Source: Pseudomonadota bacterium (GTDB lineage: Bacteria; Pseudomonadota; Gammaproteobacteria; Burkholderiales; Burkholderiaceae_C). Taken from it: a stretch of 54,874 nt of DNA. Of the stretch, positions 1 to 54,874 are shown piece after piece; positions within the stretch are counted from its first letter, which is position 1, and the number at the start of each line of letters is the position of its first letter. The stretch lies in NCBI GenBank assembly GCA_030535425.1, contig JAUNHQ010000013.1, positions 1-54,874 on the forward strand, read 5' to 3'. Position numbers and translations under genes: made by a program. A model generated the notes under the pieces. That model saw only the letters and a program-made list of their open reading frames with translations, had not been told where the DNA came from and did no database searches.

Positions 1-917
1 GCGCTTGCGGAACGCCCGCTCCAGCGCCTTCGCCCTCGCCGGCTCCCGCCCCAGCCCCAGCGCCTTCACCAGCTCCGGCGCCCGGAGTGCCGGTGCAAAC
101 CGTGGGCCATGCCATGCAGCGCGCCAACCACAAACCGGCGGGCAGCGCCATCGAGGCCACTTTGCCCTTTGTGGCCTACAGCGGCGCGGTGCAAATGCGC
201 AGCCTGAACCTGGTGCTGCACGACGTGATTGCCCTGACCACCAACCGCCCCCCTGGCACGCACACCACGCCAGAAACAGATCAAGGCAGCACACACTGCC
301 GCGCGGCCAGCGACGGCACACGCGGCAAGGCCTGGCTGGAGCATCGCTTCACGGTGCAAACGCCCGGCGTGCCTTATGCCGCCGTGGGCGACTATGTGCA
401 GGTGCGCTATGAAAACTGCATTCCCGTGACCGACGACGACGTGATGCTCAACGGCACGTTGCGCACCGTGTTCACGCGCGAGCTGCGCGGCAGCTACGGG
501 CCGCCTGTCGATCCGTCGCCCGACGTGTACTTCCGCGCCGAATACACGGACTACCAGGCGCAAGAGCGGGGCGGCAGTCATGTCCTGCGCCTGGACGGGC
601 ATGTCAGCGGGCGCATGGGCGCAAGCCCGAGCGATGTGGAAGTGGCCGCCGGCTCGTCCATCCGCATCCGCGAGCCGGGGCGTGATGACCGCTACGCCAA
701 CTGGCAGGGCCAGTACCGCAACGGCGCCCTCAGCCACAGTTACAGCCTGACGGCGCCGGGTGTGGATGGGCTGACGGTGCGCACGCTGCAAACCGTGCAC
801 ACCATCAAACCGTTTGACCCCGAGCAAGTGCCCACCGAAGGCATGCAGCAAGGCGTGACCGCCAGCGGCTACACCGTCACGCTGGAATACACGCCCCAGG
901 GGCCGGCGCTGCGCTGA
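1..917 (+). CDS. Putative lipoprotein of unknown function, 5' end cut by the window
   Basis: The frame is open from the first bases to a TGA at 915-917, so the true start lies outside the window. The first codons read Ala-Cys-Gly-Thr and are followed by a tract of about 25 residues that is almost only Pro, Ala and Ser. An Ala-Cys-Gly just ahead of such a linker fits the end of a lipobox with a lipidated Cys and a flexible tether. The rest, about 275 residues, has no motif I recognise; it is polar and beta-rich in look, with several Cys residues. A GTG at 87 could serve as an internal start but would remove the likely anchor. A terminator follows. Function unknown; envelope location is an inference. 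Confidence 0.6.
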   Translation, partial: ACGTPAPAPSPSPAPAPAPAPSPAPAPGVPVQTVGHAMQRANHKPAGSAIEATLPFVAYSGAVQMRSLNLVLHDVIALTTNRPPGTHTTPETDQGSTHCRAASDGTRGKAWLEHRFTVQTPGVPYAAVGDYVQVRYENCIPVTDDDVMLNGTLRTVFTRELRGSYGPPVDPSPDVYFRAEYTDYQAQERGGSHVLRLDGHVSGRMGASPSDVEVAAGSSIRIREPGRDDRYANWQGQYRNGALSHSYSLTAPGVDGLTVRTLQTVHTIKPFDPEQVPTEGMQQGVTASGYTVTLEYTPQGPALR

Positions 918-969
918 GCGCAGCCTGGGCAAAGGCTGAACCCATGCCCTGACGGGCTAAAATCAGGTG

Positions 970-1001
970 CCGGGCCAGGGCTTTTTCTGGCCCGGTTTTT
1001 T
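970..1001 (+). terminator. Rho-independent terminator after the lipoprotein gene
   Basis: A perfect 9-bp stem (CCGGGCCAG at 970-978 with CTGGCCCGG at 987-995) with an 8-nt loop is followed directly by six T at 996-1001. It sits 52 bp after the lipoprotein stop and ahead of guaC, so it separates the two same-strand genes. Confidence 0.9.
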
Positions 1002-1076
1002 GTGCCCGCAGGCTTTGCCAGGCGCCGCCCAGGCTGCCCGCTGCGGCCATGAGCTTGCCTGGAGAGTGTTTGCGCC

Positions 1077-2054
1077 ATGGAAATTTTTGACTACGACCAC
1101 GTGCTGCTGCTGCCGCGCAAGTGCCGCGTGCAAAGCCGCGCCGAATGCGACGCCAGCGTGGCCTTTGGCCCGCGCCGCTTCAAGCTGCCGGTGGTGCCCG
1201 CCAACATGAAAACCGTGGTGGACGAGGCGCTGTGCGCCTGGCTGGCAGCCAACGGCTACTTCTACGTCATGCACCGCTTTGACCTGGACAACGTGGCCTT
1301 TGTGCGCCAGATGCGGGCCAAGGGGCTGTTTGCCTCCATCTCGCTGGGCGTCAAAGCCCCCGATTACGCCACCGTGGACACCCTGGCCGCTGAGGGGCTG
1401 GTGCCCGAGTACATCACCATCGACATCGCCCACGGCCATGCCGACACCGTGCGCGACATGATGGCCCACATCAAGGCCAAGCTGCCCGGCAGCTTCGTCA
1501 TTGCCGGCAACGTGGCCACGCCCGAGGCGGTGATCGACCTGGAAAACTGGGGCGCCGACGCGACCAAGGTGGGCGTGGGCCCGGGCAAGGTGTGCATCAC
1601 CAAGCTCAAAACCGGCTTTGGCACCGGCGGCTGGCAGCTGAGCGCGCTGAAGTGGTGCGCGCGCGTGGCCACCAAACCCATCATTGCCGATGGCGGCATC
1701 CGCAGCCACGGCGACATTGCCAAGAGCATCCGCTTTGGCGCCACGATGGTGATGATCGGCTCGCTGTTTGCGGGTCATGAGGAATCGCCCGGCCGTACGG
1801 TGGAAGTCAACGGCGAGCTGTTCAAGGAGTACTACGGCTCGGCCAGCGACTTCAACAAAGGCGAGTACCGCCACGTGGAAGGCAAGCGCATTCTGGAGCC
1901 CATCAAAGGCAAGCTGGCCGACACCCTGACCGAGATGGAGCAGGACGTGCAAAGCTCCATCAGCTACGCCGGCGGCAAGCAGCTGATGGACATCCGCCGC
2001 GTGAACTACGTGATCCTCGGCGGGGACAACGCGGGCGAGCACCTGCTGATGTGA
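1077..2054 (+). CDS. guaC: GMP reductase
   Basis: The 325-residue protein belongs to the IMP dehydrogenase/GMP reductase TIM-barrel family. It would convert GMP to IMP and ammonia using NADPH in purine salvage. The active-site loop [17 protein letters not shown] carries the catalytic Cys near residue 173. The phosphate-binding stretch [17 protein letters not shown] and the flap region around [20 protein letters not shown] are intact. There are no CBS domains, which sets it apart from IMP dehydrogenase; the sequence looks like the GuaC2-type GMP reductases. The ATG at 1077 follows a GGAGAG at slightly long spacing. It is a single gene after a terminator and ends at a convergent junction that holds a copy of the dispersed repeat. 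Confidence 0.93.
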
Positions 2055-2070
2055 TGAAGCACCTTGAGGG

Positions 2071-2125
2071 TGCTATACTATTCATAGCTTTTTGCGCTTG
2101 ATAGGCAAGCGCGAAAAGCCTAAAA
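2071..2125 (-). repeat. Dispersed repeat copy 1 (inner-palindrome subtype), convergent junction
   Basis: Read on the minus strand the copy runs AGGC, then a GCGCTTG/CAAGCGC inner palindrome (on the plus strand GCGCTTG at 2094-2100 and CAAGCGC at 2106-2112), then AGCTAT and ATAGC arms. It fills the 87-bp gap between the 3' ends of guaC and the aldolase gene. The GC stem could act as a transcription terminator. Strand is assigned so that plus means GGCC first and ATAGC last; the same convention is used for all copies. Confidence 0.8.
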
Positions 2126-2141
2126 GCATGGGTATCTGATT

Positions 2142-2948
2142 TCAATAGGCGGCACTGGGCGCTGCCGCAGGTGCAGCGGCCGCCTGACCGGCAAACTGCG
2201 CCCGCAGCCTGCGTGCCGCCTGGGTGAACACCAGCACGTCCACCCCCACGGCCACGAAGGTGCAGCCCATGTCCAGATAGTGCTGCGCCAGGGCCGGGTC
2301 GGACGTGAGCGTGCCGGCCGCCTTGCCACTGGCGATGATGGTTTTCATGGCCGATTCAATGGCTGCCTGCACCTCGGGGTGGCCCGGGTTGCCCCGGTGG
2401 CCCATGGAAGCGGCCAGGTCGGCCGGCCCGATGAACACGCCATGCACCCCGTCAACCGCGCAGATGGCCGGCAGGTTGCGCATGGCGGTTGTGGTTTCGG
2501 CCTGCACCAGCAGGCAGACCTCGTCATCGGCCACGCTCAGGTAGTCGCTGCGCTGGCTCCACCATGAAGAGCGCGCCACGGCACTGCCTACGCCTCGCGT
2601 GCCACGGGGCGGGTATTGGGTGGCGGCTGCCACGGCTTGGGCCTGCTCGGGCGTGTCTACCATGGGCACAAGCAGGGTCTTGGCGCCAATGTCCAGCACT
2701 TGCTTGATGAGCGCGGTTTGCCCTTCGACAACCCGCACGATGGGATGTGACCTGTGTGCAGCCACTGACTGCAAGGCGCCTAGGGTGCTGCGCAGGTCGT
2801 TGGGGGCGTGCTCGCCATCGATCAGCAGCCAGTCATAGCCACAGGTGGCCGCAGCTTCGGCCAGGTAAGGATCGGCCATGGAAAGCCACAGGCCGATCTG
2901 GGGGCGCTGCTCGGCCAGCGCTTGCTTGAAGGGGTTGTGTGCGGGCAT
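2142..2948 (-). CDS. HpaI/GarL-family class II pyruvate aldolase
   Basis: The 268-residue protein is a member of the HpcH/HpaI aldolase family, metal-dependent enzymes that cleave 2-keto-3-deoxy sugar acids or 4-hydroxy-2-oxo acids to pyruvate and an aldehyde. Family motifs visible are GLWLSMADPYLAEA, LLIDGEHAPND, VPMVDTPEQA, YPPRGTRGVG and GVFIGPADLAASMG. The Glu and Asp of the metal site are expected in the LVQAE and GPADL segments. The last 15 residues are an Ala/Pro-rich tail beyond the usual fold. It is the distal gene of an operon with a semialdehyde dehydrogenase, a UxaA-type dehydratase and a Bug receptor. That context suggests a sugar diacid such as galactarate or glucarate, with 5-keto-4-deoxyglucarate as aldolase substrate (GarL role). 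Substrate is an inference; 4-hydroxy-2-oxoheptanedioate is the alternative. Confidence 0.82.
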   Translation of the reverse strand: MPAHNPFKQALAEQRPQIGLWLSMADPYLAEAAATCGYDWLLIDGEHAPNDLRSTLGALQSVAAHRSHPIVRVVEGQTALIKQVLDIGAKTLLVPMVDTPEQAQAVAAATQYPPRGTRGVGSAVARSSWWSQRSDYLSVADDEVCLLVQAETTTAMRNLPAICAVDGVHGVFIGPADLAASMGHRGNPGHPEVQAAIESAMKTIIASGKAAGTLTSDPALAQHYLDMGCTFVAVGVDVLVFTQAARRLRAQFAGQAAAAPAAAPSAAY

Positions 2949-3074
2949 GGGGAAGGAATGAGGAAGTCTCAGGTAAGCAAATGCCTGGGTATTTGGCGGG
3001 TACGGGAGGAGACAGGTAGCTTAGCTGGCAGTGAGGGAAGCTGGTGTGCGGATGGGCCGGGAAGGGAAGCGGGC

Positions 3075-4556
3075 TCAGTCCAATTGCCCCTGGCAGACGT
3101 ACTTGATGTGCAGGTAATCGTCCAGCCCATGGATGGAGCCTTCGCGGCCATAGCCCGATTCCTTGACACCGCCAAAGGGGGCGGCCTCGGCGGCGAGGGC
3201 GCCTTCGTTGATGCCGACAATGCCGGTTTCCAATGCATCGGCCACGCGCCAGATGCGGCGCACGTTCTGGCTGTAGAAGTAGGCAGCCAGGCCAAAAGGG
3301 GTGTCGTTGGCGGCTTGGATGACTTCGGCCTCGTCGTCGAACACGCTCAAGGGGGCCACGGGGCCAAAGGTTTCTTCGCAGGCGCAGGCCATGCGCGCAT
3401 CGGCGCCCGCCAGCACGGTGGGGGCAAAGTAGTGGGGGCCCAGTGCGGTCAGGGGCTGGCCGCCGGTGAGCACGCGGGCACCCTTGGCCACGGCGTCATT
3501 GACGTGGCGGGCGATTTTTTCGATGGCGCGCGCATTGATCATGGGGCCGATTTGCGCGCGCGGGTCACTGGCCGGGCCGACGTGCAGTGCGGCCACGCGG
3601 GCGGTGAGCTTGGTGGCAAAGGCGTCGAATACGCTGCGCTGCACGAACACGCGGTTGGGGCAGACGCAGGTTTGGCCGCCGTTGCGGAATTTGGCGGCCA
3701 TGAAGCCGTCCACTGCGGCGTCGATGTCGGCATCGTCAAACACGATGAAGGGGGCGTTGCCGCCCAGCTCCAACGAGAGTTTCTTGAGCGTGTCGGCGCT
3801 GCGGCGGGCCAGGTGCTTGCCTACGGGGGTGGAGCCGGTGAAGGTGATTTTGCGCACGCGGCTGTCGTCCAGCCATACATCGACCACTTCGGGTGTGCGC
3901 TCGCGCGAGGCGGTGACGATGTTGAGCACCCCGGGGGGAACGCCTGCCTCCTGCGCCAGCCATACCAGGGCCAGCGATGTGAGGGGCGTGTCCTCTGCGG
4001 GCTTGCAGACCACGGTGCAGCCAGCGGCCAGGGCTGGGGCGATCTTGCGGGCGATCATGGCGGCTGGAAAGTTCCAGGGCGTGATGGCGGCGACCACGCC
4101 CATGGGTTCGCGCAAGCCGAGCATGCGCCGGCCAGGCACAGGCGCGGGAATGACGTCGCCCATCATGCGCGTGGCTTGCTCGCCAAACCATTCGATGTAG
4201 CTGGCGGCGTAGGCCACTTCGCCCTTGCCTTCGGCCAGGGGCTTGCCTTGCTCGCGCGAGATGAGTTTGCCCAGGTCGTCCTGGTGTTGCAGTACCAGGT
4301 CGTTCCAGCGCTTGATGATGGCGGCGCGCTGCTTGGCCGGTACGCAGCGCCAGGCGGCAAAGGCTGCATGGGCAGCGTCTACCGCCGCGCGTGCTTCGGC
4401 AGCGCCAGAGTCGGGGACGGCGGCAAAGGTCTGGCCGGTGGCTGGGTCTTGCACGGTCAGGGTGTCGCCGCTGGCAGCCGGAGTCCACATGCCGTGGATG
4501 AAGTTGGCGCTGCGCTGCAAATCGGCGCATTGCAAGGACAGGTCAAGGGTGCTCAT
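3075..4556 (-). CDS. NAD(P)-dependent semialdehyde dehydrogenase (GabD family)
   Basis: The 493-residue cytosolic aldehyde dehydrogenase has all family signatures: the cofactor loop TPWNFPAAMIARKIAPALAAG, the FTGSTPVGKHL Rossmann turn, the general base in SLELGGNAPFIVFDDADID (Glu 263) and the nucleophile in GGQTCVCPNR (Cys 297). It ends with the family-typical PFGGVKESGYGREGS stretch. It resembles succinate-semialdehyde dehydrogenases. In this operon the likely substrate is the semialdehyde made from the dehydrated sugar acid, either 2,5-dioxovalerate (alpha-ketoglutarate semialdehyde) or tartronate/succinate semialdehyde. It lies 126 bp upstream of the aldolase gene and 37 bp downstream of the dehydratase gene. 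Family is certain; substrate is inferred from neighbours. Confidence 0.87.
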   Translation of the reverse strand: MSTLDLSLQCADLQRSANFIHGMWTPAASGDTLTVQDPATGQTFAAVPDSGAAEARAAVDAAHAAFAAWRCVPAKQRAAIIKRWNDLVLQHQDDLGKLISREQGKPLAEGKGEVAYAASYIEWFGEQATRMMGDVIPAPVPGRRMLGLREPMGVVAAITPWNFPAAMIARKIAPALAAGCTVVCKPAEDTPLTSLALVWLAQEAGVPPGVLNIVTASRERTPEVVDVWLDDSRVRKITFTGSTPVGKHLARRSADTLKKLSLELGGNAPFIVFDDADIDAAVDGFMAAKFRNGGQTCVCPNRVFVQRSVFDAFATKLTARVAALHVGPASDPRAQIGPMINARAIEKIARHVNDAVAKGARVLTGGQPLTALGPHYFAPTVLAGADARMACACEETFGPVAPLSVFDDEAEVIQAANDTPFGLAAYFYSQNVRRIWRVADALETGIVGINEGALAAEAAPFGGVKESGYGREGSIHGLDDYLHIKYVCQGQLD

Positions 4557-4593
4557 TGCAAATCAGGCTCCATCAGACAGGGCAGGCCACGCG

Positions 4594-6123
4594 TCAACTG
4601 ACAATGCCCAGGTGCCAGGGAACGAATTCATGGTCGCCCAGGCCCAGGCGTTCGCTCTTGGTGGGCTCGCCGCTGGCATGGCGCAGAATGCATTCGAAGA
4701 TGTGCTGGCCTAGCTGGGGGATGTCGCACTCGCCATCCAGCACCACGCCGCAGTTGATGTCCATGTCTTCTTCCAGGCGGGTGAACATGGGTGTGTTGCT
4801 GGCCAGCTTGATGGTGGGGGCCGGCTTGCTGCCAAACATGGAGCCGCGCCCGGTGGTAAAGCAGATCAGGTTGGCACCGCTGGCGATTTGGCCGGTGCAG
4901 GCCACGGGGTCGTAGCCGGGCGAGTCCATGAACACGAAGCCGCTTTCCGTGATGGGCTCGGCGTATTCATAGACGGCGCGCAGCGGCGTGGTGCCGCCCT
5001 TCATGGCGCTGCCCAGGGATTTTTCAAAGATGTTGGCCAGTCCGCCGGCTTGGTTGCCGTGGCCCACGACACCGTTGAACTGGGCGTTTTGTCCAGCGGC
5101 GTACCGCTCCCACCAGGCCAGGCGATCCAGCAGCTTTTGCCCTACCTCGCGGCTGACCGCGCGGCGCGTGAGCATGAATTCCACGCCGTGGATTTCAGGC
5201 GTTTCCGACAAGATGGCCGTGCCGCCGTGGCGCACCAGAATGTCCATGGCTGCGCCCAGCGCGGGGTTGGCGGTGATGCCCGAAAAACCGTCTGAGCCGC
5301 CGCATTCCAACCCGATTTTCAAATGGCTGGCGCTGACGGTACTGCGGCGCGCCTGGTTGGCCAGGGGCAGCATGTCCTGAATGGCTTCGATGCCCGCCGC
5401 AATGGTGGCACGCGTGCCGCCCACGTCCTGCATGACCAGGGTGCGCATCAGGGGGCCGGGGTGCAGCCCCTGGGACTGCACCAGTGCGTCCACCTGGTTG
5501 CGTTCGCAACCCAAGCCGACGATGAGCACTCCCGCCAGGTTGGGGTGGCGCGCATAGCCGGCCAGCGTGCGGCGCAGAACGTCGAAGTGTTCGCTGGGCG
5601 ATGACATGCCGCAGCCGCTGGTCTGGGCAAACGCGGCCACGCCATCCACATGGGGAAAGGCAGCCAGCACTTCAGGGGTGAAATGCGCCGCCATTTGCTT
5701 GATGACCGTGGCCGAGCAGTTGACGGAGGACAGGATGCCGATGAAGTTGCGCGTGCCGACAGTGCCATGGGGGCGGACAAAGCCTTCGAACGTGGCGCGT
5801 TCGCTTTCGGGGACATAGCTCACTGGGCGAACGTCGGCGCCAAAAGCGGGATCGCGGTAGTAGTCCACCAGCTTCAGGTTGTGGCTGTGGACATAGTCGC
5901 CTGGCTCCAGGTCGCGCGTGGCTACGCCGATCACGGTGTTGTACTTCTTGACCTGCTCGCCCTGCGCAATGCGTCGTGCGGCGATTTTGTGCCCTGCTGG
6001 CACTTGTGCGCGCACACGCAGGCCGAGGGACGGGATGTCCTGGCCCAGCGCCAGTGCGGTCTTGGCAACCAGCACGTTGTCTTGGGGGTGCAGGTGCAGC
6101 AGAGGGCTGTCGGTGTGGTTCAT
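4594..6123 (-). CDS. UxaA/GarD-family sugar-acid dehydratase (altronate or galactarate dehydratase)
   Basis: The 509-residue protein is an iron-dependent dehydratase of the altronate/galactarate family. Residues 10 to about 90 form the SAF domain (IPAGHKIA-like VPAGHKIAARRIAQGEQVKKYN). The catalytic region follows with GTVGTRNFIGILSSVNCSA, a Cys-containing QTSGCGMSSPSEHF, VLIVGLGCERNQVD, GLECGGSDGFSGITANPA and a C-terminal TGQIASGANLICFTTGRGS. The C-terminal end with EEDMDINCG is closer to UxaA than to E. coli GarD as I remember them. The product would be a 2-keto-3-deoxy sugar acid, matching the aldolase and dehydrogenase genes downstream. It lies 46 bp after the Bug receptor gene. Confidence 0.85.
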   Translation of the reverse strand: MNHTDSPLLHLHPQDNVLVAKTALALGQDIPSLGLRVRAQVPAGHKIAARRIAQGEQVKKYNTVIGVATRDLEPGDYVHSHNLKLVDYYRDPAFGADVRPVSYVPESERATFEGFVRPHGTVGTRNFIGILSSVNCSATVIKQMAAHFTPEVLAAFPHVDGVAAFAQTSGCGMSSPSEHFDVLRRTLAGYARHPNLAGVLIVGLGCERNQVDALVQSQGLHPGPLMRTLVMQDVGGTRATIAAGIEAIQDMLPLANQARRSTVSASHLKIGLECGGSDGFSGITANPALGAAMDILVRHGGTAILSETPEIHGVEFMLTRRAVSREVGQKLLDRLAWWERYAAGQNAQFNGVVGHGNQAGGLANIFEKSLGSAMKGGTTPLRAVYEYAEPITESGFVFMDSPGYDPVACTGQIASGANLICFTTGRGSMFGSKPAPTIKLASNTPMFTRLEEDMDINCGVVLDGECDIPQLGQHIFECILRHASGEPTKSERLGLGDHEFVPWHLGIVS

Positions 6124-6169
6124 GCGACAGGAGGGGAAAAGGGTGGATCGAAGGCAGGGGGCTGGCAGC

Positions 6170-7162
6170 TTATTTGCGCATCAGCTCACGCAGCTTGAGT
6201 TTTTCAATCAGCGTGGTTTCTTTCTGGTAGACGGCTTGCACGTACTTTTCGTACTCGGGGCCGTCCAGGTAGAGCTGGGGAGCATCCAGTTTGTCGGTGA
6301 CTGCCTTGAATTCGGGGCTGGCCACGGCCTGCTTGAAGGCTTCGCGCAGCTTGGCCAGGATAGTCGGATCGACGCCGCGCGGCGCGCCAATGCCGTTGGG
6401 AGCGTCGACCACGACGTCGTAGCCCAGTTCCTTCAGCGTGGGGGTGTTCTTGAATCGCTGGGTACGCTGCTCCCCCCAGGTGGCCAGCAGGCGCAGCTTG
6501 CCCGCTTCAACATGGGGCGCCCAAGAGCTGGAGTCGGCCAGCGCATCCACATGCCCGCCCAGCACGGCTTGCAGGGCTTCGGCGCCGCCCTTGTAAGGCA
6601 CATGGTTGAACTGGATGCCGGCCGCCAGCGCGAACTCTTCCATGCCCACATGCGTGGCGCCGCCCACGCCAGCGTGCGCGTAGGTCACTTTGCCGGGGTT
6701 GGCCTTGGCGTAGTCCACCAGGTCTTTCAGCGTCTTGAAAGAGGAACTGGCGGGTACGGCAATGCCGAAGGTTTGCCCCGAGGTGCGGGCAATAAAGCTG
6801 TAGTCCTTGCGCGGATCCGCCTGCAGCGTGCCCAGCTGGGAAAAGCGTGTGACGGAGATGGGGATCTGGCCAATGGTGTAGCCATCGGGCTTGGCCGATG
6901 CCAACGCCTTGGCACCGATCATGCCGGAAGCCCCCACGCGGTTTTCCACTGCAATGCTCTGGCCCAGCACCCGGCTGGCAACGGTACACAGGGCGCGCAT
7001 GGACTGGTCTGCCGTGCCGCCTGCAGGCCAGGGGCAGATGAAGGTGATGGCACGCTCAGGCCAGTTCTGCGCCCAAAGCGGCGCGCTGACCATGGCCAGC
7101 GGGGCAGCACCTAGTGCGCCCAACACCGAACGCCGTTGCACACCGTGGGTTGCTTTTTTCAT
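6170..7162 (-). CDS. Bug-family periplasmic solute-binding protein (tripartite tricarboxylate-type receptor)
   Basis: The 330-residue protein starts with a basic, twin-Arg-like signal peptide (RRSVLGALGAAPLAMVSAPLWA). It continues with the Bug/TctC signature WPERAITFICPWPAGGTADQSMRAL and HVPYKGGAEALQAVLGGHVD. Bug proteins capture carboxylic acids in the periplasm for TctAB-type transporters. No TctA or TctB membrane gene is in the window, so this is one of the many orphan receptors of this bacterial group. As first gene of the catabolic operon it probably binds the sugar diacid degraded by the downstream enzymes. It is divergent from a LysR regulator across a 130-bp promoter region. Confidence 0.9.
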   Translation of the reverse strand: MKKATHGVQRRSVLGALGAAPLAMVSAPLWAQNWPERAITFICPWPAGGTADQSMRALCTVASRVLGQSIAVENRVGASGMIGAKALASAKPDGYTIGQIPISVTRFSQLGTLQADPRKDYSFIARTSGQTFGIAVPASSSFKTLKDLVDYAKANPGKVTYAHAGVGGATHVGMEEFALAAGIQFNHVPYKGGAEALQAVLGGHVDALADSSSWAPHVEAGKLRLLATWGEQRTQRFKNTPTLKELGYDVVVDAPNGIGAPRGVDPTILAKLREAFKQAVASPEFKAVTDKLDAPQLYLDGPEYEKYVQAVYQKETTLIEKLKLRELMRK

Positions 7163-7217
7163 GTGATGTCTCCGTTTTTGTTAACAAAGTGGGTGGCGCC
7201 GTATTGTTGGTGACCTA

Positions 7218-7271
7218 TTCATAGCAATCCAATGAGAACATGGACTATCTTCATAAACTACACGTTATGAA
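7218..7271. promoter_or_regulatory. Candidate LysR operator pair between the Bug operon and its LysR regulator
   Basis: A perfect 7-bp inverted repeat TTCATAA (7250-7256), 8-bp spacer, TTATGAA (7265-7271) lies 21 bp upstream of the LysR start. A second, weaker dyad TTCAT (7218-7222)/ATGAG (7232-7236) lies about three helical turns away. Two dyads sharing a TTCAT half-site in a divergent LysR promoter fit the usual recognition-site plus activation-site layout. The assignment is an inference from position and symmetry. Confidence 0.55.
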
Positions 7272-7292
7272 AAGGGTTTAGGGGAACTGGCC

Positions 7293-8288
7293 ATGACCAA
7301 GATTGACCGTGTGTTGCGCAGCAACCTGAAGCTGCGGCATTTGCAGATGCTGGTGGCGCTGGACCAGTTCAGGCATCTGGGGCGGGCGGCAGAGTTTCTG
7401 TCCGTCACGCAACCGGCTGTGTCCAAGACGCTGGTGGAGGTGGAGAGCATGTTTGGCATGCCGCTTTTCACCCGTTCTACGCGCGGCACCGAACCCACGC
7501 AAGCGGGCGCCAGCGTGGTGCGTTTTGCACGGTCGGTGCTGGCCAGCTATGCGCGCACGAGAGATGAAATCGCGGCTGAGGCCAGCGGCGCCAGCGGCCG
7601 CACCAGCGTAGGCGCCATGGTGGCGGCCATGCCCGTGCTGCTGACGCAGGCGGTTCAGCGCTTGAAAGAACGTTCGGCACGCGCCACGGTATTGGTGGAA
7701 GAGGGCGACCTGACCCGACTGCTGCCGCGTTTGCGCCTGGGGGAGCTGGATGTGTTTGTGGGCCGGCTGGAGCCAGGCTATGCCGCACCTGATCTGGAAA
7801 CAGAGCCACTGTACGATGACCCCATGGTGGCAGTGGCCGCGCCCGGACATCCCCTGGTGGGCCGAAAGACGGTGCGATGGGACCAACTGGCAGACGGTGC
7901 CTGTGTGATGCCGCCGCCTTGGGCGTCGTTGCGGGTCAAGCTGGAGCAGCAGTTTTTCGCCCACGGCTTGCACCCGCCTGCGGACATCGTGGAGTCGGCT
8001 TCTTTTCTGTCGCAAATCATGTTCTTGCAGCAGCGCGGTGCGGTGGCTTTCATGGCGCGCACGGTGGCCGAGCATTTCAGCCAGCGGGGCATGGTGGCGT
8101 TGTTGCGCCTGCCTGTGCCCGTGGCGTTGCCGCCCGTGGGGTTGATCACCCTGCGCGGGCAACAGCCCACGCCGGTGACGGAGTCGTTGGTGCAATGTCT
8201 GCGCGAGGTAGGCGCGACGCTATGCAGCTCATCGGGGGTCAAGAGGCGGGTGTCAGCGGCGCGTGTGTGCCCACGCCCTGCCGGGTGA
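7293..8288 (+). CDS. LysR-type regulator of the sugar-acid operon (GbpR-like)
   Basis: The 331-residue protein has an N-terminal winged helix-turn-helix (NLKLRHLQMLVALDQFRHLGRAAEFLSVTQPAVSKTLVEVE, shown here only as the region of residues 10-50) and a C-terminal periplasmic-binding-like effector domain. The HTH wording resembles GbpR-type regulators of sugar and sugar-acid uptake. An AGGGGAA ribosome site precedes the ATG. It is divergent from the Bug receptor operon and probably controls it and itself through the dyads at 7218-7271. Its last codons run 50 bp into the 3' end of the next, opposite LysR gene, giving an odd basic tail of about 20 residues after the expected end of the domain. 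Confidence 0.9.
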   Translation: MTKIDRVLRSNLKLRHLQMLVALDQFRHLGRAAEFLSVTQPAVSKTLVEVESMFGMPLFTRSTRGTEPTQAGASVVRFARSVLASYARTRDEIAAEASGASGRTSVGAMVAAMPVLLTQAVQRLKERSARATVLVEEGDLTRLLPRLRLGELDVFVGRLEPGYAAPDLETEPLYDDPMVAVAAPGHPLVGRKTVRWDQLADGACVMPPPWASLRVKLEQQFFAHGLHPPADIVESASFLSQIMFLQQRGAVAFMARTVAEHFSQRGMVALLRLPVPVALPPVGLITLRGQQPTPVTESLVQCLREVGATLCSSSGVKRRVSAARVCPRPAG

Positions 8289-9171
8289 AATACGCTTGCA
8301 GAAACTCCACGCTCACCCGTACCTTGGCCGACAGTTGCAGACGCGAGGGGTAGACGGCCCAGACATTGGCCTCTTGTCCCCATTCGGGCAATAGCTGCAC
8401 CAGCCGCCCGGTGCGCAGATGGGTGCCTACGTCCCACAGTGAGCGAAGGGCGATGCCCAGCCCGTCCAGCGCCCATTGCACCACCATCTCGCCATTGTTA
8501 GCGGATAGCGGCCCTGTGACTTTGGCTGTGTGTTCGGCCATCCCCGCACGCAGGCGCCATACGCCGAACGGGTGGTCACGCTCCTTGATCACCAGGCAAT
8601 CGTGGGCGGCCAGTTCTGCGGGGGTGCGCGGCGCCCCCCTGCGGCGCACGTAGTCGGGGGCTGCGCACAGCACGCGGTGGTTGTGGGCCAGGCGGCGTGC
8701 AATCAGATGCGGCGCAATGTCGTCCCCAATGCGCACATCCAGGTCAAGCCCTTCGCCCGCCACGTCCACCAGGCGGTCAAATACTTCCAGGCGCACCTGC
8801 AGGCCCGGGTACTGCTGCACCAGCTGTGATAGCGCGGGGGCAAGCACGCGGCGGCCAAAGCCCAGGCTGCTGCTCACTCGCAGCAGGCCCCGAGGGGCGC
8901 TGCGGGTCACCGCTACTTCCTGCAGGAGCTGATCCATGTCGTCCAGAATGCGCTGTGCCCAGTGGAACACGCGCTCACCGTGGTCGGTGATGGCCAGGCG
9001 ACGCGTGGTGCGGTGCAGCAGGGGAACGCCGAGATCTTGCTCCAGCAGGCGCAAACGCTTGCTCACATAGGCGGGTGAGGCCCCCAGTTCTTGCGCTGCT
9101 GCGGCAAAGCTGGCCTTGCGCACCACGGTGCAAAACACGCGCAGGTCATCGGTGGGTGGAAATTTATTCAC
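8239..9171 (-). CDS. LysR-type regulator divergent from tartrate dehydrogenase (DmlR/TtuA-like)
   Basis: The 310-residue protein has the LysR HTH in residues 1-65 (DDLRVFCTVVRKASFAAAAQELG, ASPAYVSKRLRLLEQDLGVPLLHRTTRRLAIT) and a full effector domain ending in a helix after SRLQLSAKVRVSVEFLQAYF. This subgroup is the one that includes regulators of tartrate and D-malate use. The start is a GTG at 9171. It is divergent from a TtuC/DmlA-type dehydrogenase, which is its probable target. It ends 50 bp inside the 3' end of the other LysR gene, on the opposite strand. Confidence 0.9.
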   Translation of the reverse strand: MNKFPPTDDLRVFCTVVRKASFAAAAQELGASPAYVSKRLRLLEQDLGVPLLHRTTRRLAITDHGERVFHWAQRILDDMDQLLQEVAVTRSAPRGLLRVSSSLGFGRRVLAPALSQLVQQYPGLQVRLEVFDRLVDVAGEGLDLDVRIGDDIAPHLIARRLAHNHRVLCAAPDYVRRRGAPRTPAELAAHDCLVIKERDHPFGVWRLRAGMAEHTAKVTGPLSANNGEMVVQWALDGLGIALRSLWDVGTHLRTGRLVQLLPEWGQEANVWAVYPSRLQLSAKVRVSVEFLQAYFTRQGVGTHAPLTPAS

Positions 9172-9209
9172 GATCAGTGAATAGAATCATTACGAGGAAT
9201 AGGATTGTA

Positions 9210-9224
9210 TGAATTACGTATTCA
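9210..9224. promoter_or_regulatory. Candidate LysR operator ahead of the tartrate dehydrogenase gene
   Basis: TGAAT-TACGT-ATTCA is a perfect 5-bp dyad in the 97-bp divergent promoter region between the LysR gene (start 9171) and the dehydrogenase gene (start 9269). A related imperfect TGAAT...CATTA dyad begins at 9178. The role as operator is inferred from position and symmetry. Confidence 0.45.
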
Positions 9225-9268
9225 ATGAACAATGACATCACCATCTACTTGAGTGAAAGAGAACACGC

Positions 9269-10360
9269 ATGCAAAAGCAAAGCTACAAGATTGCCGTGAT
9301 CGCCGGTGACGGCATAGGCAAGGAGGTGATGCCCGAGGGGCTGCGCGCGGTGCAGGCGGCGGCAAACCGCTTTGGCCTGGTGCTGGACTGCCAGCACTTT
9401 GACTGGGCGCACTGCGACTACTACGCACAGCACGGCAAGATGATGCCCGACGACTGGCGCGCCCAGCTTGAAGGCATGGACGCCATCTTTTTTGGCGCCG
9501 TGGGCTGGCCCGCCACGGTGCCTGACCACATCTCCCTGTGGGGGTCGCTGCTGAAGTTCCGCCGCGAGTTTGACCAGTACATCAACCTGCGCCCGGTGCG
9601 CCTGTTTGAAGGTGTTCCCTGCCCGCTGGCAGGCCGCAAGCCAGGCGATATTGACTACTACGTGGTGCGCGAGAACACCGAGGGCGAATACACGTCGCTG
9701 GGCGGCATCATGTACGAGGGCACTGACCGCGAGATCGTCATCCAGGAATCCGTCTATTCCCGCAAGGGGGCCGACCGCTTGCTGAAATTTGCGTTTGAGC
9801 TGGCCCAAAGCCGCCCGCGCAAGCACGTCACGCTGGCCACCAAGAGCAACGGCATCGCCATCAGCATGCCCTGGTGGGATCAGCGCGCCGATGCCATGGC
9901 CCGGCAGTACCCTGGTGTCACGCTGGACAAGCAGCATATCGACATCCTCACCGCGCGCTTCGTGCTGCAGCCGGACCGCTTTGACGTGGTGGCCGCCACC
10001 AACCTGTTTGGCGACATCCTGTCTGACCTGGGCCCGGCCACCACGGGCACCATTGGCCTGGCTCCTTCGGCCAATCTGAACCCGGACCGCACCTTTCCCA
10101 GCCTGTTCGAGCCGGTGCATGGCTCTGCGCCTGACATTTATGGCCAGAACATCGCCAACCCCATTGCCATGGTCTGGTCTGGCGCGCTCATGCTGGACTT
10201 TCTCACCCACGGCCAAGGCGCCGGGCGGCAGGCGCATGACGCCATCGTGGCCGCCATCGAGCAGGTCATCAAGGATGGCCCGCGCACGCCTGACCTGGGC
10301 GGCAGTGCCTCCACCACGCAGGTGGGGGAAGCCATTGCCAGACTGATCGCACAGCACTGA
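9269..10360 (+). CDS. ttuC: Tartrate dehydrogenase / D-malate dehydrogenase (decarboxylating)
   Basis: The 363-residue protein belongs to the isopropylmalate/isocitrate dehydrogenase family. It starts with YKIAVIAGDGIGKEVMPEGLRAV and carries the substrate-binding Arg region, YYVVRENTEGEYTSLGG, the metal-binding FDVVAATNLFGDILSDLGP and the adenine-binding FEPVHGSAPDIYGQNIANP. The VRENTEGEY wording and the overall length match TtuC/DmlA enzymes, which oxidise tartrate or D-malate with NAD+ and Mn2+/Mg2+. The divergent LysR gene is the likely regulator. With the neighbouring operon it makes a cluster for plant-type hydroxy and sugar diacids. TtuC and DmlA cannot be told apart here. Confidence 0.9.
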   Translation: MQKQSYKIAVIAGDGIGKEVMPEGLRAVQAAANRFGLVLDCQHFDWAHCDYYAQHGKMMPDDWRAQLEGMDAIFFGAVGWPATVPDHISLWGSLLKFRREFDQYINLRPVRLFEGVPCPLAGRKPGDIDYYVVRENTEGEYTSLGGIMYEGTDREIVIQESVYSRKGADRLLKFAFELAQSRPRKHVTLATKSNGIAISMPWWDQRADAMARQYPGVTLDKQHIDILTARFVLQPDRFDVVAATNLFGDILSDLGPATTGTIGLAPSANLNPDRTFPSLFEPVHGSAPDIYGQNIANPIAMVWSGALMLDFLTHGQGAGRQAHDAIVAAIEQVIKDGPRTPDLGGSASTTQVGEAIARLIAQH

Positions 10361-10698
10361 TTCTGAACAAATAGGACAAGAAGGCCGAAGGCGGCGGTGG
10401 GCGGGCCGGCACGGCTGCATCTCATCACGCAAGGGCAGGCAGCGGCGCCCGCTCGTCGCCAGGTGCGATCTGCAAGAGGATCTGCTGTCCGCTGCAAGCC
10501 AGTATGCACGGACAGATGGGGGACATCCCCGCAGCACAAGCTGAGGCAAACTACCGGGGCAACTGGCCAGCCACAGCGTCAGGTGTGTCGGCCTGGGCTG
10601 GGCAGTTTTGCCGAACCCGGAAGTGGTCTTTCAAGTGTGTTTGTCAGGCTTCGGTCTGCCACAGACATCCTCTGCTGTTTTCTCTTATTTCCTATCCC
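10361..10698. other. Non-coding gap between ttuC and the nitronate monooxygenase gene
   Basis: No convincing gene was found in this 338-bp stretch. It begins GC-rich and becomes pyrimidine-rich just ahead of the next start. The downstream gene's frame is open back to an ATG at 10504, but residues coded there have no family resemblance, so it is treated as 5' leader. No copy of the dispersed repeat and no clear terminator are present. Confidence 0.5.
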
Positions 10699-11655
10699 AT
10701 GCGTTCATTGCCTTCTGTCTTCAGCAAGCTGCACCTGCCCATCATCGGCTCGCCCCTGTTCATCATCAGCAACCCCAAGCTCGTCATAGCCCAGTGCACC
10801 GCAGGCATCGTGGGCAGCATGCCCGCGCTCAACGCCCGCCCGGCCAGCCAGCTGGACGAATGGCTGCACGAAATCACCGAGGGCCTGGCCGCCTGGGACA
10901 AGGCCCACCCCGATCAGCCCGCCGCTCCTTTTGCCATCAACCAGATCGTGCACAAAAGCAATGACCGTCTGGAGCACGACATGCAGGTCTGCGCCAAATA
11001 CAAGGTGCCTCTCATCATCACCAGCCTGGGCGCGCGCGAAGACGTCAACCAGGCCGTGCACGCCTGGGGTGGGCTGGTGCTGCACGACGTGATCAACAAC
11101 CGCTTTGCCCGCAAAGCCGTGGAAAAAGGCGCCGACGGCCTGATTGCCGTGGCCGCTGGTGCGGGTGGCCACGCCGGCATCAAAAGCCCGTTCGCGCTCA
11201 TCCAGGAAATCCGCGAATGGTTTGACGGCCCTCTGGCCCTGTCCGGCAGCATTGCCAACGGCGCCGCCGTGCTGGCCGCGCAGGCGTGCGGGGCAGACTT
11301 TGCCTACATCGGCTCGGCCTTCATCGCCACCGACGAAGCCCGCGCCGCCGATGCCTACAAGCAAGCCATCGTGGACGGCACCTCGGACGACATCGTCTAC
11401 AGCAACCTCTTTACCGGCGTGCACGGCAACTACCTGGCCCCGTCCATCCGCGCCGCCGGGCTGGATCCCGACCACCTGCCCGAAAGCGACCCCAGCCAAA
11501 TGAACTTTGGCGGCGGCGGCAGCAAAAAAGCCTGGAAAGACATCTGGGGCAGCGGCCAGGGCATTGGCGCGGTCAAGGCCGTGGTGCCCGCCGCCGAACT
11601 GGTGGCCCGCCTGGCGCGCGAATACGCTGCCGCACGCCAGCGGCTGGCGCTGTGA
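10699..11655 (+). CDS. Nitronate monooxygenase-like flavin oxidoreductase
   Basis: The protein is about 318 residues and belongs to the FMN-dependent 2-nitropropane dioxygenase family, a TIM barrel that oxidises alkyl nitronates. Family features are the start LHLPIIGSPLFIISNPKLVIAQ, the phosphate-binding ADGLIAVAAGAGGHAG with its catalytic-type His, and GADFAYIGSAFIATDEA. The start at 10699 was chosen because the fold begins a few residues later. There is no strong Shine-Dalgarno there, and an in-frame ATG at 10504 would add 65 unrelated residues. It appears monocistronic, and its 3' end faces cphA with a repeat copy between. The physiological substrate is unknown. Confidence 0.82.
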   Translation: MRSLPSVFSKLHLPIIGSPLFIISNPKLVIAQCTAGIVGSMPALNARPASQLDEWLHEITEGLAAWDKAHPDQPAAPFAINQIVHKSNDRLEHDMQVCAKYKVPLIITSLGAREDVNQAVHAWGGLVLHDVINNRFARKAVEKGADGLIAVAAGAGGHAGIKSPFALIQEIREWFDGPLALSGSIANGAAVLAAQACGADFAYIGSAFIATDEARAADAYKQAIVDGTSDDIVYSNLFTGVHGNYLAPSIRAAGLDPDHLPESDPSQMNFGGGGSKKAWKDIWGSGQGIGAVKAVVPAAELVARLAREYAAARQRLAL

Positions 11656-11710
11656 AAGCGCCGCGCGCGCTTGCATGGCGTATGGCTCTGCGCGTGATGT
11701 CGCTTTAGTG

Positions 11711-11763
11711 AAAAGGCTTTTTGCGCGCGATTGATAAGGGTTTTAAGCTATACAAAATATAGC
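11711..11763 (+). repeat. Dispersed repeat copy 2 (AAGGG subtype), convergent junction
   Basis: Starts AAAAGGC, has TTGCGCGC, then AAGGGTTTTAAGCTAT and closes with ATAGC. It lies between the 3' ends of the nitronate monooxygenase gene and cphA. The AGCTAT/ATAGC arms can form an AT-rich hairpin. Confidence 0.85.
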
Positions 11764-11834
11764 AATCGCCGTATTCAATCACCTGTGTGCCTGGCAGACC
11801 AAGGCTTGAGGCGTCCGGCGCGCAGAGATGGCGC

Positions 11835-14516
11835 TCAGATGCGCGCTGCCTGTGCTTCCAGCGAGGCGATTGCCTGAGCCGTTTTGCGCTGGGCTATGGG
11901 GCGGGGTTGGCGCCGGTTCTTGCTGGCAGCGGGGGGGAGCTGCCGGGCCTGCGTTTGTGTGACGCGCTGCTGGATATGGGCTAGAGCCTGTTCCACTTGA
12001 TCGATCAGGATCAGGCACAAATCACCTGGGTTCAATGTTCCCAGGGCGCGGTCAATGGCGGTGAACTCGCCGTGAATTTCCTCCACTTGGCGCGTGCGCG
12101 TCGCGCCTTCCAGCCCTTGCCGCAGCAGGGCCAGCACTTCACCATCGGCGCGCCCGCGCTGGCAGGCATCTTGGTAGAGGATGACGTTGTCAAACGCGGC
12201 GCCAAGCAGGCGGGTCTGGTCGCGAATGTCCTCATCGCGCCGGTCGCCGGCGCCGCTGATGACGACAGTGCGGCGCTTGGCAGGCATGTTGTCGATGCTC
12301 TTGATCAGCGCGGCGATGGCGTCGGGGTTATGGCCGTAGTCGGCAATCACGGTAGCGCCTGCGTAGTCAAACAGGTTGAATCGCCCAGGCACGCCGTGCA
12401 GATCGCTGATGAAGCTGCTCAGCCCCTTTTGGATGGCGTCCCAGCCCGTGTTGACGGCCCAGGCAGCCGCCACCGATGCCATGCAGTTTTCTACCTGGAA
12501 ACCAATCTGGCCCTGGCGGGTGAAGGGAATGTGTGCCAGTGGCAGGCGCTTGATGAAGCTGCCTTCGGCACAGACGATGTGGCCGTCTTCGACGAAGACC
12601 ACGCGCTTGCCCTGGGCGCGGTGGGTGGCGATGACGGGGTGGTGCCCGTCCGTGGCAAAGAAGGTGACGCTGCCTGGGCAATGCGGCGCCATGGCAACCA
12701 CGGCTGGATCGGTCGCATTGAGCACGGCGGTGCCTGTGGGCGCCACGTTGAGCACGATCACGCGCTTGAGCACCTTCAGGTCTTCGAGCGTGGTGATGTA
12801 GTTCAGGCCCAGGTGGTCGCCCTGGCCCAGGTTGGTGACGATGGCCACGTCGCACTGGTCAAAGGCCAGGCCTTCGCGCAGCAGGCCGCCGCGCGCGGTT
12901 TCCAGAACGGCGGCGTCCACGTCGGGATGGGCCAGCACGTTGCGGGCACTGCGTGGGCCGGAGCAGTCGCCAGAGTCGATCTGACGGCCATTGACGTACA
13001 CGCCATCGGTGTTGGTCATGCCTACGCGCAGCCCCTGGGTACGCAGCAGGTGGGCGGTCAGCCGCACGGTGGTGGTTTTGCCATTGGTGCCGGTCACGGC
13101 TACCACGGGGATACGCCCGTTACCGCCGTGCGGGTACATGAGGCCCATCACAGCAGCGCCCACGTCGCGGCCCTTGCCAAAGGATGGGCTGATGTGCATG
13201 CGCAGGCCGGGGGCGGCATTGACTTCGACAATGCCGCCGTTTTGTGCTTCCAGCGGTTTCATGACGGTTTCGCACACCACGTCCACGCCACAAATATCCA
13301 GCCCCACGGTTTGAGCCGCCTCAATGGCGCGTGCGGCCACGTCGGGATGCACGCTGTCGGTCACGTCAGTGGCGGTGCCGCCAGTGGATAGGTTGGCGTT
13401 GTTACGCAACACCACGCGCTGGCCCTTGGTGGGCACGGCGTCGGGCGTGAGCCCCTGGGCTTGCAAGCGCGCCTGGGCAATGGTGTCGATGCGGATCTTG
13501 GTCAGTGAGGTGCCGTGGCCTTCGCCCCGGCGCGGGTCGCGATTGACCTGGGCTACCAGCTCGCGCACGGTGTGCTGACCATCGCCAATGACCAGCGGCG
13601 GGTCGCGCCGGGCGGCCGCTACCAGCTTGTTGCCCACCACCAGCAGACGAAAGTCGTGGCCGGGCAGGTAGCTTTCCACCATGACCTGGCCGTAGGCTGA
13701 AGCTGCTTGATAGGCGATGTCGAAATGCGCACGGTCATAGATGCCGACGGTCACGCCCTTGCCCTGGTTGCCATCCTGTGGTTTGACCACCACGGGCAGG
13801 CCAATGTCCTGCGCCACGGACCAGCCATCTTCCAGGCTGGTCACGGGCCTGCCCAGCGGCACGGGCACGCCTGCGGCATGCAGCAGCTTCTTGGTCAGGT
13901 CCTTGTCCTGGGCGATGGATTCGGCAATGGCGCTGGTGCCATCGACCTCTGCGGCCTGGATGCGGCGCTGCTGGCTGCCCCAGCCCAGTTGCACCAGGCT
14001 GCCGCTGGTCAGGCGCCGGTAGGGGATGCCGCGCTTGATCGCTGCCTCGACGATGGCACCTGTGGAGGGGCCCAGGCGCTCGTCTTCGTCCAGCTCGCGC
14101 AGATCGGCCAGTGTGGCGCCCAGGTCAAAGTCTGTGCCTGTGGCGGCGGCGATGCACAACTGCTGGGCTCTTTCAAAAGCCAAGCGCCCCACGGCTTCTT
14201 CGCTGTACTGCACGGCCACCTGGAAAGTGCCGGGCACTTCTGTGGGTGTGGTGCGGCTGAATGTGACGGGGCAGCCGGCCTCGGCCTGCAAAGCCAGCGC
14301 CGTCAGCTCCAGCGCATGGGCCATGGAAATGGGGGTGCTGGGCTTGTTGGCATGCAACGCGCCTACAGATGGAAACAACTCGCGCAGTCTTTTTTCAAAC
14401 GAGGGGGTGACGCGCAGATCCAACTCAGTGGCGTCGCAGGTGACCACGGCCTCAATGGCTGTGTGACGGCTCCACAAGTTGGGGCCGCGCAGTGCGCGAA
14501 TGCGAGTGACTTCCAT
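11835..14516 (-). CDS. cphA: Cyanophycin synthetase
   Basis: The 893-residue enzyme polymerises Asp and Arg into cyanophycin at the expense of ATP. Three parts are visible. The N domain (1 to about 160) starts MEVTRIRALRGPNLWS. The ATP-grasp domain (about 190-450) has VVVKPQDGNQGKGV and IVEVNAAPGLRMH. The Mur-ligase-like domain has an intact P-loop GTNGKTTT at 476-483 and a C-terminal ligase part with HGVPGRFNLF and DYGHNPDAI. The ATG at 14516 has an AGGA at good spacing; an in-frame TTG five codons upstream is less likely. It is 53 bp downstream of cphA' and probably co-transcribed. The last 45 residues are a basic, Gln/Ala-rich tail. Confidence 0.95.
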   Translation of the reverse strand: MEVTRIRALRGPNLWSRHTAIEAVVTCDATELDLRVTPSFEKRLRELFPSVGALHANKPSTPISMAHALELTALALQAEAGCPVTFSRTTPTEVPGTFQVAVQYSEEAVGRLAFERAQQLCIAAATGTDFDLGATLADLRELDEDERLGPSTGAIVEAAIKRGIPYRRLTSGSLVQLGWGSQQRRIQAAEVDGTSAIAESIAQDKDLTKKLLHAAGVPVPLGRPVTSLEDGWSVAQDIGLPVVVKPQDGNQGKGVTVGIYDRAHFDIAYQAASAYGQVMVESYLPGHDFRLLVVGNKLVAAARRDPPLVIGDGQHTVRELVAQVNRDPRRGEGHGTSLTKIRIDTIAQARLQAQGLTPDAVPTKGQRVVLRNNANLSTGGTATDVTDSVHPDVAARAIEAAQTVGLDICGVDVVCETVMKPLEAQNGGIVEVNAAPGLRMHISPSFGKGRDVGAAVMGLMYPHGGNGRIPVVAVTGTNGKTTTVRLTAHLLRTQGLRVGMTNTDGVYVNGRQIDSGDCSGPRSARNVLAHPDVDAAVLETARGGLLREGLAFDQCDVAIVTNLGQGDHLGLNYITTLEDLKVLKRVIVLNVAPTGTAVLNATDPAVVAMAPHCPGSVTFFATDGHHPVIATHRAQGKRVVFVEDGHIVCAEGSFIKRLPLAHIPFTRQGQIGFQVENCMASVAAAWAVNTGWDAIQKGLSSFISDLHGVPGRFNLFDYAGATVIADYGHNPDAIAALIKSIDNMPAKRRTVVISGAGDRRDEDIRDQTRLLGAAFDNVILYQDACQRGRADGEVLALLRQGLEGATRTRQVEEIHGEFTAIDRALGTLNPGDLCLILIDQVEQALAHIQQRVTQTQARQLPPAASKNRRQPRPIAQRKTAQAIASLEAQAARI

Positions 14517-14569
14517 GAACAATCCTGTCAATGAGACAACTGTGGCGATACAACGGCTGGCGTCGGCAA

Positions 14570-16873
14570 TCAGTGGACAGCGCCTGCGTGTCGGTTTCCA
14601 CTAAAACGCAACAAACCTGCACGAATCAGGTCAACGGAAATCCCCAGCGACCACGCTGCCGCTACGGCAGCCAGCACATGGGGACGCACATCGTCGGGAG
14701 ACTCGCGCGTGATACCGCATAGGCTGGAGGTATTGAGGTTGACCAGGGGGATTTCCTGCGTGCCGGTGTCCAGCAGGATGTCTGTCCCGCGGGCAAAAAC
14801 GCAACGCCCCTTGCGTTCGCGGTGCGCTTGCAGGGCAGGGGGATCGGGTGTAAGGCTGTAAAGCAGCACTTCGCCGTCGCTGTAGCCAGCCAGTGCCAGC
14901 ACCTGGGGGTCGTCGGCGTTGAGCACGGCTGCGCCTTTGGGTAGAACCACATCCACCTGCGTGCGCACGATGCCGGGCATCTGGTCGGCTTCGGTGATGT
15001 ACAGGTCTTTCAGGCCCTGCGGGCCGGGCATGGCCATGACGACGCCGACCTGGCAGCGGTCATACGGCAGTCCCTCGGCCAGGATCTGGCGCGGGGTGGT
15101 TTCGATCACGGCGGCCTGTACATTGCGATTGATGAGCAGTTGCTCGCCAGCCTGGTAGTGGCGAGCGTCATGGGGTGACAGCTTCCGAGCGCCCAGGAAC
15201 AGCCCATCCTGGCAAGCCAGGCCGGTTTGCAGCCCATGCAGGTCAAGCAGCGAAGCCAGCAGGCGGGCGGTCAGCGAATGCTGTCCGTCGCCCAGCAGGC
15301 CAATGATGGGCACGCGCCCGCGGGCGCCATCGGGAAACAAATGCGCCACGATGGCTTCACCCACGGGTTGGGGCTTGCCTGTGGCGGGCTTGAGGTGCAT
15401 CAGCAGCCCGGGGCCGGCGTTGACTTCGACAATGGCACCGCCCTGGGGTGCCAGGGGCTGACTGATGTCTGGCACGACCAGGTCGATGCCGGCGATGTCC
15501 AGGCCCACCACGCGCGCTGCCATGGCGGCCAGCTCGGCGGTGTCGGGGTGTACCTGGGCGGTGACATCGTGGGCCATGTTGCCAGTGCGCTGCACCACGG
15601 CGCTTTGCCCGATCGGCAGCACGCTGTCTGCCGTCAGCCCCTGGCGTGCCAGCTCAAGTGTGACGACGGCATCGCTGATGCGAACGATGTCCAGCGGAAA
15701 CTGCTCTTCCTCGCCACGACGGGGGTCGGTGTTGACTTGCGTCTCGATGAGCTGGGCCACGGTCGAGCGGCCATCGCCGCTGATGCGGGTGATTTCGCCG
15801 CACGCGGCGGCCACCAAGCGGCCGCCGACGATCAGCAGGCGGTGCTCCACACCGGGGATGTAGCGTTCGACGATGACGTCGGAACCTTCTTTTTCGGCAG
15901 CGGCGTAGGCATCTTCAACTTCACGCTGATTGTTCAGATTGAGCGAGACACCGCGCGCGTGGTTGCCGTCCGAGGGCTTGACGACCACGGGCAAGCCAAT
16001 GTCTTCAGCCGCTTCCCAGGCCTGTTCAGCGCTGCCTACGGTACGCCCCTCGGGCACGGGAATGCCGGAGGCCGTCAGCAATTGCTTGGTCAGGTCTTTG
16101 TCGCGCGAGATGCCTTCGGCAATGGCGCTGGTGCGATCGGTTTCGGCAGTCCAGATGCGGCGCATGGCTGCGCCGTGGCCCAGCTGCACCAGGTTGCCTT
16201 CGTTCAGGCGGATGGCGGGAATGCCGCGATCGCTGGCTGCATCCACGATGCAGGCGGTGCTGGGGCCCAGGCAGCGCCGGTCCGCCATTTCGGTCAGGCG
16301 CTCGATGATGGCGCGCACGTCGCAGGGGCGGTCGTTGATGGCGGCCATGACCACCTCACGCGCCGATTCCAGGGCTAGGCGGCCAACGGCTTCTTCGCGT
16401 GTGCGAATCACCACCTTGTACACGCCGCGCTCGTGTGTCATGCGTGCCTTGCCAAAGCCGGTTTTCATGCCGGCCTGGGTCTGCAGCTCCAGCGCCACGT
16501 GTTCCAGAATGTGGCCGGGCCAGGTGCCATCGCGCAGGCGCATCAAAAAGCCGCCACGGCGCCCCACGCTGCAACGGTGTTCGATCAGGCCAGGCAGCCA
16601 GGCGGCCAGGCGTTCGTAAAAGCCGGGCAGGGTGTTGGAGGGGTAGTCCTCCAGCGCGCCGATGTCCACCACGGCTTCAATGACCGGGCGATAGGTCCAG
16701 ATGCTGGGGCCGCGCAGGTAGGTCATGCGCCGGATCACGATGTCGGGAAAAGGGCGGGGCGGCACGGCAGCGGCAGGCGTGGCGTCTTCGGGGGCAGGGG
16801 CGGCGGCAGAAGGCTGTGCATACAATCCGCCACCGCTGGGCGGGTTGCACTGTGTTTGGTCGATTGACGGCAT
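14570..16873 (-). CDS. cphA': CphA' : cyanophycin synthetase paralogue without the Mur-ligase ATP site
   Basis: About 767 residues, co-directional with and upstream of cphA. The N domain (IVIRRMTYLRGPSIWTYRPVIEAVV) and the ATP-grasp domain are kept, with VVVKPSDGNHARGV near 297-309 and IVEVNAGPGLLMHLKP near 481-496. The Mur-like domain has lost its P-loop: where CphA has GTNGKTTT this protein has GDGQHSLT (528-535). It also stops just where CphA continues into the Mur-ligase C-terminal part. It therefore should keep only one of the two ATP-dependent ligase sites. Paired cphA/cphA' genes are known from betaproteobacteria such as Cupriavidus. Residues 1-45 are a low-complexity Pro/Ala stretch and the start at 16873 is uncertain, since no good ribosome site is seen. 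Confidence 0.88.
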   Translation of the reverse strand: MPSIDQTQCNPPSGGGLYAQPSAAAPAPEDATPAAAVPPRPFPDIVIRRMTYLRGPSIWTYRPVIEAVVDIGALEDYPSNTLPGFYERLAAWLPGLIEHRCSVGRRGGFLMRLRDGTWPGHILEHVALELQTQAGMKTGFGKARMTHERGVYKVVIRTREEAVGRLALESAREVVMAAINDRPCDVRAIIERLTEMADRRCLGPSTACIVDAASDRGIPAIRLNEGNLVQLGHGAAMRRIWTAETDRTSAIAEGISRDKDLTKQLLTASGIPVPEGRTVGSAEQAWEAAEDIGLPVVVKPSDGNHARGVSLNLNNQREVEDAYAAAEKEGSDVIVERYIPGVEHRLLIVGGRLVAAACGEITRISGDGRSTVAQLIETQVNTDPRRGEEEQFPLDIVRISDAVVTLELARQGLTADSVLPIGQSAVVQRTGNMAHDVTAQVHPDTAELAAMAARVVGLDIAGIDLVVPDISQPLAPQGGAIVEVNAGPGLLMHLKPATGKPQPVGEAIVAHLFPDGARGRVPIIGLLGDGQHSLTARLLASLLDLHGLQTGLACQDGLFLGARKLSPHDARHYQAGEQLLINRNVQAAVIETTPRQILAEGLPYDRCQVGVVMAMPGPQGLKDLYITEADQMPGIVRTQVDVVLPKGAAVLNADDPQVLALAGYSDGEVLLYSLTPDPPALQAHRERKGRCVFARGTDILLDTGTQEIPLVNLNTSSLCGITRESPDDVRPHVLAAVAAAWSLGISVDLIRAGLLRFSGNRHAGAVH

Positions 16874-16973
16874 AAAAGGCAAGTGCGCTCGCTGTTTGGG
16901 GAAGCTGCTAGTGTCTGGAAAAGTGGTTCGCTGAGCCCTTTTGCGTCTTCCCGGCCCATCGCGTCCGTTTTGC

Positions 16974-19238
16974 ATGTCGCTTGAAATACCCCCCCCATCC
17001 GATCTGGCCGGCCTGGCCGGGCAAGCGCCGTTGCATCCCACGGAAAACGTGCTGGGTGCGCTGGAAGTTGACTTGGATGCCAGCCTGCGCTTTGGCCGCG
17101 GGGTGATGGTCATTACAAACCAACGGTTGCTTGCGCGGTTTCCGAATGAAACACACTGGCAGGCCTGGCCGCTGCACACGCCTGGCTTGCGCATGGCGCA
17201 CCACGATCACGCGGGTGTGGGCACACTGGAGCTGATCAGCCCCGACGGGCGCTTGGCCAGTTGGCGCTTTACTCTGGGCTACAACCCGGCGGCGCTGCGC
17301 CTGCTGGCCTGTTTTGAGCAGGCGGTGCAGGGCGCGCCCATGGCTGAGGCTGCGCAGGATGCGCCGACTGAGGCTGCGCCTGAGGACGAGCGTCCGCCCT
17401 CTACCTGGACGCTGCTGCGTCTGTGGCGCTTTGCCCGGCCTTACCAGTGGCAGCTACTGGCGGGTTTCTTACTGACGCTGGCGGCCACGGCGGCCACGCT
17501 GGTGCCGCCTTACCTGACCATGCCGCTGATGGACAAGGTGCTGATCCCGTTCCAAAGCGGCCAGCAGATCGACGCTGGCTATGTGGCGCTACTGCTGGGG
17601 GGGCTACTGGGCTCGGCCCTGCTGGCCTGGGTGCTGGGCTGGGCCAAGACCTACATCCTGGCGCTGGTATCCGAGCGCATTGGCGCGGATTTGCGCACCA
17701 CCACCTATGAGCACCTGCTGCATTTGTCGCTGGAATATTTTGGCGGGCGCCGCACAGGCGATTTGATGGCACGCATCGGTTCCGAGACCGACCGCATCAA
17801 CCTGTTCTTGTCGCTGCACCTGCTGGACTTTGCCACCGATGTGCTGATGATCGTGATGACGGCGGCCATCCTGTTTTCCATCGATCCCACGCTGGCGCTG
17901 GTCACACTGGTGCCGCTGCCCGTCATCGGCTGGCTGATCCATGTGGTGCGCGATCGGCTGCGCACGGGCTTCGAGAAGATCGACCGCGTGTGGTCAGAGG
18001 TGACCAACGTGCTGGCCGACACCATTCCCGGCATTCGGGTGGTGAAGGCCTTTGCGCAGGAAGAGCGCGAGGCCAGGCGCTTCAAGCAGGCCAATGAGCA
18101 CAACTTGCAAGTCAACGACAAGCTCAACCGCCTGTGGTCGCTGTTTTCGCCCACCGTCACGCTGCTGACCGAAATCGGCCTGTTGGTGGTGTGGGCAGCG
18201 GGCATCTGGCTGGTCAGCCGTGGGCAGATCACCGTGGGGGTGCTGACGGCGTTTTTGGCCTACATCGGGCGCTTTTACACGCGGCTTGATTCCATGAGCC
18301 GCATCGTCTCCGTCACGCAAAAAGCCGCTTCGGCCACCAAGCGCATTTTTGAAATCCTGGACCACGAGTCCAGCGTGCCCGAGCCCAAGAACCCCGTGCC
18401 GCTGCCCCAGGTGCAAGGCCGCATCGAGGTCAAGGATGCCGCGCTGCGCTACGGCAACCGCTCCGTCATCCGGGGCTTGAACCTGCGCATTGAGCCTGGC
18501 GAAATGGTGGGCCTGGTGGGCCACAGCGGCTCGGGCAAAAGCACGCTGGTCAACCTGATCTGCCGCTTTTACGACGTGTCGGGCGGCGCCATCTTGGTCG
18601 ATGACATTGACCTGCGCCAAGTGCGCGTGGCCGACTACCGCCGCCACGTGGGCCTGGTGCTGCAAGAGCCGTTTTTGTTCTTCGGCACCATTGCCGAAAA
18701 CATTGCCTACGGCAAGCCCGACGCCACGCGCGAAGAAATCGTGGCCGCCGCGCGCGCCGCGCACGCGCATGAGTTCATCTTGCGCTTGCCGCAGGGCTAC
18801 GACTCGCTGGTGGGCGAGCGTGGGCAGGGTCTGTCCGGCGGCGAGCGCCAGCGCATCAGCATTGCGCGGGCGCTGCTCATCAACCCGCGCATCCTCATCC
18901 TGGACGAAGCCACGGCCTCGGTCGATACCGAAACCGAGCGCGAAATCCAAAAAGCCCTGGACAACCTAGTGCGCGGGCGCACCACCATTGCCATTGCCCA
19001 CCGCCTGTCCACCCTGCGCAAGGCCGACCGCCTGGTGGTGATGGACAAGGGCCAGAAAGTGGAAGAGGGCACGCACGAGGCGCTGATGGCCCAGCGCGGC
19101 GCCTACTGGCGGCTGTACCAGGCTCAGGCCCGGCAGGAAAAAGCCGAGCGCGAGCGCATGCTGGCCGTGGACGAGGCCGATCTGGCCGAGCCCGCCCCTG
19201 GCGCGGTGCAGGCGCCGCCTTCGCAGGAGCAGGCATGA
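16974..19238 (+). CDS. Cyanophycin-associated ABC transporter, fused permease and ATPase
   Basis: About 754 residues. The first 130 residues are a separate domain (HPTENVLGALEVDLDASL, then ITNQRLLARF) that looks to me like a small beta-sandwich of the bacterial PH type. Next come about six membrane helices of an exporter-type ABC permease (from about 150 to 430), then an ATPase with Walker A GHSGSGKS (516-523), signature LSGGERQRISIARALL and Walker B ILILDEATASVD (near 644). The architecture is that of a homodimeric lipid or peptide exporter. It is divergent from cphA'/cphA, and the DUF1854 gene overlaps its stop by 4 bp. Gene databases name this family after its cyanophycin gene neighbourhood; the substrate is unknown to me. 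The ATG at 16974 was preferred to the TTG at 16941. Confidence 0.88.
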   Translation: MSLEIPPPSDLAGLAGQAPLHPTENVLGALEVDLDASLRFGRGVMVITNQRLLARFPNETHWQAWPLHTPGLRMAHHDHAGVGTLELISPDGRLASWRFTLGYNPAALRLLACFEQAVQGAPMAEAAQDAPTEAAPEDERPPSTWTLLRLWRFARPYQWQLLAGFLLTLAATAATLVPPYLTMPLMDKVLIPFQSGQQIDAGYVALLLGGLLGSALLAWVLGWAKTYILALVSERIGADLRTTTYEHLLHLSLEYFGGRRTGDLMARIGSETDRINLFLSLHLLDFATDVLMIVMTAAILFSIDPTLALVTLVPLPVIGWLIHVVRDRLRTGFEKIDRVWSEVTNVLADTIPGIRVVKAFAQEEREARRFKQANEHNLQVNDKLNRLWSLFSPTVTLLTEIGLLVVWAAGIWLVSRGQITVGVLTAFLAYIGRFYTRLDSMSRIVSVTQKAASATKRIFEILDHESSVPEPKNPVPLPQVQGRIEVKDAALRYGNRSVIRGLNLRIEPGEMVGLVGHSGSGKSTLVNLICRFYDVSGGAILVDDIDLRQVRVADYRRHVGLVLQEPFLFFGTIAENIAYGKPDATREEIVAAARAAHAHEFILRLPQGYDSLVGERGQGLSGGERQRISIARALLINPRILILDEATASVDTETEREIQKALDNLVRGRTTIAIAHRLSTLRKADRLVVMDKGQKVEEGTHEALMAQRGAYWRLYQAQARQEKAERERMLAVDEADLAEPAPGAVQAPPSQEQA

Positions 19239-19744
19239 GCGACAACACCGCCGACAACACCCCCTTGTCCACCGCCAGCGCCCCCGGCTTCGGGCTGCGC
19301 CGCGACACGTTTGGCCGCCTGGTGCTGACCGACGCGCAAGGGCGCGAACACGTGGGCGTGGTGGCCGTGCGCGCCTTTCCTATTGCCGCGCCGGATGAGG
19401 GCATCAGCCTGGTCGATGCCGACGGCCACGAACTGGCCTGGGTGCCCAGCCTGCCCGCGCTGCCTGGGCCGCTGCGCGAGCTGCTGGCCGAGGCGCTGCA
19501 ACAGCGCGAATTCATGCCCCGCCTGCTGCGCGTGCATGCCGTCAGCAGCTTCGTTACCCCCAGCACCTGGCAGGTGCAGACCGACCGCGGCCCGGCGCAG
19601 TTCGTGCTCAAGGGTGAAGAAGACATCCGCCGCCTGGGCCCCGGCCTGCTGATCGTCAACGACGCGCACGGCGTGCAATACCTCATTCAAGACCTGCACG
19701 CCATGGACCGCCACAGCCGCAAGCTGCTGGACCGGTTTTTATAA
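19235..19744 (+). CDS. Cyanophycin-associated DUF1854 family protein
   Basis: The 169-residue cytosolic protein starts with an ATG that overlaps the ABC gene's TGA (ATGA), so the two are translationally coupled. Its body (FGRLVLTDAQGREHVGVVAVRAFPIAAPDEGISLVDADGHEL, residues about 28-68, then VHAVSSFVTPSTWQVQTDRGPAQFVLKGEEDIRRL) matches what I know of DUF1854. It has no signal peptide or membrane segment. The aspartate-rich turns and a DxHxMDRHSRKLLDRFL-type C-terminal helix are characteristic. Co-occurrence with the ABC protein next to cphA genes suggests a shared role in cyanophycin handling. The molecular function is unknown. Confidence 0.87.
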   Translation: MSDNTADNTPLSTASAPGFGLRRDTFGRLVLTDAQGREHVGVVAVRAFPIAAPDEGISLVDADGHELAWVPSLPALPGPLRELLAEALQQREFMPRLLRVHAVSSFVTPSTWQVQTDRGPAQFVLKGEEDIRRLGPGLLIVNDAHGVQYLIQDLHAMDRHSRKLLDRFL

Positions 19745-19798
19745 AAAAACGGCAATTGCGCGCTTCTGGTAAGGGTTTTAAGCTATATTTAATATAGC
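19743..19798 (+). repeat. Dispersed repeat copy 3 (AAGGG subtype), convergent junction
   Basis: Begins at the stop codon of the DUF1854 gene and reads ACGGCAATTGCGCGC, AAGGGTTTTAAGCTAT, ATAGC. It lies between the 3' ends of DUF1854 and the second Bug gene. A GC stem-loop follows (CCGCCCGT 19809-19816 with ACGGGCGG 19824-19831) without a T tract. Confidence 0.85.
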
Positions 19799-19842
19799 TA
19801 ATGCCCTGCCGCCCGTGATGGCAACGGGCGGGCCGGCGCGTG

Positions 19843-20835
19843 TTACCCGGCGGTAATACCCGCTGCCCGGATGATGCGGGCGTTGCTGGCCGATTCGGCG
19901 GCGATGAACTTGGCAAAGTCTGCCGCGCTGCCGCCGGTGGGCTGGTTGTCAGCCGCCTCGATCTTGGCGCGCACGGCAGGGTCTTTGAGCAAGGTGTTGA
20001 GGGCCGCATTCATGCGCTCGACCACGGCAGGCGGCGTGCCGCCTGGGGCGAACACGCCAAACACCGATGCCAGATTGGCCCCCGGCAGGCCCAGCTCGGC
20101 CAGCGTGGGCAGCTCAGGCAGCCGGGGCAGGCGTGCGGGCGCACCCGCAGCCAGCGGTTGCAGCTTGCCCGCCTGGATATGCGCCATGATGGCCGCGCCG
20201 GGGTTGCTGGAAAGCACTTCGTACTGGCCCGTCAGCGCATCCGTGACCTGCTGCGCGCCGCCCTTGTAGGGAATGTGGGTGATGTCCACCCCCGCACCGG
20301 TCTTGACCATTTCCAGCACGATGTGTCCCAGCGACGCCGCGCCTGCGGTGGCCCAGCGCACCGCGCCGGGCTGCGCCTTGGCCTGGGCCAGCAGGCTCTT
20401 GAAATCCCTGGCCTTGAGAGCGGGCGTGCCCAGCAGCAGCACGGGCGAGGCCATCACGCTGGCCACGGGCACGATGTCCTTGACCGGGTCGAACATGGGC
20501 TTGCCGCCCAGGTGCGGCATCAGCACCAGCGGGCTGATGGCGGAAAAGCCAAAGGTCAGCCCATCGGGGGCAGCCTTGGCCACCGCGTCCATACCAATGG
20601 CGCCGCTGGCGCCGCCCTTGTTTTCCACTACCACGGTTGCGCCCAGCATGGGCGAGAGCTTGTCGGCCAGCAGGCGGGCCGTGGCATCGGCCACACCGCC
20701 GGGCGGGTAAGAGACGATGAGGCGAATAGGCTTGCCGCTGGTGCCCTGGGCATGGGCGTTCAGGGCAGCGGGGGCCGCCGCAGCGGCCAGCCAGCCAAGG
20801 CACTGGCGGCGGGAGAGGCGGGAGAAATGGGGCAT
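19843..20835 (-). CDS. Bug-family periplasmic solute-binding protein, second copy
   Basis: The protein of about 330 residues has a twin-Arg-like signal sequence (SRLSRRQCLGWLAAAAAPAAL, ending near ANAHAQ) and the Bug core: KPIRLIVSYPPGGVADATARLL, VENKGGASGAIGMDAVAKAAPDG, HIPYKGGAQQVTDALTGQYEV. It should bind a small carboxylate in the periplasm. No transporter membrane genes or catabolic enzymes adjoin it, so the ligand cannot be guessed. An in-frame ATG at 20850 is an alternative start; neither has a strong ribosome site. It is divergent from the M16 peptidase genes. Confidence 0.88.
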   Translation of the reverse strand: MPHFSRLSRRQCLGWLAAAAAPAALNAHAQGTSGKPIRLIVSYPPGGVADATARLLADKLSPMLGATVVVENKGGASGAIGMDAVAKAAPDGLTFGFSAISPLVLMPHLGGKPMFDPVKDIVPVASVMASPVLLLGTPALKARDFKSLLAQAKAQPGAVRWATAGAASLGHIVLEMVKTGAGVDITHIPYKGGAQQVTDALTGQYEVLSSNPGAAIMAHIQAGKLQPLAAGAPARLPRLPELPTLAELGLPGANLASVFGVFAPGGTPPAVVERMNAALNTLLKDPAVRAKIEAADNQPTGGSAADFAKFIAAESASNARIIRAAGITAG

Positions 20836-21043
20836 GGCAGAACCAGACATGAAAAAAACAATGGGTAAAGGCTTGGCCTGGCCGGGTGTGGCAGGCAAAA
20901 CCCGTGCGAAAGGGTGCCGATTGTGCGCTTTGGCGGATGTGCCAAAGCAGCGGCTGCGTGCGGCCCGCTTCAGGCACACTTGGCCCGCATGGGCGCTGGC
21001 CAAGCGGCTGGCGCGCTTTTTTGGAATTTCAGGTGCTGATCCC

Positions 21044-22540
21044 ATGACTTCATTTCTGTTTCGCCGCCCTGCGGCCGCCTGGCTGGCGCTGGGCCTGGGG
21101 GCTGTGTTTTTGACGGGCTGCGCGCAGCCGTTTGCCGGGGACGCCGCCGCCGCAGCGCCTGCCGCAACGGCCACGGCGCGGGCGGCCCCCTTTACGGCCA
21201 CACCTGCCGCCACTGGCGTGCACCAGTACCAGCTTGACAACGGCCTGACCCTGATCGTCAAGCCCGACCGGCGCGCCCCCACCGCCGTGCACATGCTGTG
21301 GGTGCGCGCAGGCGCCATGGACGAGGTCGATGGCCTCAGCGGCGTGGCCCACGTGCTGGAGCACATGATGTTCAAAGGCACGCAAAAGCTTGCCGAAGGC
21401 GAGTTCTCGCGCCGCGTGGCCGCGCTGGGCGGGCAGGAAAACGCCTTCACCAGCCTGGACTACACCGGCTACTACCAGCAAGTGCCCGCCAGCCGCCTGG
21501 GCGAAGTCATGGCGCTGGAGGCCGACCGCTTCTCCCACGTCAGCTTCAGCGACGAAGCCTTTGCCAAGGAACTGGCCGTGGTCAAGGAAGAGCGCCGCCT
21601 GCGCACCGAGGACAACCCGCGCGCGCGCATGTTCGAGCAGCAAATGGCCGCCACCTTTGTGGCCTCGCCCTACCGCCGCCCCATCATCGGCTGGATGGGC
21701 GACCTGGACAGCCTCACCGCCCAGGACGTGCGCGACTTTCACCGCCGCTGGTACACCCCCGCCAACGCCGCCGTCGTCGTCGTGGGCGATGTCGAGCCCG
21801 CCGCTGTGCTGGCCCTGGCGCAAAAGCACTACGGCAGCGCCCAGGCCCGCCCCGCGCCCGATCGCAAACCCCGCCCCGAGCCCGCCCAGCACGGCCTGCG
21901 CCGCATTGAGGTGAAAGCCCCCGCCGAGCAGGCCGTGGTTTCGCTCGCCTTCAAGGTGCCGGGCCTTACCGGGCTGGCCCCCACCCCCGCCAACGACGAC
22001 GCCCTGGCCCTCACGGTGCTGGCCGCCGTGCTGGACGGCTACGCCGGCGCGCGGCTGGACCGCGCCCTCACCCAGGGGCCGGGCCGCGTGGCCGACTCCG
22101 CCAGCGCCAGCAACGGTCTGATAGGCCGCGGCCCGCAGCTGTTTCACCTCATCGGCGTGCCCGCCGCTGGCAAAACCGCCGCCCAGGTGCAAGCCGCCTT
22201 GCGCCAGCAAATCGAGCGCGTGGCCAAAGAAGGCGTGAGCGAAGCCGAGCTGGCCCGCGTCAAAACCCAGTGGATCGCCAGCCAGGTCTACAAACGCGAC
22301 TCCGTCATGGGCCAGGCGCAAGAGCTGGGCAGCCTGTGGGTGCAAGGGCTGCCGCTGGATGCGGACGAGCAGCTCATCGCCCGCTTAAGGCAAGTCACCG
22401 CCGCCCAGGTGCAGGCCGTGGCGCAAAAATACTTTGGCGACGACGCCCTGACCATCGCCACCCTCGTGCCCCAGCCGCGCGATACCGCCGCCGCTGCCCG
22501 TGCCGACCGCACCCGCCGCGCGCCCGCCACCCGGCACTGA
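21044..22540 (+). CDS. M16-family zinc peptidase, catalytic subunit, lipoprotein
   Basis: The 498-residue protein has a signal peptide ending in the lipobox LTGC (Cys 26), then an Ala-rich linker and an M16 (pitrilysin/mitochondrial processing peptidase-like) domain. The inverted zinc motif HVLEH (103-107) is intact and the downstream Glu of the family lies in the ELAVVKEERRLRTEDNP region. The second M16 half follows from about 230. It should be anchored in the periplasm and degrade or process peptides. The next gene encodes a second M16 protein without the zinc motif, so the two probably form an active/inactive heterodimer. The ATG at 21044 was chosen because the signal peptide starts there. 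Confidence 0.88.
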   Translation: MTSFLFRRPAAAWLALGLGAVFLTGCAQPFAGDAAAAAPAATATARAAPFTATPAATGVHQYQLDNGLTLIVKPDRRAPTAVHMLWVRAGAMDEVDGLSGVAHVLEHMMFKGTQKLAEGEFSRRVAALGGQENAFTSLDYTGYYQQVPASRLGEVMALEADRFSHVSFSDEAFAKELAVVKEERRLRTEDNPRARMFEQQMAATFVASPYRRPIIGWMGDLDSLTAQDVRDFHRRWYTPANAAVVVVGDVEPAAVLALAQKHYGSAQARPAPDRKPRPEPAQHGLRRIEVKAPAEQAVVSLAFKVPGLTGLAPTPANDDALALTVLAAVLDGYAGARLDRALTQGPGRVADSASASNGLIGRGPQLFHLIGVPAAGKTAAQVQAALRQQIERVAKEGVSEAELARVKTQWIASQVYKRDSVMGQAQELGSLWVQGLPLDADEQLIARLRQVTAAQVQAVAQKYFGDDALTIATLVPQPRDTAAAARADRTRRAPATRH

Positions 22541-22584
22541 CAGCGCCCGCCGCCTTGGCCCCACCGCATTTCCTGTACAGGCTC

Positions 22585-23937
22585 ATGACTATCAAAACCA
22601 TAGCTGCTACCACGCTGCTGGTGTGCGCAAACGCCATTTTTCATGCCCAGCCCGCCCACGCCGCCATGCCCATTGAACACTGGGTACAGCCCAGCGGCGC
22701 GCAAGTGTGGCTGGTGCAAAGCCCGGCCATCCCCATGCTGGATGTGCAACTGGACTTTGACGCTGGCGAGCGGCGCGACCCGCCCGGCCAAAGCGGCCTG
22801 GCCAACGCCGCCGCCGCCATGACCAGCAAAGGCGTAGCGCCCCAAGGCCCGCTGCCCGCGCTGGACGAAAACCAGCTCGGCCAGGCCTGGGCCGACCTGG
22901 GCGCCAGCTTTGGCTGCGGCGCCAGCAACGACCGCCTCAGCTGCAAGCTGCGCACCCTGACCGACCCCGCCTTGCTGCCCCAAAGCGTGCAACTGGCCAG
23001 CCGCCAGCTGGGCACCCCCAGCTTCACCCCCGCCGTGTGGCAGCGTGAACGCGCGCGCTGGTCCGCCAGCATTCAAGAATCCCTCACCCGCCCCGCCACC
23101 GTGGCCGCCCGCGCCTTTGACAGCGCCGTGTACGGCAGCCACCCCTACGGCGCCCACGCTACGCCACAAAGCCTGGCGCGCATCGACGCGGCCGCACTGC
23201 GGCGCTTTTACGGCCAGCACGTGCAAGCCTGCCGGGCCAAAGCCAGCGTCGTCGGCGCCGTCACCCGCGAGCAGGCCGACCGCATCGTCACCGAACTGCT
23301 CTCGCGCCTGCCCGCCAGCGGCCCCTGCGCCGCGCTGCCCGCCGTGGCCGAAGTGCCCGCACTCGCGGCCCCCGTGACCGAGCGCATCGCCATGCCCACC
23401 GCGCAATCGCACGTACTCATCGGCCAGCCCGGCTACAAGCGCAGTGATCCTGATTTCTTCGCCCTGCTGGTGGGCAACCACATCCTGGGCGGCGGGGGCT
23501 TTACCTCGCGCCTGATGCAGCAAGTGCGCGAGCAGCGCGGCCTGAGCTACAGCGTATACAGCCACTTCCAGCCCGGCCTGCACGCCGGCGCCTTCACCAT
23601 CGGCCTGCAAACCAAGCCCGACCAGGCCGCGCAAGCCGTGCAAGTGGCTCAGCAGGTGCTGGCCGACTTCGTGCGTGACGGCCCCAGCGCCGACGAGCTG
23701 CAAGCGGCCAAGGACAACCTCATCGGCGGCTTTGCCCTGCGCCTGGACAGCAACGCCAAGCTGCTGGGCAACGTGGCCAACATCGCCTGGAACGGCCTGC
23801 CGCTGGACTACCTGGACACCTGGACGCGGCACGTGGAACAGGTCAGCGCCGCCGACGTGCGCCGCGCCTTCGCCCGCGTGCTGCAACCCGAGCGCATGGT
23901 CAACGTGATCGTGGGCGGGCCAGCCAGCCAACCCTGA
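22585..23937 (+). CDS. M16-family protein, non-catalytic partner subunit
   Basis: The 450-residue protein is exported: MTIKTIAATTLLVCANAIFHA and QPAHAA give an N-region, hydrophobic core and an Ala-x-Ala cleavage site. The HxxEH motif of active M16 peptidases is replaced: at that place the sequence reads PPGQSGLANAAAAMTSKG. The C-terminal half has the glycine-rich GGGGFTSRLMQQVREQRGLSYSVYS typical of partner subunits that help bind substrate. It follows the active M16 gene by 44 bp. Its first 19 codons coincide with a reverse-oriented copy of the dispersed repeat (22588-22642), so the signal peptide seems to be repeat-derived. Confidence 0.88.
   Translation: MTIKTIAATTLLVCANAIFHAQPAHAAMPIEHWVQPSGAQVWLVQSPAIPMLDVQLDFDAGERRDPPGQSGLANAAAAMTSKGVAPQGPLPALDENQLGQAWADLGASFGCGASNDRLSCKLRTLTDPALLPQSVQLASRQLGTPSFTPAVWQRERARWSASIQESLTRPATVAARAFDSAVYGSHPYGAHATPQSLARIDAAALRRFYGQHVQACRAKASVVGAVTREQADRIVTELLSRLPASGPCAALPAVAEVPALAAPVTERIAMPTAQSHVLIGQPGYKRSDPDFFALLVGNHILGGGGFTSRLMQQVREQRGLSYSVYSHFQPGLHAGAFTIGLQTKPDQAAQAVQVAQQVLADFVRDGPSADELQAAKDNLIGGFALRLDSNAKLLGNVANIAWNGLPLDYLDTWTRHVEQVSAADVRRAFARVLQPERMVNVIVGGPASQP
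22588..22642 (-). repeat. Dispersed repeat copy 4, embedded in the signal-peptide codons of an M16 gene
   Basis: Compared with the reverse complement of the copy at 41609-41665, 36 of 54 positions agree without gaps (hand count). The ends agree best: 17/20 over CTAT...CATAGCTNCT and 15/17 over GCGCAAACG...TTTTT. The middle is diverged. The length is the same as in free copies. The match begins directly after the ATG. Confidence 0.6.
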
Positions 23938-23977
23938 AAGGGGCGGCCTTGTCACACAGGTTTTGGGTTGTGAATAA

Positions 23978-24031
23978 GAAAAGGCCATTTTCGCGCAATA
24001 CATAAGGGTTTTTAGCTATGTAAATAGTAGC
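23978..24031 (+). repeat. Dispersed repeat copy 5 (AAGGG subtype), between same-strand genes
   Basis: GAAAAGGCCATTTTCGCGC, then AAGGGTTTTTAGCTAT and a slightly diverged end TAGTAGC. It lies after the M16 pair and before the FAD oxidoreductase gene, where it could end the M16 transcript. Confidence 0.8.
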
Positions 24032-24183
24032 TTTGGCAAAACCTGCCCGCAGCACCGTGCCGGGCTGCCATTAAGGGCGTTCGCGTGCCAGCAGGCACCG
24101 GTGCAGGCATGGGATGCCATCAAATGTGTAGCAGAGTGCTTCGCCTCACAGCGCGCTGGCGGATAGCCGATACACTTGCGGCC

Positions 24184-25275
24184 ATGACCGCCAACCCATC
24201 CCGCAAGCATCTGGTGCTGATCGGCGCGGGGCGTGCCCACATCCAGGTGCTCAAGGGACTGGCCCGCCATGGCGCGGCCAACCTGAGCGTGACGCTGGTG
24301 GCACCGCATCCCTTTTACATCGAGCCCGGCATGCTGCCCGGCTACGTCGCGGGCGACTACGGCCTAGACGATGTGCGCATACCGCTGGATGCGCTGATCG
24401 AAGCCAGCGGCGCCGCCTTTTTGCCAGCCCATGTGCTCACGCTGGACGCCGCCGCACGGCGCGTGCAGCTGTCCAGCGGCGACGCCTTGTCCTATGACGT
24501 GCTGTCCATCGACCAGGAGCCCACGCCCGAGCGTGAGCTGGTCGAGCAATACATCCCCGGCGCACGCCGCAACGCGCTTTTCATCCACCCGCACATGGCC
24601 TTTTTGCAGCTATGGCCGCAGTTGCAGGCGCTGGCGCGTGAGCGCGCGCTGCACGTGGCCGTGGTGGTGGACGATCTGGCCGGTGCTGAGCTGGCCATGG
24701 CGCTGGCGCAGGCGCTGGCGGCCCCGCACGGCAGCCGCGTGACCCTGGTTGCGGGAGAGGAGCCTTTCCTGCACGAGCAGCCCTCTGCCTTGCAGCGCCG
24801 TGTGCTGGCGCGGCTGAAAGCCATGAACATCACCTTGCTGCAAGACCGTTGCACCGGCATGGACGCACGCGCGGTGCAACTGGCCAGCGGCGCCAGCTTG
24901 CAGTGCGACGCGCCGCTGCTGGCCCTGAGTGCGGCCACGGCGCCCTGGCTGGTCAGCGGCGGGCTGCAAACAGACGACATGGGCATGCCCGTCGTCAACG
25001 AGCGCCTGCAAAGCGACAGCCACCGGCAGGTGTTCATCGTGCCCGCTGATGCCCCTGCCGAAGTCGGCCCCGTGCTGGAAACCAACCTGCGCACCGCGCT
25101 CGATGGCGGCAGCTTCAAGCAGGCGCCGCTACAGGCCAGGCGTTTGCGCGTGGTGGGCTGCGGCAGCGGCCATGCCATTGCGGCATGGGGACCGCTGGGG
25201 CTGGAAGGGCGCGAAGTCTGGCATTTCAAGGTTCGCCGCGACCGGCGTCAGCTGGCCGCGCTGATGTCGCTGTGA
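24184..25275 (+). CDS. FAD-dependent pyridine nucleotide-disulphide oxidoreductase family protein
   Basis: The 363-residue protein has an N-terminal FAD-binding Rossmann motif KHLVLIGAGRAHIQVLKGLA and a middle NAD(P)-binding part. It is in the NDH-2-like branch. The GAGRAHIQVLK wording resembles the FAD domain found fused to or beside selenophosphate synthetase (GGGHAHVxVL), but no selD gene is in the window. No redox-active CxxC pair is seen. The C-terminus ends with EVWHFKVRRDRRQLAALMSL. The start is an ATG 153 bp after the repeat copy. The physiological electron acceptor is unknown. A terminator hairpin follows the stop. Confidence 0.75.
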   Translation: MTANPSRKHLVLIGAGRAHIQVLKGLARHGAANLSVTLVAPHPFYIEPGMLPGYVAGDYGLDDVRIPLDALIEASGAAFLPAHVLTLDAAARRVQLSSGDALSYDVLSIDQEPTPERELVEQYIPGARRNALFIHPHMAFLQLWPQLQALARERALHVAVVVDDLAGAELAMALAQALAAPHGSRVTLVAGEEPFLHEQPSALQRRVLARLKAMNITLLQDRCTGMDARAVQLASGASLQCDAPLLALSAATAPWLVSGGLQTDDMGMPVVNERLQSDSHRQVFIVPADAPAEVGPVLETNLRTALDGGSFKQAPLQARRLRVVGCGSGHAIAAWGPLGLEGREVWHFKVRRDRRQLAALMSL

Positions 25276-25288
25276 TGCCGTTTTGAAG

Positions 25289-25307
25289 GCCGGGAGCCTG
25301 GCTTTTT
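25289..25307 (+). terminator. Probable terminator after the FAD oxidoreductase gene
   Basis: GCCGG/CTGGC stem (one G-T wobble) with a GAGC loop at 25289-25302, followed by five T at 25303-25307. It lies 14 bp after the stop, at a convergent junction that lacks the dispersed repeat. Confidence 0.6.
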
Positions 25308-25349
25308 CCGCCAGCGCGCCCTGCTTGGCGCAGAGCTGGCCGCGTGTGC

Positions 25350-27428
25350 TCAGTGGCTGGCCACCGTCGCGGTTGCTGCAGGTGCAAGTGCCTGGGCCAC
25401 GGGCAGCTCAAAGCGAAACACCGTGCCTTGCGGCGCGTGGCTGGCATAGGTCAGCGCACTGCCGTGCTGCTCGATGATGGTGCGGCACAGCGACAGTCCC
25501 AGGCCCATGCCCTCAGGCTTGGTAGTGAAAAACGGGGTAAACAACTGCGCAGCCACTTCGGCGCTGATGCCTGGGCCCTGATCGGCTACGCTGAAAACCA
25601 CCGCTGCACGCGCACCGTTGCCGCTGGCCGGACGCAGGTGCGCCGACAGGGTCAGCTCGCGCCCGCTGGCGCCGCTTTCTTCCATGGCCTGCATGCCATT
25701 GCGTGCCAGGTTCAGCAGCACTTGCTCGATCATGCCGGGCGCGCACCACACCGCTGGCAACGTGGGCGGCACATCCAGCACCACGCTGATGTCCAGCTTG
25801 CGCGCCTGCAACTGCACCAGGGGCAGCACGGCACTGGCCAGTGCATGTGGCAGTGCCGCCTGGCGTGTGGTGGCGCGCTGGCGCACCAGGTCATGCACGC
25901 TGCGAATCACCTTGCCCGCGCGGCTGGCTTGCTCGGCAATGCGGGTCAGTGCCGTGCGCACGTCGTGCAGCACGCGGGCGTCGGCTTGGGCCGGCGCATC
26001 GGGCAGCAGGTTCAGCGAGCCGGTGGCATAGCTGGAAATGGCGGCCAGGGGCTGGTTCAGCTCGTGGCTCATCAGCGATGCCATTTCGCCCACCGTGGCC
26101 AGGCGGGCGCTGGCCTGCAGGCGCTCCTGGCTGGCGCGTGAAATCTCCTCGGCGCGGCGCTGAGCCGTCTGGTCGAGCACGGCACTCATCCAGCCCGTGC
26201 GCTTGCCCAGGGTGTTGATCAGAGGCGCTTCGATGATGAGCACGGGAAAGCGCGTGCCGTCCTTGCGCATGAAGACCGATTCCACGCCTTCGCGCGGCGG
26301 CGCTTCTCCCGCCAGGCGCACGGCTTGGCGCTGGCCGTATTCATGGGCATGTTCGGGCGGCCAGTAGGGTGCGGGCGAGCCGTGGCCGATCAGCTCGTGT
26401 GCGTCGTAGCCCACCATGGCGCAGAAGGCGGGGTTGACGTAGGTGATGCGCCCGTCCAGATCGCGCGCGCGCAGACCAGTGATGAGCGAGTTTTCCATCG
26501 CCTTGCGAAAGGCCAATGCCTCGGCCAGTTCGCTTTCTGCCTGCTGGCGTGCGCGCAAATCGCGCGCCAGCAGCACCAGCACGGCGATGAGAGCCACCGA
26601 CAAGCCCGTGACCAAGGCGGTGAGCACGTTGGGAAACACGTCGGGCAGCGCGCGCGCGCCGTCCATGCGCAGCATGAGCGTGTTGCCGGGCAGGTCGATC
26701 ACCTGCTGTGCCGTAAACAGCCGTGCACCACGCCGTGTCGCGCCATGCACGGCCAGGCGTGTGCCGTCCAGCTCGGTAAAGGCCACGCTCTGGCCTTGCG
26801 CGTGCCCAGGCTCCAGCAGGTGAGCCAGCATGCCGCCCAGCGAATAAATGGCCAGCACATAGCCCGTGTTGCGCGCGGCCTGGCGTGTGCCTGGGCGCAG
26901 GCTCTGGCCAATGGGCAGGCACACCGCCATCACTTCTTCGCCCACGCCGCCTGCGCGCGGCACGTAGCGGCTGCGCGAATACACCGGCCCACCTTGCTGG
27001 CCCGCGCGGGCACAGGCCTGGGCCACGTCGGCATTGGCGGCCTCAAAGGCGGCGCCTTCTTCGTCGGTCAGGGCTGGGTAGTAGGGGCTGTCAGCGGCGG
27101 CCAGGGGGCGCAGGGATGGGGACCGTGATTCGATACGCAGCCACTCGCGGTGTGTGTGCAGCAGGGCTTGGGCCGCCTCGGCCCAGCCTTGCTGCGGGTG
27201 CGTGGCTGCCAGGCCGTGCAGGTCTTGCAGGTTGCGCGCCAGCGCCTGGTGCAGCACTTGTGCCGCGTCTGCGCTGTCACGCTCCAGCGCACGCTGCATC
27301 TGGTCGATTTCGTGCTCGCGCGCCAGCCACACCAAGGTGCCGAGCATGAGCGCCACCAATGCGAGCAGGCAAAGCCACAGCAGCCAGCGCTGCCAGCCGG
27401 TTGGGGCAAGAAACCAGCGGTTCAGCAT
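25350..27428 (-). CDS. Orphan membrane PAS sensor histidine kinase
   Basis: The 692-residue kinase has a first membrane helix at about 15-35, a large periplasmic sensor of about 230 residues, a second helix at about 265-288 and a cytosolic coiled linker. A PAS domain (about 310-425, GRITYVNPAFCAMVGYDAHELIG) follows, then a HisKA dimerisation domain with the phosphoacceptor in MSHELNQPLAAISSYA (His 455), and an ATPase domain with NLARNGMQAM, DQGPGIS and GMGLGLSLC. The layout is that of FixL/DctS-type kinases. No response regulator gene is next to it. It lies downstream of napC after a hairpin, so a link to nitrate is only positional. The signal is unknown. Confidence 0.9.
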   Translation of the reverse strand: MLNRWFLAPTGWQRWLLWLCLLALVALMLGTLVWLAREHEIDQMQRALERDSADAAQVLHQALARNLQDLHGLAATHPQQGWAEAAQALLHTHREWLRIESRSPSLRPLAAADSPYYPALTDEEGAAFEAANADVAQACARAGQQGGPVYSRSRYVPRAGGVGEEVMAVCLPIGQSLRPGTRQAARNTGYVLAIYSLGGMLAHLLEPGHAQGQSVAFTELDGTRLAVHGATRRGARLFTAQQVIDLPGNTLMLRMDGARALPDVFPNVLTALVTGLSVALIAVLVLLARDLRARQQAESELAEALAFRKAMENSLITGLRARDLDGRITYVNPAFCAMVGYDAHELIGHGSPAPYWPPEHAHEYGQRQAVRLAGEAPPREGVESVFMRKDGTRFPVLIIEAPLINTLGKRTGWMSAVLDQTAQRRAEEISRASQERLQASARLATVGEMASLMSHELNQPLAAISSYATGSLNLLPDAPAQADARVLHDVRTALTRIAEQASRAGKVIRSVHDLVRQRATTRQAALPHALASAVLPLVQLQARKLDISVVLDVPPTLPAVWCAPGMIEQVLLNLARNGMQAMEESGASGRELTLSAHLRPASGNGARAAVVFSVADQGPGISAEVAAQLFTPFFTTKPEGMGLGLSLCRTIIEQHGSALTYASHAPQGTVFRFELPVAQALAPAATATVASH

Positions 27429-27545
27429 GGGGTGCAGCCACGGCGGCGGAAATCGGAAGAGAACACAGGCAAAGGGACTGAGGCTGGCGCGCCGTGACGC
27501 AGAACAGGCGCCGATTGTGCGGCACGGCGTGCCAGCAAAGACGAG

Positions 27546-27570
27546 AAAGCCACCGGGAAGGTGGCTTTTT
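27546..27570 (-). terminator. Hairpin downstream of napC, likely end of the nap transcript
   Basis: A 9-bp perfect stem AAAGCCACC (27546-27554)/GGTGGCTTT (27560-27568) with a 5-nt loop lies 50 bp past the napC stop. On the minus strand the stem is followed by a weak T-rich stretch, on the plus strand by TT. Confidence 0.6.
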
Positions 27571-27619
27571 CACATGGCGCGCCGGGTGCGCTGCTGGCGG
27601 AGCGGTCTGTTGAGGAACG

Positions 27620-28282
27620 TCAGTTGGCCGCAGCCGGCTCCGTGATCTCGGGCTTGCCCAGCTCGGCGGCACCGGGCTTGGGCGCGCCGATGTGCTGCTC
27701 GATGGCGGGCAGGGTGTGGGCGATGCCTTTGTGGCAGTCGATGCAGGTCATGCCGGCGGCCATGGCCGTTTGGTGGTGCTGGCCGCTGCGGCTGTTTTGC
27801 TCGGTGAAGTCCATGTAGTCGAAGTGGTGGCAGTTCCGGCATTCCTGGCTGTTGTTGCGCTTCATGCGCGCCCACTCGTTGGCTGCCAGCTGGCCGCGCT
27901 TGGCGTTGTATTTCTCGGGCGTGTCGATGCTGCCCAGCATCTTGTGCCACAGCTCCTTGCTGGCCTGCACCTTGCGGATCATCTTGGGCACCCATTCCTT
28001 GGGCACGTGGCAGTCGGGGCAGGTGGCGCGCACGCCGGTGCGGTTTTGGTAGTGGACGGTGTTGCGGTATTCCACGTACACGTTGTCGTACATCTCGTGG
28101 CAGGAGATGCAGAACTCTTCGCGGTTGGTCCATTCCAGCGCGGTGTTGAAGGCGCCCCAGAACAGGATGCCGGCCACGAAGGTGGAGGAGGCGATGAGAA
28201 AGGCCCGCGTGCGCACGATGGCCATCAGGCGGGCCATCAGGCCGGGCTTGGCGGTGGGGGTGGGCTTGTCGGCTTCGGTCAT
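27620..28282 (-). CDS. napC: NapC/NirT-family tetrahaem quinol dehydrogenase
   Basis: The 220-residue protein has one N-terminal membrane helix (about 28-48) and four CxxCH haem sites: CISCH, CPDCH, CRNCH and CIDCH. This matches the membrane-anchored NapC that takes electrons from quinol and passes them to NapB. It is the last gene of the nap operon, 64 bp after napB, and is followed by a hairpin. The C-terminal 30 residues are Pro/Ala-rich. Confidence 0.93.
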
Positions 28283-28346
28283 GGCGGCGGCCTCAAGGGT
28301 TCAGCGCGTGGGGTGTCACGTGAAAACGTGCAGGTGGGCGCGGGTG

Positions 28347-28835
28347 TTATTGCAGGCCGCGGGCGCGGGTGAAGGTGTTGTCCACCAGGGGGCGGGCGTC
28401 AGTTTGTGGCACGTGGCAGGCGGTGCAGAAGTAGCGGCGCGGGCTGATGTTGTCCAGCTCCTGCCCTTCGCGGGTGCGAAAGTGGGTCACGCTCACGCGG
28501 GTGGCGCCGCTGGCGCGGGCGCGGTTGAAGGCGTGGCAGTCCATGCACTTGTTGAAGTTCTTGGTGATCTGGTAGCCGTTGATGGTGTGCGGGATCAGCG
28601 GGGGCTGCTGCACGTAGTCGCGCTCGTGCGGGGCGCGGTCGCGCTCTTGCCGGGCGGGGTTGATGGGGATGGATTGGTCCAGAGGCACGCCGCCGCGCAG
28701 GCTGTCCATGCTGACCGGGCCGCTGGGCGCGGCGTTGGCGGCGGCCGAGGGGGCGGTTTGCGCCTGCGCGGCGGTGGCCAGGGCCAGCACGCCGGCGATC
28801 AGGCAGGTCTTGAGCAGTTGGAGCGGGGCTTTCAT
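28347..28835 (-). CDS. napB: Periplasmic nitrate reductase dihaem cytochrome c subunit
   Basis: The 162-residue protein has a signal peptide (LLKTCLIAGVLALATAAQAQ) and two haem sites, CMDCH and CTACH, plus the NapB phrases PPLIPHTINGYQITKNFNKCMDCH and ISPRRYFCTACHVPQTDA. It passes electrons to NapA in the periplasm. A GGAGAG ribosome site precedes the ATG at 28835, which shares one base with the napH stop (TGATG), so the two are coupled. Confidence 0.95.
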   Translation of the reverse strand: MKAPLQLLKTCLIAGVLALATAAQAQTAPSAAANAAPSGPVSMDSLRGGVPLDQSIPINPARQERDRAPHERDYVQQPPLIPHTINGYQITKNFNKCMDCHAFNRARASGATRVSVTHFRTREGQELDNISPRRYFCTACHVPQTDARPLVDNTFTRARGLQ

Positions 28836-29749
28836 CAGTCTCTCCGGGTATCGAAACGGTGGGTAAACACAAAGACGTTCTGGCCGCACACGTCCAGGCA
28901 GCGGGCGCAGTTGGTGCATTCGGACGTGGCGATGACGGGTGAGGCGCCTTGCTTGCCTTTGAGCGGCACGGGGATGATGTGCGGCTCGGGGCAGACGGCA
29001 AAGCAGTCGGCGCAGTCGTTGCAGCGGCTGGAGTGCTGGGCGCTGATGCGCAGCACACTCTTGCTGCCAATGAGCTGGTAGGCCGCGCCCATGGGGCAGA
29101 CGTGGCCGCACCAGCCGCGCGGGGCGACCAGCAGGTCAAACAGGAACACGGCGGCCACGGTGCCCCAGGCGGCCACGCCGCCGAAGATGATGGCCCGGTG
29201 CATCATGCTGACGGGGTTGACCCATTCCCACACGATCATGCCGCTGGCGGCGCTGGCCAGCAGCACGGCGCCCAGCAACCACAGGCGGAATTCGCGCCGG
29301 GGCGCGCGGCCTGCGTTGAGGTTCAGGCGCCGGCGCAGCCAGCTGGCGCTGTCGGTCACCATGTTGACGGGGCAGACCCAGGCGCAGAACACGCGCCCGC
29401 CCACCAGGGCGTAGAACACGATGACGATGGCCGCGCCGATGAGGGCGCTGGCTTCGGGCCAGTGGCGCGTGGCCAGCACCTGGGCCAGCAAAAAGGGGTC
29501 GGTCAGCGGCAGGGTGTCCAGCGTGAGGCTGGATGACAGGTTGCCTTTGACGATCCACATCCCCGCCAGCGGGCCCAGCAGGAACAGGCCCAGGATGGAC
29601 AGCTGGCTCAGGCGGCGCAGGATGAGAAAGCGGTGCGCTTTCCACCAGCCTTTTTCGCGCACGGCTTCGGCGCCGACGGGCAAGGGCGCGGTGGCGTTGG
29701 CGGCGGGGGCGGTTACGGCGGTGGCGCTGGTGCTGGCATGTGCGCTCAT
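28835..29749 (-). CDS. napH: Quinol dehydrogenase membrane component with iron-sulphur clusters
   Basis: The 304-residue protein has about four membrane helices and two cytoplasmic CxxxCP loops ([10 protein letters not shown] and [10 protein letters not shown]). It ends with two ferredoxin-like clusters, [14 protein letters not shown] and [14 protein letters not shown]. With NapG it forms a quinol-oxidising module for the nitrate reductase. The first 30 residues are a low-complexity Ala/Thr segment not typical of E. coli NapH. Its start overlaps the napG stop by 4 bp. Confidence 0.94.
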
Positions 29750-30615
29750 TTCAGGCCCTCCGGTGGCGCGCCGGTGAGTGACTGCGGCTTGTAGGGCTGC
29801 TCGCCCGTGCGCAGGGGGGCGATTTCGCCCGGGGGCACTTGCTCAGGCAGGTTTTGCACCGGCTGGTGGGTGAATTGGGGCAGGTTGGGCGTGGGTTCGA
29901 CCACATCGCCGGCGCGGGTCTGGCCCACGTGGCCCACGTCGCTGCGCTGGGTGAGGTTTTTGCGGTAATGCTGGCCCAGCTCGCCGCGCGCCACGTGCAG
30001 GGGCACGACTTTGATGGCGGCTTTTTCCAGCACGCAGCTTTTTTCGCACTTGCCGCAGCCGGTGCAGTGCTCGGCCCACACGGTGGGCAGCAGCATGGCG
30101 TGGCGATCAGAGCGGGGGTTGTTGAACTTTTCCAGCGTGATGGCCTTGTCGATCACGGGGCACACGCGGTAGCACACGTCGCAGCGCAGGCCCAGAAAGT
30201 TCAGGCAGTTTTCTTCGTCAATGAGCACGGCCGTGCCCATCTTGGCCTGGGTGATGTCGGTCAGCGCATGATCGAGCGCGCCGGTGGGGCAGGCTTTGAC
30301 GCAGGGGATGTCCTCGCACATCTCGCAAGGGATGTCGCGGGCGATGAAGTAGGGCGTGCCGATGGCCACCTGCTCGGCCAGGCCCTGGCCCCAGGCGCTG
30401 AGCTTGAGGTTTTGCGGCGGGCAGTCGCGCACGCACAGGCCGCAGCGGATGCAGGCGCCCAGAAAGTCTTTTTCATCCAGCGCGCCGGGCGGGCGGATGG
30501 CCTGCGCCGGCAAAGCCAGCGAGGGCTGCGCCACCATGGCCACGCCGCCGGCCGCCAGCGCGGCGGCGCCTGCGGTGGCAGCGCCTTGCAACAGGGAACG
30601 GCGGTTGATGGACAT
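29746..30615 (-). CDS. napG: Ferredoxin-type periplasmic protein of the nitrate reductase system
   Basis: The 289-residue protein starts with a Tat signal ([23 protein letters not shown]). It carries four 4Fe-4S motifs of the NapG kind: [35 protein letters not shown] and [11 protein letters not shown]. It works with NapH in quinol oxidation. The last 60 residues, rich in Pro and Gln, are longer than in E. coli NapG as I remember it. A repeat copy sits in the 71-bp gap to napA. Confidence 0.94.
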
Positions 30616-30634
30616 GGCGGCGGCTGGGTTTGTT

Positions 30635-30684
30635 TGCTATTGATAACGTAGCTGGCAGCGCCTGATGGACGGGCGCTGCCAAGG
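30635..30684 (-). repeat. Dispersed repeat copy 6 (inner-palindrome subtype), inside the nap operon
   Basis: On the plus strand it reads GCTATTGATAACGTAGCT, then a strong 9-bp stem GGCAGCGCC (30654-30662)/GGCGCTGCC (30672-30680) and AAGGC. It fills the napA-napG gap. In the mRNA the stem could protect the napA 3' end or reduce read-through to napGHBC. Confidence 0.7.
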
Positions 30685-30686
30685 CA

Positions 30687-33239
30687 TCAGGCTTTGACGA
30701 CCTTGACGGCACACTTTTTGAAGTCGGTTTCTTTCGACAGCGGGCAGGTGGCGTCCAGCGTGAGTTTGTTGATGAGGCGGCTTTCGTCAAAGAAAGCGGC
30801 GTACACCAGGCCGCGCGGCACTTTGTTGCGGCCCCGGGTTTCCAGCTGCATCAGCACGTCGCCCCGGCGCGAGGCGATCTTGACCTGCATGCCGCGCTGC
30901 AATTTGCGGTCGCGCGCGTCGTCGGGGTGCATGTACAGCACGGCCTCGGGCACGGCGCGGTGCAGCTCGGCCACGCGGCGGGTCATGGAGCCGGTGTGCC
31001 AGTGCTCCAGCACGCGGCCGGTGCAGAACCACAGGTCGTATTCCTTGTCCGGCGCTTCGGCAGCGGGCTGGTAGGGCAGGGCAAAGATGACGGCCTTGCC
31101 GTCTTTGTGGCCGTAGAACTTGAAGTCCTCGCCTTTTTTCACGTAGGGGTCGTAGCCCTCGCGGTAGCGCCACAGGGTTTCTTTGCCGTTCACCACGGGC
31201 CAGCGCAGGCCGCGCGCTTCGTGATAGACGTCAAACGGGGCCAGATCGTGCGCGTGGCCGCGGCCAAATTCGGCGTATTCCTCGAACAGGCCTTTTTGCA
31301 CGTAGTAGCCAGCGGCTTTCGAGTCGTCGCTGACGTAGTCCTTGATGTACTTGCCGTTGAGCTTGCTGGTGTCGGCCAGGGGGTATTTGTTTACCTTGCC
31401 GTTTTTGAACAGCACGTCGTACAGCGTTTTGCCCTTGAGCTCGGGCTTTTTGGCAATCAGCTCGGCGGGCCAGACTTCTTCCACCTTGAAGCGCTTGGAA
31501 AACTCCATGTACTGCCACAGATCGCTCTTGGCCTGGCCGGGGGGCGCGACCTGCTGGCGCCAGAACTGGGTGCGGCGCTCGGCGTTGCCAAAGGCGCCTT
31601 CTTTTTCCACCCACATGGCCGTGGGCAGCACCAGGTCGGCAGCCATGGCGCTGACGGTGGGGTAGGGGTCGCTCACCACCACAAAGGCCTTGGGGTTGCG
31701 CCAGCCGGGGTAGATCTCTTCGTTGATGTTGGGGCCGGCCTGCATGTTGTTGGTGGTGCTGGTCCAGTAGCAGGTCATCTTGCCGTCTTTGAGGGCGCGG
31801 CTTTGCGCCACGGCGTGGTAGCCGCCGCCGGAAGGAATGGTGCCTTCGGGCAGTTGCCAGATTTTTTCGGCAATCTTGCGGTGCTCGGGGTTGGCCACCA
31901 CCATGTCGGCGGGCAGGCGGTGGATGAAGGTGCCCACCTCGCGCGCAGTGCCGCAGGCGCTGGGCTGGCCCGTGAGGCTGAAGGGGCCGCAGCCGGGGGT
32001 GCTGATCTTGCCGGTGAGCAGGTGGATGTTGTAGACGAGGTTGTTGGCCCAGGTGCCGCGCGTGTGCTGGTTAAAGCCCATGGTCCAGAAGCTCACCACC
32101 TTGATCTTGGGGTCGGCGTAGAGCTTGGCCAGCTCTTCCAGCTGGCGCTCGGGCACGCCGGAGATTTCGCTGGTTTTCTTCAGCGTGTATTCGCTAACGA
32201 ACTTGGCAAATTCTTCAAAGCTGATGGGGTCGGCCGCGCCGGGGTTGCCCTTGGGCTTGCCGTCGGCGCCGGGGTAGCCGTTTTGCGTGGCGTCTTTTTC
32301 CAGCGCATGGCCGGGGCGCAGGCCGTAGCCAATGTCGGTCACGCCTTTTTTGAAGTTGACGTGCTTTTTGATGAAGTCCTGGTTGACCTTCTTGTTGGTG
32401 ATGATGTAGTTGGCGATGTAGTTCATGATCGCCAGGTCGCTCTGCGGGATGAAGGTCATGGGCAGGTCGGCCAGGTCGTAGCTGCGGTGCTCGTAGGTGG
32501 AGAGCACGGCCACCTTGCAGCTGGGGTGCGACAGGCGTCGGTCGGTGATGCGGCTCCACAGGATGGGGTGCATCTCGGCCATGTTGCTGCCCCACAGCAC
32601 AAAGGCGTCGGCCTGCTCAATGTCGTCGTAGCAGCCCATGGGCTCGTCCATGCCAAAGGTGCGCATGAAGCCCACCACGGCGCTGGCCATGCAGTGGCGC
32701 GCGTTGGGGTCGATGTTGTTGGAGCGGAAACCCGCCTTCCACAGCTTGGCGGCGGCGTAGCCTTCCCAGATGGGCCACTGGCCAGAGCCGAACATGCCCA
32801 CCTGGTTGGGGTCTTGCTTGATGGCTTCTTTCCACTTTTGCGCCATCACGTCAAAGGCTTCGTCCCAGCTCACGGGGGTGAAGTCGCCGTTTTTGTCGTA
32901 CTTGCCGTTTTTCTTGCGCAGCAGCGGCGTGGTCAGGCGGTCTTTGCCGTACAGGATTTTGGAGAGGAAGTAACCCTTGATGCAGTTCAGGCCACGGTTG
33001 ACGGGCGCTTCAGGGTCGCCTTGGGTGGCGACGATGCGGCCGTCTTGCACGCCCACCATCACCGAGCAGCCGGTGCCGCAAAAGCGGCAGGGCGCTTTGT
33101 CCCAGCGCACGGCGCCGGGGGTGTTGCCCGCAGGGGCCGTCTGGCCCTGGGCCACCACGGGAATGCCCACGGTGGCTGCGGCGGCGGTCATGGCCTGGGT
33201 CTTGAGAAAGGCACGGCGGTCGGTGCTGGTCGTCATCAT
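30687..33239 (-). CDS. napA: Periplasmic nitrate reductase catalytic subunit
   Basis: The 850-residue protein has a Tat signal ([17 protein letters not shown]) and the 4Fe-4S site CRFCGTGC with Cys 51, 54, 58 and a fourth Cys at 86. The molybdenum ligand is Cys 183 in [12 protein letters not shown], and the bis-MGD binding folds run throughout. The length and the [22 protein letters not shown] and [19 protein letters not shown] phrases match NapA. It reduces nitrate to nitrite in the periplasm. The ATG at 33239 overlaps the napD stop (ATGA); a second ATG follows directly at 33236. Confidence 0.97.
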
Positions 33240-33616
33240 GGCTCTCCTGCGCCCTGCGCAGGGCGATCGGGTTCGGATGGGGAAAGGGAAACGGCGCTGC
33301 CATCGGCAGCGGCCTGGCGCATCAGCTCACGCACGCTGGAGCGCCAGTGGCGAAAGTCGAGATGGGGGGTGTCGCCCGTGTCTTCGGCGGGGTCGGAGTG
33401 TTCGTACACCAGCGACAGGCTTTGCACCTGAGGCCACTGGGCAATGTCTTCCATGCTGAGGGCGGCGGGCTGGCCGGGCAGGCTTTCCAGCACGGCCACC
33501 AAGCGCCCATCGCCCGGGTCGGGCCCCAGCTCACAGCCGGGCAGGGCAGCCAGCCTGGCAGCCAGTTCGGCACGCTGAGCAGGCAGGGTGCGAACGACGA
33601 TACCTAGAACACTCAT
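33236..33616 (-). CDS. napD: NapA maturation chaperone
   Basis: The 126-residue cytosolic protein is longer than usual NapD (about 90) because of a polar C-terminal tail. The core [40 protein letters not shown] and [12 protein letters not shown] follows the NapD ferredoxin-like pattern. NapD binds the NapA Tat signal and holds it back until cofactors are loaded. It is first in the operon and coupled to napA by a 4-bp overlap. The start at 33616 fits the family N-terminus; upstream in-frame codons were not used. Confidence 0.88.
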
Positions 33617-33641
33617 GGGATGGAATATTTTTGTCTTTGCG

Positions 33642-33658
33642 CGCACCTTAAAGGTGCG
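33642..33658. promoter_or_regulatory. 17-bp perfect dyad at the predicted nap -10 region
   Basis: CGCACCTT-A-AAGGTGCG (8+1+8) is centred on 33650. A possible -10 box, TTTAAG read on the minus strand at 33652-33647, lies inside it. A protein bound here would cover the promoter; alternatively it is a leader hairpin. No known regulator is assigned. Confidence 0.5.
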
Positions 33659-33672
33659 TGAAGACTTGTCAC

Positions 33673-33686
33673 ATGATGTGGGTCAA
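33673..33686 (-). promoter_or_regulatory. FNR/ANR-like site of the nap promoter
   Basis: On the minus strand TTGACCCACATCAT matches 8 of the 10 fixed positions of TTGAT-N4-ATCAA. Its centre (33679.5) is about 40 bp upstream of the start point expected from the TTTAAG -10 box, the usual distance for an FNR-activated promoter. Two mismatches make this tentative. Confidence 0.5.
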
Positions 33687-33861
33687 ATATTCGGCAGCTG
33701 GCGATGCGTGCGCACTCTGGCAACGCTATGTTTGACTGGATATGACGCTTTTTGGATGCGTTGCGGTGCCAGGCTGGCTGCAAAAACCAGCCTGCGCCTA
33801 AGACCGCGCCAGGGCCAAGGCAGCAAGAGCGGGCTGCTGGCTCGCGTGCCAGTACGTACCC

Positions 33862-35418
33862 TCAGGCCTGGGATGGGGATACGGGTTCGCTGTCTGCCGC
33901 AGGAGTTTCCGGCAGGCGCAGCCCGGCGACCAGCACGCGCGCGCCGTCCATGGCGCGCACACTCAGTCGCGCGGAACCCAGGGCTACGTGGTCGCCTACC
34001 ACTGGCGGGCGGTGCAGGGCATGGCCGATCCAGCGGCCCAGGGGCCAGTCGGCGTGGGGCGGCTCGGGCAGGCCGTAAAAGGCGCACACGTCGGCCACGG
34101 GGGTGGCGCCGTCCAGCGCAAAGTCGCCAAACACCTGGCGCTGGGCCGAAGCGTCGCCCTCATCGGGCAGGTTCACCCCCAGGCGGCGCGCGGCCCAGGC
34201 GATGGTGGAGCCTTGCAGCACCAGCGATATCAGCACCACCACAAAGGCCGCGTTGAACAGCGTGCGCGCGCCGGGCACGCCGGCCATCAGCGGAAACATG
34301 GCCAGCACAATGGGCACGGCCCCGCGCAGCCCCACCCAGGAGATGTAAAGCACCTCGCGCCGCCCGAAGCGAAACGGCAGCAGACACAGCCACACCGCCA
34401 GCGGGCGCGCCACCAGGATCAAGAACGCGGCCACGCCCAGCTTGGGCATCAGCCCGGGCAGCAGCTCCAGCGGCGTCAGCAACAGCCCCAGCAGCAAGAA
34501 CATGCAGGCCTGGCTGAGCCAGGCATAGCCGTTGAGCGCGGCCAGCGCCAGGGCCACGGCATGGGGGGCGCGGGCGCGGGCGGTCACGCCCATCACGTAC
34601 ACGGCCAAAAACCCCGAGCCGTCGGCCCAGGTGGTGGCGGCAAACACGGCCAGGCCCAGGGATACGCACAGCAGCGCCAAGATGCCATCGCCCGAGGCGC
34701 CGCCCACTTCCTGCCGGGCAAAGCGCGGCTCGATCTTGCGCAGCAGCGCAGCCAGCGCCCAGCCGACGGCCAGGCCCGCCGCGCCGCCCAGGCCGAATTG
34801 CTGCAACAAGGTTTTGATGACCCCGGCCACCGCCCCGCCCGCGCCTGCCTGCCCGCCCGCATGGGCCAGGGCAATGCCGATGAAGGCGATGGTCAGGTAC
34901 ACGGCCATGGGGTCGTTCATGCCCGACTCGATCTCCAGCGTGGCGGCCACGCGCTCGTTCAGCCGCACCCCCGAGGACTTGAGCAGGGCAAACACCGCCG
35001 CCGCATCGGTGGAGCCAACGATGGCCCCCAGCAGCATGGCCTGCGGCCATTCCAGCCGCAGCAGCAGCCAGGCGCCCAAGCCGGTCAGGGCAGCGCTGAG
35101 CACCACGCCCAGCGTGGCCAGCACCACGGCAGGCCGCAAGCCGGTGCGGAAGGTGGCCAAGTCGGTGCGCAGCCCACCGTCCAGCAAGATGACGGCCAGC
35201 GCCACGTTGCCCACCCAAAAGCTCAGGTTGACATCGTTGAAGACGATGCCGCCCGGCCCGTTTTCGCCCGCCAGAATGCCGGCGAGCAAGAACACCAGCA
35301 GGAACGAAAACCCGGCCCGGGCCGAGAACACGCCGGCCAGCAGGCTGAGAAACACCAGCAGCGCCGCCGCCAGCAGCGGCAGCACCAGCATGTCCATGGC
35401 AAGAGGCATGGCTGGCAT
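33862..35418 (-). CDS. CvrA/NhaP2-type potassium (sodium)/proton antiporter
   Basis: The protein of about 518 residues has 12 to 13 membrane helices of the CPA1 family. Signatures include VALAVILLDGGLRTDLATFR, GAIVGSTDAAAVFALL, the ion-site NERVAATLEIESGMNDPMAVYLT and YISWVGLRGAVPIVLAMFPL. A cytosolic C-terminal part of about 130 residues (RLGVNLPDEGDAS onward) looks like the regulatory domain of NhaP2. It exports K+ or Na+ in exchange for protons. The start is uncertain: ATGs occur at 35418, 35409, 35397 and 35391 with no clear ribosome site. It is divergent from dtd. Confidence 0.85.
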   Translation of the reverse strand: MPAMPLAMDMLVLPLLAAALLVFLSLLAGVFSARAGFSFLLVFLLAGILAGENGPGGIVFNDVNLSFWVGNVALAVILLDGGLRTDLATFRTGLRPAVVLATLGVVLSAALTGLGAWLLLRLEWPQAMLLGAIVGSTDAAAVFALLKSSGVRLNERVAATLEIESGMNDPMAVYLTIAFIGIALAHAGGQAGAGGAVAGVIKTLLQQFGLGGAAGLAVGWALAALLRKIEPRFARQEVGGASGDGILALLCVSLGLAVFAATTWADGSGFLAVYVMGVTARARAPHAVALALAALNGYAWLSQACMFLLLGLLLTPLELLPGLMPKLGVAAFLILVARPLAVWLCLLPFRFGRREVLYISWVGLRGAVPIVLAMFPLMAGVPGARTLFNAAFVVVLISLVLQGSTIAWAARRLGVNLPDEGDASAQRQVFGDFALDGATPVADVCAFYGLPEPPHADWPLGRWIGHALHRPPVVGDHVALGSARLSVRAMDGARVLVAGLRLPETPAADSEPVSPSQA

Positions 35419-35485
35419 TATCACGGGCTGAAGGCACTGCCCGCGCCCGGCGTTTGGGCATTCATCCGTGATTCGTTTCCAACCC

Positions 35486-35953
35486 ATGCAAGCACTGATT
35501 CAACGTGTCAGCCAGGCCAGCGTCAGCATTGGCGGGCAAATCGCCGGCCAGATCGGGCCGGGTCTGCTGGTGTTGCTGTGCGCCGAGCGCGGCGACGACA
35601 CGGCCACGGCCGACCGGCTGCTGGCCAAGCTGCTGAAGCTGCGCATCTTCAGCGACGAGGCGGGCAAGATGAACCGCAGCGTGCAGGACGTGGGCGGCGG
35701 GCTGCTCATCGTCAGCCAGTTCACACTGGCGGCAGACACTGCAGGCGGCAACCGGCCCAGCTTTACCGGAGCTGCGCCGCCGCAGGAGGGGCAACGCCTG
35801 TATGCGCATTTCGTGGCCCAGGCGCGCGCGGCGCATCCGGTGGTGGCCACGGGCATGTTTGGCGCCGACATGCAGGTGGCACTGGTCAATGACGGGCCGG
35901 TGACGATTCCGCTGCGCATGGCACCTGCGCAGGTGGCCGGTGAGCATGGGTAG
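35486..35953 (+). CDS. dtd: D-aminoacyl-tRNA deacylase
   Basis: The 155-residue protein starts [15 protein letters not shown] and contains the two active-site signatures of [11 protein letters not shown] and the Gly-cis-Pro region NDGPVTIPL. It removes D-amino acids, and also glycine from tRNA-Ala, from charged tRNAs in the cytosol. An in-frame ATG at 35468 would add six residues not seen in the family. It is convergent with ybeY, with a repeat copy between. Confidence 0.95.
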
Positions 35954-35974
35954 ACCAGCAGAAAGACTAGGTTT

Positions 35975-36031
35975 GCTATTTTTTTGTATAGCTTAAAACC
36001 TTGATGGATAGCGCGCAAAAGGCTTTTTTTG
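35975..36031 (-). repeat. Dispersed repeat copy 7 (AAGGG subtype), convergent junction
   Basis: On the plus strand GCTAT, T-rich loop, ATAGC, TTAAAACCTT, then GCGCGCAAAAGGC and seven T: the AAGGG subtype in reverse. It lies between the 3' ends of dtd and ybeY. The T tract follows the dtd reading direction. Confidence 0.85.
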
Positions 36032-36060
36032 TTGGGGTTTTTAAAGGGCTGGGACGGGTG

Positions 36061-36531
36061 TCAGCGGCTGGCGTAGGGGTTGTCAAAGCCCAGACGGGCC
36101 AGGATGCGGGCTTCTTCGGCTTCCATGGCGTCGGCGTCGGCGTCGCTGGTTTCGTGGTCCCAGCCCTGTGCATGCAGCGCACCATGCACGAGCAGGTGGG
36201 CGTAGTGCGCGGCCAGCGGCTTGCCCAGCGCATCGGCTTCGCTGGCGACGACGGGGGCGCACAGCACCAGATCGGCCATGAGTGCGGGGGCGCCGCTGTA
36301 GTCGAAGGTCAGGACGTTGGTGGCGTAATCCTTGCCGCGAAAGTCGTGGTTCAGGGCGCGCCCTTCTTCCGCAGCCACGATGCGCACGGTGATTTCGGCG
36401 GTGTGCACGGCAGGGCTCAGGGCGTTGCGCAGCCAGCGCATGACGTGATGGCGCGGCAGGGCGGCGCGGTGTGCGGCCACGCTGTCGAAGCGGGCGAACT
36501 GAAGGCTGAGCTGAAGCGGCGGCAAGGGCAT
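36061..36531 (-). CDS. ybeY: Endoribonuclease/16S rRNA maturation factor YbeY
   Basis: The 156-residue protein contains the zinc motif HLLVHGALHAQGWDH and the upstream phrases ITVRIVAAEEGRALNHDFRGKDYATNVLTF (split over residues about 52-82), both typical of YbeY. It acts in 16S rRNA 3'-end processing and ribosome quality control. The ATG at 36531 was chosen over an upstream TTG. The usual neighbour phoH/ybeZ is absent here; the gene lies between dtd and a bacteriohemerythrin gene. Confidence 0.93.
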   Translation of the reverse strand: MPLPPLQLSLQFARFDSVAAHRAALPRHHVMRWLRNALSPAVHTAEITVRIVAAEEGRALNHDFRGKDYATNVLTFDYSGAPALMADLVLCAPVVASEADALGKPLAAHYAHLLVHGALHAQGWDHETSDADADAMEAEEARILARLGFDNPYASR

Positions 36532-36684
36532 GGCGAAAAGGGCGAAAGGCAAACGGCGTGACGGAAATGGCGTTGTCAGCGGCTGCGGGACGGCATGTAA
36601 CAGGTGGCGGCAAGGGCTGCGAGGGTTGAGCAGTGTGAAGAATGGGTATGAAATCGTGGTTTTACGCTTTTTGAATATACGTTG

Positions 36685-36702
36685 AATGCTATCAATAGCA
36701 TT
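36685..36702. repeat. Perfect 18-bp palindrome upstream of the bacteriohemerythrin promoter
   Basis: AATGCTAT-CA-ATAGCATT, with 8-bp arms, in the AT-rich divergent region between ybeY and the bacteriohemerythrin gene. The GCTAT/ATAGC arms recall the AT hairpin of the dispersed repeat, but the GGCC and GCGC parts are missing. It may be an eroded copy or an operator. Confidence 0.5.
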
Positions 36703-36738
36703 GCATTTTCGTGTAATAAATAGGAATTAATTTTAAGT

Positions 36739-36779
36739 TTGATATGTATCAAATGCATGGAGATTTTGCTCTCCATACT
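36739..36779 (+). promoter_or_regulatory. FNR-type promoter of the bacteriohemerythrin gene
   Basis: TTGATATGTATCAA at 36739-36752 matches the FNR/ANR consensus TTGAT-N4-ATCAA at every fixed position and extends to a 16-bp palindrome. A -10-like CATACT at 36774-36779 predicts a start point near 36786, which puts the box centre at about -41, the class II activator position. The gene begins at 36824. Confidence 0.8.
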
Positions 36780-36823
36780 GCGCCACTTGTCATTGGCTTG
36801 TCATGTGCAAGAGGTGAATCGAG

Positions 36824-37333
36824 ATGGCGATTCTTCACTGGGTGCCGGAACTGGATACCGGCATTGCGGAGGTGGATGTCCAGCACCGCCGCATCGTCCA
36901 CTACATCAACAAACTGCATGGGTTGCGCCAGACGCACGAGCGGGCAGCCTTGGGGGAAGTGATTGCCGAGCTGGTGGACTACACCATTTCGCACTTTGCC
37001 TTTGAAGAGGCTTTGATGGAAAGCGCGGGCTATATCTTCAGCGTGCCGCACAAGAAAGTGCATGACTTATTTACCCGCAAGGTGGCGCAATTGCAGGCCC
37101 GTTTTGATGCGGGTGAAGATGTGACCGAGGAGTTGCACAGCATGTTGTCGCGCTGGTTGTTCAACCATATCCGCAATGAAGACCACGGCTATGTGGAGGC
37201 GGTGCGCGCTTACCAGCGCTTGGTGGAGCAAGAACGCGGCGTGGTCAAGGACAGGGTCAGGGCCGAGGTGCGGCATGAGCTGGCGCAGGCGCAGCGCCAA
37301 AAGAGCTGGCTGGCGCGCCTGCTAGGGCGGTAG
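36824..37333 (+). CDS. Bacteriohemerythrin
   Basis: The 169-residue protein has the full diiron ligand set of hemerythrins: His 21, His 57 and Glu 61 (HFAFE), His 76 and His 80 (HKKVH), His 115 and Asp 120 (HIRNED). The N-terminal W-x-P-E-L-D-T-G-I-x-x-V-D-x-Q-H start is also typical. It should bind O2 reversibly in the cytosol. A basic helical tail of about 35 residues (KDRVRAEVRHELAQAQRQK) follows the four-helix bundle. A strong AGAGGTG ribosome site precedes the ATG. The perfect FNR box upstream implies induction when oxygen is low. Confidence 0.93.
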   Translation: MAILHWVPELDTGIAEVDVQHRRIVHYINKLHGLRQTHERAALGEVIAELVDYTISHFAFEEALMESAGYIFSVPHKKVHDLFTRKVAQLQARFDAGEDVTEELHSMLSRWLFNHIRNEDHGYVEAVRAYQRLVEQERGVVKDRVRAEVRHELAQAQRQKSWLARLLGR

Positions 37334-37352
37334 GGGGCTGCGGGCAGCGTGT

Positions 37353-38456
37353 TCACGTTTCCGGGGGCATGGCCGCCGCCACTTCCTGGCCCAGCTCGAT
37401 CACGGCCATGGCGTAGTAGCTGCTCCAGTTGTATCGGGTGATGGCGTAGAAATTTTCGGTGCCGGCCACGTAGGTGGGTTCGTTGCCGGGCTGGGCAGGG
37501 TCGCCGTTTTGCAGCTCGATCAGCGCCAGCTTGCCCGGATGGGCGCTGCCGCCGCCCAGCAGCAGTGCGCCCTGGGCGCTGAAGTCGGCAGGGCTGAAGC
37601 TGGGCAGGATGTCAGGGGCCAGCAAGGCGGCCATGTGCGCGTCGGGCAGCAGGCGAACGGGGTAGTGCGTGGGCAGGCCGGGTTGCCAGCCATGGCCGAT
37701 GAAGTAGTTGGCGACGGAGCCAATGGCGTCGGCCTGGCTGTGCCAGAGGTCGATGTGGCCGTTGCGGTCGTAGTCCACGGCGTAGTTGGCCCAACTGGAG
37801 GGCATGAACTGGGGCATGCCCATGGCGCCGGCGTAGCTGCCCAAGGGGGTCAGCGGGTCGATGCCAGTGCGCTGGGCCAGGGCGAGGAACTGTTCCAGCT
37901 CGCCCTGGAAGTAGGCCTGCCGTGCGCTGGCTCGGGGGTGCTGGGCGGGAAAGTCGAAGGTGAGGGTGGCCAGCGCGTCGATGACGCGGAAGTTGCCCAT
38001 GTGGCGGCCGTAGATGGTTTCCACGCCGATGATGCCGACGATGATTTGGGCGGGCACGCCGAATTCGGCCTGTGCGCGTGCCAGTGTGGCGCTGTTGTCG
38101 CGCCAGAAGCGCACGCCGGCGCGGATGCGCACCGGGTCGATGAAGCGGCTGCGGTAGCTGCGCCAGTTGCGCGCGGTGCGTCCGCGTGCGGGGGGCAGCA
38201 TCAGGCGCGGCACGTTCGGCAAGTAGGCGGCCTGGCCCAGCATGGCGCGCACCCAGTCGCGGCCCAGGCCGCGCCGTGCGGCGATGTCGTCGGCCAGGCG
38301 CATGGCGCCGGGGTGTTCGGCGTAGGTGAATTCGGCAGCGGTTTGCGCCAGCGCGCCCGCCGTGGGCAGCCCCGTGCCCAGCAGGGCCAGGGCGGGCAGG
38401 TGGGCAGCGAAGCGGCGGCGGCTGGGCTGGCTGGGTGGGTTGGGGAGGTTGGGCAC
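37353..38456 (-). CDS. MltB-type membrane-bound lytic murein transglycosylase
   Basis: About 367 residues. A signal sequence with SRRRFAAHLPALALLGTGL is followed by the SLT_2/MltB domain: catalytic Glu in VGIIGVETIYGRHMGNFRV, then LTFDFPAQHPRASARQAYF, SYAGAMGMPQFMPSSW and DLWHSQADAIGSVANYFIGHGW. It cleaves the MurNAc-GlcNAc bond of peptidoglycan to a 1,6-anhydro end. There is no lipobox Cys, so it may be soluble in the periplasm. The start is uncertain: a GTG at 38456 just ahead of the signal sequence was taken. An ATG at 38594 would overlap the neighbouring transglutaminase gene by 65 bp. Confidence 0.85.
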   Translation of the reverse strand: MPNLPNPPSQPSRRRFAAHLPALALLGTGLPTAGALAQTAAEFTYAEHPGAMRLADDIAARRGLGRDWVRAMLGQAAYLPNVPRLMLPPARGRTARNWRSYRSRFIDPVRIRAGVRFWRDNSATLARAQAEFGVPAQIIVGIIGVETIYGRHMGNFRVIDALATLTFDFPAQHPRASARQAYFQGELEQFLALAQRTGIDPLTPLGSYAGAMGMPQFMPSSWANYAVDYDRNGHIDLWHSQADAIGSVANYFIGHGWQPGLPTHYPVRLLPDAHMAALLAPDILPSFSPADFSAQGALLLGGGSAHPGKLALIELQNGDPAQPGNEPTYVAGTENFYAITRYNWSSYYAMAVIELGQEVAAAMPPET

Positions 38457-38529
38457 AGGTAATACGGATGGGTAGGCACGCCCGGGAGTGGAGGCGGGCA
38501 AGGCGGCAAGAGGGGTGTGTCGGCAGAGG

Positions 38530-40581
38530 TCAGTTCTGGCGGGGCCAGGGCAGGCGGCGCAACTGGCGTGCCAGTGTAGCGAGGCTGGCGCCATGCGGGG
38601 TGCTCCCAGGCGCGTAGCGTTGGCGCTCCAGCGCCAGCAGCCAGTCGGCCAGGGGTGTGCGCAAGGACTCAGGCAGCGCGCTGCGGCGGACATGGTGCAT
38701 CAGCTCGCGCGGCGGCGCCTGGGCAGGCGCGTGGATGCCCGCTGCAGCCAGGCGATGGCGTGCGTTGGCCAGCAGGCGCAGCCAGGGGTCGTGCTGGCTG
38801 CGTTCCCAGCGCGCCCAAAGGGCCACGCCCAGGGCGGCGGCGGCCAGCAGGATGGCCAGCACCTTGAGCAGGTCTTGCCAGTTGGGCGCTTCAAAGCCGA
38901 GCTGGCGCATCAGGTCGAACTGGCGGGTCTGGGTGTAGTTGAGCACCCACTGGTTCCAGCGGTTGTTGATGGCTTCCCAGTTGGCGCGCAGCCAGGCCAG
39001 CGTGTCGGGGCTGAGGGTGTTCAAGGCGCCGGCCAGGGCGCCGTCGGGCGCGCGCAGGCGCTGGTACTGGCCCACGCGCCCGGGCAAAACGGCGCCAGTG
39101 GGATCCACGCGCACCCAGCCTTGATCGGCATACCAGACTTCGGCCCAGGCGTGGGCGTCGGCATTGCGCACGACCCAGTAGCTGTCCACGGGGTTGCGCT
39201 CGCCGCCCTGAAAGCCGGTGACGATGCGCGCGGGCACACCCGCAGCGCGCAGGAGGACGACGAAAGCGGAGCTGATGTGCTCGCAAAAACCGGCCTTGGT
39301 GTCGAACCAGAATTCGTCAGCACTGTGCTGCCCGGTCAGGCCAGGCTCAAGCGTGTAGGTGTAGCCGCCCGTGCGCAGGCGCTCCAGCGCGGCTTGCACC
39401 AGGGCGCGGGGGGCGTCGCTGCCCGCCTGTGCCTGCACCTGCGCTTTCAGGTCTTCGGCCAGTGCCAGCGTGCGCGGGTTAAAGCCTGCGGGCAGGCGCA
39501 GGTATTCGCGCATGTCGCGGCGCGGCCGGCCGTCCCAGTCAGCCAGGCCGTAGCGGAACTGCGGGTGGCTTTGGGCGCGGTAGCGCACTAAGTCGGTGAT
39601 GGGGCGGTAGCTGACCCACTGCATGTCCGCCGTCATGCGGGCACGCACGCTGGGCGGAAACTGTGGCGGCTGGCCCGCCACGTCCAGTGTCAGCAGCCAG
39701 GGCAGGCGGTTGGGCTCCAGCGTGATTTCGTAGCCGATGGCCGGGCCGCTGACTTGCAGATCGGCCGGGCCGGGGGCCGGGGTGGCGTTAAAGCCGTCGC
39801 TGCCGCCCCAGGCGATCCAGCGCCGGCCATCGAAGCGGCTGAGCACGGGGCCGCGAAAGTACAGATCGCGCTGTGGCGGCGGCTGGCCGTCGAATTTCAC
39901 GCGCAGGGCAATGCCGTCGTCCAGGGCCAGCTCGGCCACGCTGCCCACTTCCATTTGCGAGGACAGGCCCGTCTTGCCCTGCATGGCATCGCTGGGCATG
40001 CCCCACAGCGGTGCGAAGCGGGGGAAGAAGACGAACAGCGCCAGCATGATGGGCGCGCCCGCCAGCGCCATCTTGCCCGCCATCCAGGCCGATTCGCGCA
40101 GGGCGGGGCGGCCGACGGGGCGGTGGGCGTTGACCAGCGCCGTCAAAAGCCCCAGCAGCGCCAGCAGCATGGCGGCGGCCACCAGCAGCGACTGTGAGTA
40201 GAAAAAGTTGGTCAGCATGGCGAAAAAGCCCAGGAAGAACACCACCAGCGCATCGCGCCGGGCACGCATCTCCAGGGTCTTGAGTGCCAGCAGCACCACG
40301 ATGAGCGTGACCCCCGCATCGCGCCCCAGCAAGGTGCGGTGCGTGGCCCAGGTGGCCAGCAGTGTGACGGCCAGCAGCGCCGCCAGCCACCAGCGCGAGG
40401 GCAGGGGGCTGCCCCGCACCGTGAGCCAGCCGCGCCAGGCCAGCATACCGGCTGCCAGCGCGATGCACCACAGGGGCAGATGGGCAGCCAGCGGCAGCAC
40501 GACCCAGCCGATCACGGCCAGCAAAAACAGCGTGTCGCGCGCATCGCGCGGCAGGTGTGTCAGGCGGTCAAGCAGCTTCAT
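38530..40581 (-). CDS. TgpA-type membrane transglutaminase-like protein (DUF3488-TGase-DUF4129)
   Basis: The 683-residue protein has about six N-terminal membrane helices (DUF3488), a periplasmic transglutaminase-like domain and a last membrane helix (about 565-585) followed by a cytosolic tail. The Cys-His-Asp triad is present: Cys 433 (GFCEHISSAFVVLLRAAGVPAR), His 477 (NADAHAWAEVW) and Asp 493 (VRVDPTG). TgpA in Pseudomonas is an essential envelope protein. It is the last gene of a moxR-DUF58-tgpA operon, 16 bp after the DUF58 gene. The natural substrate is unknown. Confidence 0.9.
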   Translation of the reverse strand: MKLLDRLTHLPRDARDTLFLLAVIGWVVLPLAAHLPLWCIALAAGMLAWRGWLTVRGSPLPSRWWLAALLAVTLLATWATHRTLLGRDAGVTLIVVLLALKTLEMRARRDALVVFFLGFFAMLTNFFYSQSLLVAAAMLLALLGLLTALVNAHRPVGRPALRESAWMAGKMALAGAPIMLALFVFFPRFAPLWGMPSDAMQGKTGLSSQMEVGSVAELALDDGIALRVKFDGQPPPQRDLYFRGPVLSRFDGRRWIAWGGSDGFNATPAPGPADLQVSGPAIGYEITLEPNRLPWLLTLDVAGQPPQFPPSVRARMTADMQWVSYRPITDLVRYRAQSHPQFRYGLADWDGRPRRDMREYLRLPAGFNPRTLALAEDLKAQVQAQAGSDAPRALVQAALERLRTGGYTYTLEPGLTGQHSADEFWFDTKAGFCEHISSAFVVLLRAAGVPARIVTGFQGGERNPVDSYWVVRNADAHAWAEVWYADQGWVRVDPTGAVLPGRVGQYQRLRAPDGALAGALNTLSPDTLAWLRANWEAINNRWNQWVLNYTQTRQFDLMRQLGFEAPNWQDLLKVLAILLAAAALGVALWARWERSQHDPWLRLLANARHRLAAAGIHAPAQAPPRELMHHVRRSALPESLRTPLADWLLALERQRYAPGSTPHGASLATLARQLRRLPWPRQN

Positions 40582-40597
40582 GGTGGCGGCGCGCGGG

Positions 40598-41584
40598 TCA
40601 GCAGGTGGCCAGCGCCTGCAGGCAGCGCAGCTTTTGCGCGTGGCCGCTGGCAGGGGGGATTTCCACGCCCGGCAGGCGCAGGCCGTAGTCCAGCCCTTGC
40701 GCGTCAGCGGCCAGCACCCAGGCGGCCAGGCGCGACAGGCGCGCCTCCACATCCAGATGGCCCGCGCGGGCAAAGTCCAGCCACAGCTCCTGCTGCTGCA
40801 TCTGCATGGTGTCGCGCGTGAGCAGCTCGCCAGACTTGGCGAATTTTTTCCACACCACCAGCTTCATCGGGTCGCCCCGCTGGTACTGGCGCACGCCGTC
40901 AAACTCGCCCGCCGCGCGCGCGCCGCCAGCCACGCCGGCGCCTGCGCGCGGCTCGCCTGGGGGCAGCGGGGGCGGCAGTGCCTCGGGCTGGGGCCACACC
41001 AGCACCTGCGCTGCCGGGCGCCACACGGCCCAGACGCGGAAGGTGCCCAGCGGAAAGTGCGTTTGCGCCGTGAGCGTGGGCACGCGGTGCAGGCCGCGCC
41101 GCGCGGGCTTGAAGCTGACCTGCACCATGGCCTGCCCCTGCGCGGGCACGTCGGCAAAGGCCCAGTGCCCGGTGTCCAGCAGCGCCAGGCCAATGGCGTA
41201 GCGCGGGCTGCGGCGGGTGTTGGTGAGCTTGACGTCCAGCGTGGCCAGGCCGCCCGCAAACAGCGGCTGCGGCGGTGGCAGTTGCAGCGTCAGTCCGCGC
41301 AGTGTGCCGTGGCACACCCACATGCCCGCCGCTGCGCAACCTGCCAGCAAGAAGGTGAGCAGGTAGCCCAGGTTGAGCTGGTAGTTGATGGCGCCGATCA
41401 GCAGCACCACCAGCGTGCAGGCCAGCATCCACCCCGCGCGCGTGGGCAGGATGTAGACGTTGCCTTGCCGCAGGGTGAGCGTGTCGGTCAGCGGCAGCCG
41501 CCCATGCCACCAGGCGCGCAGCCGCGTGCGCAGGCGGGCGCGCAAGGCCCACCAGGGCAGGGCGGGGGAGGCGGTGCTGGGCAT
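40598..41584 (-). CDS. DUF58 membrane protein of the MoxR operon
   Basis: The 328-residue protein has two adjoining membrane helices (about 48-90) and a C-terminal domain with GEFDGVRQYQRGDPMKLVVWKKFAKSGEL, the DUF58 hallmark (E-F-x-x-x-R-x-Y-x-x-G-D). DUF58 proteins act with MoxR ATPases, probably as von Willebrand-like clients. It lies between moxR and tgpA on the same strand. A repeat copy occupies the 89-bp gap to moxR. Confidence 0.87.
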   Translation of the reverse strand: MPSTASPALPWWALRARLRTRLRAWWHGRLPLTDTLTLRQGNVYILPTRAGWMLACTLVVLLIGAINYQLNLGYLLTFLLAGCAAAGMWVCHGTLRGLTLQLPPPQPLFAGGLATLDVKLTNTRRSPRYAIGLALLDTGHWAFADVPAQGQAMVQVSFKPARRGLHRVPTLTAQTHFPLGTFRVWAVWRPAAQVLVWPQPEALPPPLPPGEPRAGAGVAGGARAAGEFDGVRQYQRGDPMKLVVWKKFAKSGELLTRDTMQMQQQELWLDFARAGHLDVEARLSRLAAWVLAADAQGLDYGLRLPGVEIPPASGHAQKLRCLQALATC

Positions 41585-41608
41585 GGTGGCAAGCGGGTTT
41601 TTTATAAG

Positions 41609-41665
41609 ACAAAAAAGGCCGTTTGCGCTTGTCTGTCAAGCGCAAGAAGCTATGTTTTTAATAGT
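41609..41665 (+). repeat. Dispersed repeat copy 8 (inner-palindrome subtype), inside the moxR operon
   Basis: AAAAAAGGCCGTTTGCGCTTG, then CAAGCGC forming a 7-bp stem with GCGCTTG, then AAGCTATG and AATAG. It is the best reference for the subtype and the closest relative of the copies inside glnD and the M16 gene. On the operon (minus) strand the stem is followed by a T run, so it may reduce moxR read-through into DUF58-tgpA. Confidence 0.85.
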
Positions 41666-41673
41666 AAAGGCTG

Positions 41674-42594
41674 TCAAGGCAGCGGCACGGCGTCGATCAT
41701 GGCGCGCACCTGCTCTACCGCGCCGCGCCCGGCGTCGCTGACCGGCACCATGCGGTGCGCCACGCACTGCGGCAAGATGGCTTGCACGTCATCGGGGGCC
41801 ACGTAGTCGCGTCCCTCAATCAGTGCCTGCGCGCGTGCCGCGCGCATCAGCGCAATGCCCGTGCGCGGCGACAGCCCTTGCAAGAACCACTGGCCGTTGC
41901 GCGTGGCGGCGATCAGGTCCTGCACGTAATCCAGCAGTGGCCCGGCCACGTGCACGCGGCCCACGGCCTGTTGCAGCGCGGCCAGCTCCTGCGCGTTCAG
42001 CACGGCGGGCAGCTCCTCCAGCATGTCGCGGCGGCCATTGCCCGCCAGCAGTGCGCGCTCGGCTGCGCGCTCGGGGTAGCCCAGGCTGATGCGCATCAGA
42101 AAGCGGTCCAGCTGCGATTCAGGCAGCGCATAGGTGCCCAGCTGGTCGTGCGGGTTTTGCGTGGCGATCACGAAAAACGGCCAGGGCAGCGGGCGCGTTT
42201 GGCCTTCTACCGTGACCTGCTTTTCCTCCATCGCCTCCAGCAGCGCGCTTTGCGTTTTGGGGCTGGCGCGGTTGATCTCATCGGCCAGCAGCACCTGCGA
42301 AAACACCGGACCGGGGTGAAAGATAAAGCGCTCTTGCGAGCGCTCGTACACCGACACGCCCGACAGGTCGCTGGGCATCAAGTCGGCCGTGAACTGCACG
42401 CGCGAAAACTGCAAGCCAAACGTGCGCGCCAGCGCATGCGCCAGCGTGGTTTTGCCCACACCCGGCACGTCCTCGATCAGCAGATGCCCGCCCGCCAGCA
42501 GACAGGCCACGCTGTCTTGCACCTGGGCCGGCTTGCCCGCCATCACCGTGTTAAGCTGGCCCAAAACGGCCTGGATTTTTCGTGTCACGTCCAT
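41674..42594 (-). CDS. MoxR-family AAA+ ATPase
   Basis: The 306-residue protein carries Walker A in HLLIEDVPGVGKTTLAHAL, Walker B in VLLADEINRASPKTQSALLEAM, sensor 1 in FFVIATQNPHDQLGTYALPE with LDRF and a C-terminal lid domain with LSPRTGIALMRAARA. MoxR ATPases act as chaperones in maturation of metal or envelope complexes. It is the first gene of moxR-DUF58-tgpA and is divergent from the HDAC-like gene. Confidence 0.93.
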   Translation of the reverse strand: MDVTRKIQAVLGQLNTVMAGKPAQVQDSVACLLAGGHLLIEDVPGVGKTTLAHALARTFGLQFSRVQFTADLMPSDLSGVSVYERSQERFIFHPGPVFSQVLLADEINRASPKTQSALLEAMEEKQVTVEGQTRPLPWPFFVIATQNPHDQLGTYALPESQLDRFLMRISLGYPERAAERALLAGNGRRDMLEELPAVLNAQELAALQQAVGRVHVAGPLLDYVQDLIAATRNGQWFLQGLSPRTGIALMRAARAQALIEGRDYVAPDDVQAILPQCVAHRMVPVSDAGRGAVEQVRAMIDAVPLP

Positions 42595-42647
42595 GGCGTG
42601 AAGGTAACGGATATTTCATGCCGTATCCGTCAAAAGAGGAGATGACT

Positions 42648-43601
42648 GTGGGTAAAACCGGGTATTTCACACACCCCGATTGCCGCAAGCACGACATGGG
42701 CGCGGGCCACCCCGAATGCCCCGCGCGGCTGGACGCCATTGAAGACCGCCTGCTCATCAGCGGCGTGGCCGACGCGCTGGAGCGGCGCGAGCCCACCCCC
42801 GCCGCCATGGGCGAGCTGCTGCTGGCGCATGGCCGCCGCCACGTGGCCGCGCTGCGCGGGCTCAACGACATCCTGGTGGAAGAAATGGCCGCAGGCGGGC
42901 CAGACCACTATTCGCTCGATCCCGACACCTCAATGAACCAGCACACCTACCGCGCGGCGTTGCTGTCGGCGGGGGCGGCCATTGACGCGGTGGATGCGGT
43001 GCTGGGCGGCGAGCTGGAAAACGCCTTTTGCTGCACCCGCCCGCCCGGCCACCACGCCACGCGCAACCAGGCCATGGGCTTTTGCTTTTTCAGCAACGTG
43101 GCCGTGGCCGCCAAATACGCCTGCGAGCGCCACAACCTCAAGCGCGTGGCCATCATCGACTTTGACGTGCACCACGGCAACGGCACCGAGGACATCGTGG
43201 CGGGCGATGAGCGCATCCTCATGTGCAGCTTTTTCCAGCACCCCTTCTACCCCGAAGGCGGCGCGCAAAAGCAAGACGCCAACTTGGTCAACTGCCCCGT
43301 GCCCGCCTACACCAAGGGCATGGACGTGCGCGAGCTGGTGGAGATGATGTGGATTCCCCGGCTGGAGGCGCACCAGCCGGAGCTGATTTTCATCAGCGCA
43401 GGCTTTGACGCCCACCGCGAGGACGACATGGGCCAGATGGGCCTGATCGAGGCCGACTTTGCCTGGATGACCCAGCGCATCAAGGACATTGCCGCGCGCT
43501 ACGCCCAGGGCCGCATCGTCAGCTGCCTGGAAGGCGGCTACAACCTCAGCGCGCTGGCGCGCAGCGTGGAAGCGCACGTGCGGGTGCTGGCGGATGTCTA
43601 G
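42648..43601 (+). CDS. Histone deacetylase/acetylpolyamine amidohydrolase family protein
   Basis: The protein of about 317 residues begins GKTGYFTHPDCRKHDMGAGHPECPARL. It has the active-site pair RPPGHH (His 135, 136), zinc ligands in DFDVHHGNGTED (Asp 173, His 175) and AGFDAH, and the catalytic-type Tyr in LEGGYN. Bacterial members deacetylate polyamines or other small substrates. The start is a choice: AGAGGAG ends directly before an ATG at 42642, too close to serve it, but is ideally spaced for the GTG at 42648. An ATG at 42618 is a third option. Confidence 0.88.
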   Translation: MGKTGYFTHPDCRKHDMGAGHPECPARLDAIEDRLLISGVADALERREPTPAAMGELLLAHGRRHVAALRGLNDILVEEMAAGGPDHYSLDPDTSMNQHTYRAALLSAGAAIDAVDAVLGGELENAFCCTRPPGHHATRNQAMGFCFFSNVAVAAKYACERHNLKRVAIIDFDVHHGNGTEDIVAGDERILMCSFFQHPFYPEGGAQKQDANLVNCPVPAYTKGMDVRELVEMMWIPRLEAHQPELIFISAGFDAHREDDMGQMGLIEADFAWMTQRIKDIAARYAQGRIVSCLEGGYNLSALARSVEAHVRVLADV

Positions 43602-43635
43602 GGTTTAGTTCACACCGTTCGGGTGGTGTGGTCAA

Positions 43636-43690
43636 GAAAAAGGCCATTTGCGCGCTCCTGACAAGGGTTTGTAGCTATATAAAATGTAGC
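43636..43690 (+). repeat. Dispersed repeat copy 9 (AAGGG subtype), convergent junction
   Basis: GAAAAAGGCCATTTGCGCGC, ACAAGGGTTTGTAGCTAT, TGTAGC. It lies between the 3' ends of the HDAC-like and quinone oxidoreductase genes. Confidence 0.87.
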
Positions 43691-43731
43691 TTTCCCTTGC
43701 CGGGGACGGTCGGCGGAGGCCCGGACGGCTT

Positions 43732-44709
43732 TCAGTCGTTGACCAGCACCAGCTTGCCCTTGACGTCGCGGCTGCCCATGCGTGCGTAGGCTGCTTTCAG
43801 CTCCGCCATGGGCATCACGCGGTCGATCATGGGCTTGATCTTGCCCTGCGCGTACCAGCTGGCCAGCTCCTGCATCATGGCCGCGTTGGCCTGCGGCTCG
43901 CGCCGGGCAAAGTCGCCCCAGAACACGCCCACCAGGCTGGCGCCTTTGACCAGGGCCAGGTTGAGCTTGATGGCCGGAATTTCGCCCGCCGCAAAGCCCA
44001 CCACCAGGTGCCGCCCGCGCCAGGCAATGGAGCGAAAGGCCGGCTCGGTGAAGTCGCCGCCCACGGGGTCGTAGATCACGTCCGGGCCTTGGCCATCGGT
44101 CAGCGCCTTGAGCCGCTCGCGCAAGTCCTCGCTGCCGTAGTTGATGGTGGCATCCGCGCCCAGCTCGCGGCAGAAGGCACACTTTTCATCGGTGGAGGCC
44201 GCCGCAATCACGCGCGCGCCCACTTGCTTGGCAATCTGCACCGCCGACATGCCCACCCCGCCCGCAGCGCCCAGCACCAGCACGGTTTCGCCGGGCTTGA
44301 GCTGGCCGCGGTCGATCAGCGCGTGGTGGCTGGTGGCGTAGATCATGATGAAAGCCGCCGCGTCCACCGGCGCAAAGCCTGCGGGCAGCGGCATGCACTT
44401 GCTGGCCGGCGCCAGCGTGTGCGTGCCAAAGCCGCCGGTGCCCGACAGGCAGGCCACGGCCTGCCCCACTTTCAGTTGCGTCACGCCTTCGCCCACGGCC
44501 TCGATCACGCCTGCGTATTCAGAGCCGGGCACGAAAGGCAACTCGGGCTTGATCTGGTACTTGTTCTGCACGATCAGCAGGTCAGGAAAGTTCAGGCTGG
44601 CCGCCTGGATGCGGATCAGCACCTGGCCCTTGCCTGGCTGGGGCGTGGGCAGCTCTTTCCAGTTCAGGGCGTCCACACCCACGGGGTTTTCGCAAAGCCA
44701 GGCATGCAT
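43732..44709 (-). CDS. NADPH:quinone oxidoreductase family protein (MDR superfamily)
   Basis: The 325-residue protein is a medium-chain dehydrogenase/reductase of the zinc-free quinone reductase branch. Features are ASLNFPDLLIVQNKYQIKPELPFVPGSEYAG (region about 35-65), the NADPH-binding TVLVLGAAGGVGMSAVQIAKQ and GADATINYGSEDLRERL. No catalytic zinc ligands (GHE) are present. A GGAGAC ribosome site precedes the ATG at 44709. The substrate is unknown; many relatives reduce quinones or enoyl compounds. It is 125 bp downstream of the RidA-like gene on the same strand. Confidence 0.87.
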   Translation of the reverse strand: MHAWLCENPVGVDALNWKELPTPQPGKGQVLIRIQAASLNFPDLLIVQNKYQIKPELPFVPGSEYAGVIEAVGEGVTQLKVGQAVACLSGTGGFGTHTLAPASKCMPLPAGFAPVDAAAFIMIYATSHHALIDRGQLKPGETVLVLGAAGGVGMSAVQIAKQVGARVIAAASTDEKCAFCRELGADATINYGSEDLRERLKALTDGQGPDVIYDPVGGDFTEPAFRSIAWRGRHLVVGFAAGEIPAIKLNLALVKGASLVGVFWGDFARREPQANAAMMQELASWYAQGKIKPMIDRVMPMAELKAAYARMGSRDVKGKLVLVND

Positions 44710-44834
44710 GAAAAAGTCTCCTCGAATCGGCAGCTGAACAATTGAAGCGGCGCAGATGATAGAAGTCACCCAAGGGCGCGCGCTGTCTCTGCCGTGACGA
44801 TGGGAAAAGCCCCGTGGCGCCCCTGCTTGAGTTG

Positions 44835-45296
44835 TCAGGCCACTTCGGCAATCAGCTCGATCTCCACACACGCGCCCAGCGGAATCTGCGCCACGCCAAA
44901 GGCGCTGCGGGCGTGCACGCCCTGCTCGCCAAACACCTGGCCCAGCAGTTCCGAGCAGCCGTTGGTGACCAGGTGCTGCTCGGTATAGCCCGGCGCGCTG
45001 TTGACCAGGCTCATCACCTTCACGATGCGCTTGACGCGGCCCAAGTCCCCGCCCACGGCCGCTTGCAGCGTGCCCATCAGCTCAATGGCCACGGCGCGCG
45101 CGGCCTGCTGGCCTTCTTCCGTGCCCATGGTGTCGCCCAGCTTGCCCACCCAAGGGGCGCCGTTCTTGCGTGCGATGTGGCCGGACAAAAACACCAGGTT
45201 GCCCGTGCGCACAAAGGGCACGTAGGCAGCGGCGGGGGTGGCAACGGGCGGCAGGCTGATGCCCAGGCGGGCCAGGACTTCGGCAGGGGTGCTCAT
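44835..45296 (-). CDS. RidA/YjgF family protein
   Basis: The 153-residue protein belongs to the RidA superfamily, which hydrolyses reactive enamines and imines. It reads LARLGISLPPVATPAAAYVPFVRTGNLVFLSGH with the Gly-rich strand, and ends IPLGACVEIELIAEVA. The Arg that binds the carboxylate in canonical RidA is not obvious, since the typical C-x-R segment reads NGCSELLGQVFGEQGVHARSAFGVAQIPLG (region about 105-140). It may belong to one of the Rid2-7 branches. The start at 45296 matches the domain start. Confidence 0.85.
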   Translation of the reverse strand: MSTPAEVLARLGISLPPVATPAAAYVPFVRTGNLVFLSGHIARKNGAPWVGKLGDTMGTEEGQQAARAVAIELMGTLQAAVGGDLGRVKRIVKVMSLVNSAPGYTEQHLVTNGCSELLGQVFGEQGVHARSAFGVAQIPLGACVEIELIAEVA

Positions 45297-45408
45297 GGCG
45301 TGACAGTGCTCCAAAAAAAGAAGGAATGAGAGCGCGAAAGCATACCCGCGCCACAATGGCCGCCAGTGAATCGGCCCACGCTTTCAAGCGGCCAGCTCCT
45401 TTGTTGCC

Positions 45409-48027
45409 ATGGCCTTGGATCAGCCCCTCAGCCGCCCCTTGGCGGCCACCTTGCGCCAGCGCGGACACGCGCTGGCGGGTGCCTTGGCGGGCTGGGTGCT
45501 GGGCACGGCACTGCAATTGCAGCAAAGCACGCTGTGGCCGGCGGCGGTGAATGCCGCACTGGCTGTGGCCGCAGCGGTGTTGGCTGCGGCCAGCGGGCGC
45601 GCCATGCGCCGCCAGGGTGCGCGCAGCGCGCTGGCCCTGGCGCTGCCCTGGCTGCTGGCAGGGGCACTGGCCGCGCTGGCCGTGACCGGCGCCCGCGCGC
45701 AGTGGCGCCTGTCGCAGGCGCTGGCGCCTGCGCTGGAAGGGCGCGATCTGCTGCTCACCGGCACCGTGGCCGACATGCCGCAGCGCAGCGCGCTGGGCTG
45801 GCGCCTGGTCTTCGACGTGGACAGCGCCTACCTGGATGGCGCGCCCGTGCCATTGCCGCCGCGCCTGCTGCTGAGCTGGTACCGCCAGGCGTGGGGGGCG
45901 GCGCCTGAGGCGGGTCAGGGTGAGGATGCAGCGCAAAGCGCAGAACCGGGCGCATGGCCGTTGGATTTGCGCGCGGGCCAGCGCTGGCAGTTCACTGCGC
46001 GCCTGAAGGCCGCGCACGGCAGCCTGAACCCGAAGGGCTTTGATGTGGAGCTGTGGCTGTGGGAGCAGGGCGTGCGCGCCACCGGCTACGTGCGCACCGG
46101 CCCGCGCGCCGCGCCGCCGCAGCGCCTGTCGCCCGGGCGCTGTGCGCTGGCCTGCTGGCGCCAGGCGGTGCGCGACCGCATTCTGGACAGCGCGGCCCGC
46201 CACGACGATGGGGCACAGGCCCGCGCCGGTGTGGTGGCGGCGCTGGTCACGGGCGATCAGCGCGTGATCGAGCGCGCGGACTGGGAGAGCTTTCGCGCCA
46301 CCGGCGTGGCGCACCTGATGGCCATCTCGGGCCTGCACATCACCATGTTCGCCTGGCTGGCCGTGGCCGTGGTGGGCGGGCTGTGGCGGCGGCTGGGGCG
46401 CTGGTGCGGTCCCGGGCGCGCCAACCCCTGCCTGTGGCTGCCTGCGCCCACGGCGGCCTGGATGGGCGGGGTGGCGCTGGCGGCAGGCTATGCCCTGTTC
46501 AGCGGCTGGGGCGTGCCTGCGCAACGCACGGTGCTCATGCTGGCCTGCTTTGCCGTGCTGAAAGTGGCCGGGCTGCGCTGGCCCTGGTGGCTGGCCTGGC
46601 TGCTGGCGGCTGCCGTGGTGCTGGCGGCCGACCCTTGGGCGCTGTGGCAGCCGGGCTTTTGGCTCAGCTTCGTGGCCGTGGCCATCTTGTTTGCCAGCAG
46701 CGCGGGCGAAGGGCTGGGCCAGCGCGCCGCCGCAGGCGGGCCAGACATGCCAGCGCCGGGGGCGGCAAGCCGCAGCATGCGCAGCGGCGCGGCCTATGTG
46801 CGGCGCCTGCTGCGTGAGCAGGCCGTGGTCACGCTGGCGCTGACGCCGCTGTCGCTGATCCTGTTTGGCCAGGCCTCGCTGGTGGGGCTGCTGGCCAACC
46901 TGATCGCCATTCCCTGGATCACCCTGCTGGTCACGCCGCTTTCGCTGCTGGGCGTGTTGTGGGCGCCGCTGTGGGCGGTGGCGGGCTGGGCGCTGGCGCC
47001 CTTGATGGCGCTGTTGCACGCGCTGGCCGACTGGCCTTGGGCCAGCTTGCACATGGCCAGCGCGCCACTGCCGCTGGGCGTAGCCGCCGTGGCCGGGGGC
47101 GTGCTGCTGGCGCTGCGCTGGCCCTGGGCACTGCGCCTGGCCGGCGTGCCCTTGGTGCTGCCGCTGCTGCTGTGGCAGCCAGCACGGCCCCCGCTGGGGC
47201 AGTTTGAGCTGCTGGCGGCAGATGTGGGGCAGGGCAGCGCCGTCATTGTGCGCACCGCGCGCCACACCTTGCTGTATGACGCCGGGCCGCGTTATTCCGC
47301 CCACAGCGACGCGGGCCAGCGCGTGCTGCTGCCGCTGCTGCGCGCCCTGGGCGATCGGGTGGACATGCTGCTGCTGAGCCACCGCGACAGCGACCACGCG
47401 GGCGGCGCGCCCGCGCTGCTGCGCGCCTGGCCGCGCGCGACGCTGCTGTCATCCATCGAAAACGGGCACCCGCTGCAAGCGGGGCGCACTGCCATGCGCT
47501 GCCAGGCCGGGCAGCGCTGGCAGTGGGACGGCGTGCAGTTCGAGCTGCTGCACCCGCAGCCTGCCGACTACGCCCAGGCCGCCCTGGGGCCCAACCAGCT
47601 CAGCTGCGTGCTGCGCGTGCGCGCAGCCGGGCCGCAGGGCCAGGCCGCACTGCTGACGGGCGACATCGACACCGCGCAAGAACGCGCCCTGGTGGCGCGC
47701 CACACTCCCGGCGCCCTGCGCGCGCAGGTGCTGCTGGTGCCGCACCACGGCAGCCGCACCTCATCCAGCGCCGCACTGCTGGATGCCGTGCAGCCGCGCT
47801 GGGCGCTGGTGCAAGCGGGCTACCGCAACCGTTTCAACCACCCGTCGCCCCAGGTCACGGCCCGCTATGCGGCGCGCGGCATTGCCGTGCGCGCCTCGCC
47901 CACCTGCGGCGCCATGCGCTGGCACAGCGCCCAGCCCGAGGCGCTGGTGTGCGAGCGCGAGCGGGCGGCGCGCTACTGGCATCACCCGGGCGCAGCCGGG
48001 GCGCAAGCGGCTGAGGCTGCGTTCTGA
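45409..48027 (+). CDS. comEC: DNA internalisation-related competence protein ComEC/Rec2
   Basis: The 872-residue protein has N-terminal membrane helices and an OB-like segment. The Competence domain of many helices carries GVAHLMAISGLHITMFAW and ends near ALLHALADWPWA. A C-terminal metallo-beta-lactamase-like domain has ADVGQGSAVIVRTARHTLLYDAGP and LLLSHRDSDHAGG. It forms the inner-membrane channel for single-stranded DNA during transformation and may trim the incoming strand. It is divergent from the RidA-like gene. No other competence gene is in the window. Confidence 0.93.
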   Translation: MALDQPLSRPLAATLRQRGHALAGALAGWVLGTALQLQQSTLWPAAVNAALAVAAAVLAAASGRAMRRQGARSALALALPWLLAGALAALAVTGARAQWRLSQALAPALEGRDLLLTGTVADMPQRSALGWRLVFDVDSAYLDGAPVPLPPRLLLSWYRQAWGAAPEAGQGEDAAQSAEPGAWPLDLRAGQRWQFTARLKAAHGSLNPKGFDVELWLWEQGVRATGYVRTGPRAAPPQRLSPGRCALACWRQAVRDRILDSAARHDDGAQARAGVVAALVTGDQRVIERADWESFRATGVAHLMAISGLHITMFAWLAVAVVGGLWRRLGRWCGPGRANPCLWLPAPTAAWMGGVALAAGYALFSGWGVPAQRTVLMLACFAVLKVAGLRWPWWLAWLLAAAVVLAADPWALWQPGFWLSFVAVAILFASSAGEGLGQRAAAGGPDMPAPGAASRSMRSGAAYVRRLLREQAVVTLALTPLSLILFGQASLVGLLANLIAIPWITLLVTPLSLLGVLWAPLWAVAGWALAPLMALLHALADWPWASLHMASAPLPLGVAAVAGGVLLALRWPWALRLAGVPLVLPLLLWQPARPPLGQFELLAADVGQGSAVIVRTARHTLLYDAGPRYSAHSDAGQRVLLPLLRALGDRVDMLLLSHRDSDHAGGAPALLRAWPRATLLSSIENGHPLQAGRTAMRCQAGQRWQWDGVQFELLHPQPADYAQAALGPNQLSCVLRVRAAGPQGQAALLTGDIDTAQERALVARHTPGALRAQVLLVPHHGSRTSSSAALLDAVQPRWALVQAGYRNRFNHPSPQVTARYAARGIAVRASPTCGAMRWHSAQPEALVCERERAARYWHHPGAAGAQAAEAAF

Positions 48028-48118
48028 ATCAGCTGCGCCTTGAGGGTAGTAGGTCTGGCGGCTGGTCAGCCTCTGCTAGAGTTTGCCCCGGTTTTCTGAT
48101 CATTTACCCGGGTTTGCC

Positions 48119-48643
48119 GTGTTTCGTTTTTTCCTTGTTTTCTTGACTATCCAGGCGGTGCTGTTCGGCCTGGAGATGCTTCAGCCCGTGCAGCAGGCGG
48201 TGGTGGACCCGTGGACGGGCCTGGTGGCCAAGGCCAGTGCGGCGGTGGTGCATTTCTTCGACCCTTCGGTTATTTCCTATGGCCGGGTGCTGCAAAGCGC
48301 GCAGACGGGCTTTGGCGTGTCCATCGAGCCGGGCTGCAACGGAGTGGAGGCGACCATCGTGCTGGTGGCGGCGGTGCTGGCGTTTCCTTCTAGCTGGAAG
48401 ATGAAAGCCTGGGGCATTGGCCTGGGCTTTGTGGCCGTGCAGTCGGTCAACCTGCTGCGGGTGGTGAGCCTGTTTTTCCTGGGACAGTGGAACATGGAGG
48501 TGTTCGAGTTCGCGCACCTGTACATGTGGCAGGCGCTCATCATGCTGGATGTGCTGGTGGTGTGGCTGCTGTGGATGCGCTACGTGGCCAAGCACGATCC
48601 CAAGTCGGTGGCGCCCAGGGCGGTGCAGGCGGCGGCTGCATGA
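48119..48643 (+). CDS. xrtH: Exosortase H
   Basis: The protein of about 174 residues is a small polytopic membrane transpeptidase. The three catalytic residues of exosortases are in place: Cys 73 (EPGCNGVEA), Arg 114 (VNLLRVVSLFFLG) and His 133 (EFAHLYMWQ). The short length and the FFLGQWNMEVFEFAHLYMWQ phrasing fit XrtH, which sorts IPTLxxWG-CTERM proteins. A GTG at 48119 was taken as start because the first helix begins there; a TTG at 48083 would add 12 residues. The partner gene downstream overlaps by 4 bp. Confidence 0.88.
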   Translation: MFRFFLVFLTIQAVLFGLEMLQPVQQAVVDPWTGLVAKASAAVVHFFDPSVISYGRVLQSAQTGFGVSIEPGCNGVEATIVLVAAVLAFPSSWKMKAWGIGLGFVAVQSVNLLRVVSLFFLGQWNMEVFEFAHLYMWQALIMLDVLVVWLLWMRYVAKHDPKSVAPRAVQAAAA

Positions 48644-49257
48644 AAACGAGTCTGTTGCTGCGCTTTTTGGGCCTGTCCGTTCTGTGGCTGGCGGTGCTGC
48701 TGCCGGCCTGGTACTGGGCCGCCAAGTGGTTTGCGGCGCCGCCCATCTGGCTGGCTGGCACGGTGATGAAGGGGCTGTTCGCATGGGTGGATGGCTTTGG
48801 GCAGGAGGGTGTGAATGCCGTGCTGCACACGCTGGTGCAGGTGCGCATGAAGGGCCCCACGGGTGCCGATGTGCTGGGCGAGCTGACGCCGGAGGTGCCT
48901 TATCCCATCTATGGCTATGGCCTGGTGCTGCTGTGGGCCATGCTGCTGGCGTCGCGCACCGAGCGCTGGTGGCTCAAGGGGCTGGCAGGCAGTGTGCTGC
49001 TGGTGCCGGCGCAGGCCTGGGGGATTTGCTTTCAGTGGCTGCGTGACGTGGTGCTGCTGTCTGGCCCGTCGGGCGCAGCGTATCTGCAATACCCGCGCTG
49101 GGCGGTGGAGCTGATCGCCTATGGCTATCAGTTCGGCTTTTTGATGCTCACGCCTGTGGCGCCCATCATGCTGTGGCTGCTGTTCAATAAGCGTTTCGTG
49201 GCCGCGTTGTGGCTGGAGGCGGCACTGGAAGAAGACCCCGGAACGCACAAGGCGTGA
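48640..49257 (+). CDS. Exosortase H-associated membrane protein
   Basis: The 205-residue protein has about four to five membrane helices and no signal-peptidase site. It starts with an ATG overlapping the xrtH stop (ATGA), so it is translationally coupled. Such two-gene units, exosortase H plus one conserved membrane protein, are known in betaproteobacteria; the partner's biochemical role is unknown to me. The loop after the second helix (QVRMKGPTGADVLGELTPEVPYPIYGYG) is probably periplasmic. Confidence 0.8.
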   Translation: MKTSLLLRFLGLSVLWLAVLLPAWYWAAKWFAAPPIWLAGTVMKGLFAWVDGFGQEGVNAVLHTLVQVRMKGPTGADVLGELTPEVPYPIYGYGLVLLWAMLLASRTERWWLKGLAGSVLLVPAQAWGICFQWLRDVVLLSGPSGAAYLQYPRWAVELIAYGYQFGFLMLTPVAPIMLWLLFNKRFVAALWLEAALEEDPGTHKA

Positions 49258-49292
49258 GGGCTATCAGGCGATGATGGCGGGGTGGATAGGTA

Positions 49293-49348
49293 TAAAAATG
49301 GCCATTTGCGCGCATCTGACAAGGGTTTTTAGCTATTGATTAAATAGC
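49293..49348 (+). repeat. Dispersed repeat copy 10 (AAGGG subtype), convergent junction
   Basis: TAAAAATGGCCATTTGCGCGC-like start, ACAAGGGTTTTTAGCTAT, AATAGC. It lies between the 3' ends of the exosortase-associated gene and the TolC-type gene. Confidence 0.87.
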
Positions 49349-49356
49349 ATTCATGC

Positions 49357-50730
49357 TCAGGGCTGGGCCAGCAGGGCGTTGATGGGGCGCAGGTCGGCTT
49401 CGGTCAGGGTGCCGGCGGCTTGCTTCAAGCGCAGCAGGCCCACCAGCACGTCGTAGCGGGCGCGGGCCAGTTCGCGCCGGGTTTGGTAGAGCTGGCTTTG
49501 GGCGTTGAGCACGTCGATGCTGATGCGCACGCCGACCTGGTAGCCCAGCTGGTTGGCTTGCAAGGCGGTGAGGCTGGATTGCTCGGCTGCTTGCAGTGCC
49601 TGCACCTGGCTGTGGCCGGATTGCACGCCGTAGAAGGCGGTGCGCGTGGCCTGGGCGACGCTGCGCTGGGCGTTGTCCAGGTCGGCGGCGGCCTTGTCTT
49701 GCAGGGCCAGGGTTTCGCGCACGCGGTTTTGCACGGCATGGCCGGCGAACAAGGGCCAATTGAGCACGACGCCAATGCTGGCCTGGTTGGCGCGGTAGCG
49801 GGCGGTGGGGGCGGGGGTGTAGCTGGGGTTGCCGTCAGGGTAGCGGGACTGTCCGGCGCTGGCCTGCAGGTCGATGGTGGGCAGGTGGCCGGTTTTGGCC
49901 TTGTCCGTTTCCAGGCGGGCCAGATCGAGTGCCATGCGGGCTTGCAGCACGGCGGGGTGCTGTTGCGTGGCCTGGTTGACCCAGGTGTCCAGATCAGGCG
50001 GGGCAGGCTGCGGCAGCACGACGGGCTGGGCCAGCGGCTGGGGGCGGATGCCGCTTTGGCCGACCAGTTGTTCCAGCGCCAGGCGCTTGACGCGCAGGTC
50101 GTTGTCGGCGGCGATTTCCTGGGCCTGGGCCAGATCCAGGCGGGCCTGGGCCTCGCGGCTGTCGGTGATGGTGGCGTTGCCGGCCTCGAAGTGGTGCTGG
50201 GCGGCTTTCAACTGCTCGGTCACGGCACTTTTGAGGGCGCGTGCGTAGTTCAGGGTGTCTTCGGCGGCCAGAACGTCGAAGTAGGCCTGGGCCAGGCGCA
50301 CGATCAGCTCTTGCCCGGCACTGTCGAGCTGCACCTGGGCCAGTTCGGCGCTTTTCTTGCCTTGGTCCCATTGGATGCGGTTAGCCGGGCGGTACAGCGG
50401 TTGTGAGCCAGCGAGCGAGGCGTTGTAGGCGGTGTAGCCGCGGCTGCCGCCCTGGCCGCCGATGCTGACGTCGGCCCAGTTACGCTGGGCGCCTGCTTGC
50501 AGGCCCACCTGCGGCAGCAGGCCGGCACGGGCCTGGTCGGCACGGGCCTGGGCGGCTTGCGATTGCGCCTGTGCGGCGCGCAAAGGGGCGTCGTGGCCTT
50601 GCGCGACCTGGTAAAGCTGCAGCAGGCTTTGCCCTTGGGCGGGGAGTGCCAGCAAGGCTGCTGCGGCGGCGGTCAGCAGGGTCAGGCGCCGGCAGGCGGC
50701 AGGCGGGGGCGGGGACGGGGGGGTGAACAT
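49357..50730 (-). CDS. TolC-family outer-membrane efflux protein
   Basis: The 457-residue protein has a signal peptide ending ALPAQGQS, then the two repeated outer-membrane efflux halves of the TolC family. Examples are LLQLYQVAQGHDAPLRAAQAQ, NWADVSIGGQGGSRGYTAYNASLAGSQPLYR (region about 85-115) and ISIDVLNAQSQLYQTRRELARARYDVL. It forms a trimeric outer-membrane and periplasmic channel for type I secretion or drug efflux. No inner-membrane partner gene lies nearby. It follows the methyltransferase and rhodanese genes on the same strand with a 29-bp gap, and they are probably one transcript. Confidence 0.92.
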   Translation of the reverse strand: MFTPPSPPPPAACRRLTLLTAAAAALLALPAQGQSLLQLYQVAQGHDAPLRAAQAQSQAAQARADQARAGLLPQVGLQAGAQRNWADVSIGGQGGSRGYTAYNASLAGSQPLYRPANRIQWDQGKKSAELAQVQLDSAGQELIVRLAQAYFDVLAAEDTLNYARALKSAVTEQLKAAQHHFEAGNATITDSREAQARLDLAQAQEIAADNDLRVKRLALEQLVGQSGIRPQPLAQPVVLPQPAPPDLDTWVNQATQQHPAVLQARMALDLARLETDKAKTGHLPTIDLQASAGQSRYPDGNPSYTPAPTARYRANQASIGVVLNWPLFAGHAVQNRVRETLALQDKAAADLDNAQRSVAQATRTAFYGVQSGHSQVQALQAAEQSSLTALQANQLGYQVGVRISIDVLNAQSQLYQTRRELARARYDVLVGLLRLKQAAGTLTEADLRPINALLAQP

Positions 50731-50759
50731 GGGGGTGCTCAGTGTGCCTTGCGGTCGGG

Positions 50760-51113
50760 TCAGTACCGGGGCACGCTGGGGTCGAGCTGTGAGGCCCAGG
50801 CATCGATGCCGCCTGCGATGTTGGCAATGCGCGCAAAGCCGTGGTGGGCCAGGTACATGGCGACGTGCATGCTGCGGCCGCCGTGGTGGCACAGCACGGC
50901 CACGGGGCGGTCCGGGTCCAGCTCGTGCAGGCGGGCAGGGATGGCGTGCATGGGGATTTGCAGCAGTTCGGCCTCGGGTAGGTGCACGCTGGCGGCCTGC
51001 CATTCGGCGGGTTCGCGCACATCCAGCAGCAGGGGGGGCGCGGGGTTATCGCTGCCGTTGTGGGCTGCCTCTAGCCAGGCGGCCAGGCTGCGCGGGGGGA
51101 CTTGGTCAATCAT
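50760..51113 (-). CDS. Single-domain rhodanese-like protein
   Basis: The 117-residue cytosolic protein has the rhodanese fold markers LLLDVREPAEWQAASVHLPEAELLQIPM and the active-site loop VLCHHGGRSMHVAMYL with the Cys near 75. The C-terminus reads IANIAGGIDAWASQLDPSVPRY. It may carry persulphide sulphur. It lies between the PIMT-family gene (60 bp upstream) and the tolC-type gene. Confidence 0.92.
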   Translation of the reverse strand: MIDQVPPRSLAAWLEAAHNGSDNPAPPLLLDVREPAEWQAASVHLPEAELLQIPMHAIPARLHELDPDRPVAVLCHHGGRSMHVAMYLAHHGFARIANIAGGIDAWASQLDPSVPRY

Positions 51114-51173
51114 GTATGACGTGCCGCCACCGGGTTCGCGCTGGCTGGGCGGCAGAGCTGGTGGCGGGCGGCC

Positions 51174-51848
51174 TCAGAAATGAAAGCGCGAGGGGGCGGG
51201 AAAGTTCAGCAGCCGGGGGGCGTCGCTGTCCCAGGGCTGGGTGGTTTGCCAGCCGCTGCCTTGCTGGCGCACGAGGGTGGCACGCATCACGGGGTCTTCG
51301 CCCACGATGGCCAGCAGGCGTCCGCCGGGTTTGAGCAGGGCCAGCAGGTGATCGGGCACCTGCGCGACGGAGCCGGAGAGCAAGATGGCATCGAAGGGGC
51401 CGTCGGCTGACAGATCACACGCGGCGCCATCGGCCACGCGCACTTCGACGTTGAGCACGCCGGCGCGCTGCAGGTTGTCGTAGGCGGTGCGGGCCAGTTC
51501 GCTGTCGATTTCCAGCGAGAGCACGCGCTGGGCGCGATGGCCCAGCAGCGCGGCGGTAAAGCCGGAGCCGGTGCCGATGTGCAGCACTTTTTCGTGCTTG
51601 GCCACGTTCAGGTCTTGCAGCAGGCGGGCCTGCACGCGCGGCGCCAGCATGACTTGCCCGGCGGCCAGGGCTGCATCGCCCGCGCGCAGGGGAATCTGGA
51701 TGTCGGCAAAGGCCAGCGCGCGGTGCGCGGGGGGCACAAAGTCTTCGCGCCGCACCACGGCCAGCAGATCGAGCACGTGGGCATCCAGCACGTCCCAGGG
51801 GCGGATTTGCTGCTCGATCATGTTGAAGCGGGCTTGTTCGACGTTCAT
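51174..51848 (-). CDS. Protein-L-isoaspartate O-methyltransferase family protein
   Basis: The 224-residue protein starts MNVEQARFNMIEQQIRPWDVLD and has SAM-binding motif I in VLHIGTGSGFTAALLGH. The upstream GQVMLAPRVQARLLQDL takes the place of the family's substrate loop. It differs from classical Pcm in that loop (Pcm has TISQP-like residues). It may therefore not repair isoaspartate and could be a divergent PIMT-like methyltransferase, as is common in genes upstream of tolC in this group. Confidence 0.8.
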   Translation of the reverse strand: MNVEQARFNMIEQQIRPWDVLDAHVLDLLAVVRREDFVPPAHRALAFADIQIPLRAGDAALAAGQVMLAPRVQARLLQDLNVAKHEKVLHIGTGSGFTAALLGHRAQRVLSLEIDSELARTAYDNLQRAGVLNVEVRVADGAACDLSADGPFDAILLSGSVAQVPDHLLALLKPGGRLLAIVGEDPVMRATLVRQQGSGWQTTQPWDSDAPRLLNFPAPSRFHF

Positions 51849-51914
51849 GGCGGGGCTGCGTGTGTGGGTGGTAAGAGGGGCAAACGGGCTGAAATTCTAT
51901 CGGCTGGCGGGCGG

Positions 51915-52937
51915 TCAGTAGCGCCAGAACGCTTCTTGCAGCGCCTGGGCGCTGCGGCTTTGGGTGAGGGCCAGTGCGGCCAGCAGGCGGGCGCGGGGCG
52001 GGTTCTGGTCATCGGCGGCCACGGTGTCGTCGCCGTCGTCGTCGAAGCCGGCATTGCGGATCACCGGGCCTGCGCCCACGCGCGAGCAGCGCACCACGTG
52101 CACGCCGCGCGCGCGCAGCTCGCGCAGCACGGGCTTGAGGTGTTCGGGCACGGTGCCGCCGCCAAAACCGGCGTGAACGATGGCGCGCGCGCCTGCGGCG
52201 GCCCAGGCGTCGTAGATTTCGCGGCGCATGTTGCCGTGGCCGCTGACCAGGCCGACCAGGGGCAAGGCGGTGATGGCGCCCAGGTCAAACGCGCTGGCCG
52301 TGGTGTGCGGCCGCGTGAGCGCGCGATACCAGCGCGGTGCGCCCTCGACCACCAGGCCCAGCGGGCCGTGGGGCGAGGCAAAGGCGTCCACGCGCATGCT
52401 GTGGGTCTTGCACACGTCGCGGGCGCTGTGGATGCACTCGTTCATCACCACCAGCACGCCGCGCCCGCCGCTGCCAGGGTGGGCGGCCACGGCCACGGCG
52501 TGCAGCAGGTTGGCAGGGCCGTCGGCTGCCAGGGCGGTGGCCGGGCGCATGGCGCCGGTCAGCACGATGGGTTTGGCGCTTTTGACGGTCAGGTGCAGGA
52601 AATAGGCGCTTTCTTCCAGCGTGTCGGTGCCGTGGGTGATGACCACGCCGTCCACGTCGTCCTGTGCGCACAGGCTGTCCACGCAGCGCGCCAGGGCGAG
52701 CAGGCGCTCGTCGTCGAAGCTGGCCGAGTCGATCTGCATCAACTGCACGGGCTGTACATCGGCCAGTGCGGCCAAGCCGGGAATGGCGGCGGCCAGGGCC
52801 TGGGTGCTGCGCACGGCGGGCTGGTAGGCGGCTGAGCCGGTGCCGGGCGCGGAGGGGCTGGCGCCTTCGCCCGCAATGGTGCCGCCGGTGCCGACCAAGG
52901 CAATGCGGGGGCGCCGCGTGGTAGGTGTGTGTGTCAT
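51915..52937 (-). CDS. Asparaginase
   Basis: The protein of about 340 residues has both threonine signatures of bacterial asparaginases: ALVGTGGTIAG (Thr 20) and VVITHGTDTLEES (Thr 104, Asp 105). It also has VLTGAMRPATALAADGPANLLHAV. It hydrolyses L-Asn (perhaps also Gln) to Asp and ammonia. There is no signal peptide, so it should be cytosolic. Asp is a building block of cyanophycin, but no physical link to that locus is seen. ATGs at 52937 and 52946 are both possible. It is divergent from a small secreted protein gene. Confidence 0.9.
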   Translation of the reverse strand: MTHTPTTRRPRIALVGTGGTIAGEGASPSAPGTGSAAYQPAVRSTQALAAAIPGLAALADVQPVQLMQIDSASFDDERLLALARCVDSLCAQDDVDGVVITHGTDTLEESAYFLHLTVKSAKPIVLTGAMRPATALAADGPANLLHAVAVAAHPGSGGRGVLVVMNECIHSARDVCKTHSMRVDAFASPHGPLGLVVEGAPRWYRALTRPHTTASAFDLGAITALPLVGLVSGHGNMRREIYDAWAAAGARAIVHAGFGGGTVPEHLKPVLRELRARGVHVVRCSRVGAGPVIRNAGFDDDGDDTVAADDQNPPRARLLAALALTQSRSAQALQEAFWRY

Positions 52938-53029
52938 GCCGTGCATTCTTGCGCATGCCTGGGTGGCAGGTGCGCGCGGCGGCGGCACCCTTCGTTACAC
53001 TGGCGTACGGATTTTTGCGGAGAGCCTTG

Positions 53030-53404
53030 ATGACTTTTTTCAAACCCTTTGCCCTGGCTGCTTGTTTGCTGGCTGCTGCGACCGCGGCGCAGGCGCAGTT
53101 TCCTTTGCAGGCCCAGCCGGGTTTTCTGACGCATGACAGCGATGCGGTGCTGCCCAACTCGCCCTGGAAGGAGCGGGGCATGCCCGATGCGGGCAAGTTC
53201 AACCCGGCGGGCGGCCCTGATGCGCCGGTGAGCGTGGCCGGCGAAGCGGCGGTGGCGCCAGCGGCCATGACGTATTACCCGCCCGCCATCGTGCTGGACG
53301 AGCGTCCGCGCAAGGCCCGGGGCTATGCGCTGGTGGCGGCGCCCACGCTGCCGTGCGCACCGGCTTATTGCCCGCGCCGGGTGGCGCGTGCTGACCGGAA
53401 TTGA
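53030..53404 (+). CDS. Small secreted protein of unknown function
   Basis: The 124-residue protein has a clear signal peptide (FKPFALAACLLAAATAAQAQ) and a mature part of about 100 residues rich in Pro and Ala. The mature part has one C-x(4)-C pair near the end (PCAPAYC) that could form a disulphide. A GGAGAG ribosome site precedes the ATG at good spacing. No known family is recognised. It ends at a convergent junction with glnD that holds a repeat copy. Confidence 0.7.
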   Translation: MTFFKPFALAACLLAAATAAQAQFPLQAQPGFLTHDSDAVLPNSPWKERGMPDAGKFNPAGGPDAPVSVAGEAAVAPAAMTYYPPAIVLDERPRKARGYALVAAPTLPCAPAYCPRRVARADRN

Positions 53405-53442
53405 TGCCGGAAGGGATGCCGCCTGGGCTCTTTTTTATGGAA

Positions 53443-53498
53443 TAAAAAAGGCCATTTGCGCGCATTACATAAGGGTTTTGAGCTATATAAAATATAGC
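53443..53498 (+). repeat. Dispersed repeat copy 11 (AAGGG subtype), convergent junction
   Basis: TAAAAAAGGCCATTTGCGCGC-like start, ATAAGGGTTTTGAGCTAT, ATATAGC. Nearly identical over most of its length to the copies at 43636 and 49293. It lies between the small secreted protein gene and glnD. Confidence 0.87.
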
Positions 53499-53586
53499 AT
53501 TTGTCTGCTGGCCTGAAAGATGGCTGCAGATGGCCGATGGGGCCGCTGGCTGCGCACAGGGCTGCGCGTACGTGGCTTGGCTGGGG

Positions 53587-54874
53587 CTACTGGCCCGGTG
53601 CCGTGCCATCGCTCAGCACGGCCAGCAGTTCCTGCTCAATGGCCAACTGGGCCTTGACGTGCTGCAGGGACGCGCCTTGCAGCAGGAACATGTCTTCCAC
53701 GCGCTCGCCCAAGGTGGTGATTTTGGCCAGCTCCAGGTTGATGTGGTGGGCGGCCAGCACGCGGGCGATGCCGTAGAGCAGGCCGGCGCGGTCGCTGGTG
53801 GTGATGGTGAGCAGCCAGTGCTGGGCCTTGTCGTCGGGGCGCAGGTCGATGCGCGGGGGCACGGGAAAGCTGCGCACGCGGCGCGAGGCGCGGCCCAGGC
53901 GCGGGGCGGGCAGGGGGGCGCTGCGGGCCAGGGCGCGGGGCATGTCGGCTTCGACCATGTGGATGTGCTCGCGGTAGTGCTCCTGTCCGGTGTCGCTGAC
54001 GAGCTGGAAGGTGTCCAGCGCGTGGCCGTCGCGCGTGGTGTGGATGCGCGCGTCCAGAATGGAAAAGCCCGCGCGGTCGAAGTAGCCGCAGATGCGCGCA
54101 AACAAATCGGGCTGGTCGCTGGCGTACACCAGCACTTGCAGCCCTTCGCCCAGGGGCGAGAGGCGCGCGCGCACGATGGCGGGGCTGTCAGGGGAATCAT
54201 TTTGGCCGTTTGCGCTTGTCTGGTGCGTGGCAGCAGCTCTTTTTTCTGTAGCGTCCGGGTCTGAGTTGGCGAGCAGGGGCGAGAGCACGCGGGCGTGCCA
54301 GGCGATGTCGCCCGCGTCGTGGCGCATGAAGTAGCTCACTTCCAGCGTGTCCCACAGCGCGCGGTGGGCGCCGGGCGGCACGGATGCGAGGGCCAGCAGC
54401 TCCAGCGCCTGGCGTTTGCGCGATTCGATGAGGGCGCCGGGGTCGGGGGCGCGTCCGCCCAGGGCGCGCACGGTGAGCTGGTAAAGGTCTTGCAGGAGCT
54501 TGTCTTTCCAGGCGTTCCAGACCTTGGGGCTGGTGCCGCGCACGTCGGCCACGGTGAGCAGGTACAAGGCGGTGAGCTGGCGTTCGTTGCCCACGCGGGC
54601 GGCAAAGGCGGCGATGACGTCGGGGTCGCTCAGGTCTTCTTTTTGCGCGATCTGGCTCATGCTCAGGTGTTCGCGCACCAGAAATTCCAGCAGCCGCGCG
54701 TCTTCGGGCGCGATGCCGTGCTGCTTGCAAAAGCGCCGCACTTCCTGCGCGCCCAGCTCGGAGTGGTCGCCCCCGCGGCCTTTGGCGATGTCGTGAAACA
54801 GCGCGGCGGTGTAGAGGATCCAGGGCTTGTCCCAGCCGGCGGCCAGTTGCGAGCAAAAGGGGTATTCGTGCGCA
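53587..54874 (-). CDS. glnD: Bifunctional PII uridylyltransferase/uridylyl-removing enzyme, C-terminal part
   Basis: About 429 codons are present and the 5' part lies beyond the window. The first visible residues include an HD-domain segment FHDIAKGRGGDHSELG, the uridylyl-removing site. This is followed by the helical domain and two C-terminal ACT domains (QVLVYASDQPDLFARICGYFDRAGFSILDARIHTTRDGHALDTF in about the middle, and LLTITTSDRAGLLYGIARVLAAHHINLELAKITT near the end), which sense glutamine. GlnD controls PII and so nitrogen regulation. The linker before the first ACT domain holds an extra stretch (EKRAAATHQTSANGQND) that coincides with a copy of the dispersed repeat. Confidence 0.95.
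   Translation of the reverse strand, partial: AHEYPFCSQLAAGWDKPWILYTAALFHDIAKGRGGDHSELGAQEVRRFCKQHGIAPEDARLLEFLVREHLSMSQIAQKEDLSDPDVIAAFAARVGNERQLTALYLLTVADVRGTSPKVWNAWKDKLLQDLYQLTVRALGGRAPDPGALIESRKRQALELLALASVPPGAHRALWDTLEVSYFMRHDAGDIAWHARVLSPLLANSDPDATEKRAAATHQTSANGQNDSPDSPAIVRARLSPLGEGLQVLVYASDQPDLFARICGYFDRAGFSILDARIHTTRDGHALDTFQLVSDTGQEHYREHIHMVEADMPRALARSAPLPAPRLGRASRRVRSFPVPPRIDLRPDDKAQHWLLTITTSDRAGLLYGIARVLAAHHINLELAKITTLGERVEDMFLLQGASLQHVKAQLAIEQELLAVLSDGTAPGQ
54199..54252 (+). repeat. Dispersed repeat copy 12, in frame inside glnD
   Basis: The stretch 54204-54222 (GGCCGTTTGCGCTTGTCTG) is identical over 19 nt to 41617-41635 of the copy in the moxR operon. The following 29 positions agree at 16 without gaps, including AGCAGCT...TTTTT and the closing TAG. 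The reading frame of glnD stays open through it. Confidence 0.75.

Follow-up and report, generated by a model that had tools for sequence, protein, structure and literature searches.

An In-Frame Copy of an Abundant REP-Like Repeat in the GlnD Linker and Copies of the Same Family at Conserved Sites in Unrelated Genes

Dispersed repeats within genes

One would expect purging to keep dispersed repeats out of genes. Among the described systems, the GTAG/CGTC REPs are short, palindromic, present in many copies and located mostly 3' of genes (Di Nocera et al., 2013; PMC3733652). In the same account, some REPs lie wholly within ORFs of known proteins in several species, for which flexible linkers or loops were suggested, the repeat often supplies TAG stop codons, and one same-site case is given, in which the recB genes of X. 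campestris and X. oryzae hold different REPs at about the same position. Rickettsia palindromic elements (RPEs) are described as 105–146 bp long (PMC2229807), and both RPEs and other small elements are reported to be fused in frame (PMC2229807; PMC10969869). In Yersinia, a 168-bp MITE at one locus, YPO1552, partly forms a signal peptide (PMC2229807). BREs are dispersed in Betaproteobacteria including Comamonadaceae, some copies lying within coding sequences, and measure about 90 bp with a mean GC content of 69% in Bordetella (PMC3110155). As in-frame REPs and RPEs are already known, the kind of event considered here is known as well.

Here, we focus on a window of 54,874 nt (contig JAUNHQ010000013.1 of assembly GCA_030535425.1) from an Ottowia-like genome, in which a stretch of glnD had been predicted to be a repeat copy turned into protein. 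The repeat unit is about 55 nt long. It resembles the GTAG REPs in being abundant, in lying mainly 3' of genes and in having some copies in ORFs, whereas its tag is mostly ATAG, which places it outside the GTAG definition. Unlike those REPs, it also occupies orthologous sites that are conserved across a genus in six genes, each site showing a single strand and frame but for one partial match. The main text of Di Nocera et al. (2013), supplements aside, does not mention Burkholderia, Acidovorax, Delftia or Polaromonas. The likeness to RPEs drawn in the original prediction holds for the way of working, as a palindromic element lies in frame within many unrelated proteins, but does not extend to membership of that family, given a unit of ~55 nt against 105–146 bp; furthermore, some nine in ten sampled copies are located outside called genes. 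BRE was rejected as the identity of the repeat on length and GC content, the comparison being made with the published description rather than between sequences. As with the Yersinia element, a mobile repeat appears to supply part of a signal peptide, here a putative one in an M16 peptidase, but the element-coded N-terminus occurs in 11/26 orthologues and not at one locus. What is unusual is that the same sites are reused across species, that one frame serves loops as well as what is probably a signal peptide, and that coding copies mostly match the subtype of their genome. Among the records listed by our literature searches, there was no description of the ~55-nt family, of its orthologous sites over a genus or of subtype matching; a core sequence of the repeat, used as a query, yielded no paper, and neither did insertions in the GlnD linker.

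The repeat family in the source genome and its relatives

In 436,874 bp of the source genome, window included and glnD masked, an iterated profile detected 87 copies (E < 1e-3) that do not overlap. Two models together give a density of about 206 copies per Mb, corresponding by extrapolation to almost 700 in the whole genome; in a whole-genome search, 150 of 2528 candidates were scored and all 150 matched. Most sampled copies (76/87) are located outside called genes, their neighbours being convergent in 26 cases, codirectional in 41 and divergent in five, with four copies at sample edges. The family is thus found mostly 3' of genes: 67 of the 72 non-coding copies with both neighbours called adjoin at least one gene 3' end, and the other five are the divergent cases. 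The counts of 11/87 and 15/364 obtained with the simple gene caller include spurious calls (e.g., L142:7049–8140 and L144:7796–9016). At L142:8109–8124, an element apparently provides the TAG stop of a gene, which we take to be FabH-like, a feature also described for GTAG REPs.

Within the window, ten intergenic copies were recognized by profile matches. Seven are on the minus strand, at 11709–11763, 19741–19798, 23974–24031, 41609–41664 (hairpin type), 43635–43690, 49292–49348 and 53441–53498, the last lying downstream of glnD, some 90 nt from its stop; three are on the plus strand, at 2072–2125 (hairpin type), 30636–30689 (a GC-rich palindromic variant) and 35975–36033. The GC content is 33–43% in nine of these copies and 59% in one. 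Rfam gave no match in the window at the gathering threshold.

Samples of other genomes differ in density, with 159 copies per Mb in G012 (from 18,924 bp only), 158 in G027, 150 in G025, 58 in G004, 39 in G018, 33 in G002 and 29 in G019, and none in the 40,000 bp of G007. The exact core ATAGCTGCTNGCGCTTG is present in 33/200 genomes of the family, representing 25/141 genera, while the same core read backward is found in 0/200. Among 51 relatives' copies, the tag is ATAG in 39 cases and GTAG in six, and ATAG is present in 8/8 source-genome copies of the subtype to which the glnD copy belongs. Two frames of the relatives' consensus, +0 and one antisense, are free of stops. In the main source-genome subtype, the consensus contains stops in frame +0, and hence some subtypes are not readable in that frame.

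In RNA folding, the 64 nt around the copy at 41609–41664 reach −16.6 kcal/mol (z −3.37) and the relatives' consensus reaches z −1.94, while a main-subtype copy gives z +0.15. The 9-bp stem count is 7.61 for the relatives' copies vs. 6.77 for shuffles; the eight-copy source-genome subtype shows no such excess (6.0 vs. 6.68). The glnD copy folds no better than shuffles (z +0.56). The reading that the coding copy has lost an RNA hairpin was considered and rejected, as five intergenic copies near the glnD subtype likewise fold no better than shuffles (z −0.16 to +1.89).

The copy in the GlnD linker

The minus-strand gene at 53587–54873 comprises the C-terminal 428 codons of glnD, with HD and ACT domains, and is open at the window edge. 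The GlnD family models NF002837 (E 4.3e-187) and TIGR01693 (E 8.8e-98) both match, with scores that stay under the full-length cut-offs owing to the truncation of the gene there. In the NF002837 alignment, query residues 1–420 span 394 profile positions, a net surplus of 26 residues over this span. Pfam places HD at residues 16–90 and ACT above the cut-off, with 355–410 as the best ACT stretch; a further ACT-like stretch at 241–309 scores below the cut-off. The repeat copy occupies 54199–54252 on the minus strand and is read in sense, frame 0 (GCT ACA GAA ...), as the 18 codons ATEKRAAATHQTSANGQN. These are residues 208–225 of the translated fragment (P0001), between the HD domain and the ACT-like stretch and thus, as had been proposed, ahead of the first ACT domain. 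The 19 bases said to be shared with another copy are indeed identical: CAGACAAGCGCAAACGGCC occurs exactly, on the minus strand, at both 54204–54222 and 41617–41635, and is the longest match of the glnD element anywhere else in the window. The expected gapless alignment at repeat length was also recovered, as the element, counted from 54252 (GCTAC...), aligns over 57 nt without gaps. It is identical to the copy beginning at 41664 at 37/57 positions and to the nearest of the source-genome intergenic copies compared (L153:2135, minus strand) at 42/57.

Stretch 54199–54252 is a diverged copy of the abundant ~55-nt REP-like repeat, in frame within the linker, and only the subtype profile scores it high. 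A profile of the ten window copies gives it 10 bits (E 0.044), a marginal value because most window copies belong to another subtype; the 75-copy source-genome profile gives 13.6 bits and the relatives' profile 8.3 bits. With a profile of the eight source-genome copies of its own subtype, from which glnD was left out, the score rises to 27.3 bits. The low scores with the generic profiles might be taken to indicate that an Ala/Ser-rich, GC-rich coding stretch resembles the repeat by chance. Against such chance likeness, which we consider highly improbable, stand the exact 19-nt match and two codon-shuffling designs of 1000 replicates each, in which 0/1000 reached 27.3 bits with the subtype profile; the maxima were 8.9 bits when codons of the whole gene were shuffled and 5.7 bits when those of the linker were. 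Moreover, matches of at least 12 bits occur in 8/96 distinct GlnD linkers, whereas none of the three profiles reaches this value in the 130,220 nt of remaining glnD sequence (best scores 5.6 bits with the source-genome, 10.7 with the relatives' and 10.9 with the subtype profile).

These 96 distinct linkers derive from 109 anchored loci, one further locus having no anchor and a duplicate gene being counted once. The matching linkers include L007 (34.8 bits), L023 (32.9), L005 (31.0), L006 (26.0), L069 (22.1), L002 (21.6) and that of the source genome, L001 (13.6); L009 has a partial match of 12.1 bits on the opposite strand, so that 7/8 elements are in sense, frame 0. A weaker match (8.9 bits) is present in L056 of Variovorax sp. 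PCZ-1, which, like L069 from a Comamonadaceae MAG, is outside the 29 genomes of the genus. The presence of the element in the same linker of other species argues that it is old or recurrent and not a private event. Between fixed anchors, the linker measures 54–120 residues among relatives, and therefore its length alone is no proof of insertion; long linkers without a match exist (e.g., L101 and L017), and the elements start at varying distances from the anchor. The original prediction expected a block of repeat length, present or absent with clean flanks. In the element-free G019 (L003), the linker is exactly 18 residues, or 54 nt, shorter (62 vs. 80), in agreement with the block; the flanks and the G019 linker are too diverged for a clean empty site to be called at glnD. 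The view of G019 as a sister of the window genome that has lost elements found no support in a six-protein tree computed with the element columns omitted. The pattern named as speaking against an insertion, the same linker sequence in relatives free of the repeat family, was not seen among the 96 distinct linkers, a comparison confined to linker sequences.

That the insert lies immediately before a regulator's first ACT domain, and that elements recur at this site, could suggest that the insert is selected for function, e.g., for tuning how the ACT sensing domains are spaced or how freely they move. We regard this as quite improbable, as linker length and sequence differ widely among relatives, 88/96 distinct linkers have no match and the same type of peptide is found in unrelated enzymes and a transporter. 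The insert may instead be near-neutral. The element would persist because the linker tolerates length change and frame 0 can be read as a stop-free peptide of small residues.

Copies in other genes, their origin and their history

A search for further coding copies, which had been proposed to gauge how general the event is, yielded six more conserved genes of the source genome, encoding an MFS transporter, a 383-aa protein, an M16 family peptidase, an allantoate amidohydrolase, a LytTR response regulator and a YgjP-like protein. Sites were counted in genus or family searches for orthologues at a cut-off of at least 12 bits. Pooled over glnD, M16, the 383-aa protein, MFS, LytTR and allantoate amidohydrolase, the element is present in 57/208 sequences. 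Coding frames beyond these sites gave two matches in 376,245 nt, a total that counts glnD and a few loci partly twice; both lie in the first 40 nt of frame L224, which reaches beyond the start of its gene. Each site shows a single strand and frame, except for the one partial GlnD match.

In the M16 peptidase gene (22585–23937, plus strand), the element occupies 22589–22641 on the same strand and encodes TIKTIAATTLLVCANAIF directly after the ATG. This N-terminus is probably a signal peptide, as judged by reading the sequence rather than by a prediction tool. The element is present in 11/26 orthologues, in sense, frame 0 in 11/11 and at one position in 9/11; the count leaves out an upstream copy, and the gene caller placed the M16 start downstream, missing the N-terminus. 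In L271, L275 and L280, a second or sole element copy is located about 160–215 nt before the anchor of the mature M16 protein, outside the N-terminal site.

The conserved 383-aa protein, presumably a patatin, has no match in Pfam or NCBIfam. One of its loops contains the element in 13/42 orthologues (8/14 within the genus and 5/28 in other genera), in 13/13 cases in sense, frame 0. Within the genus, the source genome and eight relatives (L225 included) share one codon offset, +2 after HLHLxY, while the five matches in other genera are at +5, +6 or +7. The latter come from 27 anchored loops and measure 26–37 residues; among the 22 other-genus loops without a match, 15 measure 7–15 and seven 18–47 residues. 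Fragments of the 383-aa gene are found at four places in G001 (C1, C2, C3 and C4; L225 and L227–L235), as if the gene were duplicated or carried on a multi-copy element.

The MFS transporter has the element in 9/12 orthologues, in a putative loop according to our reading of the protein rather than a tool, in sense, frame 0 in 9/9 and at one offset in 7/9, the two others being one codon off. In the LytTR response regulator, it directly follows the receiver domain in 11/16 orthologues and is antisense in 11/11. Allantoate amidohydrolase contains it in 5/16, in sense in 5/5 and in a frame different from frame 0. Here, the flanks are strictly conserved, 11/16 have no insert and the net gain is six residues, hence either the insertion was accompanied by base loss or local sequence was replaced. 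The YgjP-like gene shows antisense matches near the N-terminus in the source genome and 8/25 relatives' loci, a count without the matches in L399 and L402, where frames were wrongly picked. In the source genome, where alone it was examined, MetX has an element-coded C-terminal tail (L149:10179–10227). An antisense element-like match of 25.9 bits at L147:17947–17994 falls in a hydrophobic stretch of a gene that we assume to be an apolipoprotein N-acyltransferase.

That the glnD stretch is a REP-like element copy that landed in the HD-ACT linker, and that such copies landed likewise at tolerated sites elsewhere, is in our view very probable. A copy would once have landed in the flexible glnD linker on the sense strand and in a stop-free frame and would be read as an 18-residue hydrophilic spacer; in the same way, copies would have entered the equivalent linker of other species as well as tolerated positions in genes unrelated to glnD. 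The prediction of a repeat becoming in-frame protein-coding sequence is well supported, as far as sequence comparison reaches, by the subtype profile, the shuffles and the other coding copies. Spread of the copies might depend on a transposase of the Y1 type that works in trans. Of the 29 genomes of the genus, 21 contain a Y1_Tnp gene, 20 of them with scores exceeding the curated cut-off; the source genome has two matches. Element-like sequence (6.8–24.7 bits) adjoins the Y1_Tnp stop in 7/16 fetched loci (L296, L298, L301, L302, L304, L305, L306), and no element match was found at 5/16 (L300, L303, L309, L310, L311). Furthermore, GGGGTCAG repeats flank the Y1_Tnp gene, fitting the GGGGWSAS motif of the TIRYT group. 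The link of the repeat to this transposase is weak, and the label RAYT reflects our reading and not a tool result. The second source-genome Y1_Tnp gene (L297, on the 5.2-kb contig G000:C92) is flanked by GTAGGAGCGGGCTTGCCCGCGAT-type palindromes, downstream of the stop at about L297:1320–1478 and upstream of the start. These resemble GTAG REPs of the Pseudomonas type, a family other than the ~55-nt repeat, and horizontal transfer or contamination is possible at this locus. G027 has 20 matches to Y1_Tnp, vs. 0–5 in the other 28 genomes; several of the 20 are identical, and several are broken into two frames.

Coding copies tend to follow the subtype of their genome. In the source genome, 7/8 are of the source subtype, the exception being the YgjP-like copy (34.1 vs. 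35.9 bits, 1.8 bits the other way). Within the genus, 36/36 relatives' coding copies, typed at five sites, are of the relatives' subtype; these are detected copies only, and the relatives' profile itself draws on five of these genomes. Held-out intergenic copies were typed correctly in 94.7% of 75 cases for the source genome and 96.1% of 51 for the relatives, and 28/33 held-out source-genome copies outside the main subtype were typed to the source genome. The margin in favour of the source subtype is 5.3 bits for glnD, about 5 for allantoate amidohydrolase and 2.7 for LytTR. For L182, one of the allantoate relatives, the typing margin is just 1.7 bits, and L352 and L373, two of the five other-genus 383-aa copies, lean to the source type by 1–2 bits. 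Mean pairwise identity was discarded as a subtype test, since it does not discriminate for glnD (0.52 to source-genome copies vs. 0.53 to relatives' copies).

Concerted evolution, recurrent insertion and simple descent carry similar weight as accounts of these data. Under simple descent, each gene would have received one old insertion before the genus radiated, followed by vertical inheritance in which the coding copies only drifted. The genus-wide offset in the 383-aa protein and the near-constant positions in MFS and M16 speak for it, as do the single strand and frame kept at each site and the 27–33/57 nt that source-genome and relatives' glnD elements have in common. We lean against it while regarding it as possible, since subtype follows the genome, albeit with the modest margins given above, and since the same 383-aa loop has different offsets in other genera. 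The offsets suggest a single event within the genus and separate events between genera. Independent insertions that recur in a small set of tolerant linkers and loops would account for the latter and for the unequal distances of GlnD elements from the anchor, and the Xanthomonas recB pair provides a precedent (PMC3733652). Random insertion is, however, hardly expected to return to nearly the same position in the 383-aa protein, MFS and M16 within the genus, which makes recurrence rather unlikely.

An old insertion may also have been rewritten later by gene conversion or recombination with genomic copies. Rewriting would explain an unchanged site with a lineage-matched subtype, and the accuracy of held-out typing, near 95%, lends weight to the match. 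It is nevertheless weakened by the restriction of the 36 relatives' copies to detected ones and the origin of their profile, by the leaning of L352 and L373, by the equal mean identity of the glnD copy to both sets and by the presence of its AAACGGCCAAAAT tail in one relatives' copy as well. An element of ~55 nt is short for homologous recombination. On balance, we hold rewriting as such to be rather unlikely. More broadly, and tentatively, at somewhat less than an even chance, unrelated proteins might have loops, linkers and a signal peptide that evolve in concert with the repeat family, a REP-like, "protein-ready" element with a stop-free frame being repeatedly placed, and later rewritten, at the same tolerated sites.

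Spacers in proteins as different as a central nitrogen regulator, a transporter, a response regulator and enzymes come from one repeat family, which probably also provides a signal peptide; the sites are conserved across a genus. These sites form a natural test set for the passage of mobile DNA into protein, for protein sites that tolerate insertions and for repeats that possibly rewrite coding sequence. If the concerted reading is true, the proteins of each lineage would carry the current repeat subtype of that lineage.
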